From: a virus
Virus record (IMG/VR): IMGVR_UViG_3300005518_000016
Span: 1-64,000 of that record
Reading direction: 5' to 3' (one strand)
Length of the DNA: 64,000 bases
Part shown: positions 1-64,000 of the stretch, piece after piece
Layout of the letters: every line of letters begins with the position of its first letter
How positions within the stretch are numbered: position 1 is the stretch's first letter
Position numbers and translations under genes: made by a program
The notes under the pieces: model-generated
The model's input: only the letters and a program-made list of their open reading frames with translations
Database searches by the model: none
Told to the model about the DNA's origin: nothing

Positions 1-1
1 T

Positions 2-196
2 CGCCGCCGCCGCCGCCGCGAAGCCGAGCTGCGCCGCCTGGCCTCGGGTGATCAGGCTAGACTCGATTACCGCAACAGTGATACAACCGTCGACCAGATG
101 CAGGCGTCCGACCCCCGGACCCCGGAGGACCCCGACGATGACGGATCGGCCTTCTTCGACCCCGACGGACGGGCGTTTGGTGGCACCCTCTACTAA
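2..196 (+). CDS. C-terminal fragment, probable large terminase subunit
   Basis: An open frame enters from the left edge and stops at TAA 194-196, giving 64 residues. It begins with a run of six arginines and ends in an Asp/Pro-rich acidic tail (EDPDDDG) followed by GGTLY. No catalytic motif lies inside the window. The terminase call is positional: the portal follows within 2 kb, and a terminase-small-like gene closes the other end of the window. An unrelated head-completion gene cannot be excluded. Confidence 0.5.
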   Translation, partial: RRRRRREAELRRLASGDQARLDYRNSDTTVDQMQASDPRTPEDPDDDGSAFFDPDGRAFGGTLY

Positions 197-530
197 GGGG
201 AGCCCGGTCGAGCCCGGGGACATCGTCATGGTGAAGCTGGATGAGCACATCCGCCGGCCCCTGATCATCAGCCGGGTGGCCACCATCAACATTGCCCCGC
301 CGATGCAGGCTGAATTCTTCGAGACCCGGGTGTCGGGCACCCTCTTCTGCGAACCCGACGATCACCAGACGCCCGCGGTCCGCACCCTGGGCCAGGGCTC
401 ACCCGACCCGGCCCGGATCACCGGCCGCCCCGACAGGCTGCTGCCGCAATGCTATGGGGAATATCTGCGGGAAGGGACCGGGCTGGGGGAATGGATCACC
501 CGGCCGACTCGATTGCCAGCGAGGTCCTGA
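138..530 (+). CDS. Hypothetical phage protein, 130 aa
   Basis: Soluble protein of unknown function. The core VMVKLDEHIRRPLIISRV and the following FFETRVSGTLFCEPDDH read as a compact beta-rich domain. The start at ATG 138 is chosen because GGAGGA sits 8 bases upstream; the gene then overlaps the end of the truncated upstream gene by 59 bases in another frame. It lies between the probable terminase and the portal, so a head-related or regulatory role is possible. I recognise no family. Confidence 0.65.
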   Translation: MTDRPSSTPTDGRLVAPSTKGSPVEPGDIVMVKLDEHIRRPLIISRVATINIAPPMQAEFFETRVSGTLFCEPDDHQTPAVRTLGQGSPDPARITGRPDRLLPQCYGEYLREGTGLGEWITRPTRLPARS

Positions 531-532
531 TT

Positions 533-808
533 ATGGCTGTAACGCTACCTGATCTCCCACGCTGGCGTTGTCACAAGGTCGTCCGAGCGGCGAAGATCCG
601 CCGGATCATTCAGCTCCCCGGGGGTGGGGCGGTCCTACTCTTCGATGAGGCGGTGAAGGAAATCGACGTCGAAGAGGCGTGGATCACCAAGCACGCTCCC
701 TCAGGCGATGGCTACTACGTCGTCTACGAGGACGGGTATGCCAGCTGGAGTCCAGCTGCAGCCTTTGAATCCGGTTATGACCTGATCCCCGAGGTTGTTC
801 ATGCCTAG
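533..808 (+). CDS. Hypothetical phage protein with YVVYEDGYASWSP motif
   Basis: 91 aa. The second half (GDGYYVVYEDGYASWSPAAA then FESGY) matches a short conserved pattern I know from many phage hypothetical proteins, with no assigned function. A GAGGTCC sequence precedes ATG 533, and the stop overlaps the next start by 8 bases, which indicates translational coupling. Confidence 0.7.
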   Translation: MAVTLPDLPRWRCHKVVRAAKIRRIIQLPGGGAVLLFDEAVKEIDVEEAWITKHAPSGDGYYVVYEDGYASWSPAAAFESGYDLIPEVVHA

Positions 809-1220
809 TACGCTCCTCCGCATCTCGGTCGGCGAAGACGGCTTCAACACCCTGCACAACCTCGCCTCCCTGAGAAATAGGGACCTTGAAACCGTGGCCG
901 CCGAGGTCCTCCGCGTCGCCCTCCGCGACCTCCCCCTCGATGGCCGCTACGTGGTCATCACCGGGGACGAGCTCGATCGCCTCGAAGGGATTCTCTCCGG
1001 GGGGTCGATCCTCAATTCCATCGACCTCTTCCGCAAGGTCGAGCGCCTCGCGGGCATCACCTTCAACAACGTCCGCTTTGAATTCACCCCCGGGCAACTC
1101 GAGGAGCTCCAGTCCCGCGCTGACCGCCTCGGCCTCAGTGTGGAGGAATTGTGCCGTCGCACCGTCGCCAAGATGCAGGAACTCTTCTTCACCCACCTCG
1201 GAGTCGGGGCCCATGGCTGA
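801..1220 (+). CDS. Hypothetical helical protein, 139 aa
   Basis: Mixed alpha-helical soluble protein with two similar segments, one near residues 15-40 (LHNLASLRNRDLETVAAEVL) and one near 100-125 (LEELQSRADRLGLSVEELCR). Both have the shape of a short helix-turn-helix or ribbon-helix-type repeat. Start ATG 801 is preferred over TTG 795 because GAGG lies 6 bases upstream. The stop overlaps the next small gene. Function unknown. Confidence 0.65.
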   Translation: MPSTLLRISVGEDGFNTLHNLASLRNRDLETVAAEVLRVALRDLPLDGRYVVITGDELDRLEGILSGGSILNSIDLFRKVERLAGITFNNVRFEFTPGQLEELQSRADRLGLSVEELCRRTVAKMQELFFTHLGVGAHG

Positions 1221-1314
1221 CCCGTGCCCTGACTGCCCACCGCCGCCCCCGGCCCCCGATCCGCCCAACCACCCCCCCGGCCCTATTGTCGAGTCGCCCT
1301 CAGATCGGAGGTAA
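1213..1314 (+). CDS. Tiny proline-rich protein, 33 aa
   Basis: ATG 1213 overlaps the upstream stop. The product is MADPCPDCPP followed by a proline-rich stretch and a charged end. One CxxC pair is present near the N-terminus. It ends four bases before the next start, and GGAGG inside its last codons serves that next gene. It may be a genuine small protein or only a translated spacer. Confidence 0.4.
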   Translation: MADPCPDCPPPPPAPDPPNHPPGPIVESPSDRR

Positions 1315-1317
1315 CCC

Positions 1318-1428
1318 ATGCTCCGCTTCGCCACCCGTTGGATCTGCCGCCGCTGCCACTGGCAGGGCACCTTCCCCGCCTCCACCTGCCCGGTCTGTGG
1401 CAGCCCCATTACCAAGGCCGACATCTGA
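1318..1428 (+). CDS. Mini zinc-ribbon protein, 36 aa
   Basis: A 36-residue product built around two CxxC knuckles, WICRRCHW and CPVCGS, which form a complete four-cysteine zinc ribbon. CGGAGG lies 7 bases before ATG 1318, so translation is well supported despite the length. It is followed immediately by a second zinc-ribbon gene. Role unknown; small treble-clef proteins of this kind are common beside phage packaging genes. Confidence 0.65.
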   Translation: MLRFATRWICRRCHWQGTFPASTCPVCGSPITKADI

Positions 1429-1442
1429 CCGCGGGTGCTTCC

Positions 1443-1967
1443 TTGCTCAGCAACTACTATTGGTGTCCGCGTTGTGAATGGACCGGCCTCTTGACCTACA
1501 CCCTCGCCATGACCGAGGATCCGGGTTGGCCTCCGGTCTGCGGCACCTGCTCAGACGGGTCGGGGGATGCCCAACTGGAACTCGCGCCGCGACCGGGGGA
1601 CTTCTCGATGGATCTGAGATCAGATGGTGAAGGCGATCAGGCCTTCCAGAAGTTCACCACCACGGTGAATGGTAGACAGGTGGTGATCGACTCCCTCTCC
1701 AAGCTCAGGCAGGTCGAGCGCGACTCGGAGCAGGCCTACCGGAATGGCGAGGGCGAACCCGTCCGCTTCCGGATGTGGAATCAGGATGCCAGCAACCGGG
1801 ATGTGAACACCTTCGGGGCTGCTGGCGCTATTGGGGATCAGGTCTATTCCAGCGGCGAGCAGCCCACCAAATCCGGCAAGGTCGGCATCAAGCGGCATGG
1901 TCAAGTGGAGCCGGAGGTCGATCTCGGTCCAGGGATGAAGGCCCCGGCGGTTGGGGTCCCGGAGTAG
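1443..1967 (+). CDS. Zinc-ribbon N-terminus protein upstream of portal
   Basis: About 174 aa if translation begins at TTG 1443. The N-terminus carries WCPRCEW and, 30 residues later, VCGTCSD, a four-cysteine zinc ribbon, then a conserved-looking stretch (QAFQKFTTTVNGRQVVIDSL) and RMWNQDASNRDVNTFG. The start is uncertain: no Shine-Dalgarno site is visible and ATG 1509 would delete the first cysteine pair. It ends three bases before the portal. Function unknown, probably head-assembly related by position. Confidence 0.6.
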   Translation: MLSNYYWCPRCEWTGLLTYTLAMTEDPGWPPVCGTCSDGSGDAQLELAPRPGDFSMDLRSDGEGDQAFQKFTTTVNGRQVVIDSLSKLRQVERDSEQAYRNGEGEPVRFRMWNQDASNRDVNTFGAAGAIGDQVYSSGEQPTKSGKVGIKRHGQVEPEVDLGPGMKAPAVGVPE

Positions 1968-1970
1968 CCC

Positions 1971-4136
1971 ATGGATTTCTCGCCATCTGGAATCTACAAC
2001 CTGCCCCCGCTCACCCACGACACCCTCCTCGGTGGCGACCCCCGGGTCCTCGGCTGGCTCCAGGAAGCGGTCCAGGAGGGCGATCTCCTCAACCGCGATG
2101 ATCCCGCCTACGACCAGGCCGAAAAGGGGATGCGTTACATCATCGGCGAGCAGCGCAACACCGAGCAGCCCACCCTCCAATATATCCCGCACGCGGTGAT
2201 CAACAAGTCCCGCAAGGCCACCCAGGCCCATGTCTCCGCCCTGACCGATCTCAAACCAGTGTTTGGGTATCGGGCGATGAATCCCAAGTTCCAGTTCCAG
2301 GCCGACCTCCTCAACAAATTAGTCATCGCCTGGTGGCTCGAGACCTTCGCCGACATGACCCTCGGCGAGACCATCAAATACGCCCTCGCCGCCGGCACCG
2401 CCGACCTCTGCGTGGAATTCGACCCCGGGGCCGCCTACGGGATGGGCACCCACCAGATCATTGCGAAAGACTTCAGGGATACCCTTCCCATCCGCCCCTC
2501 CACGAATCCGAGTCCTCAGTTGTGGCAGGGGGTGATCTTCCGGGAGGCCCAGTCCATCAATGCCATGCGGCAGAAGTACCCCGGCCGCGAAGGCCTCTTC
2601 CGTCCCGCCCCGGACAATCTTCTGACCACGGTGATGTCCAAGTTCAGGCGGGCAGTCACCCGGATCATGTCCCCGGCCGGCGACACCCTTTCTGGGTTGG
2701 CAGGGGTGCCGCAAACTAGGGCGATCCGCCCCGGCGACGTCGTCCTCTACCGCGGCTATCTGAACGACCGCTCCAAGAATCTGACCTCTAAGCCCATCGT
2801 CATGGGCGATCCCTCCGCCAACTGGTCCTACATTGTCGACCCCGGCGGCCTCCTCTACCCCCAGAAGCGCCTGATCGTCGCCACGGCCGAAGCGATTTTG
2901 TATGATGGCCCCTCGCCCTTCTGGCACGGGCTCTACCCCTTCTCCCGGCTCAAGCTCTGGGGAGTACCATGGTGTTTTCTCGGCCGGCCGCTCCTCGCCG
3001 ACACCATTCCCATCCAGGACGCGATCAACGACTCGATGAAGGACCTCAGATTAGGGATCAAGCAGTGGGTCAACCCGGACACGGTCTATGACAAGAATGT
3101 CGGCTCCCGGGCCTTCCAATACGCCATGGACCCCCAGAAGCCCGGCAAGAAGATCTCGGTCAACCCACTGGGCGCCGGGGGTGCCCTCCGCGAACCGTGG
3201 AAGAAGCTCGAGGGCCCCGCCCCCCAAGTCCTCCAGCTCCTGCTCGAGACCTATCGCCAGCTCAACACCGAACATGATGAATTAACGGGTGTCGCCAACC
3301 TCCAACAATTGTTGCAGCTGAGGCAACTGCCAGGGGCGGATACCCTCCAGAAGTACTACGAGGCCCTGACCCCCGAGCTTCGCCAAGAGGGCCGCTATCT
3401 CGAGGCCTTCCTCCGGGACGTGGCCGAGATGTTCAAATTCAACATTTTCCAGTTCGAGACCTCCTATCGCCGGATCAATATCCTCGGCGACGCTGGTCTC
3501 GCCCTCGAGGATTTCGATTTCGACCCCGACGTGCTGGTCCCCTCGATGGAACCCACCCAGATCCAGCAGGACCAAGGCACCGGGATCCCGCTCTCGATCC
3601 CCAACCCCAACTACATTCCTGCGCTCGACAAGTCCAAGCCCCGGGCCGAGCGGGCCAAGGCCTTCGCCCGACTCTTCACCTTCACGGTCGCCCCCAACTC
3701 GATCCTCGCCATGAACGCGCAGGAGCGGAAGATGATGAACTTCCAGCTCGCGCGCATGGGCTACCTCGACTTCTGGACGCTCCACGAGACATTGGAAACT
3801 CCCAATATCGGCAACCCCCCTCCCATCCCCCTCCCTCCGCTCCAGCCCCCGGATCCCGCGGTCCTCCAGCAGCAGGCGCTGCAGGCGCTCGAGGCCCAAG
3901 CCAACGGCCTCCCGCCTCCAGCCCCCAAGTACATCCCCGGCCCGATGGGCGAGATCCTCGAGATCCGCGCGCCACAGACGGTGACGGAACGTCTCCAGGC
4001 GCAGCAGATGTTGGGCATCGGCATGACGACTAATCCAGCAGGTCGTAAAGCCAGCGGAGAGGAGCCTCCGAAACAGGAGACGATGAGCGATGGAGCAGGG
4101 GGTCAGCGTACCGTGACGAGGGAATCCCGCAAGTGA
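1971..4136 (+). CDS. Portal protein
   Basis: 721 aa, the right size for a podovirus-type portal, the dodecameric ring at the capsid vertex through which DNA is packaged and ejected. The N-terminus (LTHDTLLGGDPRVLGWLQEA), the aromatic helix LVIAWWLETFAD, the stem-like region WVNPDTVYDKNVGSRAF and the C-terminal Pro/Gln-rich barrel-like helices (residues 620-680) fit the family. Position before the scaffold-like and capsid genes agrees. Its last 34 bases are overlapped antisense by an HNH gene. Assignment rests on pattern and context, not alignment. Confidence 0.8.
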   Translation: MDFSPSGIYNLPPLTHDTLLGGDPRVLGWLQEAVQEGDLLNRDDPAYDQAEKGMRYIIGEQRNTEQPTLQYIPHAVINKSRKATQAHVSALTDLKPVFGYRAMNPKFQFQADLLNKLVIAWWLETFADMTLGETIKYALAAGTADLCVEFDPGAAYGMGTHQIIAKDFRDTLPIRPSTNPSPQLWQGVIFREAQSINAMRQKYPGREGLFRPAPDNLLTTVMSKFRRAVTRIMSPAGDTLSGLAGVPQTRAIRPGDVVLYRGYLNDRSKNLTSKPIVMGDPSANWSYIVDPGGLLYPQKRLIVATAEAILYDGPSPFWHGLYPFSRLKLWGVPWCFLGRPLLADTIPIQDAINDSMKDLRLGIKQWVNPDTVYDKNVGSRAFQYAMDPQKPGKKISVNPLGAGGALREPWKKLEGPAPQVLQLLLETYRQLNTEHDELTGVANLQQLLQLRQLPGADTLQKYYEALTPELRQEGRYLEAFLRDVAEMFKFNIFQFETSYRRINILGDAGLALEDFDFDPDVLVPSMEPTQIQQDQGTGIPLSIPNPNYIPALDKSKPRAERAKAFARLFTFTVAPNSILAMNAQERKMMNFQLARMGYLDFWTLHETLETPNIGNPPPIPLPPLQPPDPAVLQQQALQALEAQANGLPPPAPKYIPGPMGEILEIRAPQTVTERLQAQQMLGIGMTTNPAGRKASGEEPPKQETMSDGAGGQRTVTRESRK

Positions 4137-4645
4137 CGCCAGCCATGCTTGACGGCGTACTGGATCGCAAACTTGCTGACCCCGTACTCCCGGGCGAGGG
4201 CGTTGAAGGAGGTCGTGGAGGGGTGTCCGGCGCGACTCGGTTTGTACTTCGCGCGAATCTCCAAGACCTGTTCCTCGGTCAGCGAGCTATTCCCGTTCCG
4301 GCTCCCGGGCTGAGGCTTCGCGTTGAAGGACTGCCGGTTCTTTTGCCAGCAGTCCCGGATGTTGTCGCTCTGCGTCCCTGCGAAGAGGTGGTCTGGTCGG
4401 ACACATCGGCGGACGTCACAGTGGTGACAGACCTGCCACCCCTCCTTCAGTGGGCCGTGAAGCAACACGTAGAGGACGTGGTGAGCCGGGCGTGTCCGTC
4501 CGTGATACCAGAACCGGCCGTACCCATCCTCGTCAAGTCCGCCGGTCCACAGCCAGCAGTCGCCGGTCTTGTCGACCTTTTTCCAGAATCGGGGGAGTGG
4601 ATCGGTTTCGGGACGAGGAGCGCGTGGGTAGACTCCGGTCGGCAT
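4103..4645 (-). CDS. HNH homing endonuclease, antisense to the portal end
   Basis: 180 aa on the opposite strand to all its neighbours. It holds the HNH core CWLWTG, an H-H-C stretch (WQVCHHCDVRRCVRPDHL) and the AGTQSDNIRDC tail typical of phage HNH_3 enzymes. The second half (LTEEQVLEIRAKY, then NALAREYGVSKFAI) is a helix-turn-helix DNA-binding domain. The 3' end overlaps the last 34 bases of the portal. A TAGGCT hexamer 6 bases before the ATG suggests its own leaderless promoter. Likely a mobile intronless homing gene. Confidence 0.88.
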   Translation of the reverse strand: MPTGVYPRAPRPETDPLPRFWKKVDKTGDCWLWTGGLDEDGYGRFWYHGRTRPAHHVLYVLLHGPLKEGWQVCHHCDVRRCVRPDHLFAGTQSDNIRDCWQKNRQSFNAKPQPGSRNGNSSLTEEQVLEIRAKYKPSRAGHPSTTSFNALAREYGVSKFAIQYAVKHGWRHLRDSLVTVR

Positions 4646-4657
4646 GGCGGAAGCCTA
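4646..4657 (-). promoter_or_regulatory. Candidate leaderless -10 element of the antisense HNH gene
   Basis: On the minus strand TAGGCT (4657-4652) is followed by TCCGCC and then the ATG of the HNH gene. The same hexamer at nearly the same distance occurs at three other gene starts in the window. No TTGACN box is visible 17 bases further upstream, so this is only a partial promoter match. Confidence 0.4.
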
Positions 4658-4671
4658 CCACAGGTTGCTAA

Positions 4672-4896
4672 ATGACCCCTCTCTCCCCCACCCTCGACAC
4701 CCTTCTTTCCAAGCTCGGTCCCATCGATCAGCTCAATTTCTTCGCCTTCTGGGAGGGGATCTACCAGGCCCGCTTCACCGGCAACATCAGCGTCGACTGT
4801 CTCAACGGGGTGCCCCGGCAGATCGGCATCGGCCGCCCCTTGATGCTCACCTTGGTGCAGCCCCTTGACAACGGGAAGGATCCTGTAGGAGGCTAA
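4672..4896 (+). CDS. Hypothetical protein, 74 aa
   Basis: Soluble protein with the core QLNFFAFWEGIYQARF and QIGIGRPLMLTLVQ. It starts directly after the divergent start of the HNH gene. No strong ribosome-binding site is seen, so the HNH insertion may have separated it from its original upstream sequence. No family recognised; position suggests a head-assembly accessory. Confidence 0.6.
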   Translation: MTPLSPTLDTLLSKLGPIDQLNFFAFWEGIYQARFTGNISVDCLNGVPRQIGIGRPLMLTLVQPLDNGKDPVGG

Positions 4897-4939
4897 TCGT
4901 CGCTTCGGCAACCGTCCCCGTCCTGAGAAGCGAGGGATC

Positions 4940-4971
4940 AGAGCCCGATTCCTGAAAGGGGGTCGGGCTCT
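4940..4971 (+). terminator. GC-rich hairpin followed by T-rich tract
   Basis: AGAGCCCGA (4940-4948) pairs with TCGGGCTCT (4963-4971) around a 14-base loop, and TTTGATTTTA follows. This looks like a weak factor-independent terminator between the 74-aa gene and the tiny-gene run. Because late genes on both sides must be expressed, it may instead reduce readthrough or shape the 5' end of the downstream message. The downstream ATG (4980) starts inside the T-rich tract. Confidence 0.5.
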
Positions 4972-4979
4972 TTGATTTT

Positions 4980-5147
4980 ATGGCACTGAAACAGCCCGCT
5001 GCCCTCCGGAAGGGCATCACGCGCGACCTCGACGGGCGAGGGATGATCTCCCAGATCTCCGGGGCCAAACCCTCCACGCTCGCCTCGAAGTCCCGTCGAC
5101 CCGGGCGGCGTGCGCCGATCCAGCGTGATCTGGCAGGAGGTCGCTGA
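4980..5147 (+). CDS. Tiny basic protein, 55 aa (first of five)
   Basis: Lys/Arg-rich product (MALKQPAALRKGITRDLDGR at the start) ending in LAGGR. Stop and next start overlap as TGATG, so the run is translationally coupled. No hydrophobic segment. Unknown function; the basic character and place between portal and scaffold suggest DNA- or head-associated minor proteins. Confidence 0.5.
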   Translation: MALKQPAALRKGITRDLDGRGMISQISGAKPSTLASKSRRPGRRAPIQRDLAGGR

Positions 5148-5323
5148 TGCCCCTTGGTCCCGGCGTCCGCTACCGCTACAAGAAAGGCACCGACACCCGC
5201 CTCGCCTTCAAAGGGAACTCGGTGGTCGAGGCCAAGAACATGAAGACCGGGAAGACCCATACCCCGGCGGACTTTGCCAAGGATCGGGCCAGGCGCCGCT
5301 CGATGCGGGGGAGCCGTCGCTGA
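5147..5323 (+). CDS. Tiny basic protein, 58 aa (second of five)
   Basis: Begins MPLGPGVRYRYKKGTDTRLA and ends RRRSMRGSRR. A middle segment (NSVVEAKNMKTGKTHTPADF) reads like a folded beta-hairpin. Overlaps both neighbours by TGATG. It shares its GSRR ending with the fourth member of the run. Function unknown. Confidence 0.55.
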   Translation: MPLGPGVRYRYKKGTDTRLAFKGNSVVEAKNMKTGKTHTPADFAKDRARRRSMRGSRR

Positions 5324-5514
5324 TGGCCAAGAAGATCCCGGGGGTCGATATCTCCGACTTCAACTGGTCCCGGGGCGCCTTCCGCGAGCCGGATATGTCG
5401 AAGATGCCCAATCTGAAGCCGATGGCCTCCCACGAACCCGGTGGTCTCGCGCGGATGTCCAGTGCGCCCAAAGCCAGGATCAACCGACCCCTGACCAGAA
5501 AGGTCTCCCGCTGA
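5323..5514 (+). CDS. Tiny basic protein, 63 aa (third of five)
   Basis: Begins MAKKIPGVDISDFNWSRGAF, methionine-rich in the middle, and ends RPLTRKVSR. Coupled to both neighbours by TGATG overlaps. No known domain. Net positive and probably disordered. Confidence 0.55.
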   Translation: MAKKIPGVDISDFNWSRGAFREPDMSKMPNLKPMASHEPGGLARMSSAPKARINRPLTRKVSR

Positions 5515-5702
5515 TGCCCTTCGGCTTCTACAAGACTCCGGCGATGATGGGCAGCGCCTCGAAGCCCAAGGCGCCAGCGGCTCCCAAGGCCCCTGCGGCC
5601 GATCGCTCCAGCCCCACCGCTGTCGAGCGTCCGATCGGCGACTACGACCCGCGACGGGCCAAGAGACAAATGAGCCGTCCGATCTTCGGGAGCCGCCGCT
5701 AG
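5514..5702 (+). CDS. Tiny basic protein, 62 aa (fourth of five)
   Basis: Starts MPFGFYKTPAMMG, then a Lys/Pro/Ala stretch, and ends MSRPIFGSRR. Coupled upstream by TGATG; its TAG stop directly abuts the next ATG. Low-complexity and basic. Function unknown. Confidence 0.5.
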   Translation: MPFGFYKTPAMMGSASKPKAPAAPKAPAADRSSPTAVERPIGDYDPRRAKRQMSRPIFGSRR

Positions 5703-5876
5703 ATGGCCACCGGGTTCCTCCCCGATCTGTCCCCGCCCGGCGCGGCGCCGCTGCCCCTTGGCAAGCCGCCCGCCGCGAAATCGGGGGGTCGCAAGCCCTT
5801 GGCCTCGCCGCGCTCTCCAGCCCCGAAAAAGCGCCCCTTGTCCACCTCGGCCAAGTCGCTGAAGGGGCGCCGCTAG
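5703..5876 (+). CDS. Tiny basic protein, 57 aa (fifth of five)
   Basis: Proline/serine/lysine-rich product beginning MATGFLPDLSPPG and ending SLKGRR. Starts immediately after the previous stop and is followed immediately by the next gene. Composition resembles a disordered nucleic-acid-binding tail. It could be a product of duplication and divergence within this run. Confidence 0.45.
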   Translation: MATGFLPDLSPPGAAPLPLGKPPAAKSGGRKPLASPRSPAPKKRPLSTSAKSLKGRR

Positions 5877-6299
5877 ATGGCCTCCCCGGGCTTCCCCGTC
5901 CGCAAATCCCAGGGTGCCGGGGGCATGACCGGCGGGGGGCTCTCCTCCGCCCTCGATGTCCCGCCCCCCAATCCTACGGGTGCCGACACCGCCCTGACCC
6001 CGGGTGCCACCCCTCAGATGCCCTCGTTCGGCGAGATGGCCGCCCCGCTCACCGCTGGCACCCCGGGCCGTGCCACGACCCCCGAGGTCCTCATGGGCGT
6101 GATGTCCTCGCTCGAAACCATTGCCGGGATGTACGACTCGATGGCCTCGGTCGTCCCCGATCTCGCCAGTGACTTCGCCATGCTGAAGGATCTCCAGCAG
6201 CGGGTCGCGGCCAAACTGCTCACGAAAGGTGGCCAGCCGGCCTCGCCGACCTCCCCGGGGCTCAACTTCCCCGGGGGCGGATTCGAGCGCGGCGCCTGA
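5877..6299 (+). CDS. Hypothetical head-region protein, 140 aa
   Basis: The first 60 residues are Pro/Gly/Ala-rich and probably disordered. Residues 70-120 (TTPEVLMGVMSSLETIAGMY and LASDFAMLKDLQQRVAAKLL) form amphipathic helices. Starts directly after the preceding TAG. It lies just before the scaffold-like gene, so an assembly role is plausible but unproven. Confidence 0.6.
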   Translation: MASPGFPVRKSQGAGGMTGGGLSSALDVPPPNPTGADTALTPGATPQMPSFGEMAAPLTAGTPGRATTPEVLMGVMSSLETIAGMYDSMASVVPDLASDFAMLKDLQQRVAAKLLTKGGQPASPTSPGLNFPGGGFERGA

Positions 6300-6339
6300 G
6301 CGGCCACCCGGATTCGGTGAGAGAACGGACAACTGAATA

Positions 6340-7146
6340 ATGGGTAAAGGACTCGACACCGGCAAGAGCTTCTGGCAGGGCGTCCTCGGCAAGATCACCG
6401 ATCCGGAGCAGAGGGCCGCCGCGGAGAAACTCCTCGCCAACCCCGACGTGATGACCCTGGTCGGCAACGGGGTGGAAGGGCAGGCCGAGATCGACCGGCG
6501 CCTGCAGGACCTGACCACCCGTACCGCCACCCTGACCGACCAGCAGCGCGAGCTGGAAGAGCGGGAGACGGCGCTGGAAACCTGGCACGGGCAACTCACC
6601 AGCTGGCGGCAGGCCAACACCGAGCTCCTCGAGCTGGGCAAGCGGGCCAAGGCCGGCGGGACACCTCCTGTCACACCTCCGGCCACACCGGTAGTCCCTC
6701 CAGCCAGCGGCTCGATTACCGAGGACAAACTCAACGAAGCCCTGCGGAATCAGGCGAGTCAGTTCCTTGGCTACGACCGCGATCGGGGCCAGATCCAGCG
6801 CGAGCACTTCTCGAAGTTCAAGGAGATCGTGGATCTCGATCCCCTGCTGAACCATCCGAAGATTGCCGAGCTGGGCCTCCTCGGGGTCTATCAGTTGGTC
6901 CACAAGGACGCCCTCGCCAAGTTCGCCGACGATCAGAAGAAAGCGGAGGAGGAGCGGATCCGCGCCGACGAGCGGGCCAAGGTCTCCGCCTCCATGTCCA
7001 CGATGCCCTATCCACCCCTGACCGGGGTCAACGCCGGCTCACCTCTCGATGCCCTGAAACCGAACGAGGGGGCAGGTCCGCTGGTCGAGCAGGCCACTGC
7101 CGAATACAACCGGCTCGTGGCGGCCCGCCAGAGCACCCCGAGTTAA
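6340..7146 (+). CDS. Probable scaffold-like coiled-coil protein
   Basis: 268 aa. Residues 55-100 form a strong heptad coiled coil (LTDQQRELEERETALETWHG), followed by a Thr/Pro hinge, then charged helices (KKAEEERIRADERAKV). This length, charge pattern and position directly before the major capsid gene are those of podovirus scaffolding proteins, which guide shell assembly and leave the mature particle. Only weak ribosome-binding sequence precedes ATG 6340. A structural minor protein remains possible. Confidence 0.65.
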   Translation: MGKGLDTGKSFWQGVLGKITDPEQRAAAEKLLANPDVMTLVGNGVEGQAEIDRRLQDLTTRTATLTDQQRELEERETALETWHGQLTSWRQANTELLELGKRAKAGGTPPVTPPATPVVPPASGSITEDKLNEALRNQASQFLGYDRDRGQIQREHFSKFKEIVDLDPLLNHPKIAELGLLGVYQLVHKDALAKFADDQKKAEEERIRADERAKVSASMSTMPYPPLTGVNAGSPLDALKPNEGAGPLVEQATAEYNRLVAARQSTPS

Positions 7147-7157
7147 GCCTGCGGCGC
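7147..7157 (+). repeat. GCCTGCGGCGC motif, non-coding copy before capsid gene
   Basis: First of ten exact copies of GCCTGCGGCGC. This one follows the stop of the scaffold-like gene and lies in the 42-base gap before the capsid gene, so it is not explained by codon use. Other copies start at 23887, 56905, 62633, 63240 and 63638 (plus strand), and at 41778, 43689, 48413 and 48530 (as the complement). Confidence 0.6.
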
Positions 7158-7188
7158 CGGGGCGGGGTGATTGTGAAGGAGTAGTCCG

Positions 7189-8358
7189 ATGCACCTACTG
7201 AAGCGGGTCGACGCCTTCGTCCGCGCCAACCCTCTATTCACCTCTCTGCTGCTGATGCTGCTGGCGCTTCTGACCCAGCATCCTGGCACCGGACTGCTTC
7301 TGCTGGCCGGGCCGATCCTCCTCGATGACGTCAACACCGTCACGACCAAGACGATCATGCCCGGCGTGGTCGACAACTTCTTCAAGGCCGGGCCGCTCAT
7401 CGCCTATCTCAAATCGCGGTTCACCCGCCGCTGGATCGGCCCGCAGATCCAGGAAAACTACATGTACGCCCCCATGAAGGGTGGGGCCTACAAAAAAGGT
7501 GCGACCTTCAACATCCTCAAGCGGCAGACCCGCTCGGGCATGTTGTTCACCCCCCGGTACTACGAGGTCAACGTCACCGAATTCCTCGAGGACATCGAAG
7601 TCGAGCAGGTGGGTCCCAACGCCGTGTTCAACGTGGTCAAGACCGATATGGCCGAGGCGGCCCTCACCATGTCGGCCATCCTCGAGATCGCGGCCTTCCA
7701 CCACGGGCAGGCCCTCGCCGGTGACGACCGCTCCGCCGAGATCAACGGCCTCGAGGAGATCCTCACCGACGGCACCAACGTCACCTGGACGGGATCGACC
7801 TTCACCTCCTACGGCGGGCAGCTCCGGGTCTCGGTGTCACCGGCCCTCAACTCGCCCGTTGGCCTGATCACCCCCTCGGTCGCCGGCATGTCGTTCCGCG
7901 CCCTGCAGCACAGCTACCTCTCCACCTGCATCGGTAACGAGCACCCGGCCATTGGCCTCACGACCAACCGCGGCATGGGGTACATCGCCGAGACCTTCCT
8001 GCCGCACCAAATAGTTGATGTGGTCGACCCGGAGATCAACTGGCCCGGCCTGAAATTCAACCAGGCCAAGATCGTCGTCAGCCAGTACGCCCCCGGTGCC
8101 GATGGCGTCAACGACCCGGACCTCGGCAACTACCTCGCCTCGGCCGGCGAGACCTTCTGGTGGGTCAACCCGGGCCCCCAGGGCGACGACGCCTATATCC
8201 GGCTCTACATCGCCCAATCGCCCAAGTTCGCCTTCGGGTTCACCGGGTTCAAAGGCGCCCGGGACGACAACATGGTCTCCGGGCAGATCCTCTTCGCCGG
8301 CAACCTGACCGGACGTGCCCCACGGCTGTCGCGTGCCCTGTTCGGCATTGCCAAATAG
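7189..8358 (+). CDS. Major capsid protein with hydrophobic N-terminal extension
   Basis: 389 aa. From residue 46 onward (DDVNTVTTKTIMPGVVDNFF, then AYLKSRFTRRW) it reads like the HK97-fold capsid proteins of short-tailed phages; the rest continues with MYAPMKGGAYKKGATFN and a C-terminal beta-rich P-domain. Unusually, residues 15-45 are strongly hydrophobic (NPLFTSLLLMLLALL, then TGLLLLAGPILL). The start is firm: AAGGAG lies 7 bases before ATG 7189 and no other in-frame ATG or GTG precedes the conserved part. The extension could be a delta-like domain removed during maturation or a membrane-associating segment. Confidence 0.78.
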   Translation: MHLLKRVDAFVRANPLFTSLLLMLLALLTQHPGTGLLLLAGPILLDDVNTVTTKTIMPGVVDNFFKAGPLIAYLKSRFTRRWIGPQIQENYMYAPMKGGAYKKGATFNILKRQTRSGMLFTPRYYEVNVTEFLEDIEVEQVGPNAVFNVVKTDMAEAALTMSAILEIAAFHHGQALAGDDRSAEINGLEEILTDGTNVTWTGSTFTSYGGQLRVSVSPALNSPVGLITPSVAGMSFRALQHSYLSTCIGNEHPAIGLTTNRGMGYIAETFLPHQIVDVVDPEINWPGLKFNQAKIVVSQYAPGADGVNDPDLGNYLASAGETFWWVNPGPQGDDAYIRLYIAQSPKFAFGFTGFKGARDDNMVSGQILFAGNLTGRAPRLSRALFGIAK

Positions 8359-8392
8359 CCGAGTTGGCCTAACCATCTGAAGGAGTACCGTT

Positions 8393-8953
8393 ATGCCCAA
8401 CGCATGGTTCAGCCAGCCGGTCTTCATCCCGGGTGGCGACCCCGAGCAGATGAACGAGCCGAGTCTGTCCTACCCGGGCCAGCTCGGCATCCGCTTCAGC
8501 TACATCCAGCCGCCGCGCACGCCCCCCTCGGCCGGCTCCGAGGAAGGCCAGCCCAAATCCTTCCAACTTGTGCAAAGCGACTCGAGCATGTCAGTCGCCC
8601 CGTACGATAGCGCCGTCGCCTGGTGGGCCAACCGTGTCAACTACCTGGTCACCACCAACGCCGCCACCCCGGGTCGCAGCCGGATCGCGGGCATCTTCAA
8701 GACCGCCGTCACGCCCGGCAACTTCTGCTGCGTGCAACAAAAAGGTCTCGCCGCGGTGAAGATCATCGATGCGCCGACCGCCGCCCCGACCACGGCCGGT
8801 CTCATGGTCGTCCCGTCCACCACCAACGGCAAGGCGGACGTCCTCGCCTCCGGCACCGCCTACACCTTCGGCCGGATCGGCATGACCACCACGGTGATGA
8901 ACACGGGTGACAACACCTGTATCGTGGACCTCGACGTACCGGAAGTGATGTAG
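8393..8953 (+). CDS. Capsid-adjacent structural protein
   Basis: 186 aa with AAGGAG 7 bases before the ATG. Beta-rich sequence with no membrane segment: PSLSYPGQLGIRFSYIQPP, AVAWWANRVNYLVTTNAA, then a Gly/Thr-rich C-terminal half. Position directly behind the capsid gene, with similarly strong translation signals, suggests a decoration or minor head protein. No family recognised. Confidence 0.6.
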   Translation: MPNAWFSQPVFIPGGDPEQMNEPSLSYPGQLGIRFSYIQPPRTPPSAGSEEGQPKSFQLVQSDSSMSVAPYDSAVAWWANRVNYLVTTNAATPGRSRIAGIFKTAVTPGNFCCVQQKGLAAVKIIDAPTAAPTTAGLMVVPSTTNGKADVLASGTAYTFGRIGMTTTVMNTGDNTCIVDLDVPEVM

Positions 8954-8963
8954 GAGGTGATGG

Positions 8964-9278
8964 ATGGCTTTGACCCTCACCACCACCAACTACCCCTTCC
9001 GGGATCGCTGGAACGACTGTCTGGTCCGGCGGGCGCGGCTCGCCGGTCCCCTCAGCTACGCCACCGGCGGGATCGCCATCGACAACGCCGGGGACTTCGG
9101 CTGGGGCGAGACGCACACCCTCCTCGGGACCCTCTGGAACGGCTCGGCGCTCCGGGACCTCTGGCTCGACCGTCCCAACCAGAAGGTCCTCGTCGTCGTG
9201 CCGAATACCGGGTCCGAAGTGGGCAATGGCACGGATCTCTCAGCCTTCGTGGGGGAGATCCTGGCCACTGGAAAGTAG
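8964..9278 (+). CDS. Small structural protein, 104 aa
   Basis: Starts with an excellent site (TAGGAGGTGATGG then ATG). Sequence is beta-rich (LTLTTTNYPFRDRWNDCLVR) and ends in a Gly/Asp-rich segment. Likely a head decoration or completion protein by position. No motif allows a firmer assignment. Confidence 0.6.
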   Translation: MALTLTTTNYPFRDRWNDCLVRRARLAGPLSYATGGIAIDNAGDFGWGETHTLLGTLWNGSALRDLWLDRPNQKVLVVVPNTGSEVGNGTDLSAFVGEILATGK

Positions 9279-9293
9279 ACCGGGGGGTGATCT

Positions 9294-10244
9294 CTGGCTG
9301 CAAAAACCTACGGCGAGGTGGTCGGACTGGTCCAGCTGCATTGCCCGCTGGCCCCGGTTTCGCTCGCCCAAACGTGGGTCCAGCAGGCCTATGAGGAACT
9401 CGCGGGTAAGCGCCATTGGGCGTGGCTGAGGAAGGAGCTCCTCCTCACCACGCTCGCGGCGCGATCCATCTCGGTCACCTTCACCAACGGCTCAACCGCC
9501 ATTACCTCAGCGGCCCTCTTCGTCGCCTCTGACGCCGGTCGACAGATCCGGGTGGGGACCACCGGTACCCCGACCTACACCATCGACACCGTGACCAACG
9601 CCTCCGCGGCCGTCCTCACCGCGGCCTACCAAGGGGATTCCGGCGCCGCCACGGCCATGATCTCCGACATCTACCTCGCCATGCCTGCCGATTTCCGGAG
9701 CTTCGACGCGGTCACCGACCCCACCATCCAGCGCCCCATTGCCTGGTGGATCTCCCGCGACCGCCTCGATCTCTTCGATCCCGGCCGGGTCAGCTACGAC
9801 AGCCGCCTCCGGGTCCTCGCGGCCTACCAGCTCTCCTCGGCCACGGCGACCCTCAATCAGCTCCTCTACGAGGCGTGGCCCCACCCCACATCCGGTGGCA
9901 CCTACGTCATCAAGTATTTCGCCCGGACCGATCAGCTGGCCGACGACGACGTCTTCAAGGGTGTCCTCGCCACGAAAACTCAGGCCCTCCTCGAAGGGGC
10001 CCTCAGCCGTGCCGCCCGCTGGCCCGGCACCACGACTCAGAAGAATCCCTACTTCAGCCTGCCGCTGGCGCTGCAACTCGAGGGCAAGTTCCGTGAGGCC
10101 TGTCAGACCCTCGATGTCATGGACGACGACCAATATCTGATGGACCTGCAGCAGGTGGATCTCTCGAAGTTTGGGCTGGCGGCGCTTTCGGCGGATACTA
10201 CGCTGATGCGTCAGTCCGACGCGACGCTGTCTGACTACTATTGA
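9294..10244 (+). CDS. Head-tail adaptor-like protein
   Basis: About 316 aa. Residues 20-45 (LAQTWVQQAYEELAGKRHWA then WLRKELLL) match the alpha-helical entry segment of podovirus adaptor or tail-tube A proteins, followed by a beta-rich insertion and a helical C-terminal half ending VDLSKFG. The start is unclear: no in-frame ATG exists, GTG 9318 is possible, but CTG 9294 sits just behind GGGGGGTGATCT and restores AAKTYGEVVG to the N-terminus. Two later genes share the general pattern, which suggests several stacked ring proteins. Confidence 0.55.
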   Translation: MAAKTYGEVVGLVQLHCPLAPVSLAQTWVQQAYEELAGKRHWAWLRKELLLTTLAARSISVTFTNGSTAITSAALFVASDAGRQIRVGTTGTPTYTIDTVTNASAAVLTAAYQGDSGAATAMISDIYLAMPADFRSFDAVTDPTIQRPIAWWISRDRLDLFDPGRVSYDSRLRVLAAYQLSSATATLNQLLYEAWPHPTSGGTYVIKYFARTDQLADDDVFKGVLATKTQALLEGALSRAARWPGTTTQKNPYFSLPLALQLEGKFREACQTLDVMDDDQYLMDLQQVDLSKFGLAALSADTTLMRQSDATLSDYY

Positions 10245-10272
10245 GGTGGCTACACCATAGGAGGCATCACCA

Positions 10273-10563
10273 ATGGCCGATCTGAAAACCTTGTTCTCCG
10301 ACGCCGTCTGCCCCACCCCGGATGCCGGCTCCGGCTTCTCCGGCACCCCCGGTGGCCTCGATCAAGGCTCGGGTCCCAACGGCCTGACCGCCATCCCGTG
10401 GGCCGCCGCCCCCGTCCCGACGCCCTCCGGCGAAATGACCTCCTGCCCGGACCTCGGCGGCCCACCCATCAAGCAGGTGGACACCGGTGGCAGCACCTAC
10501 GAAGGGCAGTCCCAGCAGGGGGACATCACCATGCCGCCGCTCCGCACGGTGGACAAGAAGTAG
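10273..10563 (+). CDS. Hypothetical structural protein, 96 aa
   Basis: TAGGAGG lies upstream of ATG 10273. Gly/Pro/Thr-rich, probably extended, product with three cysteines spread along it and a C-terminus RTVDKK. Its stop directly abuts the next start, so it belongs to the same virion operon. No function can be assigned. Confidence 0.55.
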   Translation: MADLKTLFSDAVCPTPDAGSGFSGTPGGLDQGSGPNGLTAIPWAAAPVPTPSGEMTSCPDLGGPPIKQVDTGGSTYEGQSQQGDITMPPLRTVDKK

Positions 10564-10884
10564 ATGGCCGCCCGCAGCTTCAACCTGACGCTCGCCGCCA
10601 CCCAGCAGCGGGTGTCGGATGTCTACGGCGGCACCCCGGGCTCGATCGATCCCAAGGTCGACATCCCCTACCGGCAGGTCTGGCTGCAGGCCTCGGGGGC
10701 TGCCGCCTTCATCGGGTCCGACCCCGCGGTCCTCTCCACCACCGTCTATGGCAACAAGGTGGACTCGGCCAACACGGGCTCCGGACTGGAGCTGGGCCCC
10801 TTCAACCAGGGGCCGATCAAGCTCTCCGATCTCTACGCCCTGGGGTCAGGCTCCACGCTCCACATCCTGGGGATCCCCTACTGA
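10564..10884 (+). CDS. Small virion protein, 106 aa
   Basis: Beta-sheet pattern (RSFNLTLAATQQRVSDVYGG; AFIGSDPAVLSTTVYGN) with a terminal LHILGIPY, resembling small decoration or neck proteins. Starts immediately after the upstream stop and ends 15 bases before the next gene. Family not recognised. Confidence 0.55.
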   Translation: MAARSFNLTLAATQQRVSDVYGGTPGSIDPKVDIPYRQVWLQASGAAAFIGSDPAVLSTTVYGNKVDSANTGSGLELGPFNQGPIKLSDLYALGSGSTLHILGIPY

Positions 10885-10899
10885 TGAGGTGATCGCGGT

Positions 10900-11304
10900 A
10901 TGGCCCTGGTCGTCCCCAACGCCGAGGAGGTTCGCGCCCTGACGGCGTGGCAGGGGGCGTCCGCGCCGTGGTCCCTGCGCCTGTTTGGCAACAACGCCAC
11001 GCCAGCCGTCGGCAGTGTCGCCGCCGACTTCACCGAGATCGCCGGGGCGGGCTACGCGGCCATCAGCCTGCCGTCGGCGTCTTGGGCGTACACCCCCGGT
11101 GTCCCGACCGTTGCCCTCTACCCGGCCCAGACCTTCACCTTCACCGGAGCGATCAACGCCCCGGGGACCATCTACGGCTACTTCATCCTGAATGCCGCAT
11201 CGCAGCTGGTCTTGGCTGAGCGGCTGGCCTCGCCCCCCTTTACCCCGGCGGTCAATGGGGACTCGGTGATCGTCGTGCCACGGATCACCTTGGTGCAGGT
11301 CTGA
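10900..11304 (+). CDS. Small virion protein, 134 aa
   Basis: GAGGTGAT precedes ATG 10900. The protein is beta-rich with aromatic-capped strands (TFTFTGAINAPGTIYGYFIL) and a closing SVIVVPRITLVQV. This looks like an Ig-like or jelly-roll structural protein of head or tail. Function inferred only from neighbours. Confidence 0.55.
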   Translation: MALVVPNAEEVRALTAWQGASAPWSLRLFGNNATPAVGSVAADFTEIAGAGYAAISLPSASWAYTPGVPTVALYPAQTFTFTGAINAPGTIYGYFILNAASQLVLAERLASPPFTPAVNGDSVIVVPRITLVQV

Positions 11305-11307
11305 TCC

Positions 11308-12483
11308 ATGTCAACGGGAGGTACGGCCAATCCGATTACCTCGGCTCCTATCCTACAGGATGACTGGGTGATCGGAGCGAGTTCGGTTAACTTGCCTGGA
11401 CCAGCGTCCACGCACATTCCACCCGAGCGGCTGATCTTCCCCTTCGACTTCTCGGCCATGGCGGGGCTGAACGCCCGGATGATCATCGCGCCGTTCCATC
11501 TGGAGTTCACGAGCTTTCTCCCGGGTGGTGGCCTTGATCAGTCCACGTACGAGTCTATCCCCCTCTTTGCCTCCGGCGCCGGGACACTCTACGCCGCGAC
11601 AGCCGTGGAGAATGGGACGAATCAGTCGGGGGGGCACTCGACACAGCTGTGGGCTGGAAACTACAATGGGACGATCGATGGTACCTTCAACAGCGGGGGG
11701 GTCCCGAACTATCAGGCCGGTGGAGACGCGCGGTTTGGGTCGAGCTTTGCCAAGAGCCCAATTACCGGTAGCTGCTGGACGTACGCCGAACTCGCCGCGG
11801 GGGGCTTCGGCTTCGAGCAATTCATCTGGAATGTCAATCCCTCCAACGCCGAAACGATCAACGCAGGGCCTTGGCGCATCGACTGGACCGTCTGGGAATA
11901 TCCCACCATCACCTCCATCGATGAGTCCAACGCAAACCCGGCTGGAGGGACCAGGGTCCACGTCAACGGGACGGAGTTTTACGGAGAGGGTACGGTTGTT
12001 GGTTTTGATGGGGGGGATAGCCCATCCTTCTTCTTCACTGATTCCGGGGTGCAGGTCCTCTTTGACGGTGTGCCCGGAACCTCCGTCCGCTGGTATTCTG
12101 ACGGACGGGTGAGCGCGATTGCCCCGGCCCACGCCGCAGGCATGATCACTCTGACTGTCCGCCTCAGTTACACCGCCTACGGCTGCGGAACCCAAGATGC
12201 GACCTTTCCCTTCCAGTACGGGGCCTCACAGTCCGTGTCCATCACGGGTAGTGGTGGTGAGGCGCTGGGCGGTGGGATCGTCGGTGGCGGCTTCGATCTC
12301 TCAGGCTTCCATCTCGGCATCAATGGTGGGAATCCCACTCCCGGTGGAGCCCCGGCCTCGCTGGAAGGCTGCATCGTCACGGTCAGCCCGGGCACCGACT
12401 CCTCTGGAGGCTCAGGCTGCCTCCCCTCCCTCCCCACCGGCTCCGACTCCGCCGGAGGCTCCGGCTGCGGGGTGTCGCTCTAA
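11308..12483 (+). CDS. IPT/TIG-domain virion protein, possible adhesin
   Basis: 391 aa. Residues 195-290 (YPTITSIDESNANPAGGTRV, VQVLFDGVPGTSVRW, then the APAHAAGMITLTVRL strand) have the layout of an IPT/TIG Ig-like domain: GGT turn, strand with DGVPGTS, and a PAHAAG loop. The last 70 residues are Gly/Ser-rich with a duplicated DSSGGSGC/DSAGGSGC unit. Codons are less GC-biased than its neighbours, suggesting separate acquisition. IPT/TIG domains in phages usually decorate virions or bind glycans, so a receptor-binding or decoration role is inferred. Confidence 0.6.
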   Translation: MSTGGTANPITSAPILQDDWVIGASSVNLPGPASTHIPPERLIFPFDFSAMAGLNARMIIAPFHLEFTSFLPGGGLDQSTYESIPLFASGAGTLYAATAVENGTNQSGGHSTQLWAGNYNGTIDGTFNSGGVPNYQAGGDARFGSSFAKSPITGSCWTYAELAAGGFGFEQFIWNVNPSNAETINAGPWRIDWTVWEYPTITSIDESNANPAGGTRVHVNGTEFYGEGTVVGFDGGDSPSFFFTDSGVQVLFDGVPGTSVRWYSDGRVSAIAPAHAAGMITLTVRLSYTAYGCGTQDATFPFQYGASQSVSITGSGGEALGGGIVGGGFDLSGFHLGINGGNPTPGGAPASLEGCIVTVSPGTDSSGGSGCLPSLPTGSDSAGGSGCGVSL

Positions 12484-13193
12484 TGCCCTACACGACCCAG
12501 ACCCTCGCCGCCCTCCGCGCCCGCCTCCAGCGAGCCTACGACTCGACCCCCTTCTGGTCCGACCAGGAGGCCAACGACGCGATCAACGAGGCCCTCTATT
12601 TCTTCAACCTCTACACCGGCTACTGGCGCGGCTCGGCCACCGCTCCCACCGTGGCGAACAACCCCTTCGTGAGTGTCCCCGGCTCCCTGACCTACCGTGC
12701 CCGCGTGACCCGTGCCGGCAAGACCCTCAAGCGGAAGTCCATCGTGGAGTTCTACCGGCAGCGCAAAAACTGGCGGACGCAGACCACGGCCAGCGGCGCT
12801 CCCGTGCCTACTACCGTTCAAGAGTGGGCCCCGATCGGCCTTGCCACCATCGCCATCTGGCCCGCCGACGCCGCCGGTGGCACGACCCTGACCTTCGAGG
12901 CGATCCGGATCACCCCCATCCTCACCGCCGACGGCTCTCTCTTGGATCTCGGTGACGAGGAGATCCAGATCCTCCTCGATGAGTCCCTCTATATCCTCGC
13001 CTTCAAGCGTCCCTCGATCCTCCCGGCCTTCAAGCCCCGGCATCTGGCCTTCCTCGCCGCCTGTGTCGAGCGCAACGACCAGCTCCGGGCCTCGAGCTAC
13101 TTCAGACAAATTTTAGGCCTCGATCAGGAGCAGCGGCTGGAACCGGCCAAGGTGGCTGCGTCGCCTGCCGAGGAGGCGCCCGCAGCCCCATGA
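12483..13193 (+). CDS. Adaptor-like protein, 236 aa
   Basis: N-terminal helical segment (TLAALRARLQRAYDSTPFWS then AINEALYFFNLYTGYW) is typical of phage gp6-like or adaptor proteins, followed by a beta region (TLTFEAIRITPILTAD) and a helical end with a Glu/Ala/Pro tail. The start overlaps the upstream stop (TAATG). Likely part of the connector between portal and nozzle. Confidence 0.55.
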   Translation: MPYTTQTLAALRARLQRAYDSTPFWSDQEANDAINEALYFFNLYTGYWRGSATAPTVANNPFVSVPGSLTYRARVTRAGKTLKRKSIVEFYRQRKNWRTQTTASGAPVPTTVQEWAPIGLATIAIWPADAAGGTTLTFEAIRITPILTADGSLLDLGDEEIQILLDESLYILAFKRPSILPAFKPRHLAFLAACVERNDQLRASSYFRQILGLDQEQRLEPAKVAASPAEEAPAAP

Positions 13194-13834
13194 GCGTCCT
13201 CTACACCACCATTTATTCCCAGATCCAACGGGTCACCCTCGAGAATGCCGGGGACGGCGGCGCCACGTGGCCCTCGGGCATGTGGACCGTCAACGAGGTG
13301 GTCAACGCCCTGCACGCCAGGGAGGACCGCTTCCTCGCCGCGACCGATCTCATCTGGACCCGGCTGGAGACCGCCATTACCACGGGCCAAGCTGACCAAG
13401 CGGCTCCTGCGGATTGGATCGCCACCATTTTCATCGCCCTCAAGTCCTCCGCCGGCCTCTACCGCGAGCTCTCCAAGATGGACACCCTCGAGCTGGACTA
13501 CATCCGCTCCACGTGGCCGGGGACCTCCTCCGCCACCCCCCTTGGGTACTATGAAAGTGATGGGGCCACCCTCACCACCTACGTCGCCCCGATCCCTACC
13601 GATCCCGGCAGCGCCCTGGAGCGCTATTATGTCGCCAAGGGGGATCCCAACGGGACGACCTCCGTGGTCCCCGATGAATTCACCCCCATGCTGAAATACG
13701 GCATCCTCGCCGATCTGCTCAACAAGGTGGGGCAGGCCTCCAACCCGACCCTCGCTGCGGCGTGCGAGGAGCGGTGGCAGGAGGGATTGGCCATGGGCCA
13801 ACTCATGGCGACGGAAGGCTGGCTCGCCTTATGA
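13190..13834 (+). CDS. Adaptor-like protein, 214 aa
   Basis: Opens with LYTTIYSQIQRVTLENAGDG and TVNEVVNALHAREDRFLAAT, the helical entry seen in connector proteins, and continues as mixed helices with the late segment FTPMLKYGILADLLNKVGQA. Overlaps neighbours by four bases on each side (ATGA). With the preceding gene it probably forms stacked neck rings. Confidence 0.55.
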   Translation: MSVLYTTIYSQIQRVTLENAGDGGATWPSGMWTVNEVVNALHAREDRFLAATDLIWTRLETAITTGQADQAAPADWIATIFIALKSSAGLYRELSKMDTLELDYIRSTWPGTSSATPLGYYESDGATLTTYVAPIPTDPGSALERYYVAKGDPNGTTSVVPDEFTPMLKYGILADLLNKVGQASNPTLAAACEERWQEGLAMGQLMATEGWLAL

Positions 13835-16800
13835 GCCAATCTTGGCCTGCTGCGGCGCCTGACCCCTTCGAGACTCCGATGCGCCGGATCGGCCGCCGGC
13901 TGCTCAACCTCACCAAGCCCCTCACCGATCTCGATCCCGAGGAACTCTCCCGCGCGATCAATGTCCGCTGCCTCACCGGCGGTCCCCTCGAAGTCCGCCC
14001 CGGTGAAACGGCCCTCGGCACCACGACCGGCACCGACAATGTCCATTCCCTCTTCCGCCTCAACGACCCGGCCAACTCGGCCTTCGCCCGACTCGCCGGC
14101 AGCGCCACCGCCCTCTACCGGGGCACCACCGGCGCCTTCACCTCTGTCGACACGGGTTATTCCGGCGACCCCCTGACCTTCTGCGGGGTCACCCTGCCGC
14201 TCACCGGCCTGCCCTTCGTCTTCATCGGCGACCGGAACAAGATGCGGAAGATCGACCGGACCAACGCCATTCAGACCATCGGCTTGGGCGACGGGGCCCT
14301 GACCTCGACCGCCCTCGGCACCCAGCTCAATATCTCGATCGCCCAGTTCCAGCTCTCGGATTCCACCGATGCCGCCGCGTGGACGATGACTGCGGGTGTC
14401 GACACGGCCGGCACGGCTGCTGGCGCTCCGACCGCCGCCGACACCGGCCCCGTCGGCGACAAGGCCGTCTCCTTCACCACGGCTCCCGGTGGCGCCGGTG
14501 CAGGCCTCGGCTACTCCTCGATCGTCTCGATCGCCAGGACCCTCAACCTCACGGCCTTCCCCGGCCCCGTCACCGTGGAGGACGACGACCTGATTGCGTT
14601 TGATGCCGCGATTAATTCCGACCTCAACCTGATCGATTCCTACAGCGTCTACCTCGTCACCTCGACCTTCACCGCCGGGGTGATCCCGGGTACCTCCGGC
14701 TCCCAGAATCTCAACGCCTACTACCACACCTTCACCGGCACCGATCTCCAGTCCCTGGTCCGGTGGGGCAACCTGGGCTTCCCGCTGCGCCGCGGCGACT
14801 TCCTCCGGATCGGCACCGACCCGGCCGCCACGTGGGCCACCGTCACCGGCATAGTCATAGTCATCCAGACCTCGACCAACCGTGCCGCGACCATGACCTT
14901 CAACGGGATGTACGTGGAGGGTGGGGCGGACCCTGATGTCACCGATCCGACCTCGGTCCCCTACGACTACCGGGTCAGGAATTTCAATCCCTCCACTGGC
15001 ACCAGGGGTAATCCCTCCGCCGTGCAGGCCGAGGCGAACTTCCTCAGCCCCCTGCGCCAGCCGGTCACAGTCACCCCCACCGCCACCGGCACCGCGGCCC
15101 TGCGGCAGGAGATTTTCCGGAGGGGTGGGTCTCCGGCTGCCGCCCAAGACTGGCACTACATCGGGGTCAATACCTCCGACGGCGGGGTCTTCTCCGACAC
15201 CGTCTCCGACGAGACCGCGCTCACCGGAGAGGTCCTCGAGATCGACAATGACCAGCCGGTCACCTCCGTGAATAGCTCCGGGGTCACCGTCAAGAACACC
15301 ATCGTCCCTGTGTTTTTCCTGGTGGAGGATTACTGCTTCGCCCTCGGGGATCTCCTCCAGCCCGGCCGTCTCTACCGCTCGAAGAGGAGTAGGCCGGAGA
15401 ATTGGCCCGCCACCTCCTACACCGACGTCTGCGCCGCCAGCGAGGAGCTGATGAACGGCGGGATGATCGGCTCGGCGGGGTTCTGCTTCTCGCGCACCCG
15501 GATGTACGCCATCCTCAACAACTCCGACGGCACCTTCACGACCGAACCGACCGAGTGTGCCGAGGGGATGGTCGGCCGGTGGGCGATGGCCGAGACCCCC
15601 TACGGGATCGCCTTTGTCAGTCCCTTCGGTGTCCGCCTGACCAGTGGAGGCGTCCCGGCCCCGCTGTCCGACGAGCAGATCGGCCCACTTTTCCGCGGGC
15701 AGGCCGCTAATGGCTTCAACGCGATCGACCTCACCGTGCCTACGGCGTTAAAATTGGAGTATCACGACACAGAGCTCTGGCTGACCTACGCCGACACCGG
15801 TGGCACCCGCCGGCAGCTCATCTACAACTTCCTGGATAAAAATTGGCGCAGCTACCTCTTCGGCACCACTATTTCCACCGCCTACAGCGAACCCATTCAA
15901 GGGGGCGCCGCCAGCCTGCTCCTCGGCTCCTTCGCCGCCGGAGGCATCTACACCCACAGCGGCTTCTCCGACCTCGGCTCGGGCATCGCCTACACCATCC
16001 GCACCGGCGCGCTCGACTTCGGCGATCCGGCCTTGGAGAAACTCTTCTCCCAGATCCGGCTGGAGGCGGAGATCTTCACCTCCACCCTGACCGTGCAGGC
16101 CTTTCTCAACGCTGAGGCCACCACGGTGACAGCGCAGACCATCGTCGGCACGGCGGGGCTCAAGCCCTATAATTTCGAGCCCTTCGGCACCACCCCCATG
16201 CGGGCCCGGACGGTGAGCGTCGAGTTCCGTGGCACGGCTCCTACCTCCGGCCGCCCCTACTGGACCGTCGCCGGGGTCTCCCGCCAGCTCCAGCCAATGA
16301 TCGTCTACAACGAGGCGACCCCGTGGGAGGAGCTCCCCGGTGGCGAAGGCTATCTCTGGGGGTGCCTCATCACCTGCGACACCGGCAACACGGCCCGCAC
16401 GATCGAGGTGGAATACACCACCAACAACGGCTCGATCACCTCCGCCGCCACCCTCTCCATCACCGCCGATGGCCGGAAGAAGATCCCCTTCTCCTGGGGT
16501 GCCGTCCTCGCGCAACAAGTCCGCCTCCGCCCCACGGGCACCTGCATCCCGTGGATCCGCTTCAAGGTCGAATGGCTCTCCGATCCTGAACCCCCCCGCG
16601 TCCCCGGCTGGAACACCAACTGGGAGTCCTTCGGCTCCCTCTCGGACAAGTGGCTCAAGGGCATCCTGCTGGAGGCGGATACCTTCAACGTGGCTAAATC
16701 TGTGGTGGTCGACATCGATCAATCTCTCGCCGCGGTCAACCTCGGGTCCCTCACCTTCAACGGTCGCACGATCCAGCACCTCGCCTTTGCCAAGCAGAAG

Positions 16801-17289
16801 GGACGCCTCTTCCGCCTCCGGGCGACCGACGCCAACTACGGCAAGCTCTACCGGTGGCACCCCATTTTCGATGAGGAGCCCCTCGCCCTCACCCGGTGGG
16901 AGACCGAGGAGATCACCCACGGGATCTCCGGCTGGTCCAAACCCCTCGAAGCCTGGGTCACCCTCAGATCCTCCGGCACCGTCACCCTGACCATCACGGC
17001 CTACAACGCCAGCGGCACCGCCTTGGATACCTCGGCCTACCAGATCACCACCACGGCCGGGGCCAAGATCAAGAAGCGGGTGCTGCTCAACCCTTCCAAG
17101 GGCGTCCTCTTCACCTACGTCTTTACCGCCAGTGCCGCCTTCACCCTCTACCGGGAGGAATCGGAAGTGCTGGTGGAGGAGTGGCTGAGCGGGCAGGCCG
17201 ACTGGGTCCGACCGTTTGGGTCAGATGATTTAGACCCTCAGCGGCCTATGGGCGGGACTACGTTGGTTCCTAATCAGGTCCCTGTATGA
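13831..17289 (+). CDS. Large tail protein, nozzle/stabilisation type
   Basis: 1152 aa from ATG 13831, which overlaps the upstream stop. The first 130 residues (PFETPMRRIGRRLLNLTKPL; VRCLTGGPLEVRPGETAL) and following repeats match large beta-propeller-like tail proteins of short-tailed phages: FVFIGDRNKMRKID, FVSPFGVRLTSGGV and LIYNFLDKNWRSY are blade-like motifs. The C-terminal third is a set of beta-sandwich domains. I infer a nozzle or tail-tube B function closing the short tail. Its last 16 bases overlap an antisense HNH gene. Confidence 0.65.
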   Translation: MSQSWPAAAPDPFETPMRRIGRRLLNLTKPLTDLDPEELSRAINVRCLTGGPLEVRPGETALGTTTGTDNVHSLFRLNDPANSAFARLAGSATALYRGTTGAFTSVDTGYSGDPLTFCGVTLPLTGLPFVFIGDRNKMRKIDRTNAIQTIGLGDGALTSTALGTQLNISIAQFQLSDSTDAAAWTMTAGVDTAGTAAGAPTAADTGPVGDKAVSFTTAPGGAGAGLGYSSIVSIARTLNLTAFPGPVTVEDDDLIAFDAAINSDLNLIDSYSVYLVTSTFTAGVIPGTSGSQNLNAYYHTFTGTDLQSLVRWGNLGFPLRRGDFLRIGTDPAATWATVTGIVIVIQTSTNRAATMTFNGMYVEGGADPDVTDPTSVPYDYRVRNFNPSTGTRGNPSAVQAEANFLSPLRQPVTVTPTATGTAALRQEIFRRGGSPAAAQDWHYIGVNTSDGGVFSDTVSDETALTGEVLEIDNDQPVTSVNSSGVTVKNTIVPVFFLVEDYCFALGDLLQPGRLYRSKRSRPENWPATSYTDVCAASEELMNGGMIGSAGFCFSRTRMYAILNNSDGTFTTEPTECAEGMVGRWAMAETPYGIAFVSPFGVRLTSGGVPAPLSDEQIGPLFRGQAANGFNAIDLTVPTALKLEYHDTELWLTYADTGGTRRQLIYNFLDKNWRSYLFGTTISTAYSEPIQGGAASLLLGSFAAGGIYTHSGFSDLGSGIAYTIRTGALDFGDPALEKLFSQIRLEAEIFTSTLTVQAFLNAEATTVTAQTIVGTAGLKPYNFEPFGTTPMRARTVSVEFRGTAPTSGRPYWTVAGVSRQLQPMIVYNEATPWEELPGGEGYLWGCLITCDTGNTARTIEVEYTTNNGSITSAATLSITADGRKKIPFSWGAVLAQQVRLRPTGTCIPWIRFKVEWLSDPEPPRVPGWNTNWESFGSLSDKWLKGILLEADTFNVAKSVVVDIDQSLAAVNLGSLTFNGRTIQHLAFAKQKGRLFRLRATDANYGKLYRWHPIFDEEPLALTRWETEEITHGISGWSKPLEAWVTLRSSGTVTLTITAYNASGTALDTSAYQITTTAGAKIKKRVLLNPSKGVLFTYVFTASAAFTLYREESEVLVEEWLSGQADWVRPFGSDDLDPQRPMGGTTLVPNQVPV

Positions 17290-17777
17290 GCTCGCCGTCT
17301 GTTTGCCGCGGTCGTTCGTTCCGACTGAAGGCACCCACAACTTTGCGTCCATCCACTCCGAAGTTTGCCGATGTCCGTGACGATTTCTCGCCCGCAGTCA
17401 CATCGACAGCGCCAGAGCGTAATTCGTTTTGGTCTGCGAGGGAGAGCCTCCAGTGCAGTCAGACGGCCGAATCTCTGTCCTCGCAGGTCCATACGCTTGG
17501 CACCATTGCGGCGGGACAGTACCTGTTCCTTCCACGTCTCCCATCGGCAGTTCTCAGGGGAATAGGGTCCATCGCTGTTGATCCGTCCCAATGTCTGTTT
17601 ATTCGGTGGACGAGGCCCCATGTCTCCCACGAACGCAGGGTAGCTTATCAGCCAGCGGTCGCACATCGTGACACCACGGCCGCCGTAGAATCGGTACGAG
17701 CGGTTCTTGGGGTTAGTGCAACGGTTCTTTGCAGCCCACCACGCTTTGTACTCAGGCTTCCGAGCTGTGCTGGCCAT
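17274..17777 (-). CDS. HNH homing endonuclease with permuted zinc domain, antisense
   Basis: 167 aa. The N-terminal half carries the phage HNH pattern EYKAWWAAKNRCTNP, FYGGRGVTMCDRWL, FVGDMGPRPP and LGRINSDGPYSPENCRW. The C-terminal half is a DNA-binding zinc module (LRGQRFGRLTALE, WRCRCDCGREI, SCGCLQSE), which in the relatives I know usually comes first. It overlaps the 3' end of the large tail gene by 16 bases and is convergent with it. TAACAT 6 bases before its ATG may give a leaderless transcript. Confidence 0.85.
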   Translation of the reverse strand: MASTARKPEYKAWWAAKNRCTNPKNRSYRFYGGRGVTMCDRWLISYPAFVGDMGPRPPNKQTLGRINSDGPYSPENCRWETWKEQVLSRRNGAKRMDLRGQRFGRLTALEALPRRPKRITLWRCRCDCGREIVTDIGKLRSGWTQSCGCLQSERTTAANRRRAHTGT

Positions 17778-17789
17778 TCGGGTATGTTA
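17778..17789 (-). promoter_or_regulatory. Candidate leaderless -10 element of second antisense HNH gene
   Basis: Minus-strand TAACAT (17789-17784) then ACCCGA and ATG. The 39-base gap between this gene and the divergent fibre gene also contains the palindrome GTTAAC, so the region may hold start signals for both directions. No clear -35 box. Confidence 0.35.
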
Positions 17790-17816
17790 ACATGACTCGG
17801 CAGGATCGACAGTAAA

Positions 17817-19748
17817 ATGGCCGGGTACCCCTATACGTCGCAGGTTGAGGACTCGCCCACCCGGAAATCCCTGATCGCCGCCTTCGATCAGCTGACCAAG
17901 GCCCAATCGGATCTCGCTACCCTGATCGCCCGGGTGGACACCTTGGAGACGCCCGCCCCGGCGGCCCCCTCGACCACGACGATCGTCAGCACCGGCGGTG
18001 GCGGCGGGGGCGGCGGCCCGGCCTTCGGTTCCTTTGGCCCCGGGGATCTCATCGCGGTCGACTCCGCCTCCACCCTGATCGGCCTCCCGGACGTCATTGC
18101 CGGCAACGTCCTCCTGAGCGGCGGGATCAACACCCTCCCCTCGTGGGGGAAGCTCCAGCTGGCGACCCATGTGATCGGCACCCTCGCCGTCAACCACGGT
18201 GGCACCGGCCTGACCACCTACGCCGTCGGCGATCTCCTCTACGCCAGTGGTGCCGCGGCGCTCTCCCGCCTCGCTGACGTCGCCGCCGGATCCTATCTCC
18301 GGAGTGGCGGGGTGGGCGCCGCCCCGGTCTGGTCCACTCCGACCCTTCCCAATTCCGCCACCACCGGTGATCTCCTCTATGCCTCGGCGGCCAACGTCTA
18401 CAGCAACCTCGCCGATGTGGCGACCGGCAACGCCCTGATCTCCGGCGGGGTGGGAGCCGCTCCCAGTTGGGGCAAGATCGGCCTGACCACCCATGTCTCA
18501 GGGGACCTCCCCTTCTCCAGCTTCGTGCAGGCCAGCGCCGCCTCCAAACTCGTAGGCCGTGGGAGTGCCAGCGGAGCCGGGGATTTCGAGGAGATCACCC
18601 TCGGCACCGGCCTGACCATGACGGGCACGACTCTCAGCGCTAGCGGTGGAGCGCCCGGAGGGTCCAACACGCAGGTTCAATTCAACAACTCCGGTGCCTT
18701 CGGGGGTGACGCCGACCTGACGTTTGTCACCGATACCCTCACCGCGACCAAGCTCGTCGCCCCGACCTCGGTGAGTACCCCCTCGATCATCACGGCCTCG
18801 GGTGCCCTGACGGTTACCCCAGCGGCGGGGTCAAATCTTAATATCGCGCTCTCCACCACTGGGGATTTTGCTGTCAACACCAGCCAGCTATATGTGGACA
18901 CTAGCGCGGCGAAGGTGGGAATAGGCACGACGAGCCCAACGGGGATTTTTCAGGTGGGCGGAAGCACCAACACTGATTATCCCTTCTATGTGACGCAAGG
19001 TTCCTCTGCGGGGGCGTTTACCGGTTCTTACGAGGTAGAAATCCGCACGTTTGCTCAGGCCGCGCTCCACGGTATGTTGATATGCCACAACGAAGGGACG
19101 GCCGGGCGCCGGATTCTTGATTTAGCGAACAGCAGTGGGGTGGTGGTGCAGGTTGACGGGCTGGGGAAGATCCTCGGCCCCAGCGGGAGTGCGTCCGCGC
19201 CGACGTTTTCGGCCAACACTGATGCCAACACCGGCATGTATTTCGATGGGGCCGATGCCCTGAAATTCTCCACCAACGGCACCCTCCGCCTCAACATCTC
19301 CAGTACCGGGATCCACACCATGTCGGCCTATGGTGCTGGGACTGCGACGTTTGATGCCGCCGGGGTGATCTCCTCGACCTCGGACGAGCGGCTCAAGGAC
19401 ATCCAGGGGTCCTACACGGGGGGCCTCCCCGAGGTCCTTCACCTCGATCCGATCCGCTTCCGCTACCGCCCTGAGTCGGGCATGGAGACCAGCCGCACCT
19501 ATATCGGCTTCTCGGCCCAGAACGTCATGCGGGTGATCCCCGGAGCGGTTGGCAAATCCCCCTTGGGCTACTACTCCCTGAACGACCGGGGGATCCTCGC
19601 CGCGCTGGTCAACAGCGTGAAGACCCTGCAGGAGGAGATCGCCATCCTCGCCGCAGCGTTGGGGCAGCCCCTGCCAGACCTCACGCCGATCTATCATGAG
19701 GGCGAGGATGGGATTATCCTGCCCGTGTTGGAGGATCTCCATGGCTGA
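17817..19748 (+). CDS. Tail fibre with C-terminal S74 intramolecular chaperone
   Basis: 643 aa. The N-terminus (residues 1-50) is a helix for virion attachment. Residues 75-250 hold repeated units of the type LADVAxGxxLxSGGVGAAPxW and VNHGGTGLTTYAVGDLLYAS; the shaft later shows VGIGTTSPTGIFQVGGS. The end (TSDERLKDIQGSYTGGL, FSAQNVMRVIPGAV, LNDRGILAALVNSVKTLQEE) is the Peptidase_S74 auto-cleaving trimerisation chaperone with its Ser-Asp...Leu-Lys motif. The segment from about 18.83 to 19.19 kb has visibly lower codon GC bias, as expected of exchanged receptor-binding modules. Confidence 0.85.
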   Translation: MAGYPYTSQVEDSPTRKSLIAAFDQLTKAQSDLATLIARVDTLETPAPAAPSTTTIVSTGGGGGGGGPAFGSFGPGDLIAVDSASTLIGLPDVIAGNVLLSGGINTLPSWGKLQLATHVIGTLAVNHGGTGLTTYAVGDLLYASGAAALSRLADVAAGSYLRSGGVGAAPVWSTPTLPNSATTGDLLYASAANVYSNLADVATGNALISGGVGAAPSWGKIGLTTHVSGDLPFSSFVQASAASKLVGRGSASGAGDFEEITLGTGLTMTGTTLSASGGAPGGSNTQVQFNNSGAFGGDADLTFVTDTLTATKLVAPTSVSTPSIITASGALTVTPAAGSNLNIALSTTGDFAVNTSQLYVDTSAAKVGIGTTSPTGIFQVGGSTNTDYPFYVTQGSSAGAFTGSYEVEIRTFAQAALHGMLICHNEGTAGRRILDLANSSGVVVQVDGLGKILGPSGSASAPTFSANTDANTGMYFDGADALKFSTNGTLRLNISSTGIHTMSAYGAGTATFDAAGVISSTSDERLKDIQGSYTGGLPEVLHLDPIRFRYRPESGMETSRTYIGFSAQNVMRVIPGAVGKSPLGYYSLNDRGILAALVNSVKTLQEEIAILAAALGQPLPDLTPIYHEGEDGIILPVLEDLHG

Positions 19749-20028
19749 ATCACTCACCCTCTCCGCCCCGGTCACCCCACCCACCCTGACCGAGTGGCGT
19801 GTGGTCCGGATGGATCTGAACCGGGAGGAGCAGATTGTGTATCTGGCGGTGCGATCCAATACCGGGGCGCGGGTAGAGCGGACCGAGCGGGGGCAGACGG
19901 CCCTTGACCTCCTGATCGCCCTGAACAAGGCCAACCTGACCATCAAATCGCTGGAGCGGCGGACCTTGGAGTACCTCCAGACCAAGGGAGACCTCCCCGC
20001 CGGCTCCGTAACAGGGACACCTGACTGA
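19741..20028 (+). CDS. Fibre-adjacent hypothetical protein, 95 aa
   Basis: Begins MAESLTLSAPVTPPTLTEWR inside the end of the fibre gene (8-base overlap) and carries a central helix TALDLLIALNKANLTIKSLE. Strong coupling to the fibre and the next gene (TGATG) suggests a tail accessory or fibre-assembly role. No domain recognised. Confidence 0.6.
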   Translation: MAESLTLSAPVTPPTLTEWRVVRMDLNREEQIVYLAVRSNTGARVERTERGQTALDLLIALNKANLTIKSLERRTLEYLQTKGDLPAGSVTGTPD

Positions 20029-20255
20029 TGCCACCTGACTCCAACGGCCATCACCCACTCGATCCGCTGGTCTACTACCGGTTCAAGGCCGCGGTGCTGG
20101 CCCTGCAACTCTTCGACGCGCAGGTCATGGCCAGCCGCGCCGCGCTGCTCGAGACCTACACCCGGACCTGCACCGAAGCGGGGCTGGATCCGGCTCTGCC
20201 CTACGTGCTGCGGGATGCCGACACCAGTGTGAGCCTTAGAGATCGCCCCACATGA
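20028..20255 (+). CDS. Small helical protein, 75 aa
   Basis: Helical core VYYRFKAAVLALQLFDAQVM and ASRAALLETYTRTC, no membrane-length hydrophobic segment. Overlaps both neighbours by four bases or fewer. Function unknown; part of the fibre-to-ejection-protein bridge. Confidence 0.55.
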   Translation: MPPDSNGHHPLDPLVYYRFKAAVLALQLFDAQVMASRAALLETYTRTCTEAGLDPALPYVLRDADTSVSLRDRPT

Positions 20256-20644
20256 CCAGAGCCTTTCTCCTGCCCCTGGATCAGCGTGCGCGTCTCAGAG
20301 AAGCGGGTGGTCCCTTGGCCGAGGCCGATCTCACCCAACTCGATCTGGAAGCCCTGCCAGTGGTGGAGGTCGATGGGTCGATCGTCGCCTACTGGCCCAT
20401 TTTCTACGCCCTGCACCTTGAGCCACTCTGGATCGTCGAGGATCAGCGGGCCCGGCGGCCGGTCGTCAAAGGGTTGCTGGACCTGATGCGGGAGTCCCTT
20501 GCCCTCATCGGCAAACCAGTGGCCTTCGCGGTGATCGACCCTGACACCCCAATTTTAGCCTTGGCCGAGCGTCTGGGATTTGACCGAGTCCCGGGAGATC
20601 TCTACTATGTGACCGCGCCGGCCGTGCCGCCGGTGGAGGTGTAG
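20252..20644 (+). CDS. GNAT-like small protein
   Basis: 130 aa. Pattern VDGSIVAYWPIFYALHLEPL, a central helix VKGLLDLMRESLAL, VAFAVIDPDTPI, and LAERLGFDRVPGDLYYV resembles the core of a short GNAT acetyltransferase fold: acceptor-binding strand, acetyl-CoA loop position and closing LGF strand. The usual acetyl-CoA P-loop (Q/RxxGxG/A) is not obvious, so it may be degenerate and structural. Similar short GNAT-like genes occur near tail genes in other phages. Substrate unknown. Confidence 0.45.
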   Translation: MTRAFLLPLDQRARLREAGGPLAEADLTQLDLEALPVVEVDGSIVAYWPIFYALHLEPLWIVEDQRARRPVVKGLLDLMRESLALIGKPVAFAVIDPDTPILALAERLGFDRVPGDLYYVTAPAVPPVEV

Positions 20645-20648
20645 CCCT

Positions 20649-21353
20649 ATGGCTGCTGCCGCAGTCCCCGCCGCGATCAAGATCGGCTCCATGGTTGGGG
20701 GATCCCTCCTCGCCAAGAAGCTCTCCGGCCCCACCAGGGAGCAGAAGGCCGGGATGGCCACGACCCAAGGGGCGGCGACCCAACTCGGCACCGCCGCTCC
20801 TCAGCTGATGGGCCAAGGTCAGCAGCTGACCCAGCAGGGGGCGGGGTATGCCGGTGCCGCCGGGAACTACTACCAGAAGCTCCTCGGCTCCAGAGCAGGA
20901 TTGCGGGAGGCGACCGCCCCTGATACGGCTGCGGCGCTCGACTACTACAAGGGAGCCGCTGGCAGCATCGGCCGCACGATGACCGGCGGCGCCCGGGACA
21001 ACGCGCTGGCCGAGCTCGAGCGGGACAAGGCTGGCAAGCTCGCCCTGATGCCCGCCATGGCTCGAAGCGCCGCCGCCACCGGTGCCGTCGGCGCCTCCGC
21101 CCCCTTCTTCCAGGCCGGCGCCAGCCAGTCTGGCCAGGGGGTCTACGCCGGTGGCACCGCGGCCCAGGCCGGCAATGCCCTCTACAACCAGGCCTCGGAT
21201 CTGGCCGAGCAGCAGCGGAAGGCCGGCTCCTCCTACGGCAACATGATCTACGACGCGGTGAGCGGCTGGAAACCACGGCTGCCCGGCGGCGGGCGCGCTC
21301 CCCGCGGCGGCCTCAACCCGGGTGACATCTTCCGCGGGGGGGTCGGCTTCTGA
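20649..21353 (+). CDS. Probable internal virion / ejection protein 1
   Basis: 234 aa, preceded by GGAGG. Alanine/glycine/glutamine-rich with long amphipathic helices (MVGGSLLAKKLSGPTREQKA; ALAELERDKAGKLALMPAMA), the composition of podovirus ejection proteins that leave the capsid with the DNA. Ends with a Gly/Arg-rich tail. First of three consecutive genes of this type. Confidence 0.6.
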   Translation: MAAAAVPAAIKIGSMVGGSLLAKKLSGPTREQKAGMATTQGAATQLGTAAPQLMGQGQQLTQQGAGYAGAAGNYYQKLLGSRAGLREATAPDTAAALDYYKGAAGSIGRTMTGGARDNALAELERDKAGKLALMPAMARSAAATGAVGASAPFFQAGASQSGQGVYAGGTAAQAGNALYNQASDLAEQQRKAGSSYGNMIYDAVSGWKPRLPGGGRAPRGGLNPGDIFRGGVGF

Positions 21354-22909
21354 TGCCCGGCAGTCCCTTCTACAGCGGTCTCTTCGAGGGCTTCCAGGGC
21401 CGTCGGCAGAGCGAGTACGAGCGCAACCTCGAGGCGGAGGGGAAGGCGCGGGAGGCGGAATCCAACGTCTACAAATACCTCCTCCAGTCGACCGATCCCA
21501 AGATCCAATCCCTCGCCATGGCAGGACTCTTCGAGAGTGCCCGCCCCGGGACCCGGGCCAAGGGGCTGCGGGGGTTCATGGGCGAGGTACAGGGCGGGGA
21601 GATTTACCCGCAGATTCTCTCGGCCATGGAGGAGCAGGTTCCCGATGCCGGGACGCCCTCGGCCAAGCCCCAGAGTGCCGCGCTCCCCTCGACCACCCCG
21701 GTCCACGGTGGGCCGATCGGGACCACTCCGCCCCAAGGACCACCGGCTGCCGCAGCGATGCCGCAGGTGCCAGAGGACATCACGGCCGCCTTGGGGATGG
21801 GGGCTCCGGAGTCCGGGTTTGGGGCCCCGGCCCCGGGCGGTCCTGCGGGTATGGGCATGGTTGGACAAGCTCCGCCGGAGCACCCGACTCACCGCCGCGG
21901 CACCGGTGTCCCGACGGCTGAGGAAGTAGCCGCACGGACGATGCGGGCGCAGTTACAGGCCCGGATCCAAGTAGCGACCGAGTCCCTGACCGAGGCCGGA
22001 GCCACCCCCGACGAGATCCAGCGGACGATCATGGGCATGATGGGGGCGCCGCAGAATGCCCGGATGTTCGATACCCCGACCTTCGCGGTCATCGACCCAA
22101 CGACCAACCAGCCCACCCCGGTCTCCTTCGACCACACGACCGGCAGGTTCGCCTTCCCGGATGGATCGCCAGTGCCACGAGGAGCCAAGTATGTCCGGAT
22201 GGCCGGGAGTGCCGGTGCTCCGCTGACGACCAAGATCCCCGACACACCCGAGGGCCGTCAGTATCTCATCGCCAACGGAGCCGACCCGGTTGAGGTCAAT
22301 GCCGGCAGCCCCACCCACTACTGGAAGCTGGTGACCAAGCCCGATGGCACGGTTGGTGTGCAGGCGGATATATTCGTGCCTCCTCCAAACTTCATCGGCA
22401 CCGCCCAAGGCCTCGACGCCAATGGCAACCCGGTGTTGTTTGGTGTCCCCCGAGGCGGGGGGGCTCCGGGACCGGGCAATATCATTGCCCCAGCGGTGAC
22501 CGGCCAGCCGACCGAGGAGCAATCGAATGCCGCCGCCCTCCTTGCCGAGATCAACGAGGCGGTCAAGGCCGCCGAAGCCCCGGTCTACCCCGGCCAGCCG
22601 CCCCAGCGTCTCACCCCGCTCCAGCGCGACACTATTGCCCGTGAACGTGCCTCGGCCGCCAGACTCCCCTACACCACCTACTACGAGGTCCAGCAGGCCG
22701 CCCGGCAGCAGCGGCGGCCCTCACCCTCCCCGACCACCCCGAAGCCTGCCGCGGTGCCTGGAGGCGGCGGGAGCGCCATGAGCTTGGCCGATCAGGTGCG
22801 GGCGGATCTCCTCGCCCAGCAGGCTGGCAGGGCAGGTGCGGCACCAGCGCCACCGCCCGCCGCCGCCCCACCCGCCCGGGCCCGAGGGGCTGGCCCCGCA
22901 GGTCGCTAG
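21353..22909 (+). CDS. Probable internal virion / ejection protein 2
   Basis: 518 aa, coupled to the upstream gene by TGATG. Helical N-terminus (YSGLFEGFQGRRQSEYERNL), a Pro/Ala/Gly linker at 100-180, a folded middle (ARMFDTPTFAVIDPTTNQPT; YWKLVTKPDGTVGV), and a Pro/Ala/Arg-rich disordered tail. Fits a middle ejection protein that spans the envelope with its partners. No enzymatic motif is visible. Confidence 0.55.
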   Translation: MPGSPFYSGLFEGFQGRRQSEYERNLEAEGKAREAESNVYKYLLQSTDPKIQSLAMAGLFESARPGTRAKGLRGFMGEVQGGEIYPQILSAMEEQVPDAGTPSAKPQSAALPSTTPVHGGPIGTTPPQGPPAAAAMPQVPEDITAALGMGAPESGFGAPAPGGPAGMGMVGQAPPEHPTHRRGTGVPTAEEVAARTMRAQLQARIQVATESLTEAGATPDEIQRTIMGMMGAPQNARMFDTPTFAVIDPTTNQPTPVSFDHTTGRFAFPDGSPVPRGAKYVRMAGSAGAPLTTKIPDTPEGRQYLIANGADPVEVNAGSPTHYWKLVTKPDGTVGVQADIFVPPPNFIGTAQGLDANGNPVLFGVPRGGGAPGPGNIIAPAVTGQPTEEQSNAAALLAEINEAVKAAEAPVYPGQPPQRLTPLQRDTIARERASAARLPYTTYYEVQQAARQQRRPSPSPTTPKPAAVPGGGGSAMSLADQVRADLLAQQAGRAGAAPAPPPAAAPPARARGAGPAGR

Positions 22910-25900
22910 ATGCCCGGCGAGCGCTTCCATCCCACCGCGGTGGCGGGGAGCTACCGTCGGCTCAACCCCGGGAAGTTCGATGAGTTCACCGACGCGGAGC
23001 TGATCGACTCCATTAAACGGATCGATCCCCAGACCTACCAACTCATCGATCCCCAACTCCTCGGGGCGGAGATCCTCGGCGACTCCCGGAAGACTCCACC
23101 CCCTCCACCCACTGGTGACGAGGTCCCGAAGCCCTTGGGCATCTATCACCCGCCCCCCTCCAACCTCGACGTTGCCTCGCAGACCGCCCTGCGACTCGGT
23201 GGCGGCGCGGTCGGGGGCTTCGTCGGTGGACTGACGACCACCCCTTCCATCTTCGGTGTCCCCGTCGGTGTCACCGCTGGTATCGCATCCGGCTTGGGTG
23301 CCGGGGAGATCGCCGCCCAGAAGTACGCCGACTATATGGGGGTTGGCCCCCCGGAGATCGACTGGCCATCTGTGGGGGTGCAAGGGGCCTTGGGGTTGGT
23401 CCCCTTTGGAGAGGTCGCTGGCATGGGTCCGGTGGCGGCGACAGCCGTGCGAGCCGGGCAGAACGCCTTGCTGGGCACCGCGGGCACCCTCGCCGAGGAT
23501 GTGACCCACGGGCGTCGTCCCACGGCGGGCGAGGTGGCCACGGCCGTAGCGACCGGCGCGGTGTTTGGTGGCGCGATGCACGGGGCCGGTGCGGTCTACG
23601 GCGCCGCCCGCAACGCCGCCCCCTCCTTCGCCCCGGAGACCTTCGACCTGCCAGCCGGCGCTGCCCCACCGCCCTCCGCGCCTGAGCTGGCCCAGACCGC
23701 CGCCGCCGTCCGGCAGCTCGAGGCCCAGGAGATCTCCAAGGAATTTGCGAAACGAGGCTGGTCGATCCCGGCGGCACAACGGGGGACGCTGGCGTACGGG
23801 CAGGAGGCCAAGGCCTACCTGGAAACCATTGCCGGGCTGGTGGAACAGGAGGGGGTGCCGCCGATGATGCCGGAGGTCGGGCCTGTGCCTGCGGCGCCTC
23901 CTCCCCAGAAGCTCCTGCCGCCCAGCCCCATCATTGGCTACGGCCCCGAGGGTCCGCCCCCCTCCGATTTCGTCGTCCCAGGGACGCCCCAGCGCGGCGT
24001 GCAGGCCCAACCCACCATCGATCGGCTCGGGGAGCAACTTGAATCCAACTTGGGTACCGGCCCGGAAGGCCCGCCGCGGCTGAGCACCACCCGACAGATC
24101 GCCCTCACGCCGCCGCCGGAACGTCCTCCGATCGCTACAGACAGGCCGCTACTTGAGGGTGGAACGCCTCCCGAACGCCCCCAGACACAGATCCAGAAGC
24201 CCGCGACGCCCGGCCAGCCCTATCTCCCTGAGGCCACCCGGCCCCGGCCGCTCGATCGGACCTACGCCGAAGGGCCCAACGCCGGCCCGCGGCGCGAGAA
24301 CGAGCCCCATGGCGTGCCCCGGCCCTACAAGCGGAAGGTCTACACCCCGGGCTCGTCCAAGACCCGCTACGAGAAGCCCCAGGATGTGACCGCCGAGGAC
24401 CCCGCGACCTACCCGCCGGAGGTCCGCCGCGAGATGGCCCGGATGGTGGCCGAGCTCGAGGAGTTCCAGTGGCAGCCGGGGAAGTACATCAGTATGCCCT
24501 CGGGCACGGGGAACCGGCACAGCGGCTGGTCCCACTACATCGCGCCCAATACGTGGGCCCCGGTCTCGGAGGATATCTACCTGCACCTGCCCCAGCGTAG
24601 CCCGGACCGGGCGACCTTCCTGCCGGCGATCCGGGAGGCGCTACTGGAGGGGAAGGGGAGTCTGATCTCGGACGTGGCGGCGAAGATCGCCCGGGAGCGG
24701 CTAGCGGAAGAGGCCGCCGGGACCGCGATGGCCCACCGGACCTACAAGGCCGCACTGCCCCCGGGGGCTGGAGACGACATCATCGGCTGGATCGATGAGG
24801 CGGGGAACCGGGCCCTGCCGGATCAGGACCTCACACCGGAGCAGCAGGAAGTCCGGGAGATGTCGACTGACGAGATCCGGGCCTACCTGAAGATCCGGGA
24901 GGAGGGGCTGTTGCCACAGGATGAGTGGGGGCAGGCCTTTGAGCGGGCGCTGGTGAACGAGGCGACGCGGAAGGGGCTGATCCGGCCGGAGCAGCAGAAC
25001 CTGACGATGGAGGGGCCGGGCGGAGCGAAGGGACCGACCCTCTTTGATTTCGAGGGGGAGGAGCCGCCGGAGAAGCCGAAGGCCCTCGGGGGGAGCGCCG
25101 CCGATGATGCCCTGATCGCCGAGCTCAACGACGAGATCCGGAAGACCCGGGACCTGGAGTTTGTGGATCCCAACGAGCCGGCCAACGCGCGGCTGCAGCG
25201 GTTTGCGGGGGAGACGGCGCCGGAGCAGCCGGCGCTGCCTGGAGCCGAGGGTGTGCGCGAGCAGGAGATCCCTACCCCCGAGGTGGCCGAGGCCCCCTTC
25301 GCCCTGACCCCCGAGGCCGCCCCTCCCTCGAAGCCTGTGCAGGAGTCCCTCTTCGGCGCACCACCCGCCAAGCCCCGCACCCCCGAAGTCGTCTCGGCCG
25401 AGCCTGAATTGCCCATCGGCGAGCGCCGCCCCCCCTCCCTCTTCGACCGCCTGATGGACGAGGAGGGGGTCCTGATCATCCCCAAGAAGCTCGCCGGTGA
25501 TCGTGCCGGCTTCAAGAAATGGCTGGCTGATCAAGAGAAGGATCATGGTGACGAATCGTGGTTTAACCAGGCCGAGGAGGCCATCGCGGCCGGGGATCAT
25601 GATCGCGCGTGGCGGATCGCCTCGGCCGCCGGGGTCCGATCCTTCGCCAAGGCTGCCGCCGCCGCCTCCACCCCACAGGAAGAGGAGGCTCTCAGACGTG
25701 CTGTTAAAGGGACCGCGCTGCAGGCAGACATCCAGACCCAGATCGTCGGGCAGGCCCGGCGCCGGAGTATCCCCAAGGCCGAGCAGGCCCCCTACGTCCC
25801 GGACTTCCCACCCTCGGCCAGAGTCTCGCAGGCCGGTGCCGCCAGAGGCCGCGCCACGATCGGGCCCGCAGGCATCGTCAACCCCGGCCCGCCGCAGCGC

Positions 25901-28876
25901 CCGCTCGAAGGGAAGTACACCGACTTCACGCTGAGCCGCACACTCCAGAAGACCCTGATCGAATCCACTGACCCCAAGCTCCTCCACCTGATCCCGGGGA
26001 ACACGGACACCAACCTCCGGCTCTACCGGCAGATTGCGGACTTGGCGTTCCAGGGAGTGAACACCAAGGAGCTGAAGCAGTATCTCAAGCTCTCGGACGA
26101 GGAGATCGCCCAGCACTTCCTTCGAGCCCCGGCCGAGGCGGCGCGCACCCTCCAGCAGCTCTCGGCCTTCCGGCAGATCCACGCCAAGACTCTTGACCGT
26201 GCGGCCGAGGCGATCTCCTTTGGCGGCGCCCTCGAGGGCCTGATTGGCCGGGAAGGCCCACCGACCATCGTCGGCGCTCGTGGCCGGGTCATCGGGCGGG
26301 TGGGGCAGATCGAGGCCGAGCGCACCCTCGAATCCCTCGCCGAGGAGACCCGCAGCTTCGATCAGATCATGCTCGCCGACACGCTCCAGAAGCCGGCCAA
26401 GCAGTCCGAGATGAACCTGATCCAAGCGGCCTCCTACCCGTTCATGATCTCGCAGATCGCTACCGCCGAGCGCAACGCCCTGACCCAAGCGGGTCGCTAC
26501 GGCATGGATACCTTGGACGAGGCGCTGACGATCCCGCTGGCCAAACTCCATGAGGTGGCCACTGGCAACCGGGGCCCGCTGGAATCGGCCAAGGCCTCGA
26601 CCCAGTATCGTCTTGCCGCCATCCGTCGACCCGGCGCCTACGTCACCCCGCGCCGCTCGTGGAAGGCCACGGTGCAGGACATCTACGACATCAGCGCCGA
26701 CACCCTCTCGAAGATGTCCCCGGAGGACGCCCGGGCCACCCTGAAGATGCTCCTCGAGTTCCCGACCGACGCCGCGCACTTCCTCGGCTGGGCCTCCTCC
26801 GCTGGAGAGTTTGAAGGGGCCAAGGGGCCCTCCTCCTCCACGCTGGTGAATTGGGCGCTCAACCCCAAGGTGCAGCGGTGGCTCACCGTGTTCAACCGGG
26901 CCCAGGAGTTCACCGGCCGGGCGCTGGTCTTCGATGCCTCGATGCGGTCGCAGATCGCCACCAAGGGCCTCAACCCCTCGGAGGTGCTCCAGCTCCCGAC
27001 CCCGGAGATCGCGCAGGCTGTGGGGGGCGTGTCGATCCTCGATGACATGGTCCACGCCGCGGTGGCCTCCTCGCTCGAAGCGACCTTCGCCGGCCGGGCG
27101 GCAGCCAATTCCATCCCCGGGGCACTGCTCCGTATGGTGAATCAGGCCGGCTTCCTGAAGCTCGGCTATCCCTTCCCGAAGTTCAACCTCTCGGCCGCCC
27201 CGCGCTACATCTGGGACCACGGCCCCTGGGCCCTGATGGACCTGGTCCGCTTCCCCCTCGATGCCGCCGGCCTCTCGCCCAGTGAGTTCTTCGTCCCCGG
27301 GGCCAAGGGGCGGCTCTACCGGGGGGTACGGGCCGAGAAGTACCGCCGCGTCGACATCCCCGAGGCAGTAGGCAAGCGGCAGCTGGCCGAGGTGCGCCTC
27401 AGTGCCTCGGTGCGCGAGCTGGCCTCGACCCGGCGGGAGCTGGCGGTGCGGAACCGGATGGTCGACCGGCTCCAGCGGAAGGCCCAAGCGGGTCTCCCGG
27501 ACATCCAGACCACCTTGGACCAAGCGACCGAGCTCCGGGACCAGTTGGCCCGGCGGGTGGAGCGAGTCCGCGGTGAGGTCGACACCCACGAAGGCACCAT
27601 CCGGGATCTCCGGGCGCAGGAGGAATCACTCCTCGATGACGTCTACGATGCCGAGGGAATCAGGGCACCCAACCTGCCTCAGTACTTCGCGCGGATCGCC
27701 ACCGGGACTTTTGCCAATCTCGCGGCGGCCCTAGTGATCCGGAGTATGCCCGGGGCGCAGGGGACCAAGTGGTACCAGTACCAGATCGATGATCCGCGGA
27801 CGATGGTCGATGGCAAACCCAGGGATCCGGTCACGCTCGACTTCCGGCCGTTCGCGCCCTACGCCCAGTATCTCTACGTTGCCGACGTCATGCGGGACTT
27901 CGAGCAGCACACCGACTGGGACAAGGTGAAGGCGGATATGGCGGAGAACGCCGGCCCCGTGGAGTGGTCCCGCTCGATGTGGCAGCACTACACCGGGAAG
28001 TACACCGGGCAGGAGCTCGGGGGCCAGTTCGCCGAGGCCTTCCTCTCGATGTCGCGGGCGGCGGGGACCACTCTGACGATCCTCGATCTGCTGAAGGCCA
28101 ACGGCTGGCCGTCCCCGGCAGAAGCGACGGATGCCGTCGTCGGGACCATCGGTCAATTTTTAAGTCGGTTCACGGTGCCGCTCCGCACCGCCAAGGATGT
28201 CCTCGGGCAGGTCCTGCCAGAGGAGGCCAAGGCTCGAATCGTCCCCCGGGCCACACTGGAGGAGAAGACACGCCCCCTCGCCGCTCCGCTGGCCAACGTC
28301 CCCTTCCTCTCGCGGGTAATCCCCGAGCGGATCTCCCAGACGACCGGGCAGCCTGTCGCCACGGAGTTCCCCTTCCTCCGAGCCATGGCGGGTATCGGTG
28401 CGACGCCTCGAGACTTCGTCACCGAGGAGGTGCAACGGATCGGGGTGAATCCGCAGTCCGTGTTCATCCGGGAGACTGGGGACTATCCCTTAGATCGGCT
28501 GGTGGCGGAAAATTATTCGCGGATCCTCCAGCGCGAACTGCCCAAGATATTTGAAGCCCCTTTCTACACCGCACTGGGCACCCCGGCCGACCAGCGGGAC
28601 TACCTCCAGCAGTGGATCTTCCCCAGCTTCAAGCGGTGGGCACTGGGTCAGGTACGGCAGCAGGTGGGGGAGCCGGAGTATCAGGGGGCCATGGTGCGGG
28701 GCGAGGCGGCTCGGAAGCAGCAGCGGCAGCGGGAGCTGATCGATCGGCTTACGGCTGAGTTGGGTCCGGCACCACCAACCGATACGGGGGGCGAGCCCGA
28801 GACGCCAGATCTGCCACCGGGGCCGCCACCGGGGCTGGGGCCGGCGGCCTTCGGACCTCCTCCTGCAGGACCATAG
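22910..28876 (+). CDS. Giant internal virion / ejection protein, 1988 aa
   Basis: Starts directly after the previous stop. The N-terminal 250 residues include Gly/Ala-rich hydrophobic helices (GGGAVGGFVGGLTTTPSIFG; VTAGIASGLGAGEIAAQKYA) able to insert in membranes; residues 300-950 are low-complexity Pro/Glu segments; residues 1000-1500 are long helices including LNPKVQRWLTVFNRAQEF and FPKFNLSAAPRYIWDHGP; 1500-1600 is a coiled coil. The end is charged helices and a proline-rich tail. I found no lysozyme, protease or polymerase motif. Size and position fit the largest ejection protein of a short-tailed phage. Confidence 0.65.
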   Translation: MPGERFHPTAVAGSYRRLNPGKFDEFTDAELIDSIKRIDPQTYQLIDPQLLGAEILGDSRKTPPPPPTGDEVPKPLGIYHPPPSNLDVASQTALRLGGGAVGGFVGGLTTTPSIFGVPVGVTAGIASGLGAGEIAAQKYADYMGVGPPEIDWPSVGVQGALGLVPFGEVAGMGPVAATAVRAGQNALLGTAGTLAEDVTHGRRPTAGEVATAVATGAVFGGAMHGAGAVYGAARNAAPSFAPETFDLPAGAAPPPSAPELAQTAAAVRQLEAQEISKEFAKRGWSIPAAQRGTLAYGQEAKAYLETIAGLVEQEGVPPMMPEVGPVPAAPPPQKLLPPSPIIGYGPEGPPPSDFVVPGTPQRGVQAQPTIDRLGEQLESNLGTGPEGPPRLSTTRQIALTPPPERPPIATDRPLLEGGTPPERPQTQIQKPATPGQPYLPEATRPRPLDRTYAEGPNAGPRRENEPHGVPRPYKRKVYTPGSSKTRYEKPQDVTAEDPATYPPEVRREMARMVAELEEFQWQPGKYISMPSGTGNRHSGWSHYIAPNTWAPVSEDIYLHLPQRSPDRATFLPAIREALLEGKGSLISDVAAKIARERLAEEAAGTAMAHRTYKAALPPGAGDDIIGWIDEAGNRALPDQDLTPEQQEVREMSTDEIRAYLKIREEGLLPQDEWGQAFERALVNEATRKGLIRPEQQNLTMEGPGGAKGPTLFDFEGEEPPEKPKALGGSAADDALIAELNDEIRKTRDLEFVDPNEPANARLQRFAGETAPEQPALPGAEGVREQEIPTPEVAEAPFALTPEAAPPSKPVQESLFGAPPAKPRTPEVVSAEPELPIGERRPPSLFDRLMDEEGVLIIPKKLAGDRAGFKKWLADQEKDHGDESWFNQAEEAIAAGDHDRAWRIASAAGVRSFAKAAAAASTPQEEEALRRAVKGTALQADIQTQIVGQARRRSIPKAEQAPYVPDFPPSARVSQAGAARGRATIGPAGIVNPGPPQRPLEGKYTDFTLSRTLQKTLIESTDPKLLHLIPGNTDTNLRLYRQIADLAFQGVNTKELKQYLKLSDEEIAQHFLRAPAEAARTLQQLSAFRQIHAKTLDRAAEAISFGGALEGLIGREGPPTIVGARGRVIGRVGQIEAERTLESLAEETRSFDQIMLADTLQKPAKQSEMNLIQAASYPFMISQIATAERNALTQAGRYGMDTLDEALTIPLAKLHEVATGNRGPLESAKASTQYRLAAIRRPGAYVTPRRSWKATVQDIYDISADTLSKMSPEDARATLKMLLEFPTDAAHFLGWASSAGEFEGAKGPSSSTLVNWALNPKVQRWLTVFNRAQEFTGRALVFDASMRSQIATKGLNPSEVLQLPTPEIAQAVGGVSILDDMVHAAVASSLEATFAGRAAANSIPGALLRMVNQAGFLKLGYPFPKFNLSAAPRYIWDHGPWALMDLVRFPLDAAGLSPSEFFVPGAKGRLYRGVRAEKYRRVDIPEAVGKRQLAEVRLSASVRELASTRRELAVRNRMVDRLQRKAQAGLPDIQTTLDQATELRDQLARRVERVRGEVDTHEGTIRDLRAQEESLLDDVYDAEGIRAPNLPQYFARIATGTFANLAAALVIRSMPGAQGTKWYQYQIDDPRTMVDGKPRDPVTLDFRPFAPYAQYLYVADVMRDFEQHTDWDKVKADMAENAGPVEWSRSMWQHYTGKYTGQELGGQFAEAFLSMSRAAGTTLTILDLLKANGWPSPAEATDAVVGTIGQFLSRFTVPLRTAKDVLGQVLPEEAKARIVPRATLEEKTRPLAAPLANVPFLSRVIPERISQTTGQPVATEFPFLRAMAGIGATPRDFVTEEVQRIGVNPQSVFIRETGDYPLDRLVAENYSRILQRELPKIFEAPFYTALGTPADQRDYLQQWIFPSFKRWALGQVRQQVGEPEYQGAMVRGEAARKQQRQRELIDRLTAELGPAPPTDTGGEPETPDLPPGPPPGLGPAAFGPPPAGP

Positions 28877-29012
28877 GGCGGACGAGCCGATAGTAGGTGT
28901 CCGCCTCCCGGATCTCAAACCCATCCAGCAACCGGTACAGCTCGGCGAGGTAGGAGGGCTGGCGCTGCCCCTCGACGTAGTAGAGGCGGTAGAGCTCGAG
29001 GGCCTTCGCCAC
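28749..29012 (-). CDS. Hypothetical protein overlapping the ejection gene end
   Basis: About 87 aa from GTG 29012. The N-terminal half is a convincing helical protein (AKALELYRLYYVEGQRQPSY, then LAELYRLLDGFEIREA and YYRLVRPMVLQEE); the C-terminal Pro/Ala tail is read antisense through the last 128 bases of the giant plus-strand gene. Last gene of the long minus-strand unit. No ribosome-binding site is obvious, so an earlier start inside the upstream gene (GTG 29063) is possible. Confidence 0.55.
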   Translation of the reverse strand: MAKALELYRLYYVEGQRQPSYLAELYRLLDGFEIREADTYYRLVRPMVLQEEVRRPPAPAPVAAPVADLASRARPPYRLVVPDPTQP

Positions 29013-29016
29013 GGCG

Positions 29017-29493
29017 TCAGAAGGGGATGAGCGCTTCGCCAAGCAGCAGCTCCACAAACTCACCGATCCCCGGATTCATCTCCTCCCGGTTGCCGGCGAC
29101 ATTGAGGATCACCTCCCCCTTGGGCGTCCAGAGGAAATCCCGTGCCCGGTCGATCGGGTTGTAGCTCACAGGCTCCGGCCACGGGATCCAGAGCCACGGT
29201 CGCTTGGTGCCGTACATCGGCCCGCAGAGCCGCTGGGTGAGGTTGGTCCCTGCCGACGGCCTCCCCACGATCAGGGTCCGGTGGCTATCCCGGATGTTCC
29301 AGTGCGTCCGTGTCGGGTAGCCGGCGACCGGGCATTCCTGCAGGCCGTAGTCGGCGAGCCACGGGGCGGGGCCGGCCTCGGTCTTCCACCCCTTGGGCGC
29401 CCAGCCACCGGTGGGGGTGCCGTCAGCCTTGGCTGCACGGAGGGCGGCTTGGTCGGCACCAGTTTGCCCCCCGCTGATAATTTTGGCGATCAT
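29017..29493 (-). CDS. SLOG-superfamily protein, MoCo-carrier-like
   Basis: 158 aa. The opening MIAKIISGGQTGADQAALRA, then GTPTGGWAPKGWKTEAGPAP, TRTHWNIRDSHRTLIVG and SAGTNLT match the Rossmann-like putative molybdenum-cofactor carrier family (SLOG superfamily, also related to DprA, LOG and YpsA). These folds bind nucleotides or nucleotide-derived ligands. The actual ligand is unknown; in a phage a nucleotide-binding or sensing role is more likely than cofactor storage. Overlaps the next upstream gene by four bases. Confidence 0.75.
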   Translation of the reverse strand: MIAKIISGGQTGADQAALRAAKADGTPTGGWAPKGWKTEAGPAPWLADYGLQECPVAGYPTRTHWNIRDSHRTLIVGRPSAGTNLTQRLCGPMYGTKRPWLWIPWPEPVSYNPIDRARDFLWTPKGEVILNVAGNREEMNPGIGEFVELLLGEALIPF

Positions 29494-29714
29494 CCGCCGT
29501 GGTCCATCGTGACGACGAGATCCCCAAGCCGCTGCACGATGTCCTTGGGAGCCCCGATCACCACAATCGGGTTGCTAATCGGCAGGACAACGAGGCGGGT
29601 CTTGTCAGGGGTGACCTTCCCCTCCTGCGTCGCCTCCTCGATGAGGGCCACGGTCGCCGGGTTGACCCAGCAGACGCGACCGCCGACCTTGGTCAGTTCA
29701 ACAAATCTGGTCAC
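29490..29714 (-). CDS. Small beta-rich protein, weakly FlbD-like
   Basis: 74 aa from GTG 29714, overlapping the upstream gene by 17 bases. TRFVELTKVGGRVCWVNPAT, VALIEEAT and TRLVVLPISNPIVVIGAPKD repeat the strand-strand-helix layout of small FlbD-like proteins (own residue, expected structure, penalty line). This resemblance is faint. Function in the phage unknown. Confidence 0.5.
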   Translation of the reverse strand: MTRFVELTKVGGRVCWVNPATVALIEEATQEGKVTPDKTRLVVLPISNPIVVIGAPKDIVQRLGDLVVTMDHGG

Positions 29715-29868
29715 GGGGGTCCTCAAATGGCAGTAGTAGTTGTACCGGACACGTTGGACAGAAGGCCGCCTGCTCACCGGTCGCCCACAGGAACGCACAG
29801 CCGCAGGGGTACTGGAGGATCCACTCCAGAGCCAGCCAGTCCGTGACGCGGTGACTCACCTTGATCAT
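29698..29868 (-). CDS. Mini zinc-binding protein, 56 aa
   Basis: From ATG 29868 (ATGA overlap with the polymerase stop). CGC at residues 22-24 and CPTC at 37-40 make a four-cysteine metal site around the strand AFLWATGEQAAF. One of a dozen such short zinc proteins here. Placed directly after the polymerase, so it may be expressed at the same level. Confidence 0.6.
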   Translation of the reverse strand: MIKVSHRVTDWLALEWILQYPCGCAFLWATGEQAAFCPTCPVQLLLPFEDPRDQIC

Positions 29869-32800
29869 GCCACCGTCCCCATTTCCTCGAAGTCCTCTTG
29901 GTCGATCTCCTCGACCGGCCAACTCTCACCCTCCGTCCCCACCTCCGCAAACAGCGGCAGCGCCAGCCCCTCGGTGTCCTTCCAGTTCTTCCCCACCTTG
30001 GCATCGGCACCGATGGCCAGGTACTCTCCCATCCCCCACTCTGCCGGCAATGGCTGCTCCAGAATCGGCCGCTGCATCTCCCGGGCGACCGCCTCGACCA
30101 CCCGGTCCCACATTCTATCTGGCACCTCCAGCAGCAGGGAGTCATGGATGGGGGCCCGCAGCGGAGTCCTGCCGAAGTAGCAGTCCCCGATATAGGAGGG
30201 GTGATCCGGGTGGGCAAAGAGCATCCGCATGGCCCGCTTGAGCACCCCCGCCGCGATGGATTGAGGTCCCCACGCGATCACCCGCTTGGCGTCCTCGCCA
30301 CGGTCGACGGCGAACCACCGGCCCCCGATCTCCACCGACACCCGCCGCCGCTTCTCCCGCCACTGCCGCTGCTTCTCACTGATGGGTTTGTAGGCCAGCA
30401 CCGACCAGAACCAGTGTCGATATTGGAAGGGGTGGTTGAACGGGGTGGTGTCCAGAAACTCCCCTCGACCATTCCGCTTGTAGCAGTCGACCGTCGGGGC
30501 CATCATCGCCGGCCCGGGTCCCCCTAAATATCCTGCGTCGTAGGCCCGCTGCTGGACCGCGTAGTGGAAGGTGGGGAGGTTGGGGAAGAGGCTGTAGATC
30601 AGGTCCACGATCTTCTGGGCGTCGGCCTGATCCTTGTAAATATCCGGGAAGGTCTCGGCCATCCCGAAGGCGGTGAGGCCGTAGTTGATCCCGTTGTTGG
30701 CCCGCTTGGTCTTGTCGTAAATCAGGACATTCTGGGGGTCGTGCTTGACCTCCCGGAGGTACGCCCCGAGGTCTTCATCGCTCCATCTGAGGTCGGCGGG
30801 GCGCTTGAGCAGATGACTCGTGATGTATGCGTGAGCCCCCAGTCGCGCGAGGCGGAGATAGTGAGGGTCACGAATGAGCCAGCCGACCTCAGTCGGCTCG
30901 GCACTCGCAAAATCCACTTCCAGAAGACGGCATCCGGGACCGGCCACCACGCACCGTCGGAATCCCGCAGCCAGACTCTGCTTCCCCGTCTTGTCGGCGA
31001 CGATGTTGGTGATGTTGGGTGCGACATAGCTCAACCTCCCCATGGATGGGCGGAAGGTGACGATCGGGTGGATGCGCGGTTCCCGCCCGGCCTCCACTTC
31101 CTGTGCCACCTTCCGGATGGTGGGCACGGCATAGGTACTATCCACCTTTTTCACCGCCCGGTAATCGAGGAGAGACTTGTAGAAGGGATCTCTGGTGGTC
31201 TTCCAGAGCCGGAGCAGGGTATCTCGATTGGCGGAGTCCTTGTGGGTGTGCTTATCTTTACCGGGCTTGTGGCCCCGGTATTTCAGGTAGGCCAAGACTT
31301 GGGGCGCTGAGTCCGGGTTGAAGGGTTCCTGCCAGAACCATCTGGGGATCTCCACCTCCCGGATCTCCAGCCTCGCTTCGACCCCCTTCAGCGGCTTGCC
31401 ATCGGGTCCCTTGCACCGGTGCTTGGTGTGGACCTCCATCTGTCCACAGGCCGAGCAGCAGCTGATGATCCGCTTCACCACCCTTTCCACACGCGTCGCC
31501 GACAGGGCGAAGAGGTCCTGCTTCAGCGGATCTGGCTGTGCCGCAAGGGGCTCCCCGGTACGAAGGTTGGTTGTCCTCGCCGCAGGATGAAGCACGCCGG
31601 CTTGCGGAGGGCGACTGGTCTCTCCGGTGAGCGGGCGGAGCTCGTCGGGGACATGTGCCTGGAGCTCATGGAGGAGCCGGCGCTGCTTCACCGCCAGATC
31701 CTCGTGGAACCTATCTAACTCCGGCCGATCGATCAGGATCCCGACATCCTGCGCCGGCTTGAGGACGTTATGGTAGAGCTGGTGGCAGTCCTCGAGGAAG
31801 GCCCGCCACTGCCCCTGCTGGATCAGGTCGCCGATGATGCCGTAGCCACAGCGTTGAGTCTGGGGGCCGTCGATGCAGGCGTACTTGGCCGGGTCGGTCT
31901 CGGAGAGGTGCTTCCATGCCCCGTAGCGGCTGTAGAAGGGGGCCCAGAAGCCAAGCCCCAAGGGGACATCCGATTGGAGGATGTGCGCCGCCACCATGAG
32001 ATCGATCTGCCAGCCCCAGGCCGGCTGCGCCCCGCGGGCGGCAATCCTCGCCCAGTCGTAGCCGTAGCCGTTCCACCAGTAGTGCCAACAGGCGAGCGCC
32101 AACAGTTGTTGAATGTAGGGCCAGTACGCCGGGTCGTCCGGCACGGTGATCCCTTGATCGGGGTGGCAGCTGAAGTTCCACCGGAGGATCTGGTAGCTCT
32201 GGTCGTCCGGGGTCAGCTCATTCTCCGGCTTGCCGCCGGCCTTGTCCGGGGTCTCGACGTCGCAACTGAGGGCGACCCCGTCCGGGTCCTGGGTGGCCGC
32301 GGCGACGACCTGCGCGGTCCACGCGGCAAACCAGTCTGTTGGGGGGTCAATAACCAGGTCGATCGGCTCAGGTCGCCACTGTCCCCGTGCCAGCTCCAAG
32401 GCCACCTGGAGGTCGAAGCTGACGGTCCCAATGAGATTGGTGGCCCCCCGCTGTAGGAAAGAGGGATGGAACGTCGGGACGATCCAATGGTGATCACCAG
32501 GGTCACGGTGCACGGTGCCATGGAATTCCTCGACCCGGATGCGCGAGTGGCCATGGAGGTGGAGGAGGGTTTTGATTGGGGTGGCGCCCATCGCCAGGAT
32601 CACCTGGTGGCCCTCGGCCAGCAGGGGGTCCCGGTGCACGGCGCAGTGGTCGATGGCCGAGAATTCGTAGGGGGCGTTGTGCAGCTCGAGGCCAGGGGGG
32701 CAGCATTGGAGGATATTCCCCACCCTAAATTGTTGCCGGGTGAGCCCGTTGCGCCGGAGGATGCGCTCGAGCATGGAGCCGGCGGCGCCGACGAAGGGGC

Positions 32801-32963
32801 GGCCGATCTCAACCTCGGAGTAGCCTGGGGCCTCGCCGACCATGGCGAGGGGGGCGTTGGCAGGGCCGTCGGGGGGGACGAAGCCATGACCCCTCTCGTA
32901 GAGGCTGCAATTTTTACACGCCGCAGGTTTGCGGTTGAGGGGGGCCTTGGGCTGACTAGGCAC
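29865..32963 (-). CDS. Uracil-DNA glycosylase / 3'-5' exonuclease / family A DNA polymerase fusion
   Basis: 1032 aa from GTG 32963. Residues 15-220 form a family 4/5-type UDG: ACKNCSLYERG, VGEAPG, GRPFVGAAGSML, NILQCCPPG, HCAVH, a late THPS-like FHPSFL, and four cysteines able to hold an iron-sulphur cluster. Next comes an exonuclease with DxE (CDVETPD), NGYGYD and YACID. An inserted Cys/His cluster follows (SCCSACGQMEVHTKHRCKG). The polymerase has motif A LLEVDFASAEPTEVGWL, motif B KRANNGINYGLTAFG and motif C PIHDSLLLEV. It should replicate phage DNA; the glycosylase domain may sense uracil in the template. Confidence 0.92.
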   Translation of the reverse strand: MPSQPKAPLNRKPAACKNCSLYERGHGFVPPDGPANAPLAMVGEAPGYSEVEIGRPFVGAAGSMLERILRRNGLTRQQFRVGNILQCCPPGLELHNAPYEFSAIDHCAVHRDPLLAEGHQVILAMGATPIKTLLHLHGHSRIRVEEFHGTVHRDPGDHHWIVPTFHPSFLQRGATNLIGTVSFDLQVALELARGQWRPEPIDLVIDPPTDWFAAWTAQVVAAATQDPDGVALSCDVETPDKAGGKPENELTPDDQSYQILRWNFSCHPDQGITVPDDPAYWPYIQQLLALACWHYWWNGYGYDWARIAARGAQPAWGWQIDLMVAAHILQSDVPLGLGFWAPFYSRYGAWKHLSETDPAKYACIDGPQTQRCGYGIIGDLIQQGQWRAFLEDCHQLYHNVLKPAQDVGILIDRPELDRFHEDLAVKQRRLLHELQAHVPDELRPLTGETSRPPQAGVLHPAARTTNLRTGEPLAAQPDPLKQDLFALSATRVERVVKRIISCCSACGQMEVHTKHRCKGPDGKPLKGVEARLEIREVEIPRWFWQEPFNPDSAPQVLAYLKYRGHKPGKDKHTHKDSANRDTLLRLWKTTRDPFYKSLLDYRAVKKVDSTYAVPTIRKVAQEVEAGREPRIHPIVTFRPSMGRLSYVAPNITNIVADKTGKQSLAAGFRRCVVAGPGCRLLEVDFASAEPTEVGWLIRDPHYLRLARLGAHAYITSHLLKRPADLRWSDEDLGAYLREVKHDPQNVLIYDKTKRANNGINYGLTAFGMAETFPDIYKDQADAQKIVDLIYSLFPNLPTFHYAVQQRAYDAGYLGGPGPAMMAPTVDCYKRNGRGEFLDTTPFNHPFQYRHWFWSVLAYKPISEKQRQWREKRRRVSVEIGGRWFAVDRGEDAKRVIAWGPQSIAAGVLKRAMRMLFAHPDHPSYIGDCYFGRTPLRAPIHDSLLLEVPDRMWDRVVEAVAREMQRPILEQPLPAEWGMGEYLAIGADAKVGKNWKDTEGLALPLFAEVGTEGESWPVEEIDQEDFEEMGTVA
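32936..32962 (-). repeat. Duplicated translation-start sequence, polymerase copy
   Basis: 27 bases, 26 identical, also present at 33153-33179. Both copies encode PSQPKAPL immediately after the start codon of two consecutive genes. Here the start is GTG and the upstream gene stops inside the repeat (TAG, created by the single mismatch). Confidence 0.75.
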
Positions 32964-33180
32964 GACGTCCCTCTGCGGGATCAGCCACCGTGAGCCGACT
33001 GACTGCGAGGACACGCACCTGCGGCCACCAGCCACTCGGGAGGCGTACGCGGGCCCAGCGTCCCTCTGGGGCTACCGCTTCGACGGTGACCCAGATCCGT
33101 CGGGCCAGCTCGCCGGGCTTCCGGTCCCAGAACGTCGCGGTCGCGCCGACGGTGAGGGGGGCCTTGGGCTGACTCGGCAT
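32956..33180 (-). CDS. Hypothetical protein, 74 aa, upstream of the polymerase
   Basis: From ATG 33180: PSQPKAPLTVGATATFWDRK, then RRIWVTVEAVAPEGRWARVR and a closing SRLTVADPAEGRRA. A small beta-barrel-like fold (SH3- or KOW-like strand pattern) seems likely. The first nine codons duplicate those of the polymerase gene. Stop overlaps the polymerase start by 8 bases, so the two are translationally coupled. Confidence 0.65.
   Translation of the reverse strand: MPSQPKAPLTVGATATFWDRKPGELARRIWVTVEAVAPEGRWARVRLPSGWWPQVRVLAVSRLTVADPAEGRRA
33153..33179 (-). repeat. Duplicated translation-start sequence, first copy
   Basis: Partner of the 32936-32962 copy, 217 bases apart in direct orientation. Recombination between them would delete the 74-aa gene and leave the polymerase with a normal ATG start. 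Confidence 0.75.
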
Positions 33181-33437
33181 CAGCGCTCCGGATCCAGCAT
33201 GTCGTACACCGCGGTATCCGGCTCCCGTCCTTCCTTGGCTGCGATGAACCGGACACACGCGCGGGCCGCCTCGGCGTAGGCGTGGGAGATCGCCCAGTCG
33301 TCACACTGCCCCGGGCGGTAGGTCGCCCAGATCCGATCCCGGAGGGACTTGGGGAGGGAGAACCAGTGCGGCCGGCACATGAACATCTCCGGGGGGACGG
33401 GGCGATCACAGCCGGTAGCGTGGCAGGTATGGGGCAT
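33180..33437 (-). CDS. Phage protein with CxxxxC and MFMCRPHWF motif
   Basis: 85 aa from ATG 33437. TCHATGCDRPVPPEMFMCRP and HWFSLPKSLRDRIWATYRPG form a pattern I know as widespread in phages (metal-binding N-terminus, then the LPKxLRDxIWxxYRPGQ helix), never with an assigned function. Overlaps both neighbours. Likely an early accessory protein. Confidence 0.7.
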   Translation of the reverse strand: MPHTCHATGCDRPVPPEMFMCRPHWFSLPKSLRDRIWATYRPGQCDDWAISHAYAEAARACVRFIAAKEGREPDTAVYDMLDPER

Positions 33438-33700
33438 CAGGCCAGCCCGGTGATCGGGGGCTCCTCCTGTCGCGTGATGGCGAGATACTCCTCCAGAAAC
33501 CCCGGTCGCTGCTCCACCACCTGCAGGGCGTCTAAACACCCTTGGAGATAGCAACTGAGGATCAGGCTCTTGAGCATGTTGGGCTCGTAGGTGCAGGCCC
33601 GGAGAAGGTCGGCACAGCGGTGCTCGACCATGTTGGCGAAGGCCGACGGGACCTCCTCACGCACGGTCGGCGGCTGCCGCTTGCGAGGGCGAGGCATCAT
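33437..33700 (-). CDS. Hypothetical helical protein, 87 aa
   Basis: Basic N-terminus (MPRPRKRQPPTVREEV) followed by helices ANMVEHRCADLLRACTYEPN and SLILSCYLQGCLDALQVVEQ. Two adjacent ATG codons (33700 and 33697) are both reachable from GGGAG upstream. No family recognised. Confidence 0.6.
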   Translation of the reverse strand: MMPRPRKRQPPTVREEVPSAFANMVEHRCADLLRACTYEPNMLKSLILSCYLQGCLDALQVVEQRPGFLEEYLAITRQEEPPITGLA

Positions 33701-34020
33701 CGGGAGGGCTCCCACCCCTCATACCGCCGCCCCGTCCGCTTCTCGTGCCGCTCCCAGCCCCGCCGCTGCTCCTCGTGCCGCTCGCCCCCAGCTCGAATGT
33801 TGTCAATGGCCTCGCGCTGGGCCTCGCTCACCTGCTGCCGCAGCCGCACCGTATCCCGGATCCCCTCCAAGGTGTCAGCGGCGAAGCTGAAGGCGGGATC
33901 CTCCAGCAGCTCCTCGATCTCGGCGATGAAGAATTCCACCGCTCGGCCTTGGACCTCCATCGCCTGCCCGGTCGGCACCGGCTCACTTCCCAGATTCAGA
34001 TCGGTCAGGCGTTTGGCCAT
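33697..34020 (-). CDS. Helical hypothetical protein, 107 aa
   Basis: From ATG 34020 with AGGAAGGAG about ten bases upstream. Entirely helical: AVEFFIAEIEELLEDPAFSF, TLEGIRDTVRLRQQVSEAQR, then a charged C-terminus (ERHEEQRRGWERHEKR). The middle recalls short phage proteins associated with replication initiators, but no assignment is safe. Confidence 0.6.
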   Translation of the reverse strand: MAKRLTDLNLGSEPVPTGQAMEVQGRAVEFFIAEIEELLEDPAFSFAADTLEGIRDTVRLRQQVSEAQREAIDNIRAGGERHEEQRRGWERHEKRTGRRYEGWEPSR

Positions 34021-34201
34021 ACGGTTTCCGCTCCTTCCTGTGGCTGAGCCACGAGTCCATCGATTCCAGGGTGATCCGCTTGCTCGCCCCCGCCCGGGTG
34101 GTCTGCAGGGTACCATCGGCGATCCGGTTGTAGATGGTCCGGACGGAGACCCGGGCGAGGGTGGCGGCCTGCTTAAGTGTGAGCGAGGGCGGGTTGGCCA
34201 T
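33983..34201 (-). CDS. Excisionase-type helix-turn-helix protein
   Basis: 72 aa. LTLKQAATLARVSVRTIYNR, IADGTLQTTRAG and SKRITLESMDSWL are the winged helix-turn-helix of MerR/excisionase (HTH_17) proteins. ATG 34201 has GAGCGAG upstream; a TTG five codons earlier is possible. With no integrase in the window it is more likely a transcriptional regulator than an excisionase. Overlaps genes on both sides by about 30-40 bases. Confidence 0.75.
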   Translation of the reverse strand: MANPPSLTLKQAATLARVSVRTIYNRIADGTLQTTRAGASKRITLESMDSWLSHRKERKPYGQTPDRSESGK

Positions 34202-35030
34202 AGCGAACTCGCTCAAACAACTCGGGGGTGGTCACCCCTTCATGCTCACCCTGCCACGCCGTCGGGAACTGGGGCTGCCCGGTAATGAGGAGGTTCTGGA
34301 CACCGAAGGGTACCAGATATCGCTCCTGATTCGCCGGCCCGCCCCACTTCTTCAGATGGTAGGCCCGACTCCCCTGATCGATCCGCCGCCTGAGGGCCTC
34401 GGCCTTCTCCTCCGGCAGGCTCTTGAGGGTGGTGCTGCCCTCATGGTAGTAGGGGAGCCCTGTCCCAAATATCTTGTCCCCGTCCCCACCCAGCATATAC
34501 CTGCGGTGCATGTCGATGTCTTCGCAGAAGGCCGGCTGGTACCCCTCATCGAAGGGATATTTCTCGTGGCCGGCCTTGGTGATCAGGAAGCAGGAGAAAT
34601 CCGGGCCTGGGAGGGGGGTGAGTCGCCCGTGGATCTGGAGCTCCTCCTCCTCGGACATCCGGCAGAAGTCCTCGTATTGCGGCAGGGTCACCCCGGTGGC
34701 CGACACCAAGAGTGCCCCGGTCTGCTTCACCGTCTCTAGCAGGTACCAGTAGGTGGTCGGGTGGATCCGCAGATCGTTATTTAGGACTAGGGCATGATCC
34801 TCGCCGGTCTCCCAGACAAACCCCAGCGCCCTATTCCATGTTGCCGCGAGGCTGAGCATCGGCGGGTGGTGCCGCCAGTAGAGGACCTCCTTCGGGATGG
34901 GGACGATGCCCTCCGAGCCGTTGTTGATCAGGAGGATGCCGACGTCCCCGATCATCTGGGCGAGGCTGTCTTCGATGGCACCTTGCGTGAGGGGCCAGTT
35001 GGTGACGTGGGGAATAATCACCCAGTTCAT
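34173..35030 (-). CDS. Family 2-like glycosyltransferase
   Basis: 285 aa from ATG 35030. GT-A pattern: VIIPHVTNWPLT, LLINNGSEG, SLAATWNRALGF, then ALVLNNDLRIHP (the acidic metal/nucleotide-sugar site) and a later FCEDIDMHRRYML acceptor-side motif. Should transfer a sugar from an activated donor; donor and acceptor cannot be read from sequence. First of five glycosyltransferases in the minus-strand unit, coupled to a HAD phosphatase by ATGA. Confidence 0.75.
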   Translation of the reverse strand: MNWVIIPHVTNWPLTQGAIEDSLAQMIGDVGILLINNGSEGIVPIPKEVLYWRHHPPMLSLAATWNRALGFVWETGEDHALVLNNDLRIHPTTYWYLLETVKQTGALLVSATGVTLPQYEDFCRMSEEEELQIHGRLTPLPGPDFSCFLITKAGHEKYPFDEGYQPAFCEDIDMHRRYMLGGDGDKIFGTGLPYYHEGSTTLKSLPEEKAEALRRRIDQGSRAYHLKKWGGPANQERYLVPFGVQNLLITGQPQFPTAWQGEHEGVTTPELFERVRYGQPALAHT

Positions 35031-35455
35031 ACCGGGCCTCCGATCGTCGCCTGGATCTCCTGCAACAGGGCGTACGCCTCCTTCAGGACATCCTCCACCA
35101 ACACCCCCTTGTCCGTGATCACCTGCTTGACCCGGTCGTCCCAGCACTCCTCCATCTGCCAGTCCTTGGTCGCGGTCACCCGGAGGACCTGCCCCAAGTA
35201 TTCCCGGCACCACTCCTCGATCAGGCCCCGCTGATGCGCCGCAAATTGTGCGTCGTCACAGGCGACGATCGAGGTCTCACCACAGGCCGCCACCCGGGCG
35301 GTGAAGATCCGGACCTCCTTCCCGTCGGCGAGGAGCGCCTTGACCCGCGCCAGCATCGCCGGGATGGGAGGTTTGATCGGGTCGACTACCTCCATGGGCG
35401 AGGTCAACGCCGGGGTCAGTGTGCCGTCCAGATCGATGCCAATCCACCCCATCAT
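35027..35455 (-). CDS. HAD-superfamily phosphatase
   Basis: 142 aa from ATG 35455 behind GGAGGAG. Motif I is GIDLDGTL, motif II EVRIFTARV, and a late acidic motif CWDDR; TATKDWQMEECWDDR is a typical phage HAD ending. Dephosphorylates a small phosphorylated substrate, perhaps a sugar or nucleotide given the neighbouring glycosyltransferase. Substrate not determinable. Confidence 0.82.
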   Translation of the reverse strand: MMGWIGIDLDGTLTPALTSPMEVVDPIKPPIPAMLARVKALLADGKEVRIFTARVAACGETSIVACDDAQFAAHQRGLIEEWCREYLGQVLRVTATKDWQMEECWDDRVKQVITDKGVLVEDVLKEAYALLQEIQATIGGPV

Positions 35456-35637
35456 CTCCTCCCCTTCGCCCGATCCTTCCGCCACGCCGCCCCCTGCCAC
35501 CGCTTGACCTCGACATACTCGAAGGTCTTATTACAGTCCAGGCACAGGTGAACCGTTCTGGTCGGGCTGACCAGCTGCACCTCGGTCTTCCGGCTGCCGC
35601 AGTGGCGACACTTGGAATGCTTGCCTTCAAAGTCCAT
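35452..35637 (-). CDS. Zinc-ribbon protein, 61 aa
   Basis: KCRHCGSRKTEV and LCLDCNKTFEYV provide a classic two-knuckle zinc ribbon; the C-terminus is Arg/Lys-rich (WRKDRAKGRR). Possible nucleic-acid-binding helper or transcription modulator. Overlaps both neighbours. Confidence 0.7.
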   Translation of the reverse strand: MDFEGKHSKCRHCGSRKTEVQLVSPTRTVHLCLDCNKTFEYVEVKRWQGAAWRKDRAKGRR

Positions 35638-35867
35638 TATTCACACCCTCCTGCCCGGAAGATCACGCGCCACGTCACCTCGACCGGTACCTCCTGCCGA
35701 AGCCAGTAATCGCCGGTACTGGGATCGTGATGGACGCGCACGGGACTGTACTTCCACGAGGCCTGCGCGATCTCCAGCTGCCCGATCCGCAGGGGCCCGT
35801 TGGTGACCAGCGCCAGCTGCAGCGCCAAGTGGGCATCGGCTTTCCACGCCTCAGAGGGCCGCGCCAC
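35637..35867 (-). CDS. Hypothetical protein, 76 aa
   Basis: From GTG 35867 with AGGAG four bases upstream. Helix ADAHLALQLALVTNGPLRIG followed by beta strands (ASWKYSPVRVHHDPSTGDYW; PVEVTWRVIFRAG). Compact soluble fold, no recognised family. Confidence 0.6.
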   Translation of the reverse strand: MARPSEAWKADAHLALQLALVTNGPLRIGQLEIAQASWKYSPVRVHHDPSTGDYWLRQEVPVEVTWRVIFRAGGCE

Positions 35868-37149
35868 GGGACTCCTGCTGGACGATCTCCACATGCGGCA
35901 GTGGGACGACAAAGGCCCCACCCTGCTTCAGATAGGCCCGCTCCCGCTTGAGGACGAAGTCCCTGAACTGCCAGATCCCCAGGATGGAGATGGGGGCCGG
36001 ATCCGCCATCCAGTCCTCCTCTCCCACAATAGGAATCCCGGTAATCGTCCGCCGCCCGGCCTTCTCTGGATTCCGATCGATCCCCTGCCGGATCTCTCCA
36101 GCCCCCCACCCTAGAACCTGGAGGGTACAGTTCGACTTGGTCGACGCGCCGTACCAATCCACCACCTGCCCCTGCGACCGGGTCACGGCGAGGATGGCCT
36201 GCAGGTGAGCACACACCGTGCTGACCCGGGTGCGGAAGTGGAGGAAGGCCGAGAGGTCCCCCCGCCCGATCTGCTCCACACTCAGCCCGGCTTCATGCTC
36301 GGCGAGGAGCTGCGCCGCCACGGTGGGGGTCAGCCGGCCCTTCTCAACCTTCCCCAGCGGGTGCAGGGTGACCCGGAGACTGCCCCCGTTGATCGCCGAG
36401 GGTTGAACGCGGGTAGCCTGCAGCCCCGAGTCGAGGCAGATCTCCAGCAGGCTCCCGAGGGTGTAGTACTCCAGGTGCTCATGGACGATGTTGTCGAAGG
36501 CCGTGGCCTGGATCTGCTGGAGGAGATCCTGGAACTGGACCACCGCTATGCCTTGGGGATGGAGGAGCCGGGCGATCTGCTGGAAGAAGGCCACGGGATC
36601 CTCGAGGTCGTAGCAGCAGGCAATGGCGGTGATCACCTTGAACCGGCCGGCGAGCCGATCCAGCTGGTCGGTCGGGAAGTAGTCCGGGATCAGGATGTCG
36701 GTGTACCGGGAGAGGGTGTCGTGGAGATTGCGGGCTGGTTCCACCGCGGCGCGGATCGGGTGGTAGGGCAGCGACAGGTAGGCCGCGAGCAGGGTCCCGT
36801 CGTTGGCGCCGATGTCCAGCACATAGTCCGTAGCCGCCAGGGGCACTTGTGCCGCGGCCTCCTTCACGATCCCCCGGAGCTCGGCGACCATCGACTCGTT
36901 CACCGCGGATCGATACCAATAGGTCCGGTACATCCAATCCGGTGGGACGGTGCGGTCAAGCTGGGCGAGGGAGCAGTGGACGCAGACCATCAGGACTAGG
37001 GGGATCTGCCGGCGGCTCTCGAGGTCGTCCCCGGCGGCGGGGAAGTCGTTGAGCCGATGGTTACCCAAGTCTAAAATGGGGCGGAGGGGGCCGTTGCAGG
37101 CCCGGCAGTTGAAGTGGCGACGGATCTGGAGATCAGTGGTGGGTGTCAT
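35851..37149 (-). CDS. Sugar C-methyltransferase, SAM-dependent
   Basis: 432 aa. N-terminal zinc site (FNCRACNGPL ... VCVHCSL) of the Methyltransf_13 type, SAM-binding VLDIGANDGTLL, the signature HEHLEYYTLGSL, and a C-terminal DWYGASTKSNCTLQVLG of the Methyltransf_14 domain. This three-part architecture is that of the TylCIII/NovU group, which C-methylate NDP-keto-deoxysugars. I infer a branched-sugar step feeding the neighbouring glycosyltransferases. No sugar-nucleotide synthesis genes are present, so the substrate would come from the host. Confidence 0.85.
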   Translation of the reverse strand: MTPTTDLQIRRHFNCRACNGPLRPILDLGNHRLNDFPAAGDDLESRRQIPLVLMVCVHCSLAQLDRTVPPDWMYRTYWYRSAVNESMVAELRGIVKEAAAQVPLAATDYVLDIGANDGTLLAAYLSLPYHPIRAAVEPARNLHDTLSRYTDILIPDYFPTDQLDRLAGRFKVITAIACCYDLEDPVAFFQQIARLLHPQGIAVVQFQDLLQQIQATAFDNIVHEHLEYYTLGSLLEICLDSGLQATRVQPSAINGGSLRVTLHPLGKVEKGRLTPTVAAQLLAEHEAGLSVEQIGRGDLSAFLHFRTRVSTVCAHLQAILAVTRSQGQVVDWYGASTKSNCTLQVLGWGAGEIRQGIDRNPEKAGRRTITGIPIVGEEDWMADPAPISILGIWQFRDFVLKRERAYLKQGGAFVVPLPHVEIVQQESRGAAL

Positions 37150-37847
37150 TTCCGGATCATGGCGAGGCTGGCGAACGAATACGATCCGAAGAGGTGGTTC
37201 CCGCTGTAGGCCCAGTCGCCCACCCCGAAGCTGAGGAACCCCAGTTCCCGCAGGGTCTGCTGCAGGGCCCGGATGAGATCGGGGTTGTAGATCCGCTCGC
37301 GCATCCAGTGGAAGTGGGCGGTGTCGGGACCGGTGCAGTTCCAGCAGTCCATGGTGAGGAAGAGGAGGCCGCCCTTCCGCAGGAGCATCTTGGCGGAGCG
37401 GAGGAATCGGCGGACCTCCTGATCAGGCACATGCTCGAGGACGGAAATGGCGGTGAGCACATCGTACTGGTCGTGGGCCTGGGTCGCCCCGTGCTGCCAG
37501 AGATCGGTCGGGAAGAAGGTGAGGCCGTGGAGAGGGCCATGGAGGGTCAGGGCGGGGTCCACGACGTCGACCGCGGACATGACCTCCGCGAGGGTCAGGG
37601 CGAACTTCGAGCCGGCTCCACCGACGTCACAGGCTCGGAGCGGGTGATCCTCCCAGCCATCGGCCTGCTGCTGCGCCACGCGCCACTCGGAGATGGCCCG
37701 GTGGGCCATGGCGTATTCCCACCGGCGTTCTTCAGCCTGGCCCTCGGTGGCGTGGTGCTTGTCGACCAGCTCCAGCTCGGGGGCCAGCAGCAGGTAGTCC
37801 CGGGGCAGATCCATGCACTTGCTGAGCGGGATGGATGGGCGCTTCAT
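37146..37847 (-). CDS. Class I SAM-dependent methyltransferase
   Basis: 233 aa from ATG 37847. SAM motif I is ACDVGGAGSKFALTL, motif II VDVVDPALTL, and the post-motif LTAISVLEHVPDQEVRRFL and MLLRKGGLLFLTMD are typical Methyltransf_11/23 features. It lies between the sugar C-methyltransferase and a GT-B glycosyltransferase, so a glycan or sugar O-methylation role is likely. Overlaps both neighbours by four bases. Confidence 0.8.
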   Translation of the reverse strand: MKRPSIPLSKCMDLPRDYLLLAPELELVDKHHATEGQAEERRWEYAMAHRAISEWRVAQQQADGWEDHPLRACDVGGAGSKFALTLAEVMSAVDVVDPALTLHGPLHGLTFFPTDLWQHGATQAHDQYDVLTAISVLEHVPDQEVRRFLRSAKMLLRKGGLLFLTMDCWNCTGPDTAHFHWMRERIYNPDLIRALQQTLRELGFLSFGVGDWAYSGNHLFGSYSFASLAMIRK

Positions 37848-38905
37848 GTCTGGATGATCCCGGCGACTTCCCTGAACAGGGATCCATACTGCCGAGCTTG
37901 GTTCGCCCACGAGTCGTGCTCGGCCAGCCGGACGATCCGGGGATCCAGCCGACCGAGGGGGAGGTGCCCCAAGGCATTCGCTATCCCCTTGGGGCTGAGA
38001 TCGCTGAGCCAGCGGATGGCATAGCGGACATCGACGGTCTCCCAGAGGTCTCTGAATTGCCGACAGCCCTCGGTCGCCAGCACCGGCTTCCGCGCCGCGA
38101 TCCCCTGCCGAATGGCCCCGCTGGTCCCGGTGTTGGCACACATATAGAGGAAGGCCGTGGCATCGCAGGCGGCGAGGGAGCTGACCACCTGGTCCTGTGG
38201 CAGGAACTCGCGGATCACCGCCGTCCAGGGGTTGCGGCGGCGCCACTCCTCGATCTGCATCTGGGTGGCGCGAGGGGCCAAGAGGAGCAGCGACCAGCCG
38301 GCCTCGGCGGTGGCGTCGGCTAACAGGTCGTAGTTTTTCCACGGGAAGGGGAAGCCGACGGTACCGAGAATCGGGCGAGCTCCGAGGCCGAGCCACCAGA
38401 CCCAGTCGAGCGTGGGGTCTGGCGAACCTGTACCGATACGTATCGCTGGAGGAGGAGCCCAGTCGGGGATCCCCTGACGGAGATAGATCGCCTCCGGGAG
38501 ATCGGCACAGGGTTCGTGGACGACGAACCGCCCCGTCCCGGCCGCCTCCCACTGATGGATCGTAGCGTTGTAGGTGTTGATGCACTGGGGGCCGTTGGGC
38601 ACCCCGGTGTCATGGTAGGTGACGACGACCGGGAGCCCCACCTGTCTCAGCTGGAGGATCTGATTGGGGGTCCAGCGACTGTGCAGCGCCGCATGGTAGT
38701 TCAGCCAGACCACCTGCGGCCCTTGGTACTCTCTGATCTCGTCCAGCTGGGCGAAGAAGGCTCTGGGATCCAGCCAGTCCGGATCGCACCGGAGGATCAG
38801 ATCCGTGGGGAGGTGGGTGCGGAGGAGATCGAGGTAGGCACTAATCCCGCAGTCGATTCCGTCGGTGGAGATGGCGAGGATCTCAATCACGGGGATCCTG
38901 CTCAC
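37844..38905 (-). CDS. GT-B (family 4-like) glycosyltransferase
   Basis: About 353 aa from GTG 38905. N-terminal domain with EILAISTDGIDCGISAYLDL and VVWLNYHAALHSRW; C-terminal domain with ARPILGTVGFPFPWKNYDLL, LPQDQVVSSLAACDATAFLY, NTGTSGAIRQGIAARKPVLA and the following VRYAIRWLSDLSP, the donor-binding Rossmann domain of GT4 enzymes. No good ribosome-binding site precedes the GTG; translation is probably coupled to the overlapping upstream gene. Confidence 0.8.
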   Translation of the reverse strand: MSRIPVIEILAISTDGIDCGISAYLDLLRTHLPTDLILRCDPDWLDPRAFFAQLDEIREYQGPQVVWLNYHAALHSRWTPNQILQLRQVGLPVVVTYHDTGVPNGPQCINTYNATIHQWEAAGTGRFVVHEPCADLPEAIYLRQGIPDWAPPPAIRIGTGSPDPTLDWVWWLGLGARPILGTVGFPFPWKNYDLLADATAEAGWSLLLLAPRATQMQIEEWRRRNPWTAVIREFLPQDQVVSSLAACDATAFLYMCANTGTSGAIRQGIAARKPVLATEGCRQFRDLWETVDVRYAIRWLSDLSPKGIANALGHLPLGRLDPRIVRLAEHDSWANQARQYGSLFREVAGIIQT

Positions 38906-39323
38906 CGGGGAGGAGGGGGGTGGGAGGATCCTCTGCGGTCGCTGGCGCTGATCGGGGAGCCGCCCTAATCGCTTGTGAGCGCTCCACACTCGGTGCAGGT
39001 CCACCCGTGGTGCCCGCCAAGGATTGCCCATCGGTGGAAACGAAAGCGGAACCAGCAATGTCGTTTACGCATAACTTCTCCTGTTGGCTCGGTCCCTCGG
39101 CGATCCGATCCTCGTCATCGTCGCGATAGGTCACCAGTTCGCGAAACGCCTCATCAGCGCGGCGTTCCACGTCAGCATCTTCCTGCTGTTGCGGTCCCTC
39201 GGCGATCAGGGCGGCAAGGAGATCGCGCAGCAGATCCGCGACATCCCCATTGCCGCCTTCGCGCAGCCATTGATCAAACGATTCGACACGGGCTTTCAGG
39301 TGGGCGCGGACGTCAGAGGTCAT
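38883..39323 (-). CDS. Hypothetical acidic helical protein, 146 aa
   Basis: Helical first half (LKARVESFDQWLREGGNGDV, LRDLLAALIAEGPQQQEDAD) with an imperfect repeat of the unit IAEGPQQQE / IAEGPSQQE, then a Pro/Ala disordered tail. Overlaps the glycosyltransferase start by 23 bases. No recognised family. Confidence 0.6.
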   Translation of the reverse strand: MTSDVRAHLKARVESFDQWLREGGNGDVADLLRDLLAALIAEGPQQQEDADVERRADEAFRELVTYRDDDEDRIAEGPSQQEKLCVNDIAGSAFVSTDGQSLAGTTGGPAPSVERSQAIRAAPRSAPATAEDPPTPLLPGEQDPRD

Positions 39324-39523
39324 CGGCCGTCAGCCTTTCGCGCGCATTCTGAACACACAATAGTGGCTCCAATTCTTGGCTTGCGCTGGCGATACACGTC
39401 GTGTCCGCAGCTCAGTTCCGCCCATTTCACCTTCGGGTTCATCGGCGATACGCCAGCCCGGACAACCCGCGATTCCGGGCGCGTCGAATACGGCCAATCG
39501 GCTTTCGGCTCCTCAGAGGTCAT
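39320..39523 (-). CDS. Zinc-finger protein, 67 aa
   Basis: Contains SCGHDVYRQRKPRIGATIVC and ECARKADGR: one Cys-His site and a CxxC pair, a pattern common among short phage proteins. The first 30 residues are probably disordered. Four-base overlaps with both neighbours. Role unknown. Confidence 0.65.
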   Translation of the reverse strand: MTSEEPKADWPYSTRPESRVVRAGVSPMNPKVKWAELSCGHDVYRQRKPRIGATIVCSECARKADGR

Positions 39524-39714
39524 CGGCTGGTCTCGATTTCAAGTTCGCAGCCTCCAAAGCATGCCGGATCGCCACAACGACCGCAGGGCGCGCAGAGAAG
39601 CTCGTCTAGCCGAATCTGTTCGCGCACTTCAGCGGCTTTCATGTAGGCCTCTTCATCGCAATTGACGCACCCAAGGCCATACACGCGCTCACCGCAGTTC
39701 TCGCAGGTCTTCAT
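39520..39714 (-). CDS. Multi-CxxC zinc protein, 64 aa
   Basis: Two metal sites: CENCGERVYGLGCVNC at the N-terminus and CAPCGRCGDPACFGGC near the end, joined by a helix (YMKAAEVREQIRLDEL). GAAGGAGGAGCG directly precedes the ATG, an unusually strong ribosome-binding site, so the protein is probably abundant. Confidence 0.7.
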   Translation of the reverse strand: MKTCENCGERVYGLGCVNCDEEAYMKAAEVREQIRLDELLCAPCGRCGDPACFGGCELEIETSR

Positions 39715-39738
39715 CGCTCCTCCTTCTCGTGGCGTGCC

Positions 39739-40590
39739 TCACGCATCGATCACTCCCCTCCCCAGTACCCCCTCCAGTACCTCCCTCGTGTGTCTGGCAT
39801 CGTAGGTCGGTTTCCCGTCCAGCCCCGTGACCACCCGCACCTGCGGCCCGTCCATCCCCAAGGGGTAGAAGATCGGATTCCACCGGGCCTCCATCGGCTC
39901 CACGATCACCACCGGGATCCCGATCGCCACGGCCAGCACATGCAGCCCGGAGCAGCACCCGAGGAAGAGGTCGGCGTTGCGGATCGCCGCGGCCATCTCG
40001 ACCCATGGCAGGGGGGGACTCAGGGGGTAGCTCCCCTTGGGCCGCTCCATTGCCCAGCGGGTCCGAGAGTCGTGGTTGAGCACCCGCATCGGCCGGTCGA
40101 GATCCTCGAGCAGGGTGATCAGGCCCACCTTGAGCTCGAAGTGGCACTCGGAGAAGCCCACCACAATCTCGGTCGGAGGCGCCTGCGGGAGGTTGGTGAT
40201 CCACGGCTCGCTCAGACAGAGATCGGCCGGGGTGATCACATCCGATACAAAGGGGCGTCCGCCGTGAAGGGTGAAGGTGTACGCTGTCTCGAAGGGCAGG
40301 GGCAGCTCAGGCCACCGGCGATACCCAAGGTGGAAGGTTAGAGTGTAGGGGTCTGCCACCTCCGGCGACCGCAGGGCCGGCGGCTCCCACCCCTGTGACA
40401 GGCCCCAGGTCGGGATGGCATGGACCTGCCCGAGGTAGTCCTGCCGCGCCAACAGGGGGCTGATCGAGGCGAACTCCCCGCAGATGGCCAGGTCCACCGG
40501 CGCCCCGATCCGTCGGCTGAGAGCCCGGATCGTGGGGAGGGCCCAGAGAAGATCCCCATAGCGCCCCGGGAAGGTGGCGAGGATCTTCAC
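39739..40590 (-). CDS. Family 9-like glycosyltransferase (heptosyltransferase type)
   Basis: 283 aa. MKILATFPGRYGDLLWALPT and IRALSRRIGAPVDLAICGEF are the GT9 N-terminal signature; the C-terminal donor domain has AAAIRNADLFLGCCSGLHVL and AVAIGIPVVIVEPM. GT9 enzymes typically add heptose or related sugars to lipopolysaccharide cores, but the phage acceptor is unknown. Overlaps the next upstream gene by four bases. Confidence 0.82.
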   Translation of the reverse strand: MKILATFPGRYGDLLWALPTIRALSRRIGAPVDLAICGEFASISPLLARQDYLGQVHAIPTWGLSQGWEPPALRSPEVADPYTLTFHLGYRRWPELPLPFETAYTFTLHGGRPFVSDVITPADLCLSEPWITNLPQAPPTEIVVGFSECHFELKVGLITLLEDLDRPMRVLNHDSRTRWAMERPKGSYPLSPPLPWVEMAAAIRNADLFLGCCSGLHVLAVAIGIPVVIVEPMEARWNPIFYPLGMDGPQVRVVTGLDGKPTYDARHTREVLEGVLGRGVIDA

Positions 40591-40889
40591 GCGAATTCCT
40601 CAAAGAAGGCCTGTAGGAGTCGATCGGTGTACTCCAGCCCATACGCACGCGCGATCCGTTCAGCTTCCTCCGCGTCCCCGATGCAGAGTGTTTCAAAGTC
40701 GCTATCCGCCGTCGCACGTAGTTCTGCGAGTCGTCCCTCGATCGCGTCTAAGTGCGTCGCACAATCAAGGGGGATCGCGTAATTGCTGTGCCCCGCCTGC
40801 CGCCCGCAGTCGCGCGAGATCAGCTCGAAGGCCGCGAAGATCGCCGGGTGACTTGCGGCCGTGATGACCAGCACATCATGGGGGTTCAC
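40587..40889 (-). CDS. Hypothetical protein, 100 aa
   Basis: From GTG 40889 (GTGA overlap with the upstream methyltransferase). DVLVITAASHPAIFAAFELI followed by AIPLDCATHLDAIEGRLAEL and a Glu-rich C-terminus. The sequence reads like a small alpha/beta or helical accessory protein, perhaps partner of the glycosyltransferase it precedes. Confidence 0.55.
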   Translation of the reverse strand: MNPHDVLVITAASHPAIFAAFELISRDCGRQAGHSNYAIPLDCATHLDAIEGRLAELRATADSDFETLCIGDAEEAERIARAYGLEYTDRLLQAFFEEFA

Positions 40890-41584
40890 CGCGGCACCGC
40901 CAGGTAGTTCTGGAGGTGGGACGGCCACTCCTTCACCATGTACCCCTGCAGCTGCAGCCAGTGCAGGCAGGTACTCAGGGTGTGCCCGTGGGCCTTGGCC
41001 ATCTCCTCCTCCCACTCAAACACGATCGTGGGCCGGTGCTCCTTGATCGTCCGCTCGAGTCCGAGCAGGGCCGCGAAGTCACACCCCTGCGCGTCGACCT
41101 TGATCAGGCTCACCCGCTGGCCGAAGAGGAAGCGGAATTCATCGAGGGGGGCCCCAGGAATCCCCCCCTCCTCCTCCACGGCCAGTGCCGGACTCCCGGT
41201 ATCCTGCGGGTCGTAGGGCCTGGTCCAGCCGAGGCGCACCGTGCTGTGATAGGCCGCCACGGGCAGTATCAGGACCCGGTCGGCGCAGATCGCCTTGTTG
41301 AGATCCAGGTTGGCCCGGAGGTATCTGAGCATCTCAGGGGCGGGTTCGACTGCCACCACTCTCCAAGCCCCCTGCCCGGCCAGCCAGATGGTCCAGTCGC
41401 CGAGGTGGGCGCCGACATCCAGAATGGTGGTGCCGACCTCGCCCAGCCGGCCATATTCGCGGGCGATCACCTGCAGGAACCCCGGTCCATCCCACACGGT
41501 GCCGGCCTTGACCGTGCTGCCGATGCACTCAGCGGGATTGACCAGGAACTTCCCAAAGGGCGTATCCACCACTTCATCCGGCAT
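40886..41584 (-). CDS. FkbM-family methyltransferase 1
   Basis: 232 aa from ATG 41584, GGAG six bases upstream. SAM motif TTILDVGAHLGDWTIWLAG, VVAVEPAPEMLRYLRANLDL, the signature LIKVDAQGCDFAALLGLERT and TIVFEWEE define the FkbM group, which O-methylates sugars or other hydroxyl substrates. Together with its neighbour it may cap a phage-built glycan. Confidence 0.88.
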   Translation of the reverse strand: MPDEVVDTPFGKFLVNPAECIGSTVKAGTVWDGPGFLQVIAREYGRLGEVGTTILDVGAHLGDWTIWLAGQGAWRVVAVEPAPEMLRYLRANLDLNKAICADRVLILPVAAYHSTVRLGWTRPYDPQDTGSPALAVEEEGGIPGAPLDEFRFLFGQRVSLIKVDAQGCDFAALLGLERTIKEHRPTIVFEWEEEMAKAHGHTLSTCLHWLQLQGYMVKEWPSHLQNYLAVPR

Positions 41585-41615
41585 CGCAGGCTCCAACTCG
41601 GCTGTCCGAGGATCC

Positions 41616-42329
41616 CTATTGACGAGCTAGCTCCAGCGGACGGCAGGCATAGTTGCTGGCCGGGAGCTCCTCCAGGCTGTAGCCCTCCGCCTGCCAGAAG
41701 GCTTGGTAGTCCTCCCACCGGTCCCCGTGCCACATGGAAGGCCCGCTCTCATACTCGAAGGCCACCAAGGGCCGCCAGCGCCGCAGGCACGCCTGAAGGC
41801 CCACCGCGGCCCTCAGGTCGGCTCCCTGCGCGTCGATCTTGATGAAGCCGACGGGGACACCGGGGTCGAGGAGGTGGTCTACAGGAGCCCCCAGAAAGGT
41901 CCCCAGCGCGTCCATGACGAAGCCGATCGAGGACGGGTTGGGGGTCTGGTTGAGATCCTCCGGCACCGGCCAGCCCAGCATCTCAGGGGTGGCGAGGGAG
42001 AAGTAGGTCCGCCGATCAAAGGCGACCATCGGGTAGATCCACACCCGGTCCAGCAGGCCCCGCTCGCTGAGGTTCAGCTGGAGGATCTCCGCGGTGCGGG
42101 GGTGGGCCTCCCAGGCGTAGACCAATTTAAATTTGCCGGCGAGGTAGATCGTAAACCAGCCGACCGAGGCGCCAACATCGATGGCGGCACGACCGGGATA
42201 CTTCTCCGCCGCCTCCTCGATGATCGGGCGGAGCTGCCAGTCCCAGAAGGCACCCCCCTCCAATACGGCGCCGACCTGATCCTGATCCCAGACCCAGAGG
42301 GGGCCTTGGACGGTCTGGATCTGCCTCAC
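41616..42329 (-). CDS. FkbM-family methyltransferase 2
   Basis: 237 aa from GTG 42329. AAIDVGASVGWFTIYLAGKF, YAWEAHPRTAEILQLNLSER, VGFIKIDAQGADLRAAVGLQ and LVAFEYESG give the FkbM pattern. It is clearly divergent from the adjacent copy, so the two probably modify different positions rather than being a recent duplicate. Translationally coupled to the helicase by GTGA. Confidence 0.88.
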   Translation of the reverse strand: MRQIQTVQGPLWVWDQDQVGAVLEGGAFWDWQLRPIIEEAAEKYPGRAAIDVGASVGWFTIYLAGKFKLVYAWEAHPRTAEILQLNLSERGLLDRVWIYPMVAFDRRTYFSLATPEMLGWPVPEDLNQTPNPSSIGFVMDALGTFLGAPVDHLLDPGVPVGFIKIDAQGADLRAAVGLQACLRRWRPLVAFEYESGPSMWHGDRWEDYQAFWQAEGYSLEELPASNYACRPLELARQ

Positions 42330-43732
42330 AGCCACCCCTTGACTTTGTCTTCTACTCCGCACCGTCCCAAGAAGGCCCGCTCCGTCCCGACCACCCTCAA
42401 TCCCTCGAGGGATCGGCACCGGCTCAGGGCCACGTACATCATGCTCGGCCTCGCCATGAACCCGTCGGTGATCGCCACCTGCACCTGATCTAAAGATAAT
42501 CCTTGGCTCTTATGTACGGTCGTACTGTACGCGAGGCGGAGCGGCACGTAGGTCACCACCCCCTTCACCGTGTAGGGGGGCTTTCTCTTCCCCGTCGGCT
42601 CCCGCCACTCTTTAATGGCGGGAGTCACCACGACGTCCTGCAGGGTCCGGTGGAGATACACCTTCACCCCGCCGCTCGTCGGATCCGGCCCGAGCACCGT
42701 CCCCAGGTCCCCATTGACATACTCAAAGACCCTCCGGTCCCCGGTATCAAGTTGGGGGTAGGGCTTGTTGGCGAGGATCATCACCAGCGCCCCCTCCTTC
42801 AGCTTGAGGACCTCGGGGATCAGGCGGATCCAGTCCTTCTGCTGCTGGCCGGAGCGGGTCGTGAGGCAGGTGAATTCCTTGCCCTTGAGCCGCATGTAGC
42901 GGAGGTTGTTGACCCGGTCGACGGCGTCGTTCTTGGGCACGATGGTGGTGCCGGGGAAGTCGAGATCCAGCTTCTCTACGAAGGTCGGTCTGAGTGTGGG
43001 CAGCGCCTCGCCGGCCTGCCCGCGCCGCACGGCCTGCAGCGCCTGGATGTAGCCGGGGTCACCCTGCCGGCGAATGGTGGTCAGCCTGAAGGTGTGCTCG
43101 GCGAACCGGCTCCAGGCCCCACCCTCGAAGGCAAACGCCCCATCCACGGGGGGGAGCTGGGCGAAGTCCCCGACCAGGATCAGCTGGAGGATGCCCGCGT
43201 CCCTCGCCTCGAGCGTCACCAGTCCCTGGTCCTCATCGTAGGCCTTCGTGAGGTTGATCTCGTCCAGGCAGGTGCAGAGGATATCTAATTGGTCGGCCTC
43301 CATCATGGAGATCTCATCAAGGACGATCCGGCGATACCCAGACTTCCTCAGCATCCGCAGCTTGTAGGCGAGGAACCCGCTGGCGTAGTGCTCCATCAGC
43401 GATTTGGTGTCGAAGTAGCTGAGGAGACTATTAATGGTGGTGGCGTCGCCCAGGTTCACCGCAGCGATCCCGGTCGTGGCGCAGAGGAGGGATCGATCCG
43501 CCTCGAGCTCCACGATCTTTCTGGCGAGGAAAGTTTTACCGGTGCCGGCGGGGCCGGAGAGGTAGGCAAAGGGCTGGGCGAGGAGATCCTCGGCGGCCAC
43601 CTCAGCCGCGGGCGCCTCCACCGCCGGTACCTGTACTGTACTAGTACCTGTACTGTACGTACTAGTACTAGGGGTACTGGGTACAGCAGCGCCGCAGGCA
43701 TCGGGGAAGAGGTCCTCGAAGGATTTAGGCAT
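42326..43732 (-). CDS. Pif1/RecD-like SF1B helicase
   Basis: 468 aa from ATG 43732. Walker A is YLSGPAGTGKTFLARKI, Walker B RIVLDEISMMEADQ, then LILVGDFAQLPPVDG (motif III), TVHKSQGLSLDQV and MYVALSRCRSLEGLRV (motifs V and VI). A 5'-3' DNA helicase for replication or recombination. Residues 20-50 are a Ser/Thr linker encoded entirely by a GTAC-rich repeat array, which is unusual. It sits in the middle of the sugar-modification genes. Confidence 0.92.
   Translation of the reverse strand: MPKSFEDLFPDACGAAVPSTPSTSTYSTGTSTVQVPAVEAPAAEVAAEDLLAQPFAYLSGPAGTGKTFLARKIVELEADRSLLCATTGIAAVNLGDATTINSLLSYFDTKSLMEHYASGFLAYKLRMLRKSGYRRIVLDEISMMEADQLDILCTCLDEINLTKAYDEDQGLVTLEARDAGILQLILVGDFAQLPPVDGAFAFEGGAWSRFAEHTFRLTTIRRQGDPGYIQALQAVRRGQAGEALPTLRPTFVEKLDLDFPGTTIVPKNDAVDRVNNLRYMRLKGKEFTCLTTRSGQQQKDWIRLIPEVLKLKEGALVMILANKPYPQLDTGDRRVFEYVNGDLGTVLGPDPTSGGVKVYLHRTLQDVVVTPAIKEWREPTGKRKPPYTVKGVVTYVPLRLAYSTTVHKSQGLSLDQVQVAITDGFMARPSMMYVALSRCRSLEGLRVVGTERAFLGRCGVEDKVKGWL
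43627..43684. repeat. GTAC-rich repeat array inside the helicase gene
   Basis: Ten GTAC tetramers in 58 bases, including a 12-base direct repeat CCTGTACTGTAC at 43630 and 43647 and the 19-base sequence GTACTAGTACTAGGGGTAC at 43659-43677, which recurs exactly at 46966-46984. It encodes a low-complexity Ser/Thr linker. A GCCTGCGGCGC motif (complement) follows at 43689-43699. Confidence 0.8.
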
Positions 43733-43937
43733 GAGGTGCTCGCTTCTCCAGCAGGGGCAGTCCCTCAAGGCAGGCCCGAATGAGCCGATCGGCCTTCTGG
43801 ACCAACTCCTCCGGGCTATACACGCCTGGCTCCACGGAGGCCGGCGACATCGTCCCCACCACGTAGATCCTGGCACAGAAGACGACCAGCTGGTTGACCG
43901 CCGCTTCCATGTCTTGATCGGTCAGGGAGTTAGGCAT
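43725..43937 (-). CDS. Hypothetical helical protein, 70 aa
   Basis: LTDQDMEAAVNQLVVFCARI and SPEELVQKADRLIRACLEGL are amphipathic helices separated by a short loop. Overlaps the helicase start by eight bases. Role unknown, perhaps a helicase partner by position. Confidence 0.55.
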   Translation of the reverse strand: MPNSLTDQDMEAAVNQLVVFCARIYVVGTMSPASVEPGVYSPEELVQKADRLIRACLEGLPLLEKRAPHA

Positions 43938-44211
43938 CGACGGTCCACCCCATCTCCATAGCGCCAGCGGCCGTGATGCGGTCGATCAGTGGCCGGTAGA
44001 GGACCCGGGTGGGCAGGCAGGGGATCAAGATCGGCGCCCCCTGCAGAAAGGCCCGCCACTGCCGACCCTCGTGCAGGTACCCGCCACGCTCGGCCAGGCG
44101 GTGCGAGTGGACCCACCATGCGGGGGCCCCATCGGAGGTCCAGGCCTGCCGGAAGCCGAGGTAGCCGATCCGGGGGTCGACCAGGTGATCAGAAGGGATT
44201 GCGGGTGACAT
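43930..44211 (-). CDS. Hypothetical protein, 93 aa
   Basis: From ATG 44211. GYLGFRQAWTSDGAPAWWVH and SHRLAERGGYLHEGRQWRAF are aromatic-rich, and the C-terminus is a helix with RPLIDRITAAGAMEM. Its start overlaps the end of the upstream glycosyltransferase by 23 bases. No family recognised. Confidence 0.55.
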   Translation of the reverse strand: MSPAIPSDHLVDPRIGYLGFRQAWTSDGAPAWWVHSHRLAERGGYLHEGRQWRAFLQGAPILIPCLPTRVLYRPLIDRITAAGAMEMGWTVDA

Positions 44212-45094
44212 GGTATTCCAGCTCCTCAATGGTGATCGGGAGGATCCCCTTGAATTTGGTGTAGCCGATCCGGTGGGCCCGGTACCAGAAGGCCTGATCC
44301 CCCTTGGCCTCGGTCCAGCCGAAGTCGTCTTGGTACTCCAGTCGGGGCTGCAGGCTGGCCCACTGCTGATACCGCGGGTCCCCCACCGCCGTCTGTCCCC
44401 CGAGGTGTCGACAGCGGATTGGCAGCATCCAGACCTCCCAGCCTAACTGTTTGGCAAAGGCCCCCAGCATCCCGTCGTAGAAGTGGTGGATGACGCCCCA
44501 AGATTGCATCTGGGTGAAGAGGTTGCCCTCTCGCAGCCCGGGGTGAAACTGGGTCTCGGGGTTGATCGTCGGCCGGGGTTTACCCTGCCAGAACTCCCGC
44601 CGGCCAATCTGTGAGAACCCATCGAGGCACGCCACCCGGGTCGGCACGGTCACCCGCCGGCCATGATGCTCCGCGTCCACCATGTTGCTGATGAAGTCCT
44701 TCCGCGCCAGCTGCATCGGGTGGTAGGGCTTCTGGTAGAGATCCGGATCCCCCAGCCCCCTGCCCCCTCCAAATCCCACCAGCCCCACCGTCGGATGCTG
44801 GAGGAGGAAGGTATACACGGTGGGAGCCCACTGGGAATCATGGATCTCAAGGTCGTCATGGAGGCAGGCAATGATGTCTGCCCCCTCCTCAAGTGCCGCC
44901 TGCACCCCAATGGCAAAGGCCGGCACCGTGCCGAGGATCTCCGGGTGAGTGATCCACTTCGCCAGCGGCAGTTCATGGCGGAGGGTGACCTCGCTGCCGT
45001 TGACTACCACAATGAGTCTGGTGTCGCCCCAACTCCGCAGGGTGGGGAGAGCCCGGATGGGATCGGTCGTCGCGGTGACGAGGACGGTGCTCAT
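44189..45094 (-). CDS. Family 2-like glycosyltransferase
   Basis: 301 aa from ATG 45094. VLVTATTDPIRALPTL, TRLIVVVNGSEVTL, GVQAALEEGADIIACLHDDL (the metal-binding acidic residues) and VACLDGFSQIGRREFW give a GT-A fold; the histidine-rich WGVIHHFYDGMLGAF lies near the acceptor side. Donor and acceptor unknown. Overlaps both neighbours. Confidence 0.72.
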   Translation of the reverse strand: MSTVLVTATTDPIRALPTLRSWGDTRLIVVVNGSEVTLRHELPLAKWITHPEILGTVPAFAIGVQAALEEGADIIACLHDDLEIHDSQWAPTVYTFLLQHPTVGLVGFGGGRGLGDPDLYQKPYHPMQLARKDFISNMVDAEHHGRRVTVPTRVACLDGFSQIGRREFWQGKPRPTINPETQFHPGLREGNLFTQMQSWGVIHHFYDGMLGAFAKQLGWEVWMLPIRCRHLGGQTAVGDPRYQQWASLQPRLEYQDDFGWTEAKGDQAFWYRAHRIGYTKFKGILPITIEELEYHVTRNPF

Positions 45095-45222
45095 GTTCTC
45101 GGGACGATCTCCGCCCACACGATGTTGAGGATCTGCCACACCCAGTCTGGCCTCAGTGCGAGGGTGAGCAGTGACGGCAGCCAGAGGAGAATCAGCCTGT
45201 TCGTCCGTGGTGGTTGTTTCAT
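45091..45222 (-). CDS. Single-pass membrane mini-protein, 43 aa
   Basis: From ATG 45222 with GGGAGGTACGCAC upstream. Basic N-terminus then RLILLWLPSLLTLALRP and WVWQILNIVWAEIV. Lies between two glycosyltransferases and could anchor them at the membrane; a holin-like role is not excluded but the length is short. Confidence 0.55.
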   Translation of the reverse strand: MKQPPRTNRLILLWLPSLLTLALRPDWVWQILNIVWAEIVPRT

Positions 45223-46523
45223 GTGCGTACCTCCCTCTCTTGAATGAAGGTTCCTCGCCGGACCTCCAGCCCCTGCCGTACCCACGACTTCCATCTCGGC
45301 CACATTTGAGACCAGTGCAGGTGGGCTACGCTCCCCGCGCAGTAGGCCCTGGTGTAGGGCCGTCGCGCCGCATAGATGGCCCGCTCTACCGCATCAGCGA
45401 CCTCGGAGGGGTTAAACACTGGGCGTTGGAGGGCGTAGCAGCTTTCCAGTCTCCACGCCGACGGCTCGACCAGCCACTCCGGGCAGGGGATCAAATCCAC
45501 CCCGCCGCCGTACTTCCCATGGACCACCGGGGTGCCGCAGGCGAGACTCTCCACAATGGGGTAGCCGAAGCCCTCTCCTAATCCCGGGGCGATCGTCACC
45601 GTGGAGGCGGCATATCTAGCCGCGAGTTGGCTGTCTTGGAGGGCATCCCCGCGGGAGGTCGCCGTCACCAGCACATCCCGCTTGTCCCAGCAGAAGTCGT
45701 GAGCCAGCTGCCCGATGTCCCACGCCTTGGTGAGGAGATCGGTATGGAGCCAGAGCTGGACCCGCTTCCACGGACCCACCCGCCGCTTCAGCTCGGCCAG
45801 GCTGGCGAAGAGGAGCCCCAGATCTTTTCTGGGCTGGTTGGTGGCGACACACCCTACCAGCAGAGCGTCGTCCGGATCCGCCCATGCGACAAAGGGCCCA
45901 TCGGCTTCTACGATTGGGGCGTCGGGCCTGAACACCGGTTCCAGCCCGTGGGGCAGGTGCTGGATGGCGGTCGAGCCCGTGTAGCCCGGGGTGTTCGCCA
46001 GCGTCCGCCCTAACACCCCGGCGCCGTAGGGTCCGTAGGCCAATCTCCGGTGCATCCGGGTGATAGCGTAGCCGGCGGGCCCCCCAATTATTCCTTGGGC
46101 GTTCTCGGCATCGATCGGCAGGTAGCCCCAGAGGTCCATCCCCGGCTCGGCGTCCGGGTCGGGTTGATCGTGGTGGTCGACGTCTGACACGGTGTAGGAT
46201 TCCCGGGTGATGTCAAACAACCGGGCGGGATCGGTGATGGCCAGCACCACCGGGGTTTCTCCCTCCGCCTGCTCCAGCTCGGCGCAGACCTCGGCGAGCT
46301 CCCGCCGCCCATAGCCCTTGGGGGTTTCCTGAAATCCGTAGAAGTCCCAGCTCTGCCACTGCCAGCCGCCCGGCGGGTCGATCCCCACCTGGGCAACCCG
46401 GATCCCCAGATCCTCCTGCTCGGCGACGAGACGGGCACAGAGATCTCTGGCGATACGGGCCAGCCCGGAGGGGATTCTGGGCCCGTCGCCGAAGACGATC
46501 AGGGGGATCCGGATGCGGCTCAC
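45219..46523 (-). CDS. GT-B (family 4) glycosyltransferase
   Basis: 434 aa. The N-terminal domain opens PLIVFGDGPRIPSGLARIAR; the C-terminal domain has LLVGCVATNQPRKDLGLLFA, WLHTDLLTKAWDIG, TIAPGLGEGFGYPIVESLAC and GTPVVHGKYGG, the E-x7-E donor-binding region of GT4 enzymes. Retaining transfer of a sugar from a nucleotide donor is expected. It is the most upstream enzyme of the sugar set in transcription order. Confidence 0.85.
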   Translation of the reverse strand: MSRIRIPLIVFGDGPRIPSGLARIARDLCARLVAEQEDLGIRVAQVGIDPPGGWQWQSWDFYGFQETPKGYGRRELAEVCAELEQAEGETPVVLAITDPARLFDITRESYTVSDVDHHDQPDPDAEPGMDLWGYLPIDAENAQGIIGGPAGYAITRMHRRLAYGPYGAGVLGRTLANTPGYTGSTAIQHLPHGLEPVFRPDAPIVEADGPFVAWADPDDALLVGCVATNQPRKDLGLLFASLAELKRRVGPWKRVQLWLHTDLLTKAWDIGQLAHDFCWDKRDVLVTATSRGDALQDSQLAARYAASTVTIAPGLGEGFGYPIVESLACGTPVVHGKYGGGVDLIPCPEWLVEPSAWRLESCYALQRPVFNPSEVADAVERAIYAARRPYTRAYCAGSVAHLHWSQMWPRWKSWVRQGLEVRRGTFIQEREVRT

Positions 46524-46538
46524 GGCTGTTGCTCCCTC

Positions 46539-46898
46539 CTAGACTCCTGCCGGTTCCAGGGCCTCCTCCGGCGTGATCACCTCGGTGTCCGGCCCGGGAT
46601 CCGGCAGCGGCATCTCCACAGGCGGGGTCGGCACCTTCTTCTTGGGCCCGGGCTTGCCCTTCACCTTGGCCTTGGCCGCTGGCTTGGCCTTCGCGGCGAC
46701 CGGCACCGGTGCCACCGTAGCGCCTGCGGCAGCAGGCTTGGCCGACTTCTTGGCTCGGGCCTTGGCCTCAGCCGATCGGGTCTTCCTGTCCCGAATGACC
46801 TCCTGCACCAGCGGGTAGGTCTCCGCCAGCACCTCCAGCGGGGTGGTGCGGAAGTATTCCAGCACCCTCGACAACGGACTCTGTGCACTGCGTGGCAT
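46539..46898 (-). CDS. Histone H1-like basic protein
   Basis: 119 aa. An N-terminal helical part (SPLSRVLEYFRTTPLEVLAE) is followed by about 60 residues of Lys/Ala/Pro repeats (AKARAKKSAKPAAAG; AKAKPAAKAKVKGKPGPKKK) and a short acidic end. This layout resembles bacterial H1-like DNA-binding proteins and may compact DNA or act on transcription. It follows the GTAC-rich intergenic array. Confidence 0.65.
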   Translation of the reverse strand: MPRSAQSPLSRVLEYFRTTPLEVLAETYPLVQEVIRDRKTRSAEAKARAKKSAKPAAAGATVAPVPVAAKAKPAAKAKVKGKPGPKKKVPTPPVEMPLPDPGPDTEVITPEEALEPAGV

Positions 46899-46924
46899 AT
46901 TCCAGCCTCGTTCCTGATCCGGTC

Positions 46925-46984
46925 GTACCCCTATGGTACGTACCCTCTGTACAGTACAGGGTACAGTACTAGTACTAGGGGTAC
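46925..46984. repeat. GTAC-rich repeat array, intergenic
   Basis: Nine GTAC tetramers in 60 bases in the 112-base gap between the possible ssDNA-binding gene and the H1-like gene. The last 19 bases are identical to a stretch inside the helicase gene. Several overlapping palindromes (GGTACGTACC, AGTACT, ACTAGT) could form small cruciforms or bind a dimeric protein. It is upstream of the H1-like gene, so a promoter or operator function is possible. Confidence 0.8.
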
Positions 46985-47010
46985 CTAGAGGAATCTCGTG
47001 ACGCTGCCCG

Positions 47011-47724
47011 CTACGGTCTAAAATTCCTCAGCCGGGGGAAGGCCCGTACCAGTGCCCCGCAGGGAATCCCGTCCTTGCCGCCGCAGACGATCCGCTCCGG
47101 GTAGATCAAGGGGCTGGAGGGATCCTCCGGGTTGGAATGCTCCTTGCCGATCTGCCCCGGTCTGGTCCCCATGTAGTAGCCGGCCCCGCACCCCTTGGTC
47201 CCCTCCACCACTTCCGTGCCGCCCTGGCCGTTGTCCACCCGGATGTCGTTCTTGGGGTTGCAGCGCCAAGTGAATTCCAGATCCGCTGTGAATTCCTTGC
47301 CGGCGAGGGACTGGATCGCGGTCTGGGCGTACTGCGGGTTGGTCTTGGGCGCCTTCTGCAGCTTGAGGACGTCGCGGAAGATCCAATCCAGATCTGACGC
47401 AAACTGGTCCGGCTCGCCCTTCCGCGCCCGGTTGAATTCCTGATTGGAGAGTCGGATGTTGAGGGACTCCCCGTTGTGGGTGCCACCGGGGGACTGGATG
47501 ATCTCGAGGGCAAAGGCCCCATCGAACACCAGATTCAGCCTCGGGCCCTTCTCCGTGGTGATGGTGTCGAACACGGGGCTCGAGGCGTCGAAGGCCGGCA
47601 CCTTGAACCGGTAGGTTCCAGGCTGGGGCAGCGGACCGAATGATCCGCGCTGATCCGGCATGTTGGCAAAGTCCACTCCGCTGACCTGCTCGTTGGTGAG
47701 TCCTAAATCGCTCAATTTTGGCAC
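47011..47724 (-). CDS. Possible ssDNA-binding / DUF669-like protein
   Basis: 237 aa from GTG 47724, with AGAAGGAGAT correctly spaced. GSFGPLPQPGTYRFKVPAFD, GPRLNLVFDGAFALEII and ESLNIRLSNQEFNRARKG, then DLDWIFRDVLKL, follow the order of phage DUF669/SSB-like proteins: PxxGxYxxxV strand, LxLxFxV strand, then helix. The C-terminal part has cysteines (CGGKDGIPCGAL). Neighbouring ATPase and nuclease genes support a recombination or replication role. Resemblance is weak. Confidence 0.5.
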   Translation of the reverse strand: MPKLSDLGLTNEQVSGVDFANMPDQRGSFGPLPQPGTYRFKVPAFDASSPVFDTITTEKGPRLNLVFDGAFALEIIQSPGGTHNGESLNIRLSNQEFNRARKGEPDQFASDLDWIFRDVLKLQKAPKTNPQYAQTAIQSLAGKEFTADLEFTWRCNPKNDIRVDNGQGGTEVVEGTKGCGAGYYMGTRPGQIGKEHSNPEDPSSPLIYPERIVCGGKDGIPCGALVRAFPRLRNFRP

Positions 47725-48191
47725 GGGCGTATCTCCTTCTTGTGTCGTTGGTTGTAGGCTCTCGCGCGGAGTACGCCGCAGCTTCGGCATTGCCGTCGGC
47801 GACCGCAGGGGCCATGGACCCATTGGGTGTTGTGCTCGTCAAAGGGGTGCCCGCGTTGACACGCCTTCGCGGTGGCACGGCTCCCTCGTCGGATGTTCTC
47901 CCGGCAGGTGACAGCCTCAAGGTGCGCCGGGTTGACACACTGAGGATTGCGACAGAGGTGATCCAGCTGGAGCCCGGCTGGAACGGGCCCCCTGAGTAGT
48001 TCGTACACCACCCGATAGACCATCATCGTGCGACCGTTCCAGTAGATCAGGCCACGCCCGTCAGCCATCCGGCTCGTATGGGTCCAGTTCCAGCACTCGT
48101 CGGGACCTCTCTTGTCCACCCGCGACCACAGCCGCTCGATCGGCCTGATCCCGTGCCAACAGATTCCCCGCCGAGGGCTCCCACCGGGCAT
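47712..48191 (-). CDS. HNH homing endonuclease, in-operon
   Basis: 159 aa. Catalytic part: CWNWTHTS, LQLDHLCRNPQCVNPAHLEA, then VTCRENIRRG. The C-terminal zinc module CQRGHPFDEHNTQWV ... RQCRSCGVLRA is one I know from HNH genes of actinobacteriophages. Inserted between the ATPase and the possible ssDNA-binding gene, in the same orientation; overlaps the latter's start by 13 bases. AAGGAG precedes its ATG. Confidence 0.88.
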   Translation of the reverse strand: MPGGSPRRGICWHGIRPIERLWSRVDKRGPDECWNWTHTSRMADGRGLIYWNGRTMMVYRVVYELLRGPVPAGLQLDHLCRNPQCVNPAHLEAVTCRENIRRGSRATAKACQRGHPFDEHNTQWVHGPCGRRRQCRSCGVLRARAYNQRHKKEIRPCQN

Positions 48192-48203
48192 GACAATGAC
48201 TCC

Positions 48204-49856
48204 TTACGTGGTTGAGGGTTTGGGCGGCGCCGCCAGAGGAGCGGGGCGTGCCACCGGGGGCGCCTGATTCGGACGAGCCACCGCCGGGGGCCGCGGGGCT
48301 GCGGCTGGTGGCCGTGGGACGGGGCCTGAGACGACGGGAGGCCGAGCCCCGGGTGGAGGCGCGACGCCCGCGGGACGGGCGGCTGCGGGCGCTTGAGGAG
48401 GGCGTGGCGCGGGCGCCGCAGGCCGAGGGGCAGCCGGAGTCGGCGCGGCCTGACTCACGGGCGCAGGAGCCGCTGGCGCTTCAGGGACGGGCGCAGTAGG
48501 CACGGGAGCGGCGGGCTGGGCCACAGGCTGCGCCGCAGGCTGGGCCGCCGTGGGCTTGCTCACACGAGGGGCTCGAGCTCTGGGGGCTGCCGCGGGTGCT
48601 ACGGCAGGCGTAGTAGCGACCGGTGCCACCACCGGCGGTCCAGCTGGGCCGTTGACCTTCCCGGGCTGCAGGGTCGCCGGAGCCGTCCCTGCCGCCGCAA
48701 CCGCCGGGGCAGCAGGCATCCCGCCGTCCCCATACTCCATAATGTCCCCGGTGACCCCAGGGGCATCGGGGAACTGCAGCTTGGCCTGGGCCACCCCGCT
48801 CGTCAGGGCCTCATCGAGCATCCGGAACGCCAGCCCGAGATTGAATTGGGAGAAGGGATCCGATCCATTCGGGGGATCGGCCAGCTTGTCGGGCATCGTC
48901 CCCGGGGCACCCCGATGCTTCAGCAGGTGCCGCCGCCCTTGGCCATCGGTGAACTCGCTGAGGAAGAGGACGAATTGCTCGCCGGCCCCGGTCTCGGCGG
49001 GGACCTTGGCGGTCTCCCAGCAGTTCCCCACCCACTGCCCGGCCTCATCGGTCTTGGCCCGGCCGGCGATCTTCGGCCCGACGATACTCAGGGCAGCATC
49101 ATCGGTGGTCTCCATGGTCAGGGCGGTGAACACCGGCGGGACGAGCAGGCCAGGGATCCCCATGCTCAGATGGCAGAGTTCCTCGCCGCGGGTCTGGGCG
49201 AACCCCACATGGCTCCGGGTGACCCCGCCGAATTTCAGATCCCCTGAAATGACCTTCCCCCCGATCGCCCCCTCCTCCCCCTTCAGCTCCAGCCGGCCGG
49301 CCCGCTGCCCCAGCTCCATCATTTCCCAGCTGAGCATCGAGGTCAGGCCGTCGAAGAAACACCCACCCCGATCCTCGAATCCCTTGGAATGGGTCATCGT
49401 CGGCGTGATCACCATATTTTGTGTGGTGGTCATCACCCCGCAGGTCGGGCACTTCTGGGGGGTGAGCTGGGACTGGATCACCACCGTCTTGAGGACATGC
49501 CCGTTGGGACAGGCCATCTGCAGCCGCTTGGCAATGGGCGGGACCATCTCCACGCCCGGTGACACCTCGCAGGTCTGCGGGTTGATCCGCCGCGGCCACC
49601 ACCCCTGCGCGGCGCGGTAGCAGGTCTCGAAGGCCAGGCCGCCATCGCCGGGGTCTCTCGTCCGCATCCGGAAGCCCTTGATGAACCCCAGCGCGATCCC
49701 CTCCTGCACCTTGGCCGGGAACCCCCCGCCGTCGCAGTTGTAGTAGTAGAGGACCTTCTTGAAGGTCTCCCAGAGATACTGGCCGAGGGTCCAGGCCAGC
49801 GAACTTTTACCGCTGCCGGTCGGGCCGATGATCAGGGTAGCCGAGTTGGTAGCCAT
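48204..49856 (-). CDS. Phage P-loop ATPase with zinc ribbon and long Pro/Ala tail
   Basis: 550 aa from ATG 49856. Walker A TLIIGPTGSGKSSLAWTLGQ; a zinc ribbon (ACPNGHV ... KCPTCGVM) is inserted about residues 115-145; a Walker-B-like DGLTSMLSWEMMELGQ follows. The last 170 residues are almost only Pro, Ala, Val and Arg and should be disordered. RecA-like phage ATPases of this kind sit beside SSB and PD-(D/E)XK nuclease genes, as here, and probably serve recombination or replication. Two GCCTGCGGCGC motifs lie in the tail region. Confidence 0.78.
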   Translation of the reverse strand: MATNSATLIIGPTGSGKSSLAWTLGQYLWETFKKVLYYYNCDGGGFPAKVQEGIALGFIKGFRMRTRDPGDGGLAFETCYRAAQGWWPRRINPQTCEVSPGVEMVPPIAKRLQMACPNGHVLKTVVIQSQLTPQKCPTCGVMTTTQNMVITPTMTHSKGFEDRGGCFFDGLTSMLSWEMMELGQRAGRLELKGEEGAIGGKVISGDLKFGGVTRSHVGFAQTRGEELCHLSMGIPGLLVPPVFTALTMETTDDAALSIVGPKIAGRAKTDEAGQWVGNCWETAKVPAETGAGEQFVLFLSEFTDGQGRRHLLKHRGAPGTMPDKLADPPNGSDPFSQFNLGLAFRMLDEALTSGVAQAKLQFPDAPGVTGDIMEYGDGGMPAAPAVAAAGTAPATLQPGKVNGPAGPPVVAPVATTPAVAPAAAPRARAPRVSKPTAAQPAAQPVAQPAAPVPTAPVPEAPAAPAPVSQAAPTPAAPRPAAPAPRPPQAPAAARPAGVAPPPGARPPVVSGPVPRPPAAAPRPPAVARPNQAPPVARPAPLAAPPKPSTT

Positions 49857-50080
49857 CAGTTCTCCTCTGCCGGTGGCAGCACGGGGGTGAGTCCGAGGCA
49901 CTCGATCGGGATCCGGCATTCGTGGAAGGCGGCGACGTTGGCCTCCTCAACAATGCCGACCGCCTGGGTGCGGGTATAGCGACCGGCCTGCTGGAGGTCG
50001 GGGGTGTACCCGAGGTGGTCTGGTCCCCACCAGGCATTGTGTTCGATCGACCAGATCAGGAATTCAGCAGCAGCCGGCAT
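49856..50080 (-). CDS. Phage protein of the LIWSxEHxAWWGP type
   Basis: 74 aa from ATG 50080. EFLIWSIEHNAWWGPDHLGY and TPDLQQAGRYTRTQAVGIVE match a small conserved phage protein I have often seen without a function. Stop overlaps the ATPase start; start overlaps the stop of the upstream Acb2-like gene. Confidence 0.7.
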   Translation of the reverse strand: MPAAAEFLIWSIEHNAWWGPDHLGYTPDLQQAGRYTRTQAVGIVEEANVAAFHECRIPIECLGLTPVLPPAEEN

Positions 50081-50337
50081 TAGGTCTCCTTGTGGAGGAA
50101 CGTCCGCACCGCGGCGTCTTTGCACTCCAGCAGCTTGCGGAGGCAGACGGTGCGCTCGGGGTTCCTCGGGTAGTGCTCCACGATGTCGTAGGCGAAGCGG
50201 CAGTAGGGCGCACTCACCACTGCGAGGTGATCGGGGAGGTGGGCGTACTGGAAGAATTGGAGCAGACGCTCCTGCGTCTCCAGCTTGGCCCGGCGATCCG
50301 CCGCAATCTGGTCGACGGCCTCGGGGTTAATCGGCAT
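50080..50337 (-). CDS. Acb2/Tad1-hairpin-like protein, possible anti-CBASS sponge
   Basis: 85 aa from ATG 50337. LQFFQYAHLPDHLAVVSAPY, CRFAYDIVEHYPRNPERTVC and LRKLLECKDAAVRTFL follow the pattern of the Acb2/Tad1 hairpin domain: an aromatic-Y-H-x-P turn, two long helices, P-x-x-x-E and a final KLLExKDAAVR helix. Acb2 proteins of other phages bind cyclic oligonucleotides and block CBASS (and some Thoeris) signalling. Here the family assignment rests on memory of the motif and function is inferred. Overlaps both neighbours. Confidence 0.5.
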   Translation of the reverse strand: MPINPEAVDQIAADRRAKLETQERLLQFFQYAHLPDHLAVVSAPYCRFAYDIVEHYPRNPERTVCLRKLLECKDAAVRTFLHKET

Positions 50338-51287
50338 CACATGTCTCCAATCGTCTGGGGCGGATTCTGACTCTCGTCCGTCTCGGGTTCGGGTTGCCAG
50401 TCCTTGGGGATCACGCTGAGGAGGGCCCGAGCCAGTCCGACACACTGTTGTGGGCTCAGATATTTGTCCCGTTCCATCGACTCATCCTCGACCACGGTGG
50501 CAAACTGGTTGAGGGCCATGGCGAGGGTGTAGCCGACACGATAGTCGAGGTCGCAGGCATTCAGGATCCGTACAGCTTGGATGGCCTCGGGCAACTCGCT
50601 GAAGGATCGCTTGTCGGGGTCAGGCATGGGGGCAGTCTCCTTCTCCGGGGGGACAGGGGAGGTCACCCCTCCCGGTCTGGCCCAGCGAACAGGCTCAACC
50701 GGATCGAGATCCCACCCCATCGGGATATGTCGTTTCTCTGTCCGTTCACCCGGGACCACCTGACGGTCCTGACTCAGCCACACCCCCGGCTGCCGCCCCG
50801 CCATCCCGAGGAGATCCTCCTGCCGGCGGTCGACACCATCGATGATCGTGGCGGTGACCATCCCCTCGCCCAGATTCATGTACCCCACCAGGGATCGCCG
50901 GAGGGTGGCCTCGATCCACTCCCTAGAGCCGGTATACCGGATGAGTCGATAGGTGGTCTGGACCTCCTGCCCCTCTGGCAGCGTCAGCTTCGCCGACCGC
51001 TCCTGCCCCGGCGCACGCACAGGAGACCCCGCTTCCTTGGGGGCTGTCTGCGGCGCCACCGAGGCTACCCCCACCGGAGCGATCGGCGAACTTGGTGCAG
51101 CCGCTTTCCCTGCCACACCCGGTACCCCAGCCCCGCAGGCCGGACACCCCTGCTCGATCGGCGCATTGGCCGTCTCGTGCTTGGTGCCGCAGGCCGGGCA
51201 GTCCCACTGGAGGGCGAGGCCCAGGTGGGTCCCACCGCGGTAGTGGCGGGTGAACTCGCCGCCGGAGCGACCGGTTTCAACGGGCAT
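50337..51287 (-). CDS. Zinc-ribbon hypothetical protein, 316 aa
   Basis: N-terminal zinc ribbon (WDCPACGTKHETANA, GCPACGAG), a Pro/Ala linker, a central alpha/beta domain (VQTTYRLIRYTGSREWIEAT; YMNLGEGMVTATIID), and a helical C-terminal domain (YRVGYTLAMALNQFATVVED; CVGLARALLSVIPKDWQ). Function unknown. Lies between the Acb2-like gene and an HNH insertion. Confidence 0.6.
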   Translation of the reverse strand: MPVETGRSGGEFTRHYRGGTHLGLALQWDCPACGTKHETANAPIEQGCPACGAGVPGVAGKAAAPSSPIAPVGVASVAPQTAPKEAGSPVRAPGQERSAKLTLPEGQEVQTTYRLIRYTGSREWIEATLRRSLVGYMNLGEGMVTATIIDGVDRRQEDLLGMAGRQPGVWLSQDRQVVPGERTEKRHIPMGWDLDPVEPVRWARPGGVTSPVPPEKETAPMPDPDKRSFSELPEAIQAVRILNACDLDYRVGYTLAMALNQFATVVEDESMERDKYLSPQQCVGLARALLSVIPKDWQPEPETDESQNPPQTIGDM

Positions 51288-51420
51288 GGCGCAGCCGCCT
51301 CCAGGCCCGGGCCAGCAGGGACCAGTACCGCAGCCAGAACCACCAGCCGCGCAGCGTGCGGGGACGGCCCCCGATGGCGATCAACTGCCGCTCGGCGATG
51401 CGTTGGTATTCGCGGGTCAC
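51277..51420 (-). CDS. Small basic aromatic protein, 47 aa
   Basis: From GTG 51420, which overlaps the HNH stop (GTGA). VTREYQRIAERQLIAIGGRP is followed by LRGWWFWLRYWSLLARAWRR, a Trp/Arg-rich amphipathic segment that could sit on a membrane or on nucleic acid. The stop overlaps the next start by 11 bases. Short, but the tight overlaps on both sides support translation. Confidence 0.5.
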   Translation of the reverse strand: MTREYQRIAERQLIAIGGRPRTLRGWWFWLRYWSLLARAWRRLRHAR

Positions 51421-51983
51421 GCGATCCTCCGGTACGCCGCGTCGTACTCACGCTTGCAGGTTCGGCAGCGACGAGAAGATCCCTCAAAGCGAACGTTGGC
51501 CCCGCTCAGCAGATGTCCGTTCTTGCAGTGTGTAACCGGACCCTGCCGAACCGGGGTGTACACGGCACGGGCAGGAAGCCAGCCATGCTGGTAGATGCGC
51601 TCCCAGATTAGCTGGAGGGGTACACCGGTCAACTCGCTCCATTCGCACAGTAGGTGTGTCACCCCGTCGATCGTCAGAGGACGGAGGTTCGATTTGTTTC
51701 TGGCTTGTTCCTTCAGGGTGGCCCATCGCACGTTTCCGGGAACGTAGCTGCCGTTATAGTCAATACGATCAAGCGAGTGCGTTGGCGAGGGACGACGACC
51801 CATATCGGCAAGGAAGCATTCGTACTGCATCCACCGGAGGCACACGCCTATCCCTCGTCCACCATAGCGGGGAAACAACCGATTCCGGGGATTAGTACAC
51901 CGGTTCACCATCCCTCCCCAGATGCGATATTCCGCACTGGGGCGAGGACCACCGGCGGACTCACCGTGTCGGCGCTGCGTCAT
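51417..51983 (-). CDS. HNH homing endonuclease with NUMOD-like and zinc domains
   Basis: 188 aa. EYRIWGGMVNRCTNPRNRLF, RYGGRGIGVCLRWM, DMGRRPSPTHSLDRIDYNGS and NVRWATLKEQARNK are the HNH part; RPLTIDGVTHLLCEWSELTG is a NUMOD-type DNA-binding helix unit; the end (CKNGHLLSGANVRFEGS, RRCRTCKREY) is the same zinc module as in the 47.7 kb HNH gene. It is fitted between two genes with four-base overlaps on each side, so it has become part of the operon. Confidence 0.88.
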   Translation of the reverse strand: MTQRRHGESAGGPRPSAEYRIWGGMVNRCTNPRNRLFPRYGGRGIGVCLRWMQYECFLADMGRRPSPTHSLDRIDYNGSYVPGNVRWATLKEQARNKSNLRPLTIDGVTHLLCEWSELTGVPLQLIWERIYQHGWLPARAVYTPVRQGPVTHCKNGHLLSGANVRFEGSSRRCRTCKREYDAAYRRIA

Positions 51984-53509
51984 TCCAATTCCTCAGAAGT
52001 AACGCCCATTCCCTCGGCAGGAATCGGGATACCTCGCTCCTGCATTTGCAATAGTTCCGGAGCGTGATGTGGACGACGGAGGATGTACTTCCCGCTTCCT
52101 ATGGGTTGATCCCACCCCTCCCTCCGGAAACATACGTCTTCAAACTGACAGGCGTACTTCAGCCCGAACCTCCGACATTCATAGGAACGGGGGAAGTGCC
52201 GCTGCAGCAGGGACTGAAATCTCGGGTCGGGCCAGACCACCTCCCACCAGGCTGCGGCGCTATCCACCCCCTCGGCGATCGTGGAGGGACCCCCATCTCC
52301 GGGATAGGCCTCGCCGAGGATCGTCTGCCCCAGCTCGTACAGTTCCCACAGTCCCTGCTGGATCCGTCCCTCCTCCCCCTGACACTCCTCCAGGAATCCA
52401 GGGACCATGATCTCCTGTCTGGAGTAAGGCCCCAGGAGGACCAGCTGCTTCCGCCGCACCTCGCTCGGCAGCCACTTGGCCCAGTACTCCGCCTTGGACT
52501 CGACCTCTGGGGTCAAGACACCGTCAGGAAGTTCCCAGATCGGCGCCTTCTTCCAGACCTTACCCAGCCGCCGGTTCACCACCTGCCCGCTCTTCTCGTC
52601 CAGCTCCTGCCACTGGTACTGCGCCGCCCACTCCTCCCGTTCCATCGGGGGGTTGGCCGGCTTGCGGTAGGCGTAGCAGAAGATCGAATTCTGCCGGTCG
52701 GGGCCCACATCATATTTCCCGCTCTCGGGGTTGTACTCCTGCCCGCGCTTCCCTTTCAGGAGCCCATGGACATAGATCGACTGGATCGGTTTCCCGTACC
52801 GCCGCTCGGCGTCGAGGGTGGCGGCAAACATCTGGATCATCACTTCCCACTTATCCCTGAAGGAGGGGCCGTCCTGCCCGGTGCCCTTGAATTCGTGGTA
52901 CTCGAGCTCCCTGGTCTCCCAGGTCTCGAGGATGAAGTCGGGTTTGCACATCCACCCGATGCCGTGGCAATCGCGGGCCTCGTGATCGGCCTTGGACCCC
53001 ACCCCGTCGCTGAGCCCGCAGGTACACCCAAATACGTAGGTGTCGTCATGCTCCACTTCGAGGATCCGACCGCGACGCAGGACCTCCGGGAGGACTTCGA
53101 GAATCCACGCCCAAGTGAGCCCTTCGATCAAGTAGTTCTGCTCGGTGAGGAGCTGCTGGATCGCCGGCTGGTCGGCCATGTAGGCGAAGCCTCTCGCGGC
53201 CACCTGCTGGTAGTAGGCGGATTGGGCGGACTGGATCGCCCCGCGGACCACCACGCTCGGCACGCAGGGACTGTTGAGGAGATGCCCCTCGGTATCTTCT
53301 ATGGACTGGAGGTGATCCTGACACCACTCCAAGACCGTAGCCAGCGCGGCGTGATAGGCCGTGCCGGTCGCCAGGGGGAATCTGGTCCCCTTCATCTGGA
53401 TCCCATAGCCGTGCGGGCCGATGTGGTAGTTCAACACCCGCGAGTGCAGGCAGAAGCCACGGCCGTCGGCGACGCGGGAGCGGTCGATGAGCCAGAGGAT
53501 GCTACTCAT
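51980..53509 (-). CDS. PD-(D/E)XK nuclease, RecB/Cas4-like
   Basis: 509 aa. Catalytic core MCKPDFILETWETRELEYHE then FKGTG gives the D...E-x-K arrangement of PD-(D/E)XK nucleases. Near the C-terminus CRRFGLKYACQFEDVCF supplies three cysteines, and another (GCTCGLSD, residues 160-167) lies earlier, a pattern compatible with the iron-sulphur cluster of AddB/Cas4-type nucleases. Probably resects DNA for recombination together with the P-loop ATPase. Overlaps the upstream gene by eight bases. Confidence 0.78.
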   Translation of the reverse strand: MSSILWLIDRSRVADGRGFCLHSRVLNYHIGPHGYGIQMKGTRFPLATGTAYHAALATVLEWCQDHLQSIEDTEGHLLNSPCVPSVVVRGAIQSAQSAYYQQVAARGFAYMADQPAIQQLLTEQNYLIEGLTWAWILEVLPEVLRRGRILEVEHDDTYVFGCTCGLSDGVGSKADHEARDCHGIGWMCKPDFILETWETRELEYHEFKGTGQDGPSFRDKWEVMIQMFAATLDAERRYGKPIQSIYVHGLLKGKRGQEYNPESGKYDVGPDRQNSIFCYAYRKPANPPMEREEWAAQYQWQELDEKSGQVVNRRLGKVWKKAPIWELPDGVLTPEVESKAEYWAKWLPSEVRRKQLVLLGPYSRQEIMVPGFLEECQGEEGRIQQGLWELYELGQTILGEAYPGDGGPSTIAEGVDSAAAWWEVVWPDPRFQSLLQRHFPRSYECRRFGLKYACQFEDVCFRREGWDQPIGSGKYILRRPHHAPELLQMQERGIPIPAEGMGVTSEELE

Positions 53510-54032
53510 CGGCGTCCGGTTCCAGGCCTACGATGCCCACGGTCACAGACGTTTCGTTGAGGGCGGCCTCCTGGGCCTCCTTCAGCGCCTCATTCCCATC
53601 GATCTCATTCGCTTCCCGCCACGCCTCCCACGCCTTCTCAGCATCCTTGTAGGTCGAGTAGACCCGCTGGGCCTCGGCGACCTCCTCCGTCGACAGCCGG
53701 CGATAGAGGGTCCCGCGGGTATAGACCGTGGACGTCTCACCCCCCTCGTCCTCCTGATAGACCACGGTGGAGTACTTCCCCTTGGTCCCGATCAGGTGGA
53801 TCTGGAGGACCTCGAGTGCAGGCTCGTCGTAGTGGGCCTCGATGAGGGTGGCGGGTACCCGCACCTTCCCTTGGGTTCGCACCTTCTTCCGGAGCTTGTC
53901 CCGCAGCGCGGACTTGGTCGGGGCCTCGAGCCGCTCCTCCAGGTACCGCGCCCAGAACTTGCCGGCGGGGGTGAGGTAGATCGGGAAGGTGATCCCGTCG
54001 ATCTCTTCGTGGAGCACGGGGGTATCAGGCAT
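53502..54032 (-). CDS. Hypothetical acidic protein, 176 aa
   Basis: From ATG 54032. N-terminal beta part (EEIDGITFPIYLTPAGKFWA), a basic middle (ALRDKLRKKVRTQGKVRVPA), strands (HLIGTKGKYSTVVYQEDEGG) and a charged helix (AEAQRVYSTYKDAEKAWEAW). Coupled to the nuclease. Possibly a nuclease partner; no family recognised. Confidence 0.6.
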   Translation of the reverse strand: MPDTPVLHEEIDGITFPIYLTPAGKFWARYLEERLEAPTKSALRDKLRKKVRTQGKVRVPATLIEAHYDEPALEVLQIHLIGTKGKYSTVVYQEDEGGETSTVYTRGTLYRRLSTEEVAEAQRVYSTYKDAEKAWEAWREANEIDGNEALKEAQEAALNETSVTVGIVGLEPDADE

Positions 54033-54186
54033 TGTGGGACTCCAAGACGGCCTTGACACAGTCGGCTGCCAACGCAAAGGCTTCCTCGCCGGTGAGATTG
54101 GGGAACCGCTGCTTGATCAGCTTCAAGACCGCGGCGACCGACGCCTGCCACTGGGCGTAGCTCGTCGGGTCAGGTGGCTTGGTCAT
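54025..54186 (-). CDS. Small helical protein, 53 aa
   Basis: MTKPPDPTSYAQWQASVAAV then LKLIKQRFPNLTGEEAFALA and a final helix. Start at ATG 54186 overlaps the upstream stop, and its stop overlaps the downstream start by eight bases. Soluble; role unknown. Confidence 0.6.
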   Translation of the reverse strand: MTKPPDPTSYAQWQASVAAVLKLIKQRFPNLTGEEAFALAADCVKAVLESHNA

Positions 54187-54374
54187 ACTTGATCCTTCGC
54201 CAGTCCAACCGGCCCAAACTCCGGGTCACTCTCCCGCCCGTACCGCGTGATCCACCACTCCCGGATCTTGATCACGAAGGCCTCCTCCGATTCCGCCTCG
54301 TCCCGGGTGATCACCGGCAGCATGGGGAGTCCATCCGGGCCGGTGGGGTAGATCGTGGCGATGTAGATCGGCAT
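54183..54374 (-). CDS. Hypothetical protein, 63 aa
   Basis: MPIYIATIYPTGPDGLPMLP forms a beta hairpin, followed by the helix EAESEEAFVIKIREWWITRY. No metal site or membrane segment. Four-base overlap with the next gene downstream. Confidence 0.6.
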   Translation of the reverse strand: MPIYIATIYPTGPDGLPMLPVITRDEAESEEAFVIKIREWWITRYGRESDPEFGPVGLAKDQV

Positions 54375-54381
54375 CAGATCC

Positions 54382-54618
54382 TCACTCAGCCCCTATGCCG
54401 GCGTTGCCCCACCCATGACCAAGGGCAGATCGAATCTCCCGCTGCAGCTCAGTCTTGCGGACGGGAAACTGGAACGTGCTGCAGCAACCATCCCGGTCCA
54501 TCGGGGTGAAGAGGTAGTACTTCTCATCCCCCGACTGGAAGACCATGAAGCGGGATCCCCGGCGGTTGCGAACTACCGCGATGTACTGCTTCACCATGTA
54601 CCGGCGGTTCATCGTCAT
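54382..54618 (-). CDS. Hypothetical beta-rich protein, 78 aa
   Basis: VKQYIAVVRNRRGSRFMVFQ and DEKYYLFTPMDRDGCCSTFQ suggest a small beta sheet, then a short helix (ELQREIRSALGHGWG). Overlaps the upstream membrane gene by four bases. An ATG two codons later is an alternative start. Confidence 0.6.
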   Translation of the reverse strand: MTMNRRYMVKQYIAVVRNRRGSRFMVFQSGDEKYYLFTPMDRDGCCSTFQFPVRKTELQREIRSALGHGWGNAGIGAE

Positions 54619-54740
54619 GGCCAGAGGTCTCCTCCCCCGTCCCCACGATTCGGGTCGCGTAGCAGGCTGATGAGGACGTCCACGATCACCAGCAGCGCGA
54701 TCACGCTCCAGACGCTGTACCAGACCCAGTCGAAGGTCAT
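54615..54740 (-). CDS. Single-pass membrane mini-protein, 41 aa
   Basis: MTFDWVWYSVWSVIALLVIV and DVLISLLRD form one transmembrane helix with a short charged tail. Overlaps both neighbours. Early position argues against a holin, but a membrane-targeted host takeover or superinfection-related role is possible. Confidence 0.55.
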   Translation of the reverse strand: MTFDWVWYSVWSVIALLVIVDVLISLLRDPNRGDGGGDLWP

Positions 54741-55048
54741 GTCGGATCGTCCCCGACCTCCACCTTCCGCTGGACCGCCTCCGCCCCCTCCTGCCCGATC
54801 GCCACGAGGCACTTCCCGAGCGCCTCCACGACCGCCTCGATCTCCTCCACCGCCGTGCCGCTGGCGAAGGCGAGGTTCCACGCGAGGTTGGGCACGCCGC
54901 GATAATCTCTGGTGGTCCGGTCGTAGACCTGGATGGGGATCCTGAGCCGGGTGGGCTCGCCCGCTTCCTGGTCGTCCAGCAGGGTCTGCTCCAGCTTTTG
55001 TTTGGGGGTGGGTCGGTCGCCGGGTGACGTCACACTCAACTGTGGCAT
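54737..55048 (-). CDS. First gene of the long minus-strand unit, 103 aa
   Basis: From ATG 55048. LSVTSPGDRPTPKQKLEQTL, RLRIPIQVYDRTTRDYRGVP and EIEAVVEALGKCLVAIGQEG suggest an alpha/beta fold with no known family. A TTGACT-N17-TAGGCT promoter ends 7 bases before the ATG and no ribosome-binding site intervenes, so it should be translated from a leaderless mRNA. Probably immediate early. Confidence 0.6.
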   Translation of the reverse strand: MPQLSVTSPGDRPTPKQKLEQTLLDDQEAGEPTRLRIPIQVYDRTTRDYRGVPNLAWNLAFASGTAVEEIEAVVEALGKCLVAIGQEGAEAVQRKVEVGDDPT

Positions 55049-55084
55049 GTTTATCAGCCTATCAACTGACATGGGTAAAGTCAA
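55049..55084 (-). promoter_or_regulatory. Leaderless sigma70-type promoter of the 26 kb unit
   Basis: Read on the minus strand: TTGACT (55084-55079), 17 bases, TAGGCT (55061-55056), GATAAAC, then ATG. Hexamers, spacing and distance are identical to those before the 63311 gene on the other strand, so the pair is very unlikely by chance. A second possible box pair, TTGACA then TATCGT, lies about 40 bases upstream. Confidence 0.75.
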
Positions 55085-55278
55085 TGGGTGGGACGATACG
55101 CCCACTAGCGGACCGTTGTCAAATGGAAAAGTGAGGGGGGCAGATGGCCTATTTTGGAGGGGTTGATCGGGTACCCAGATCGGGAGTAGGGTAGGCCGTT
55201 CGGTACAAGGAAAAAGGGCCTCGAGGCTGCCACACCACAAAGGCCCTTCAGATTGGAGACGGCGGAAACGGAGCTGAG
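55085..55278. promoter_or_regulatory. Divergent control region with hairpin
   Basis: Non-coding spacer between the leftward unit and the rightward RepA-like gene. It holds AAGGGCCT (55214-55221) paired with AGGCCCTT (55241-55248), and inside this the palindrome GCCTCGAGGC. The hairpin would lie in the 5' leader of the RepA-like mRNA, where it could act as an attenuator or operator. GGAGCTGAG before ATG 55279 is the ribosome-binding site. Confidence 0.5.
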
Positions 55279-56253
55279 ATGGTCAAGATCGTACGGCAGG
55301 ACCCGTCAGCAAGTCAAGCCCCCTTCCCAGATCCCCTCCCCGGCATCATTTCTTTCGGCAGTATCAACCTCCTGGCCGGCGCCAGCGGGGTCGGCAAGAC
55401 CTGCCTGACGGCATGGCTGCTCACCAGATTCAGGGACGGCACACCGATCTTCGGGCGGACTCCGAATATCCCGGCCAAGATCGCCTACCTCAGTGCCGAC
55501 CGCGGATGGGCGTCGACACGGGTGTGGCTGGACCGTGTCGGGTACGGCGATCTCGCCTTCTACTCCCTGACCGACGATGCCAACTTCGCCCTGAATAAAC
55601 TCGAGAACGTCAACAACCGGCGGGCGTCCGCGCGCACGGCGGTCCTGCGCGATTGCTTGGAGCAGCTCGGGCTCATTCCCAACTCGCTCGTGGTGATCGA
55701 TCCCATTGCCCTCTTCCTCGGGGGCGATCTGAACAACTACGACACCTGCGCGATTGCCTTGATTGGGATTCGGCGCCTGTGCCGGGAATTCGGGATCACG
55801 ATCATCGGCTTGGCACACGCCAGCAAGCAGAAGGCGGACAAACGGGATCAATATAAACGGTTGCAGGACCGGATTCTCGGGTCAGCCGCCCAGCACGGGT
55901 ACGGTGACACTCAGATGTACCTTGCCTCCCCGGAAGAGACCGGGAAGCAGACCTATACATTCCTCTGGCATCCCCACTTGTCGGAGGCTCAGACCTTCGC
56001 GCTTGAACGCGATCCCAAAACGGGTCTCTTCCTCAGCACCTATGACGCAGACCATCCGTTTACGGAGAACGAGGAGCGGATACTGGCGTCCATTGACAAC
56101 ACCCCGGAGGGTACGGCCTATGGTGCCATTCTCAAGGCCTGTTCCCCCCCTATGGACGAGAACCAGGTCTACCGGTGTACGCGGGACCTCCTCCACGCCG
56201 GGTGGCTCCTCCAGCCGAAACACGGGCGGTACCGGAGGGCGAAAGTCAACTGA
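55279..56253 (+). CDS. RepA-like hexameric ATPase / replicative helicase
   Basis: 324 aa. NLLAGASGVGKTCLTAWLLT is Walker A, RTPNIPAKIAYLSADRG and SLVVIDPIALFLGGDLNNYD (Walker B) follow the AAA_25/RepA pattern, then FGITIIGLAHASKQK as the sensor strand. The C-terminal 70 residues (NEERILASIDNTPEGTAYGA, NQVYRCTRDLLHAGWL) are a winged helix for DNA binding. RepA-type proteins load at iterons and unwind origins, and a repeat field lies immediately downstream. No DnaB or primase gene was found. Confidence 0.85.
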   Translation: MVKIVRQDPSASQAPFPDPLPGIISFGSINLLAGASGVGKTCLTAWLLTRFRDGTPIFGRTPNIPAKIAYLSADRGWASTRVWLDRVGYGDLAFYSLTDDANFALNKLENVNNRRASARTAVLRDCLEQLGLIPNSLVVIDPIALFLGGDLNNYDTCAIALIGIRRLCREFGITIIGLAHASKQKADKRDQYKRLQDRILGSAAQHGYGDTQMYLASPEETGKQTYTFLWHPHLSEAQTFALERDPKTGLFLSTYDADHPFTENEERILASIDNTPEGTAYGAILKACSPPMDENQVYRCTRDLLHAGWLLQPKHGRYRRAKVN

Positions 56254-56559
56254 CAATCCACCTCAGCCTTGACTCTGACCTGCTCGTAGGGGGGGTGAGA
56301 TTTGGGGGACTCTGTGGCCTAAGTACCTGTACCAGTACCTATTTAGTACTGATTTAAAGAGCGTGAGATTTGGGTGAGATTTGGGTGAGAGAGCGTGAGA
56401 TTTGGGTGAGATCTCGCGCCAATCTCACGGAAATCTCAAACCTCTAACCCTAATGGACACCGTAGGATACGCTGAAAAATGGCAAATCTCACTCGCGCGT
56501 GTACGCGACCCCCCTCTCTATAGAAGCTCAACCGTAGACTTTCGCTTTGGAGGTGCCTG
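56254..56559. other. Putative replication origin with iterons
   Basis: 306 non-coding bases, less GC-rich than the rest. GTGAGATTTGGG occurs exactly at 56295, 56363, 56374 and 56395, with a partial copy at 56406. Inverted copies are CCAATCTCAC (56419), GAAATCTCA (56430) and CAAATCTCAC (56483). Between the first two iterons lies a short GTAC cluster (56323-56349, four copies) and the AT-rich ATTTAGTACTGATTTAAAGA. Placement directly behind a RepA-like gene is classic for theta-type origins. Promoter signals for the next gene could also lie here. Confidence 0.65.
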
Positions 56560-56730
56560 ATGCCAACTCCCAATTCAGCCCCGCCCACGCCCCCACGTGT
56601 GAACTGGTACGACATCGCTGGCCTACCCCCCGTGGAACTCTTTGAGATCCTCCGGGAGGAGGGGTACACCACGGAGGAGATCCTCGCCATTGCGGCGTTT
56701 GCCATTGCCGAGGCTATTGCCAACAAATGA
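56560..56730 (+). CDS. Small protein, 56 aa, downstream of the origin
   Basis: ATG 56560 has TTGGAGGTGCCTG upstream. MPTPNSAPPTPPRVNWYDIA then LPPVELFEILREEGYTTEEI and a hydrophobic helix (AIAAFAIAEAIANK). The middle looks like a short helix pair for protein binding. Not previously known to me. Confidence 0.6.
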   Translation: MPTPNSAPPTPPRVNWYDIAGLPPVELFEILREEGYTTEEILAIAAFAIAEAIANK

Positions 56731-56818
56731 TCCCCCTCCCCTCCCCACCTCGAGCGCGTCCCCCACCTTGGCCCCCCGCGTGCAGCACGCTTCCCAGATT
56801 CAGGCAAGGAGCAAGACC

Positions 56819-57121
56819 ATGGACCCGATCCCCGCCGATCAGAAACTCATCACCGAGCACCCGGAGCTGGTGGACCCTATCTCTGGGGTGATCCCCCCGC
56901 CCCCGCCTGCGGCGCCACCAGCCCCAGCTGAGCCAGCCACCGATTCCACACGTCCCATGGAGGAGGAGGCGGACGCGAGCCAAGCCCAGGAGGCCGCGCC
57001 CGCTCGGCATCACCTGCGCCCGCGACCCCGGCAGGCGGCCCACGATCGGCATGAGCGGGTCCGGGCGGCGATGCCCAGGGCGGGGGCGAAGCGGACGGGG
57101 CGAACGCCGAAGAGACGCTAA
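56819..57121 (+). CDS. Basic-tailed hypothetical protein, 100 aa
   Basis: AAGGAG precedes ATG 56819. N-terminal acidic and proline-rich half (MDPIPADQKLITEHPELVDP), C-terminal half Arg/His-rich (RHHLRPRPRQAAHDRHERVR; RTGRTPKRR), suggesting nucleic-acid binding. A GCCTGCGGCGC motif is at 56905. Ends convergently with the minus-strand unit, overlapping by four bases. Confidence 0.55.
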   Translation: MDPIPADQKLITEHPELVDPISGVIPPPPPAAPPAPAEPATDSTRPMEEEADASQAQEAAPARHHLRPRPRQAAHDRHERVRAAMPRAGAKRTGRTPKRR

Positions 57122-57357
57122 CGCTTGGCGTCCTTGGCCTTGGCCACACTGGCGGGATGCGACGACCACCAGACGTGCTCAGCGATGCAGATCATCTCGA
57201 CTTGCTCCACCGCGCGGCCGTGCTGCCAGACAGTGCGGATCCGGCCGTTGGGGAGCGGCATGATGTCGTACTGGGGCTGCACGCCTCGGTAATCATGCCG
57301 CCACAGGGAGTAGCGCTCGCAGCGCCGGCAGCGGTCGAGGCGGGGGCGCCCCTTCAC
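57118..57357 (-). CDS. Zinc-site protein, 79 aa
   Basis: From GTG 57357 (GTGA overlap). LDRCRRCERYSLWRHDYRGV supplies one CxxC, followed by strands (QYDIMPLPNGRIRTVWQHGR) and a final EMICIAEHVWWSSH. Last gene of the second minus-strand unit. Function unknown. Confidence 0.6.
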   Translation of the reverse strand: MKGRPRLDRCRRCERYSLWRHDYRGVQPQYDIMPLPNGRIRTVWQHGRAVEQVEMICIAEHVWWSSHPASVAKAKDAKR

Positions 57358-57542
57358 CGCGGCGGCCTCGTCCGCAGCGGAGCACTGTACGGCACCTCGT
57401 CCAGGGAGTGGGTGGTCCAGCGGAACACCAAGGCACACCCGCCCAAGGTGAGGCAGACCAGCAGGACGATCACCAGCCAGAGACGCCAGAGACTGAGCCT
57501 GTACTGGGTGTGGTACAGGCTGTCGAGGTCGTCGCGGATCAT
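57354..57542 (-). CDS. Membrane protein with lipobox-like LTLGGC
   Basis: 62 aa. After a 19-residue polar start comes RLWLVIVLLVCLTLGGCALV, a single hydrophobic segment ending in a lipobox-like LTLGGC, then a polar tail. It could be a signal-anchored membrane protein or a lipoprotein such as an outer spanin. Its place in an early-type unit argues against a lysis role, so no function is assigned. Confidence 0.5.
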   Translation of the reverse strand: MIRDDLDSLYHTQYRLSLWRLWLVIVLLVCLTLGGCALVFRWTTHSLDEVPYSAPLRTRPPR

Positions 57543-57916
57543 GGGATCTCCACTTCGGCCAGGTACCAGCTCTCGCTGCCGGCCGATTCCTCAATGGTCT
57601 GGTACGCCGCGTCGTCGTCCCACTCGGTGATGTCCACGTCGTAGAACTCCGCGGCCGATTCCAAGGCGTCCCGCTTGGTCAGGTGGAGCTCGATGCCGCT
57701 CACGCCGTGGGCGGTGTTGGAGACAAACAGGGCCCAGACCTTCGGGTTAGGATCCTCCAGAAGTACCCCGCAGTCCGGGCAGCGGGTGGGCGCGGTGATG
57801 CCCTTGTCGTGCAGCTCCTGCCAGAGCGCGGCGTGGTCTAGGTCGCACACGTGGTAGTTGGGTGCCGGCACGCTCGCCTTGGCCATCCGGAGTTTAGCCT
57901 TCGTCGTCTTGGTCAT
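57539..57916 (-). CDS. Hypothetical protein with CPDC knuckle, 125 aa
   Basis: NYHVCDLDHAALWQELHDKG and TRCPDCGVLLEDPNPKVWAL, then a beta/alpha part (GVSGIELHLTKRDALESAAE) and an acidic end (DITEWDDDAAYQTIEES). GAGGA precedes ATG 57916. Overlaps the upstream gene by 23 bases. Unrecognised. Confidence 0.6.
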   Translation of the reverse strand: MTKTTKAKLRMAKASVPAPNYHVCDLDHAALWQELHDKGITAPTRCPDCGVLLEDPNPKVWALFVSNTAHGVSGIELHLTKRDALESAAEFYDVDITEWDDDAAYQTIEESAGSESWYLAEVEIP

Positions 57917-58334
57917 CCTCGTCCTCCTCCGGCTCGGGCCGGTCCTCCTCCAATGTCAGGTTGGTCTCAGTCGGGCGTTTCTCGGTGATCCCCTCCTCGT
58001 CGCCCAGCCACCAGCCGCCTCCCTCCTTCCGCAGCTCGGCCAGGTGTCTGGGGTGGGGGACCTGATCCTCCGGGGTCTGACTGGCCACTCTGGTAGCCGC
58101 GACTACAGGCCAGGCCAGGATCCCGATGATGTAGATTCGATCACACCCATGCTTGGCCGTGCAGGAGAACCGGGAGGTCCTCGCGTCCCAGTAGGTGTAA
58201 AGGCGGCCGGCGCGGATCCGGTAGACCTTCCCGCAGTGGGGACACTCCAGGGTGAAGCTCTCCGGGCGGGCGAAGAAGCGCGTGGCCCGGCGGATCCTCG
58301 GGCGGTTGTCTGGGCGGTAGTACTGGTCCGCCAT
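57894..58334 (-). CDS. Zinc-finger protein with acidic tail, 146 aa
   Basis: From ATG 58334. FTLECPHCGKVYRIRAGRLY and RFSCTAKHGCDRIYIIGILA form a metal-binding domain; the C-terminus is strongly acidic (EEDRPEPEEDEDDQDDEG). Basic N-terminus and acidic C-terminus would allow DNA mimicry or protein binding. No known family. Confidence 0.6.
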   Translation of the reverse strand: MADQYYRPDNRPRIRRATRFFARPESFTLECPHCGKVYRIRAGRLYTYWDARTSRFSCTAKHGCDRIYIIGILAWPVVAATRVASQTPEDQVPHPRHLAELRKEGGGWWLGDEEGITEKRPTETNLTLEEDRPEPEEDEDDQDDEG

Positions 58335-58627
58335 CACCGGACCTTGCGGATGTAGCGGACCCACTTGTAGTCCCAGTCGGCGGAGATGCCCCCCCGGGAT
58401 CGAATGGTCTTGATCTCTAGGTGACACGGCCGCCAGCCCGTGGATCGGCCCACAATGAACCGGCGCCGTTCGCCGCACAGGGTTTCGACCTCCACTCTCC
58501 AGCCCTCGTACCCGGTCAGCTTGGGCGAGAGACCGGCCAGGTTCCGGATCGCGGCGCGCTCGCGGTCGGTGAGCTGGTTCCAGCGGGCCTGTGTCATCCC
58601 CTCCAGGGGGTCTACGGTGGTACTCAT
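58334..58627 (-). CDS. Hypothetical protein, 97 aa
   Basis: From ATG 58627. Helical start (MTQARWNQLTDRERAAIRNL) and beta-rich remainder (YEGWRVEVETLCGERRRFIV; CHLEIKTIRSRGGISADWDY). The end KWVRYIRKVR is basic. Coupled to both neighbours by ATGA. Confidence 0.6.
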   Translation of the reverse strand: MSTTVDPLEGMTQARWNQLTDRERAAIRNLAGLSPKLTGYEGWRVEVETLCGERRRFIVGRSTGWRPCHLEIKTIRSRGGISADWDYKWVRYIRKVR

Positions 58628-58851
58628 CAGTGCCCTCCTCGAATCTCGATCTCCCCCCACTCCAGCAGGGTGCCGACGCCGCAGACTTGGTGCGCCCCGC
58701 AGGCCTCGCAGGGATCCCCCTCGGCATCCTCCTCGATGGGCCCTTGGACGTGGCCACAATAGCGACACCGGCCCTCGTAGCTGTCCTCGGCATGGCGGTA
58801 CTGCCCCTCGGTCATGCGGAATGGGAGTACCGATCGGTTCCTCGGTGCCAT
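58627..58851 (-). CDS. Zinc-ribbon protein, 74 aa
   Basis: CRYCGHVQGPIEEDAEGDPC and CEACGAHQVCGVG give a two-knuckle zinc ribbon with an acidic loop. GAAAGGAGAGCG precedes the start. The 150 bases upstream (58852-59001) hold no gene, only an imperfect GC-rich hairpin near 58937-58976. Confidence 0.65.
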   Translation of the reverse strand: MAPRNRSVLPFRMTEGQYRHAEDSYEGRCRYCGHVQGPIEEDAEGDPCEACGAHQVCGVGTLLEWGEIEIRGGH

Positions 58852-59001
58852 TTTCGCTCTCCTTTCACCTATGCCCCGCTCTCGGAGCCTCTGTACGCCT
58901 CTCCAGCGCGCCCGGATCCGCCCCGCTACCCCCCCATGCTGCCGCCTGCCGTTCGCGTGCTGGCGGGCAGCCGGCGGGGGCGTGGCGAGCTAGAAATGGT
59001 C

Positions 59002-59208
59002 CTACCCGGGTGTGGTCCGGCGGATCCGCTCCTGCCATCCCTCCTCCAGCTCCCGGTACCTCCTGCCGGTGTCCTCCTCGCTAGTCCCGTGGGCCGGGTG
59101 CCAACTCTCGCGCGGGCAGCTGGGCCAGACGCGGGGGCAGTACTGGCAGCCGCACAGGGGGCAGACGGTGTACGGATGGTCGTGCAGCCTGCAGCGGTGA
59201 ATCTTCAT
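59002..59208 (-). CDS. Cys-rich zinc protein, 68 aa
   Basis: From ATG 59208. MKIHRCRLHDHPYTVCPLCG, then CQYCPRVWPSCPRESWHPAH: up to seven cysteines and several histidines, enough for two metal sites. The C-terminus is a charged helix (YRELEEGWQERIRR). Unknown role. Confidence 0.6.
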   Translation of the reverse strand: MKIHRCRLHDHPYTVCPLCGCQYCPRVWPSCPRESWHPAHGTSEEDTGRRYRELEEGWQERIRRTTPG

Positions 59209-59441
59209 CGACGTGGCTCCTGCACTCCTGCTCGCCTGCGTATGCGGGTCGTCAGGGCCCAGTACTTCCGGGCGGTGTCGTAGCCGGTGCAGGGCTGCTG
59301 ATGCCCATCCCGCTGGCGGTCCTCGGACTGGCTCACGCAGGTACACCCCATCGCGGCGATGTGTCCCGCGGCCTCATCCAAGGCGGTGAGCAGCGCGCGG
59401 ATCTGCCGTTCGGTGGCTCGGTGCATCAACGGTTCAGGCAT
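59205..59441 (-). CDS. Hypothetical helical protein, 78 aa
   Basis: From ATG 59441. LMHRATERQIRALLTALDEA and AGHIAAMGCTCVSQSEDRQR, then a basic C-terminal helix (YWALTTRIRRRAG). Contains CTC and a later cysteine that may bind metal. Four-base overlap downstream. Confidence 0.55.
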   Translation of the reverse strand: MPEPLMHRATERQIRALLTALDEAAGHIAAMGCTCVSQSEDRQRDGHQQPCTGYDTARKYWALTTRIRRRAGVQEPRR

Positions 59442-59560
59442 CAATCCATCCTCCAGAAGTACGCCCACCCTCGCCCGCGGGTCACACGCACACACCGCGA
59501 CTCCGCAAATCCCCCGGCGCGATACCAGGCGGCCTTCCGCATCCGCAGGTAGCCAATCAT
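59441..59560 (-). CDS. Tiny basic protein, 39 aa
   Basis: MIGYLRMRKAAWYRAGGFAE then SRCVRVTRGRGWAYFWRMD. GGGAGGAGATTCG before ATG 59560 is an excellent ribosome-binding site, which supports this short gene. It is the first gene after the GTAC-rich array. Confidence 0.6.
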   Translation of the reverse strand: MIGYLRMRKAAWYRAGGFAESRCVRVTRGRGWAYFWRMD

Positions 59561-59595
59561 CGAATCTCCTCCCTCGCCCCTATACGCGCGCGCGA

Positions 59596-59654
59596 GTACT
59601 GGGGTGTACCCACTAGGGTACGTACACCTAGGGTGTACGTACCGTACTAGGTAC
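59596..59654. repeat. GTAC-rich repeat array, intergenic
   Basis: Eight GTAC tetramers in 59 bases between two minus-strand genes, with palindromic TGTAC/GTACA pairs and GTACTAGGTAC related to the 43.66 and 46.97 kb copies. It fills the 110-base gap upstream of the 39-aa gene, so it may carry regulatory sites or have inserted there. Confidence 0.75.
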
Positions 59655-59670
59655 TCCTCCGATAGCGCCG

Positions 59671-59967
59671 CTAGGCTCGCATCCCCCCGTCTGCCTTGGC
59701 GCAGTCCATCAGGGCACAGGCACACAGGCGCCCGCGATCCCCCGATTGCACATCCGGGAATTTCCCTTCAAGCTCCTCCATCTTGGAATGCGGGAACATC
59801 CCGAATCTCACCAGGGCTTTCTCGTTGGCGCTGAATCCCTGCCAGGCCTTGGCGGCCTCGGCGGCGATCAGCTGCAGGGTGGGCTCGTCGTAGCGGCGGT
59901 CGGTTGAGACAGTCTGTAGGCTCATGGTCTGAAAACTCCCTCCTAAGTCGATTGCCGTTGTGGTCAT
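59671..59967 (-). CDS. Hypothetical protein, 98 aa
   Basis: RYDEPTLQLIAAEAAKAWQG, then FSANEKALVRFGMFPHSKME and a Cys-containing end (GRLCACALMDCAKADGGMRA). Start ATG 59967 overlaps the upstream stop. A second ATG at codon 16 has GGAGGGAG upstream and could be the main start. Not recognised. Confidence 0.6.
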   Translation of the reverse strand: MTTTAIDLGGSFQTMSLQTVSTDRRYDEPTLQLIAAEAAKAWQGFSANEKALVRFGMFPHSKMEELEGKFPDVQSGDRGRLCACALMDCAKADGGMRA

Positions 59968-60467
59968 GGAACGTACCTCTTGGCCCATGCGTTGAAGTCC
60001 TCCGCGGCCTCGGGGTACTTGGTCCAGTCCGGTTCAAACCCTCCGCGGGCGATCCACTCCAGGAGGGCCTGTCTCAGCTCCCGCAGCCGGCCAGGGTCGG
60101 TACAGCGGCTCTGCTCCGCCAGGTTGGCATTCGGGTCCATCAGAAGTTCCCCCCTCATCAGCTTCCGTGCGGCCTGAATCTCCACGTTGGCCTGTTTGAT
60201 GACCTCGGCCCGTTTCTGCTGATCGGCGTCGTGCTCCGCCGCCGTGCGGACCTTCCCGATCCGCTTGGCGTGCGCCATGGCGGCGAGATCACAGGTGGTC
60301 CAGTCCGCCGGTCCCGCGATGACCTCGCCCGTCCCGTAGATGTACCCGGGCCGATCATCCGGGTTCCCTTGGTGATGCCCCTCGGCGGTCGATCTCCATG
60401 CGGATTCCACCGTCGGCGCGTCGATCACCATCCAGCGACGGGCCGATACCTTCACAATCACAATCAT
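59964..60467 (-). CDS. Hypothetical protein, 167 aa
   Basis: From ATG 60467. N-terminal strands (VIVKVSARRWMVIDAPTVES), a middle helix (QQKRAEVIKQANVEIQAARK) and a helical end (RLRELRQALLEWIARGGFEP; AAEDFNAWAKRYVP). No enzymatic motif. Early-type location. Confidence 0.6.
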   Translation of the reverse strand: MIVIVKVSARRWMVIDAPTVESAWRSTAEGHHQGNPDDRPGYIYGTGEVIAGPADWTTCDLAAMAHAKRIGKVRTAAEHDADQQKRAEVIKQANVEIQAARKLMRGELLMDPNANLAEQSRCTDPGRLRELRQALLEWIARGGFEPDWTKYPEAAEDFNAWAKRYVP

Positions 60468-60718
60468 TTGGATCCCCCTCCCTCCTCCACAATCAGATCC
60501 CCCCCTACCTGCCTCACGGTGCATCCGGTACTTTCCAACCACGCTTTGGTGGCCCACTTCCCACGGCGGATCGCCACCTCGGTCAGCAGGCAGGGCATGA
60601 GCCAGCACGCCCGCGGGTGCCGGCCGCAGCCCAGGCAGCGCGGCGCGCCCGCGGCAGGAGCGGGCCCCCCTTTCGGAGGGCCCGTGGTGGTGAGTGGCCG
60701 CCTAGAATCGGATGCCAT
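60464..60718 (-). CDS. Hypothetical protein with C-x2-C site, 84 aa
   Basis: Disordered Pro/Thr-rich start, then CLGCGRHPRACWLMPCLLTE, RRGKWATKAWLESTGCTVRQ and strand GGDLIVEE. Four or more cysteines near the centre suggest a metal site. Overlaps both neighbours. Confidence 0.55.
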   Translation of the reverse strand: MASDSRRPLTTTGPPKGGPAPAAGAPRCLGCGRHPRACWLMPCLLTEVAIRRGKWATKAWLESTGCTVRQVGGDLIVEEGGGSK

Positions 60719-61175
60719 CGGTCCTCCCCTGCTGGCGGCGTACTTCCTGCCGGAGCGTGGTTACGAAGTCCTTGGCGTCCTCGGCCGGCGGCAGCTGGGG
60801 TGGTGGCGGTTGGAGCGGTGCCGGCCGTCCGGGCTGCTTGCCTCCGGTCGGCGCGTGGGCGTCCTGCTCCGCATGTCTGTGCTGCCGGCGGCGCCAGTCG
60901 AGGGCGGAGAGGGCGGTATTCCGGGCGGCGCTGAGCACGGCCATGATGCGTTCCTGTGATGGCTCGAGGCTCGAGGCTTTGCCGTCCGGGCCCCTGAGGT
61001 TGCAGATCGCCAGCTGGGCGGCGTGGTCCGCTTGGGTGAGCTGATCATCGGTCAAGCTGGCGGTGGTCTGGCAGGCGAGGAGAAACCGGAGGACGCGCGC
61101 GGCGTACTCCGGGATCGTCTCGCCCTGCGCCTGCCCGGGGCAGGTGGGGAAACCGGGCGGAGGCTGCAGGTTCAT
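60702..61175 (-). CDS. Hypothetical helical protein, 157 aa
   Basis: From ATG 61175. TIPEYAARVLRFLLACQTTA, LTQADHAAQLAICNLRGPDG and QERIMAVLSAARNTALSALD form a helical domain; the C-terminus is Gln/Pro/Arg-rich and probably disordered. No known relative. Confidence 0.55.
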   Translation of the reverse strand: MNLQPPPGFPTCPGQAQGETIPEYAARVLRFLLACQTTASLTDDQLTQADHAAQLAICNLRGPDGKASSLEPSQERIMAVLSAARNTALSALDWRRRQHRHAEQDAHAPTGGKQPGRPAPLQPPPPQLPPAEDAKDFVTTLRQEVRRQQGRTDGIRF

Positions 61176-61375
61176 GGCTTGATCCGCTCCCGGACGATCA
61201 TCAGCGTAACCGGGACGCTGGCGCCATCCGCGCGTACCGTCCGGTGGTACGTGCGGATGCTCCATCGCTTGCCGGCCACGTTGCGGCGGTCGGTCGCATA
61301 GTCGTCCCGGTCGTTCTCCGGGTTTGTCGTGACGTGGGCGAATAGCAGGCGCCCCTTAGGGGTCTTGGTCCGCAT
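61172..61375 (-). CDS. Hypothetical basic protein, 67 aa
   Basis: MRTKTPKGRLLFAHVTTNPE, RNVAGKRWSIRTYHRTVRAD, then VPVTLMIVRERIKP: mainly beta, strongly basic. Could bind nucleic acid. Lies eight bases from the DUF932-like gene. Confidence 0.55.
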   Translation of the reverse strand: MRTKTPKGRLLFAHVTTNPENDRDDYATDRRNVAGKRWSIRTYHRTVRADGASVPVTLMIVRERIKP

Positions 61376-61383
61376 GGCTTCTC

Positions 61384-62553
61384 CTACACCGTCACCAGGG
61401 CGGCGCCCCGCTTCAACACAGCGGCGGCCAGCTGATCCAGCTGCAGCCGCTCATCCTGCCATCCGCTCTCCTGACTGTTCCGCGTGAGTCCCTGCGCGAG
61501 TCCCCAGAAGCTCCGCGGTGATGCCTGCTCCTTGATCTCGCAGGTCGCGTAGGCGTCCGTTGCCTGTTCCTTGGTGGCGCCCATCTTCTTGAGCTCATCG
61601 ATCACGGCCTCTTTCGTGTGGGCGATCTCGTGGTCGATCAACCCTCGGATGATCCGCTCATCGTCGCTGGCGGCGCGGCGGGTCCACTTCCACGCGAGGG
61701 TGTTGAGTTCCGCCATGGTGTCGCGGGTGATCCGGGCGCCCACATGCCGGCGGCGGAAGGTGCGATCGATCATCGCACCCCAGAGGCAGTGATTGCCGCA
61801 GATGTAGCGGTAGAGAACCGTCTCGATGGTGATCGAGCAGTGGCCGACTTCGGAATTCCTGAGCATGATCCCCCTGAACATCGCGCCCGCTTCGGTGCTG
61901 CCGTCGGTGCTCGTCTGTCTGGTGCTGCCGTTGCGGAGGGTGGGGTCCGTGACAATGGATCCGCCGTTCACGAGGATCAAAAAGCTATCCCGGTCACCCC
62001 GATACGCCCCCGCCGGCTTGCCGTCCCACGTGGGCGGCAGGGTGTACCCGGTGCCAGGGTTGAAGTGTCGCAGCGTCTCGCCGAACAACTGGCCATCCCA
62101 GACGCGGCCGTACGTCTCGCTGGTGCACGCCCGAATGACCGGCGTCCCACCGTTGGCTTTGACCAGTAGGTTCGCGGTCGTCCCTACCGGTGCGGCCTCG
62201 TGGAGTCCGTGATTCAGGTTCGCGGCGGCGAGCTCCGGCGGCAGGGTCCGGAGGTAGGATGCGGGCGCGCCAATGGTTCGTGCGAGCTGGCCAAAGGCGT
62301 AATGGGTGAGGGTGGCATTCCCGGTTGGGCTCTGCAGCCTGAGTTCCTTCCCGGGGCAGTCGCCTGGCTGGCCGATCTTGAGTTGCGGCGCATCGACGAC
62401 AACGGCCTCCAGGTCTCGCAGGTTGTACACCCTCTCTGCCGAGTGGGTGCGGTCGTACTCGGCTGCGTCGACCAGGGCGGCGACGGTGGGGTATCTCTCG
62501 TCTGCCGGCCGTTTGTAGTACTCACTCTGGGCTGTGGTGATGGTTCGTTCCAT
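61384..62553 (-). CDS. DUF932-like phage/plasmid protein
   Basis: 389 aa from ATG 62553 with GGAG nine bases upstream. PTGNATLTHYAFGQLARTIG, PASYLRTLPPELAAANLNHG, KANGGTPVIRACTSETYGRV, FGETLRHFNPGTGYTLPPTW and FRGIMLRNSEVGHCSITIET match the DUF932 family found in phages and plasmids, usually near SSB or recombination genes; biochemical function not established. The conserved ICGNHCLWG stretch is present. It is the first gene of the second minus-strand unit. Confidence 0.78.
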   Translation of the reverse strand: MERTITTAQSEYYKRPADERYPTVAALVDAAEYDRTHSAERVYNLRDLEAVVVDAPQLKIGQPGDCPGKELRLQSPTGNATLTHYAFGQLARTIGAPASYLRTLPPELAAANLNHGLHEAAPVGTTANLLVKANGGTPVIRACTSETYGRVWDGQLFGETLRHFNPGTGYTLPPTWDGKPAGAYRGDRDSFLILVNGGSIVTDPTLRNGSTRQTSTDGSTEAGAMFRGIMLRNSEVGHCSITIETVLYRYICGNHCLWGAMIDRTFRRRHVGARITRDTMAELNTLAWKWTRRAASDDERIIRGLIDHEIAHTKEAVIDELKKMGATKEQATDAYATCEIKEQASPRSFWGLAQGLTRNSQESGWQDERLQLDQLAAAVLKRGAALVTV

Positions 62554-63023
62554 GGTGCCTATCTCCATCGAAGGGCTACGGCTACCGTGGCCGGCGGGAT
62601 TGCCGGGGTCCGGAGTCGTGGCGTCCTGGGGTGCCTGCGGCGCGACTGCTGGCCGACGATGCCCTCTGGTCCAGAGGGTACAGGTCGCAGGGTCAGCGGA
62701 GGTCACGGGGGGTGTACCGGCTGCTCCCGGTTCGCACCCGCACCCACCCTGCCCCTGCCGTCCTGACACGTCGCGCACCCGGCTACTCCATCATAGGTGC
62801 CTAGTGGTTGTCAACCCTCTCCGCCTGCAGGCCTATCAACCCTCCCTCGCCTGCGCCGGATGCCCCGTGCCGCGGGCGCGTGCGATTCCCCTTGACTTCC
62901 CCCCCTGGCCTGTGGTTGGCGTGATGGGTCATTGTGCGCGGGCCCCCCTGGGGGTGGTCGGGCGCGTGCTGGGTGTGACAGCCCCTTTTTATTTTTGTGT
63001 CCCCCTCTGCTAGGCTGGCCTCG
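62554..63023. promoter_or_regulatory. Divergent non-coding region, 470 bases
   Basis: No convincing gene. It separates the leftward DUF932 unit from the rightward small genes. A GCCTGCGGCGC motif lies at 62633. On the minus strand TTGACA is seen near 62815-62810, but the matching TATGAT is only 13 bases away. At 62986-62996 the plus strand has a T-rich TTTTTATTTTT element, and TAGGCT (63011-63016) ends 7 bases before ATG 63024 with a weak TTTATT box 17 bases upstream. Confidence 0.5.
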
Positions 63024-63209
63024 ATGTCCACCCGCCGCCCGCTGTCCCCTGAGCGCCTCGCCGCCCTCCTCGCCAGGCTGGATCAGGCCCATGCGGCCCT
63101 CCGGTCCCTCACCCCTCTGGAACGGTCCGAGCGGGACTACCGACTCATGCGATCCCGGTCGCGGCGGTGGGCGAGGTATCGGGCCAGGGAGAACCGGCGG
63201 CAGGAGTGA
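63024..63209 (+). CDS. Small basic helical protein, 61 aa
   Basis: STRRPLSPERLAALLARLDQ, AHAALRSLTPLERSERDYRL, then an Arg-rich end (RSRSRRWARYRARENRR). TAGGCT lies 7 bases before the ATG and no ribosome-binding site is visible, so a leaderless message is likely. Might be a DNA-binding packaging or regulatory protein; not recognised. Confidence 0.6.
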   Translation: MSTRRPLSPERLAALLARLDQAHAALRSLTPLERSERDYRLMRSRSRRWARYRARENRRQE

Positions 63210-63274
63210 CGGGAGTCAGGCAGGGAGAGGATCGAGGGTGCCTGCGGCGCACCGGGAGTAGGAATTCCGCCGAC

Positions 63275-63310
63275 TTGACTTCAGCGGGTGGGGTGGGTAG
63301 GCTCCCCTCC
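63275..63310 (+). promoter_or_regulatory. Leaderless sigma70-type promoter
   Basis: TTGACT (63275-63280), 17 bases, TAGGCT (63298-63303), CCCCTCC, then ATG 63311. The arrangement is identical to that before the 55048 start. A GCCTGCGGCGC motif ends 25 bases upstream of the -35 box. Confidence 0.75.
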
Positions 63311-63628
63311 ATGGCCCTGCGCCTGCGGCAGCTGATTCGAGGGGGGATCCTCCTCAGAGAACTTCGAGGGGTGCGGAAGGAACTGAGTCGCATTGCCGCG
63401 GCGCTCGAGGACTACAACCTCCATCAGTGGCCGCAGCAGATCCCGCAGGAGGAGGGGCAGCCCACCGTGGAGGTCTCCTATGTGGACACGCTCTTCCAGC
63501 AGGAGTTGGTGGAGATCGAGCTGCGCCTGACCGCGGCGGTGGGCCTGCCGCCCTCCGAGGATCAGATCCTGGCCGAGTATGTCCGGCGGCACCCGGACTC
63601 GCCCGCGGCGCTGCACATGGAGGAATGA
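63311..63628 (+). CDS. Hypothetical protein, 105 aa
   Basis: ALRLRQLIRGGILLRELRGV and RKELSRIAAALEDYNLHQWP form a basic helical N-terminus; LVEIELRLTAAVGLPPSEDQ and ILAEYVRRHPDSPAAL form a second helical part. Leaderless promoter directly upstream. Position before the terminase genes suggests a late-unit opener. Confidence 0.6.
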   Translation: MALRLRQLIRGGILLRELRGVRKELSRIAAALEDYNLHQWPQQIPQEEGQPTVEVSYVDTLFQQELVEIELRLTAAVGLPPSEDQILAEYVRRHPDSPAALHMEE

Positions 63629-63629
63629 G

Positions 63630-63812
63630 ATGCCTGTGCCTGCGGCGCTGCCCCTGCGGATCACCGCCATCTCGGTGGTGCCTCCTCCTCTCTGGGTGAT
63701 CTGGCTCGCCACCTCCGAGGGCCCCGTCCCCTACTTCCCCCGCGTCGCCGAGGCGATCGTTCCCCATGGGGTGTGGATCCAGGCGGCCTTCACCGAGATC
63801 CCCCGAATCTAG
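63630..63812 (+). CDS. Small hydrophobic-strand protein, 60 aa
   Basis: MPVPAALPLRITAISVVPPP, LWVIWLATSEGPVPYFPRVA, then EAIVPHGVWIQAAFTEIPRI. Beta-rich with aromatic residues but no clear membrane helix. GGAG of the previous gene's end (ATGGAGGAATGAG) serves as its ribosome-binding site. GCCTGCGGCGC overlaps its first codons. Confidence 0.55.
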   Translation: MPVPAALPLRITAISVVPPPLWVIWLATSEGPVPYFPRVAEAIVPHGVWIQAAFTEIPRI

Positions 63813-63834
63813 CCACGGGTAGAAGAGGGTAGTC

Positions 63835-64000
63835 ATGGCCCGGTCCAAATCGCTCGCGCGCACCCACGCCGCCGCCACCCGGCAGCTGGCCATGGCGACG
63901 CCCTCGGTGGTGCAGGAGCTCACCCGGCTGGAGAAGGACCTCGGTGGGCGGCGCACGCTGCTGAGCCTCCTCGCCCTCGCCCCCCTCACCCCCGACCTCC
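63835..64000 (+). CDS. N-terminal fragment, probable small terminase subunit
   Basis: Runs off the right edge. ARSKSLARTHAAATRQLAMA, VVQELTRLEKDLGGRRTLLS and LLALAPLTPDL form a basic helical N-terminus like phage small terminase proteins. The call depends largely on the circular context: the window's other end holds the tail of a probable large terminase. GAAGAGGGTAGTC precedes the ATG. Confidence 0.5.
   Translation, partial: MARSKSLARTHAAATRQLAMATPSVVQELTRLEKDLGGRRTLLSLLALAPLTPDL

Follow-up and report, generated by a model that had tools for sequence, protein, structure and literature searches.

The non-coding stretch at positions 56254-56559 of a tailed-phage genome is probably the replication origin of this phage, with an iteron array that is recognised by the ATPase whose gene lies immediately 5' to the stretch. 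The window, i.e. the whole stretch of DNA that was analysed, comprises positions 1-64,000 of a virus record of 71,076 bp, in which terminase, major head protein, family-A DNA polymerase and Dda-like helicase genes were recognised. Most genes between 29 and 63 kb are on the minus strand; on the plus strand the ATPase gene (55279-56253) stands as an island together with a small ORF at 56560. The DNA polymerase gene (29865-33035, minus strand) is a single ORF of 1056 residues with an N-terminal uracil-DNA-glycosylase domain. A DUF932-like conserved protein (phrog_1362) is encoded at 61384-62778 on the minus strand and is found in many related contigs (22 loci). A search of phage records for nucleotide relatives and a search of plasmids for protein relatives were both negative, and the single distant match from genome contigs was left out of the analysis.

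Anatomy of the repeat array

Four exact copies of GTGAGATTTGGG are located on the plus strand at 56295, 56363, 56374 and 56395 and are the sole exact copies in the record. Six copies of the octamer TGAGATTT are present in the 71 kb, each of them within 56296-56491, and an unbiased k-mer scan ranked the array as the top repeat cluster of the record, with a -log10 p of 18.0 vs 8.5 for the runner-up. The repeats are real and non-random. The left outer iteron 1 (56295-56306, plus strand) faces inward. Between it and the inner cluster lies an AT-rich, GTAC-containing stretch (56307-56362, plus strand), inside or beside the most AT-rich 100 bp of the record, which is a candidate unwinding element. 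There follow on the plus strand iteron 2 (56363-56374), iteron 3 (56374-56385), which starts 11 bp after iteron 2 and overlaps it by one base in a head-to-tail arrangement, the partial iteron GTGAGAG (56385-56391), iteron 4 (56395-56406) and the partial iteron GTGAGAT (56406-56412). The inverted iterons GTGAGATTGGCG (56417-56428) and TGAGATTT (56431-56438) are on the minus strand, as is the right outer iteron GTGAGATTTGCC (56481-56492), which again faces inward. The original prediction, which had described the four repeats, the head-to-tail pair, the three inverted partial copies and an AT-richer non-coding location, is borne out on all these points: the array is situated between the ATPase stop codon at 56253 and the small ORF, and 56313-56412 is the most AT-rich 100-bp window of the record. 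An Rfam search for an RNA element at the array gave no match.

The array is bracketed by the only two copies of GCGAAAGTC in the 71-kb record. The left boundary element (56239-56247, plus strand) overlaps the 3' end of the ATPase coding sequence and the right one (56537-56545) is on the minus strand. An 8-mer of GCGAAAGTC is present in 11 of 17 arrays of the family, against a background of 1% per block, and GCGAAAGT brackets or borders arrays across the relatives. At the array borders of relatives GCGAAAGTC is kept, whereas the iterons diverge.

The GTAC cluster to which the original prediction drew attention exists (four copies, 56323-56350), and GTAC recurs in the arrays of the family, but as an origin-specific mark it was rejected because denser clusters are found elsewhere in the record. 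Those at 43627-43681, 46925-46981 and 59596-59651 in the early region of the window contain 8-10 copies per ~55 bp, often interspersed with CTAG; one is close to where the Dda-like helicase gene begins and seems to fall within coding DNA. Relatives also have GTAC clusters, as exemplified by the relative G002 at 121 and 69421. The GC-skew inflection near 56.4 kb that had been proposed as a check is absent, skew being a weak test where the gene strands of a phage switch.

The ATPase and its C-terminal domain

The gene at 55279-56253 (plus strand) encodes a protein of 324 residues with a RecA/DnaB fold and a C-terminal winged helix, the proposed initiator. Its earlier description as RepA-like proved correct, with a match to PF13481 above the cut-off (E=2e-20) and an AlphaFold model that matches the RecA-family ATPases DnaB, RadA and RSF1010 RepA (1g8y, 1nlf, 1olo). 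The protein also resembles the helicase part of phage primase-helicases. The ATPase core starts near residue 18, carries the Walker A and B motifs and has G34, G39, K40 and D141 invariant among 25 ATPase sequences; all 25 family members scanned matched AAA_25. In Pfam scans of the ATPase the AAA_25 core was the sole domain, with no match to the DUF927 and D5 helicase families, to a primase domain or to the N-terminal domain of DnaB, so that the domain plan differs from that of DnaB.

The C-terminal winged-helix domain, the proposed reader of the iterons, extends over residues ~262-320 (56062-56238, plus strand). It was modelled with a pLDDT of 85 in the order H-H-H-E-E and matches winged-helix folds; the corresponding domains of relatives match Pfam HTH families. 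The predicted recognition helix, residues 294-306 (56158-56196, plus strand), contains Tyr298. TAL-effector matches in a PDB profile search, none with a passing stretch, were ignored as artefacts.

Arrays in related phages

The contig of the first relative, L007, was found via the neighbouring gene at 51980-53509. It encodes an ATPase with 53% identity, and the array downstream of the gene is built from another repeat, GTGGAACTTTGG. Alignment searches yielded 33 and then 22 loci, the first set comprising 25 distinct loci with the window included. In total, a homologous ATPase with an AAA_25 core and a C-terminal winged helix is encoded at about 30 related phage loci, and nearly all of these loci have a similar array, either directly 3' of the ATPase gene or 0.8-2.2 kb beyond it, the latter in seven loci (L059, L063, L079, L082, L084, L086 and L089). 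The strongest repeat block is directly 3' of the ATPase gene in 13 of 26 distinct loci, where about one would be expected, and the AT-richest 100 bp falls in the array in 15 of 26 (0.7 expected). Loci L008-L015 were retrieved with the pattern GTGAGATTTNNGTGAGATTT, and most of them resemble chance matches. In L009, an unrelated viral contig with no relative of the ATPase, three GTGAGATTTAGG repeats occur at 5520-5553 in steps of 11 and 22 bp.

Most lineages have a repeat of their own (TGAGAT, TGGAAC, TGAGAC, TGAGCC, TGACCC, TGTCCA, TGCCAC, TGCACT and others), yet a TG-first core of ~6 bp is common to them, and in L058 and L086 the same context, TTAGGTGCCAAAG, stands beside different cores. Since an EM motif search gave poor motifs, the cores were listed as exact matches instead; the limits of the arrays were set by us with the sequences already seen. 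The arrays follow a common plan of an outer iteron, 40-70 bp that are often AT-rich with GTAC, an inner cluster of several ~11-bp steps, and a second outer iteron. In 21 of 29 loci the array opens with a plus-strand core, and in 21 of 29 it closes with a minus-strand core.

Covariation of the recognition helix with the iterons

The position after T-[LIV] in the recognition helix, residue 298, predicts base 5 of the iteron core: Tyr, Phe or Ala is paired with A, and Lys, Gln or His with C, in all 27 proteins retained when the cores are read in the TG-first frame. This pattern was first spotted post hoc, from the listed cores. Three divergent loci were left out of the tests, namely L073, which is without a clear iteron, L081, in which TTACAAAGT accompanies Asp outside the TG pattern, and L078, which contradicts the rule with an aligned Phe and TGAACA. 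Among all alignment columns, with close relatives excluded, residue 298 was the best predictor of base 5. It predicted 17 of 18 representatives, a number reached by none of 300 shuffles even with their best column, although shuffling ignores relatedness. In a tree that excludes the winged helix, residue 298 and base 5 each switch four times and do so on shared branches; four independent switches are too few for significance in a formal independent-pairs test. We chose the TG frame and, for palindrome-like cores such as TGTCCA and TGCCAC, the orientation; in an alternative core frame the covariation is 16 of 18, with family-wise support of 11 in 200 shuffles. A weaker association of residue 295 with bases 3 and 4 is not significant over all columns. 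Predictions were made in advance for six new loci, of which five were testable. All five fit and are counted in the 27; four are close kin of loci already seen, and L092 (Lys, TGCACT) is the exception.

Protein and repeats change together across about 30 related phages, which points to the ATPase itself as the reader of the repeats. The conserved position of the array, a divergence matched to the recognition helix and the AT-rich element tie the array to the ATPase. These comparative ties strongly support the assignment of the iterons to the neighbouring RepA/DnaB-like ATPase. That part of the original prediction stands, and the function as an origin is what we infer from it.

Proposed mechanism and alternatives

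Copies of the ATPase would dock via their C-terminal winged helices on the TGAGATTTGG iterons, which in the inner cluster follow each other at intervals of roughly one helical turn, with one outer iteron facing inward at either end. The RecA/DnaB-like core may then assemble as a ring around the adjacent AT-rich DNA and open it, which would give the phage family-A polymerase and the Dda-like helicase access and allow replication to start.

Covariation in binding alone cannot separate an origin from an operator. By binding the array, the ATPase might regulate the transcription of nearby genes or of its own gene, with the origin elsewhere; its winged helix is similar to the domains of transcription factors such as IclR, MarR and Fur, and the small ORF begins 3' of the array. 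The position of the array, its AT-richness and the helicase fold make this reading less likely. The array is found 3' of the gene for the ATPase rather than at its promoter, it coincides with the AT-richest DNA, and the fold is that of helicases and recombinases. Moreover, each genome has a single array, and a search for sigma-70-like promoters within the array of the window found none. An operator is thus an unlikely explanation.

It is improbable, too, that the stretch is an origin at which a different protein, of the phage or the host, binds the iterons and the ATPase is recruited as helicase or loader. IncQ plasmids divide the roles of binder and helicase in this way, as between RepC and RepA of RSF1010, and many phages have an initiator distinct from the helicase. 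Two observations speak against a separate binder: iteron base 5 is best predicted by residue 298 of the ATPase, and an informal look at the loci examined revealed no other gene fixed beside the arrays. A DNA-packaging, recombination or partition site is very improbable: the clustered inverted repeats can fold (z=-4.6 as single-stranded DNA), but the terminase gene is ~12 kb away, at 68.5 kb, no ParA or ParB was among the proteins scanned, and array and ATPase remain together even in divergent phages.

An origin recognised by the adjacent ATPase remains the preferred reading. We tentatively extend it to a family of tailed phages with a self-recruiting initiator, composed of a DnaB/RepA-type ATPase and a winged helix, in which one residue of the recognition helix might set iteron base 5 and so give rise to dozens of natural, mutually distinct initiator-origin pairs. 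The preferred reading predicts the origin of a whole uncultured phage group from sequence alone, points to the initiator and to a residue on which its specificity may depend, and provides natural matched pairs for studying the co-evolution of initiators and origins. If the ATPase loads itself, a RecA/DnaB-fold ATPase joins the origin-binding initiator helicases, which to our knowledge have so far been mostly of other helicase families.

Comparison with known replication systems

In RSF1010, an IncQ plasmid, RepA, RepB and RepC are three separate polypeptides (PMC4234260). RSF1010 RepA has the same ATPase fold as the phage ATPase. RepC binds the iterons; RepA does not and is without a winged helix. 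The premise of the original prediction that RepA-like helicases act at iterons does not hold for this model, in which the binder is RepC. The phage ATPase differs in having a predicted DNA-binding domain of its own.

Parallels are also provided by proteins that combine helicase and origin binding. SaPI Rep origins are located directly downstream of the helicase gene and their iterons are recognised by the C-terminal part of Rep (PMC7581432), and PICI origins consist of an AT-rich region flanked by two sets of iterons (PMC6092414). The phage array, as a putative origin, is likewise immediately 3' of the ATPase gene; iteron sets surround the AT-rich region in the window, with a layout that varies across the family, and the ATPase would be an initiator helicase with C-terminal iteron recognition. 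The SaPI and PICI helicases, however, belong to DUF927 or D5/Primase_Cterm, whereas the protein described here is an AAA_25 ATPase of 70-kb tailed phages. In phage P4, the winged-helix domain of the alpha helicase protein binds the origin repeats (PMC4234260), a role that the C-terminal winged helix of the ATPase may share. P4 alpha combines a Toprim primase with the helicase, unlike the ATPase, which is without a primase domain. The plasmid pRN1 also has its origin 3' of the replication gene and a C-terminal winged helix in ORF904 (PMC4234260), as proposed for the array and the ATPase; the pRN1 origin is a stem-loop without iterons, and ORF904 is a primase-helicase. Because the protein family is different, the ATPase and its array are not a member of the SaPI/PICI or P4 systems. 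The best reading by analogy is that they are laid out like the SaPI/PICI and P4 origins, built on a different family of ATPases.
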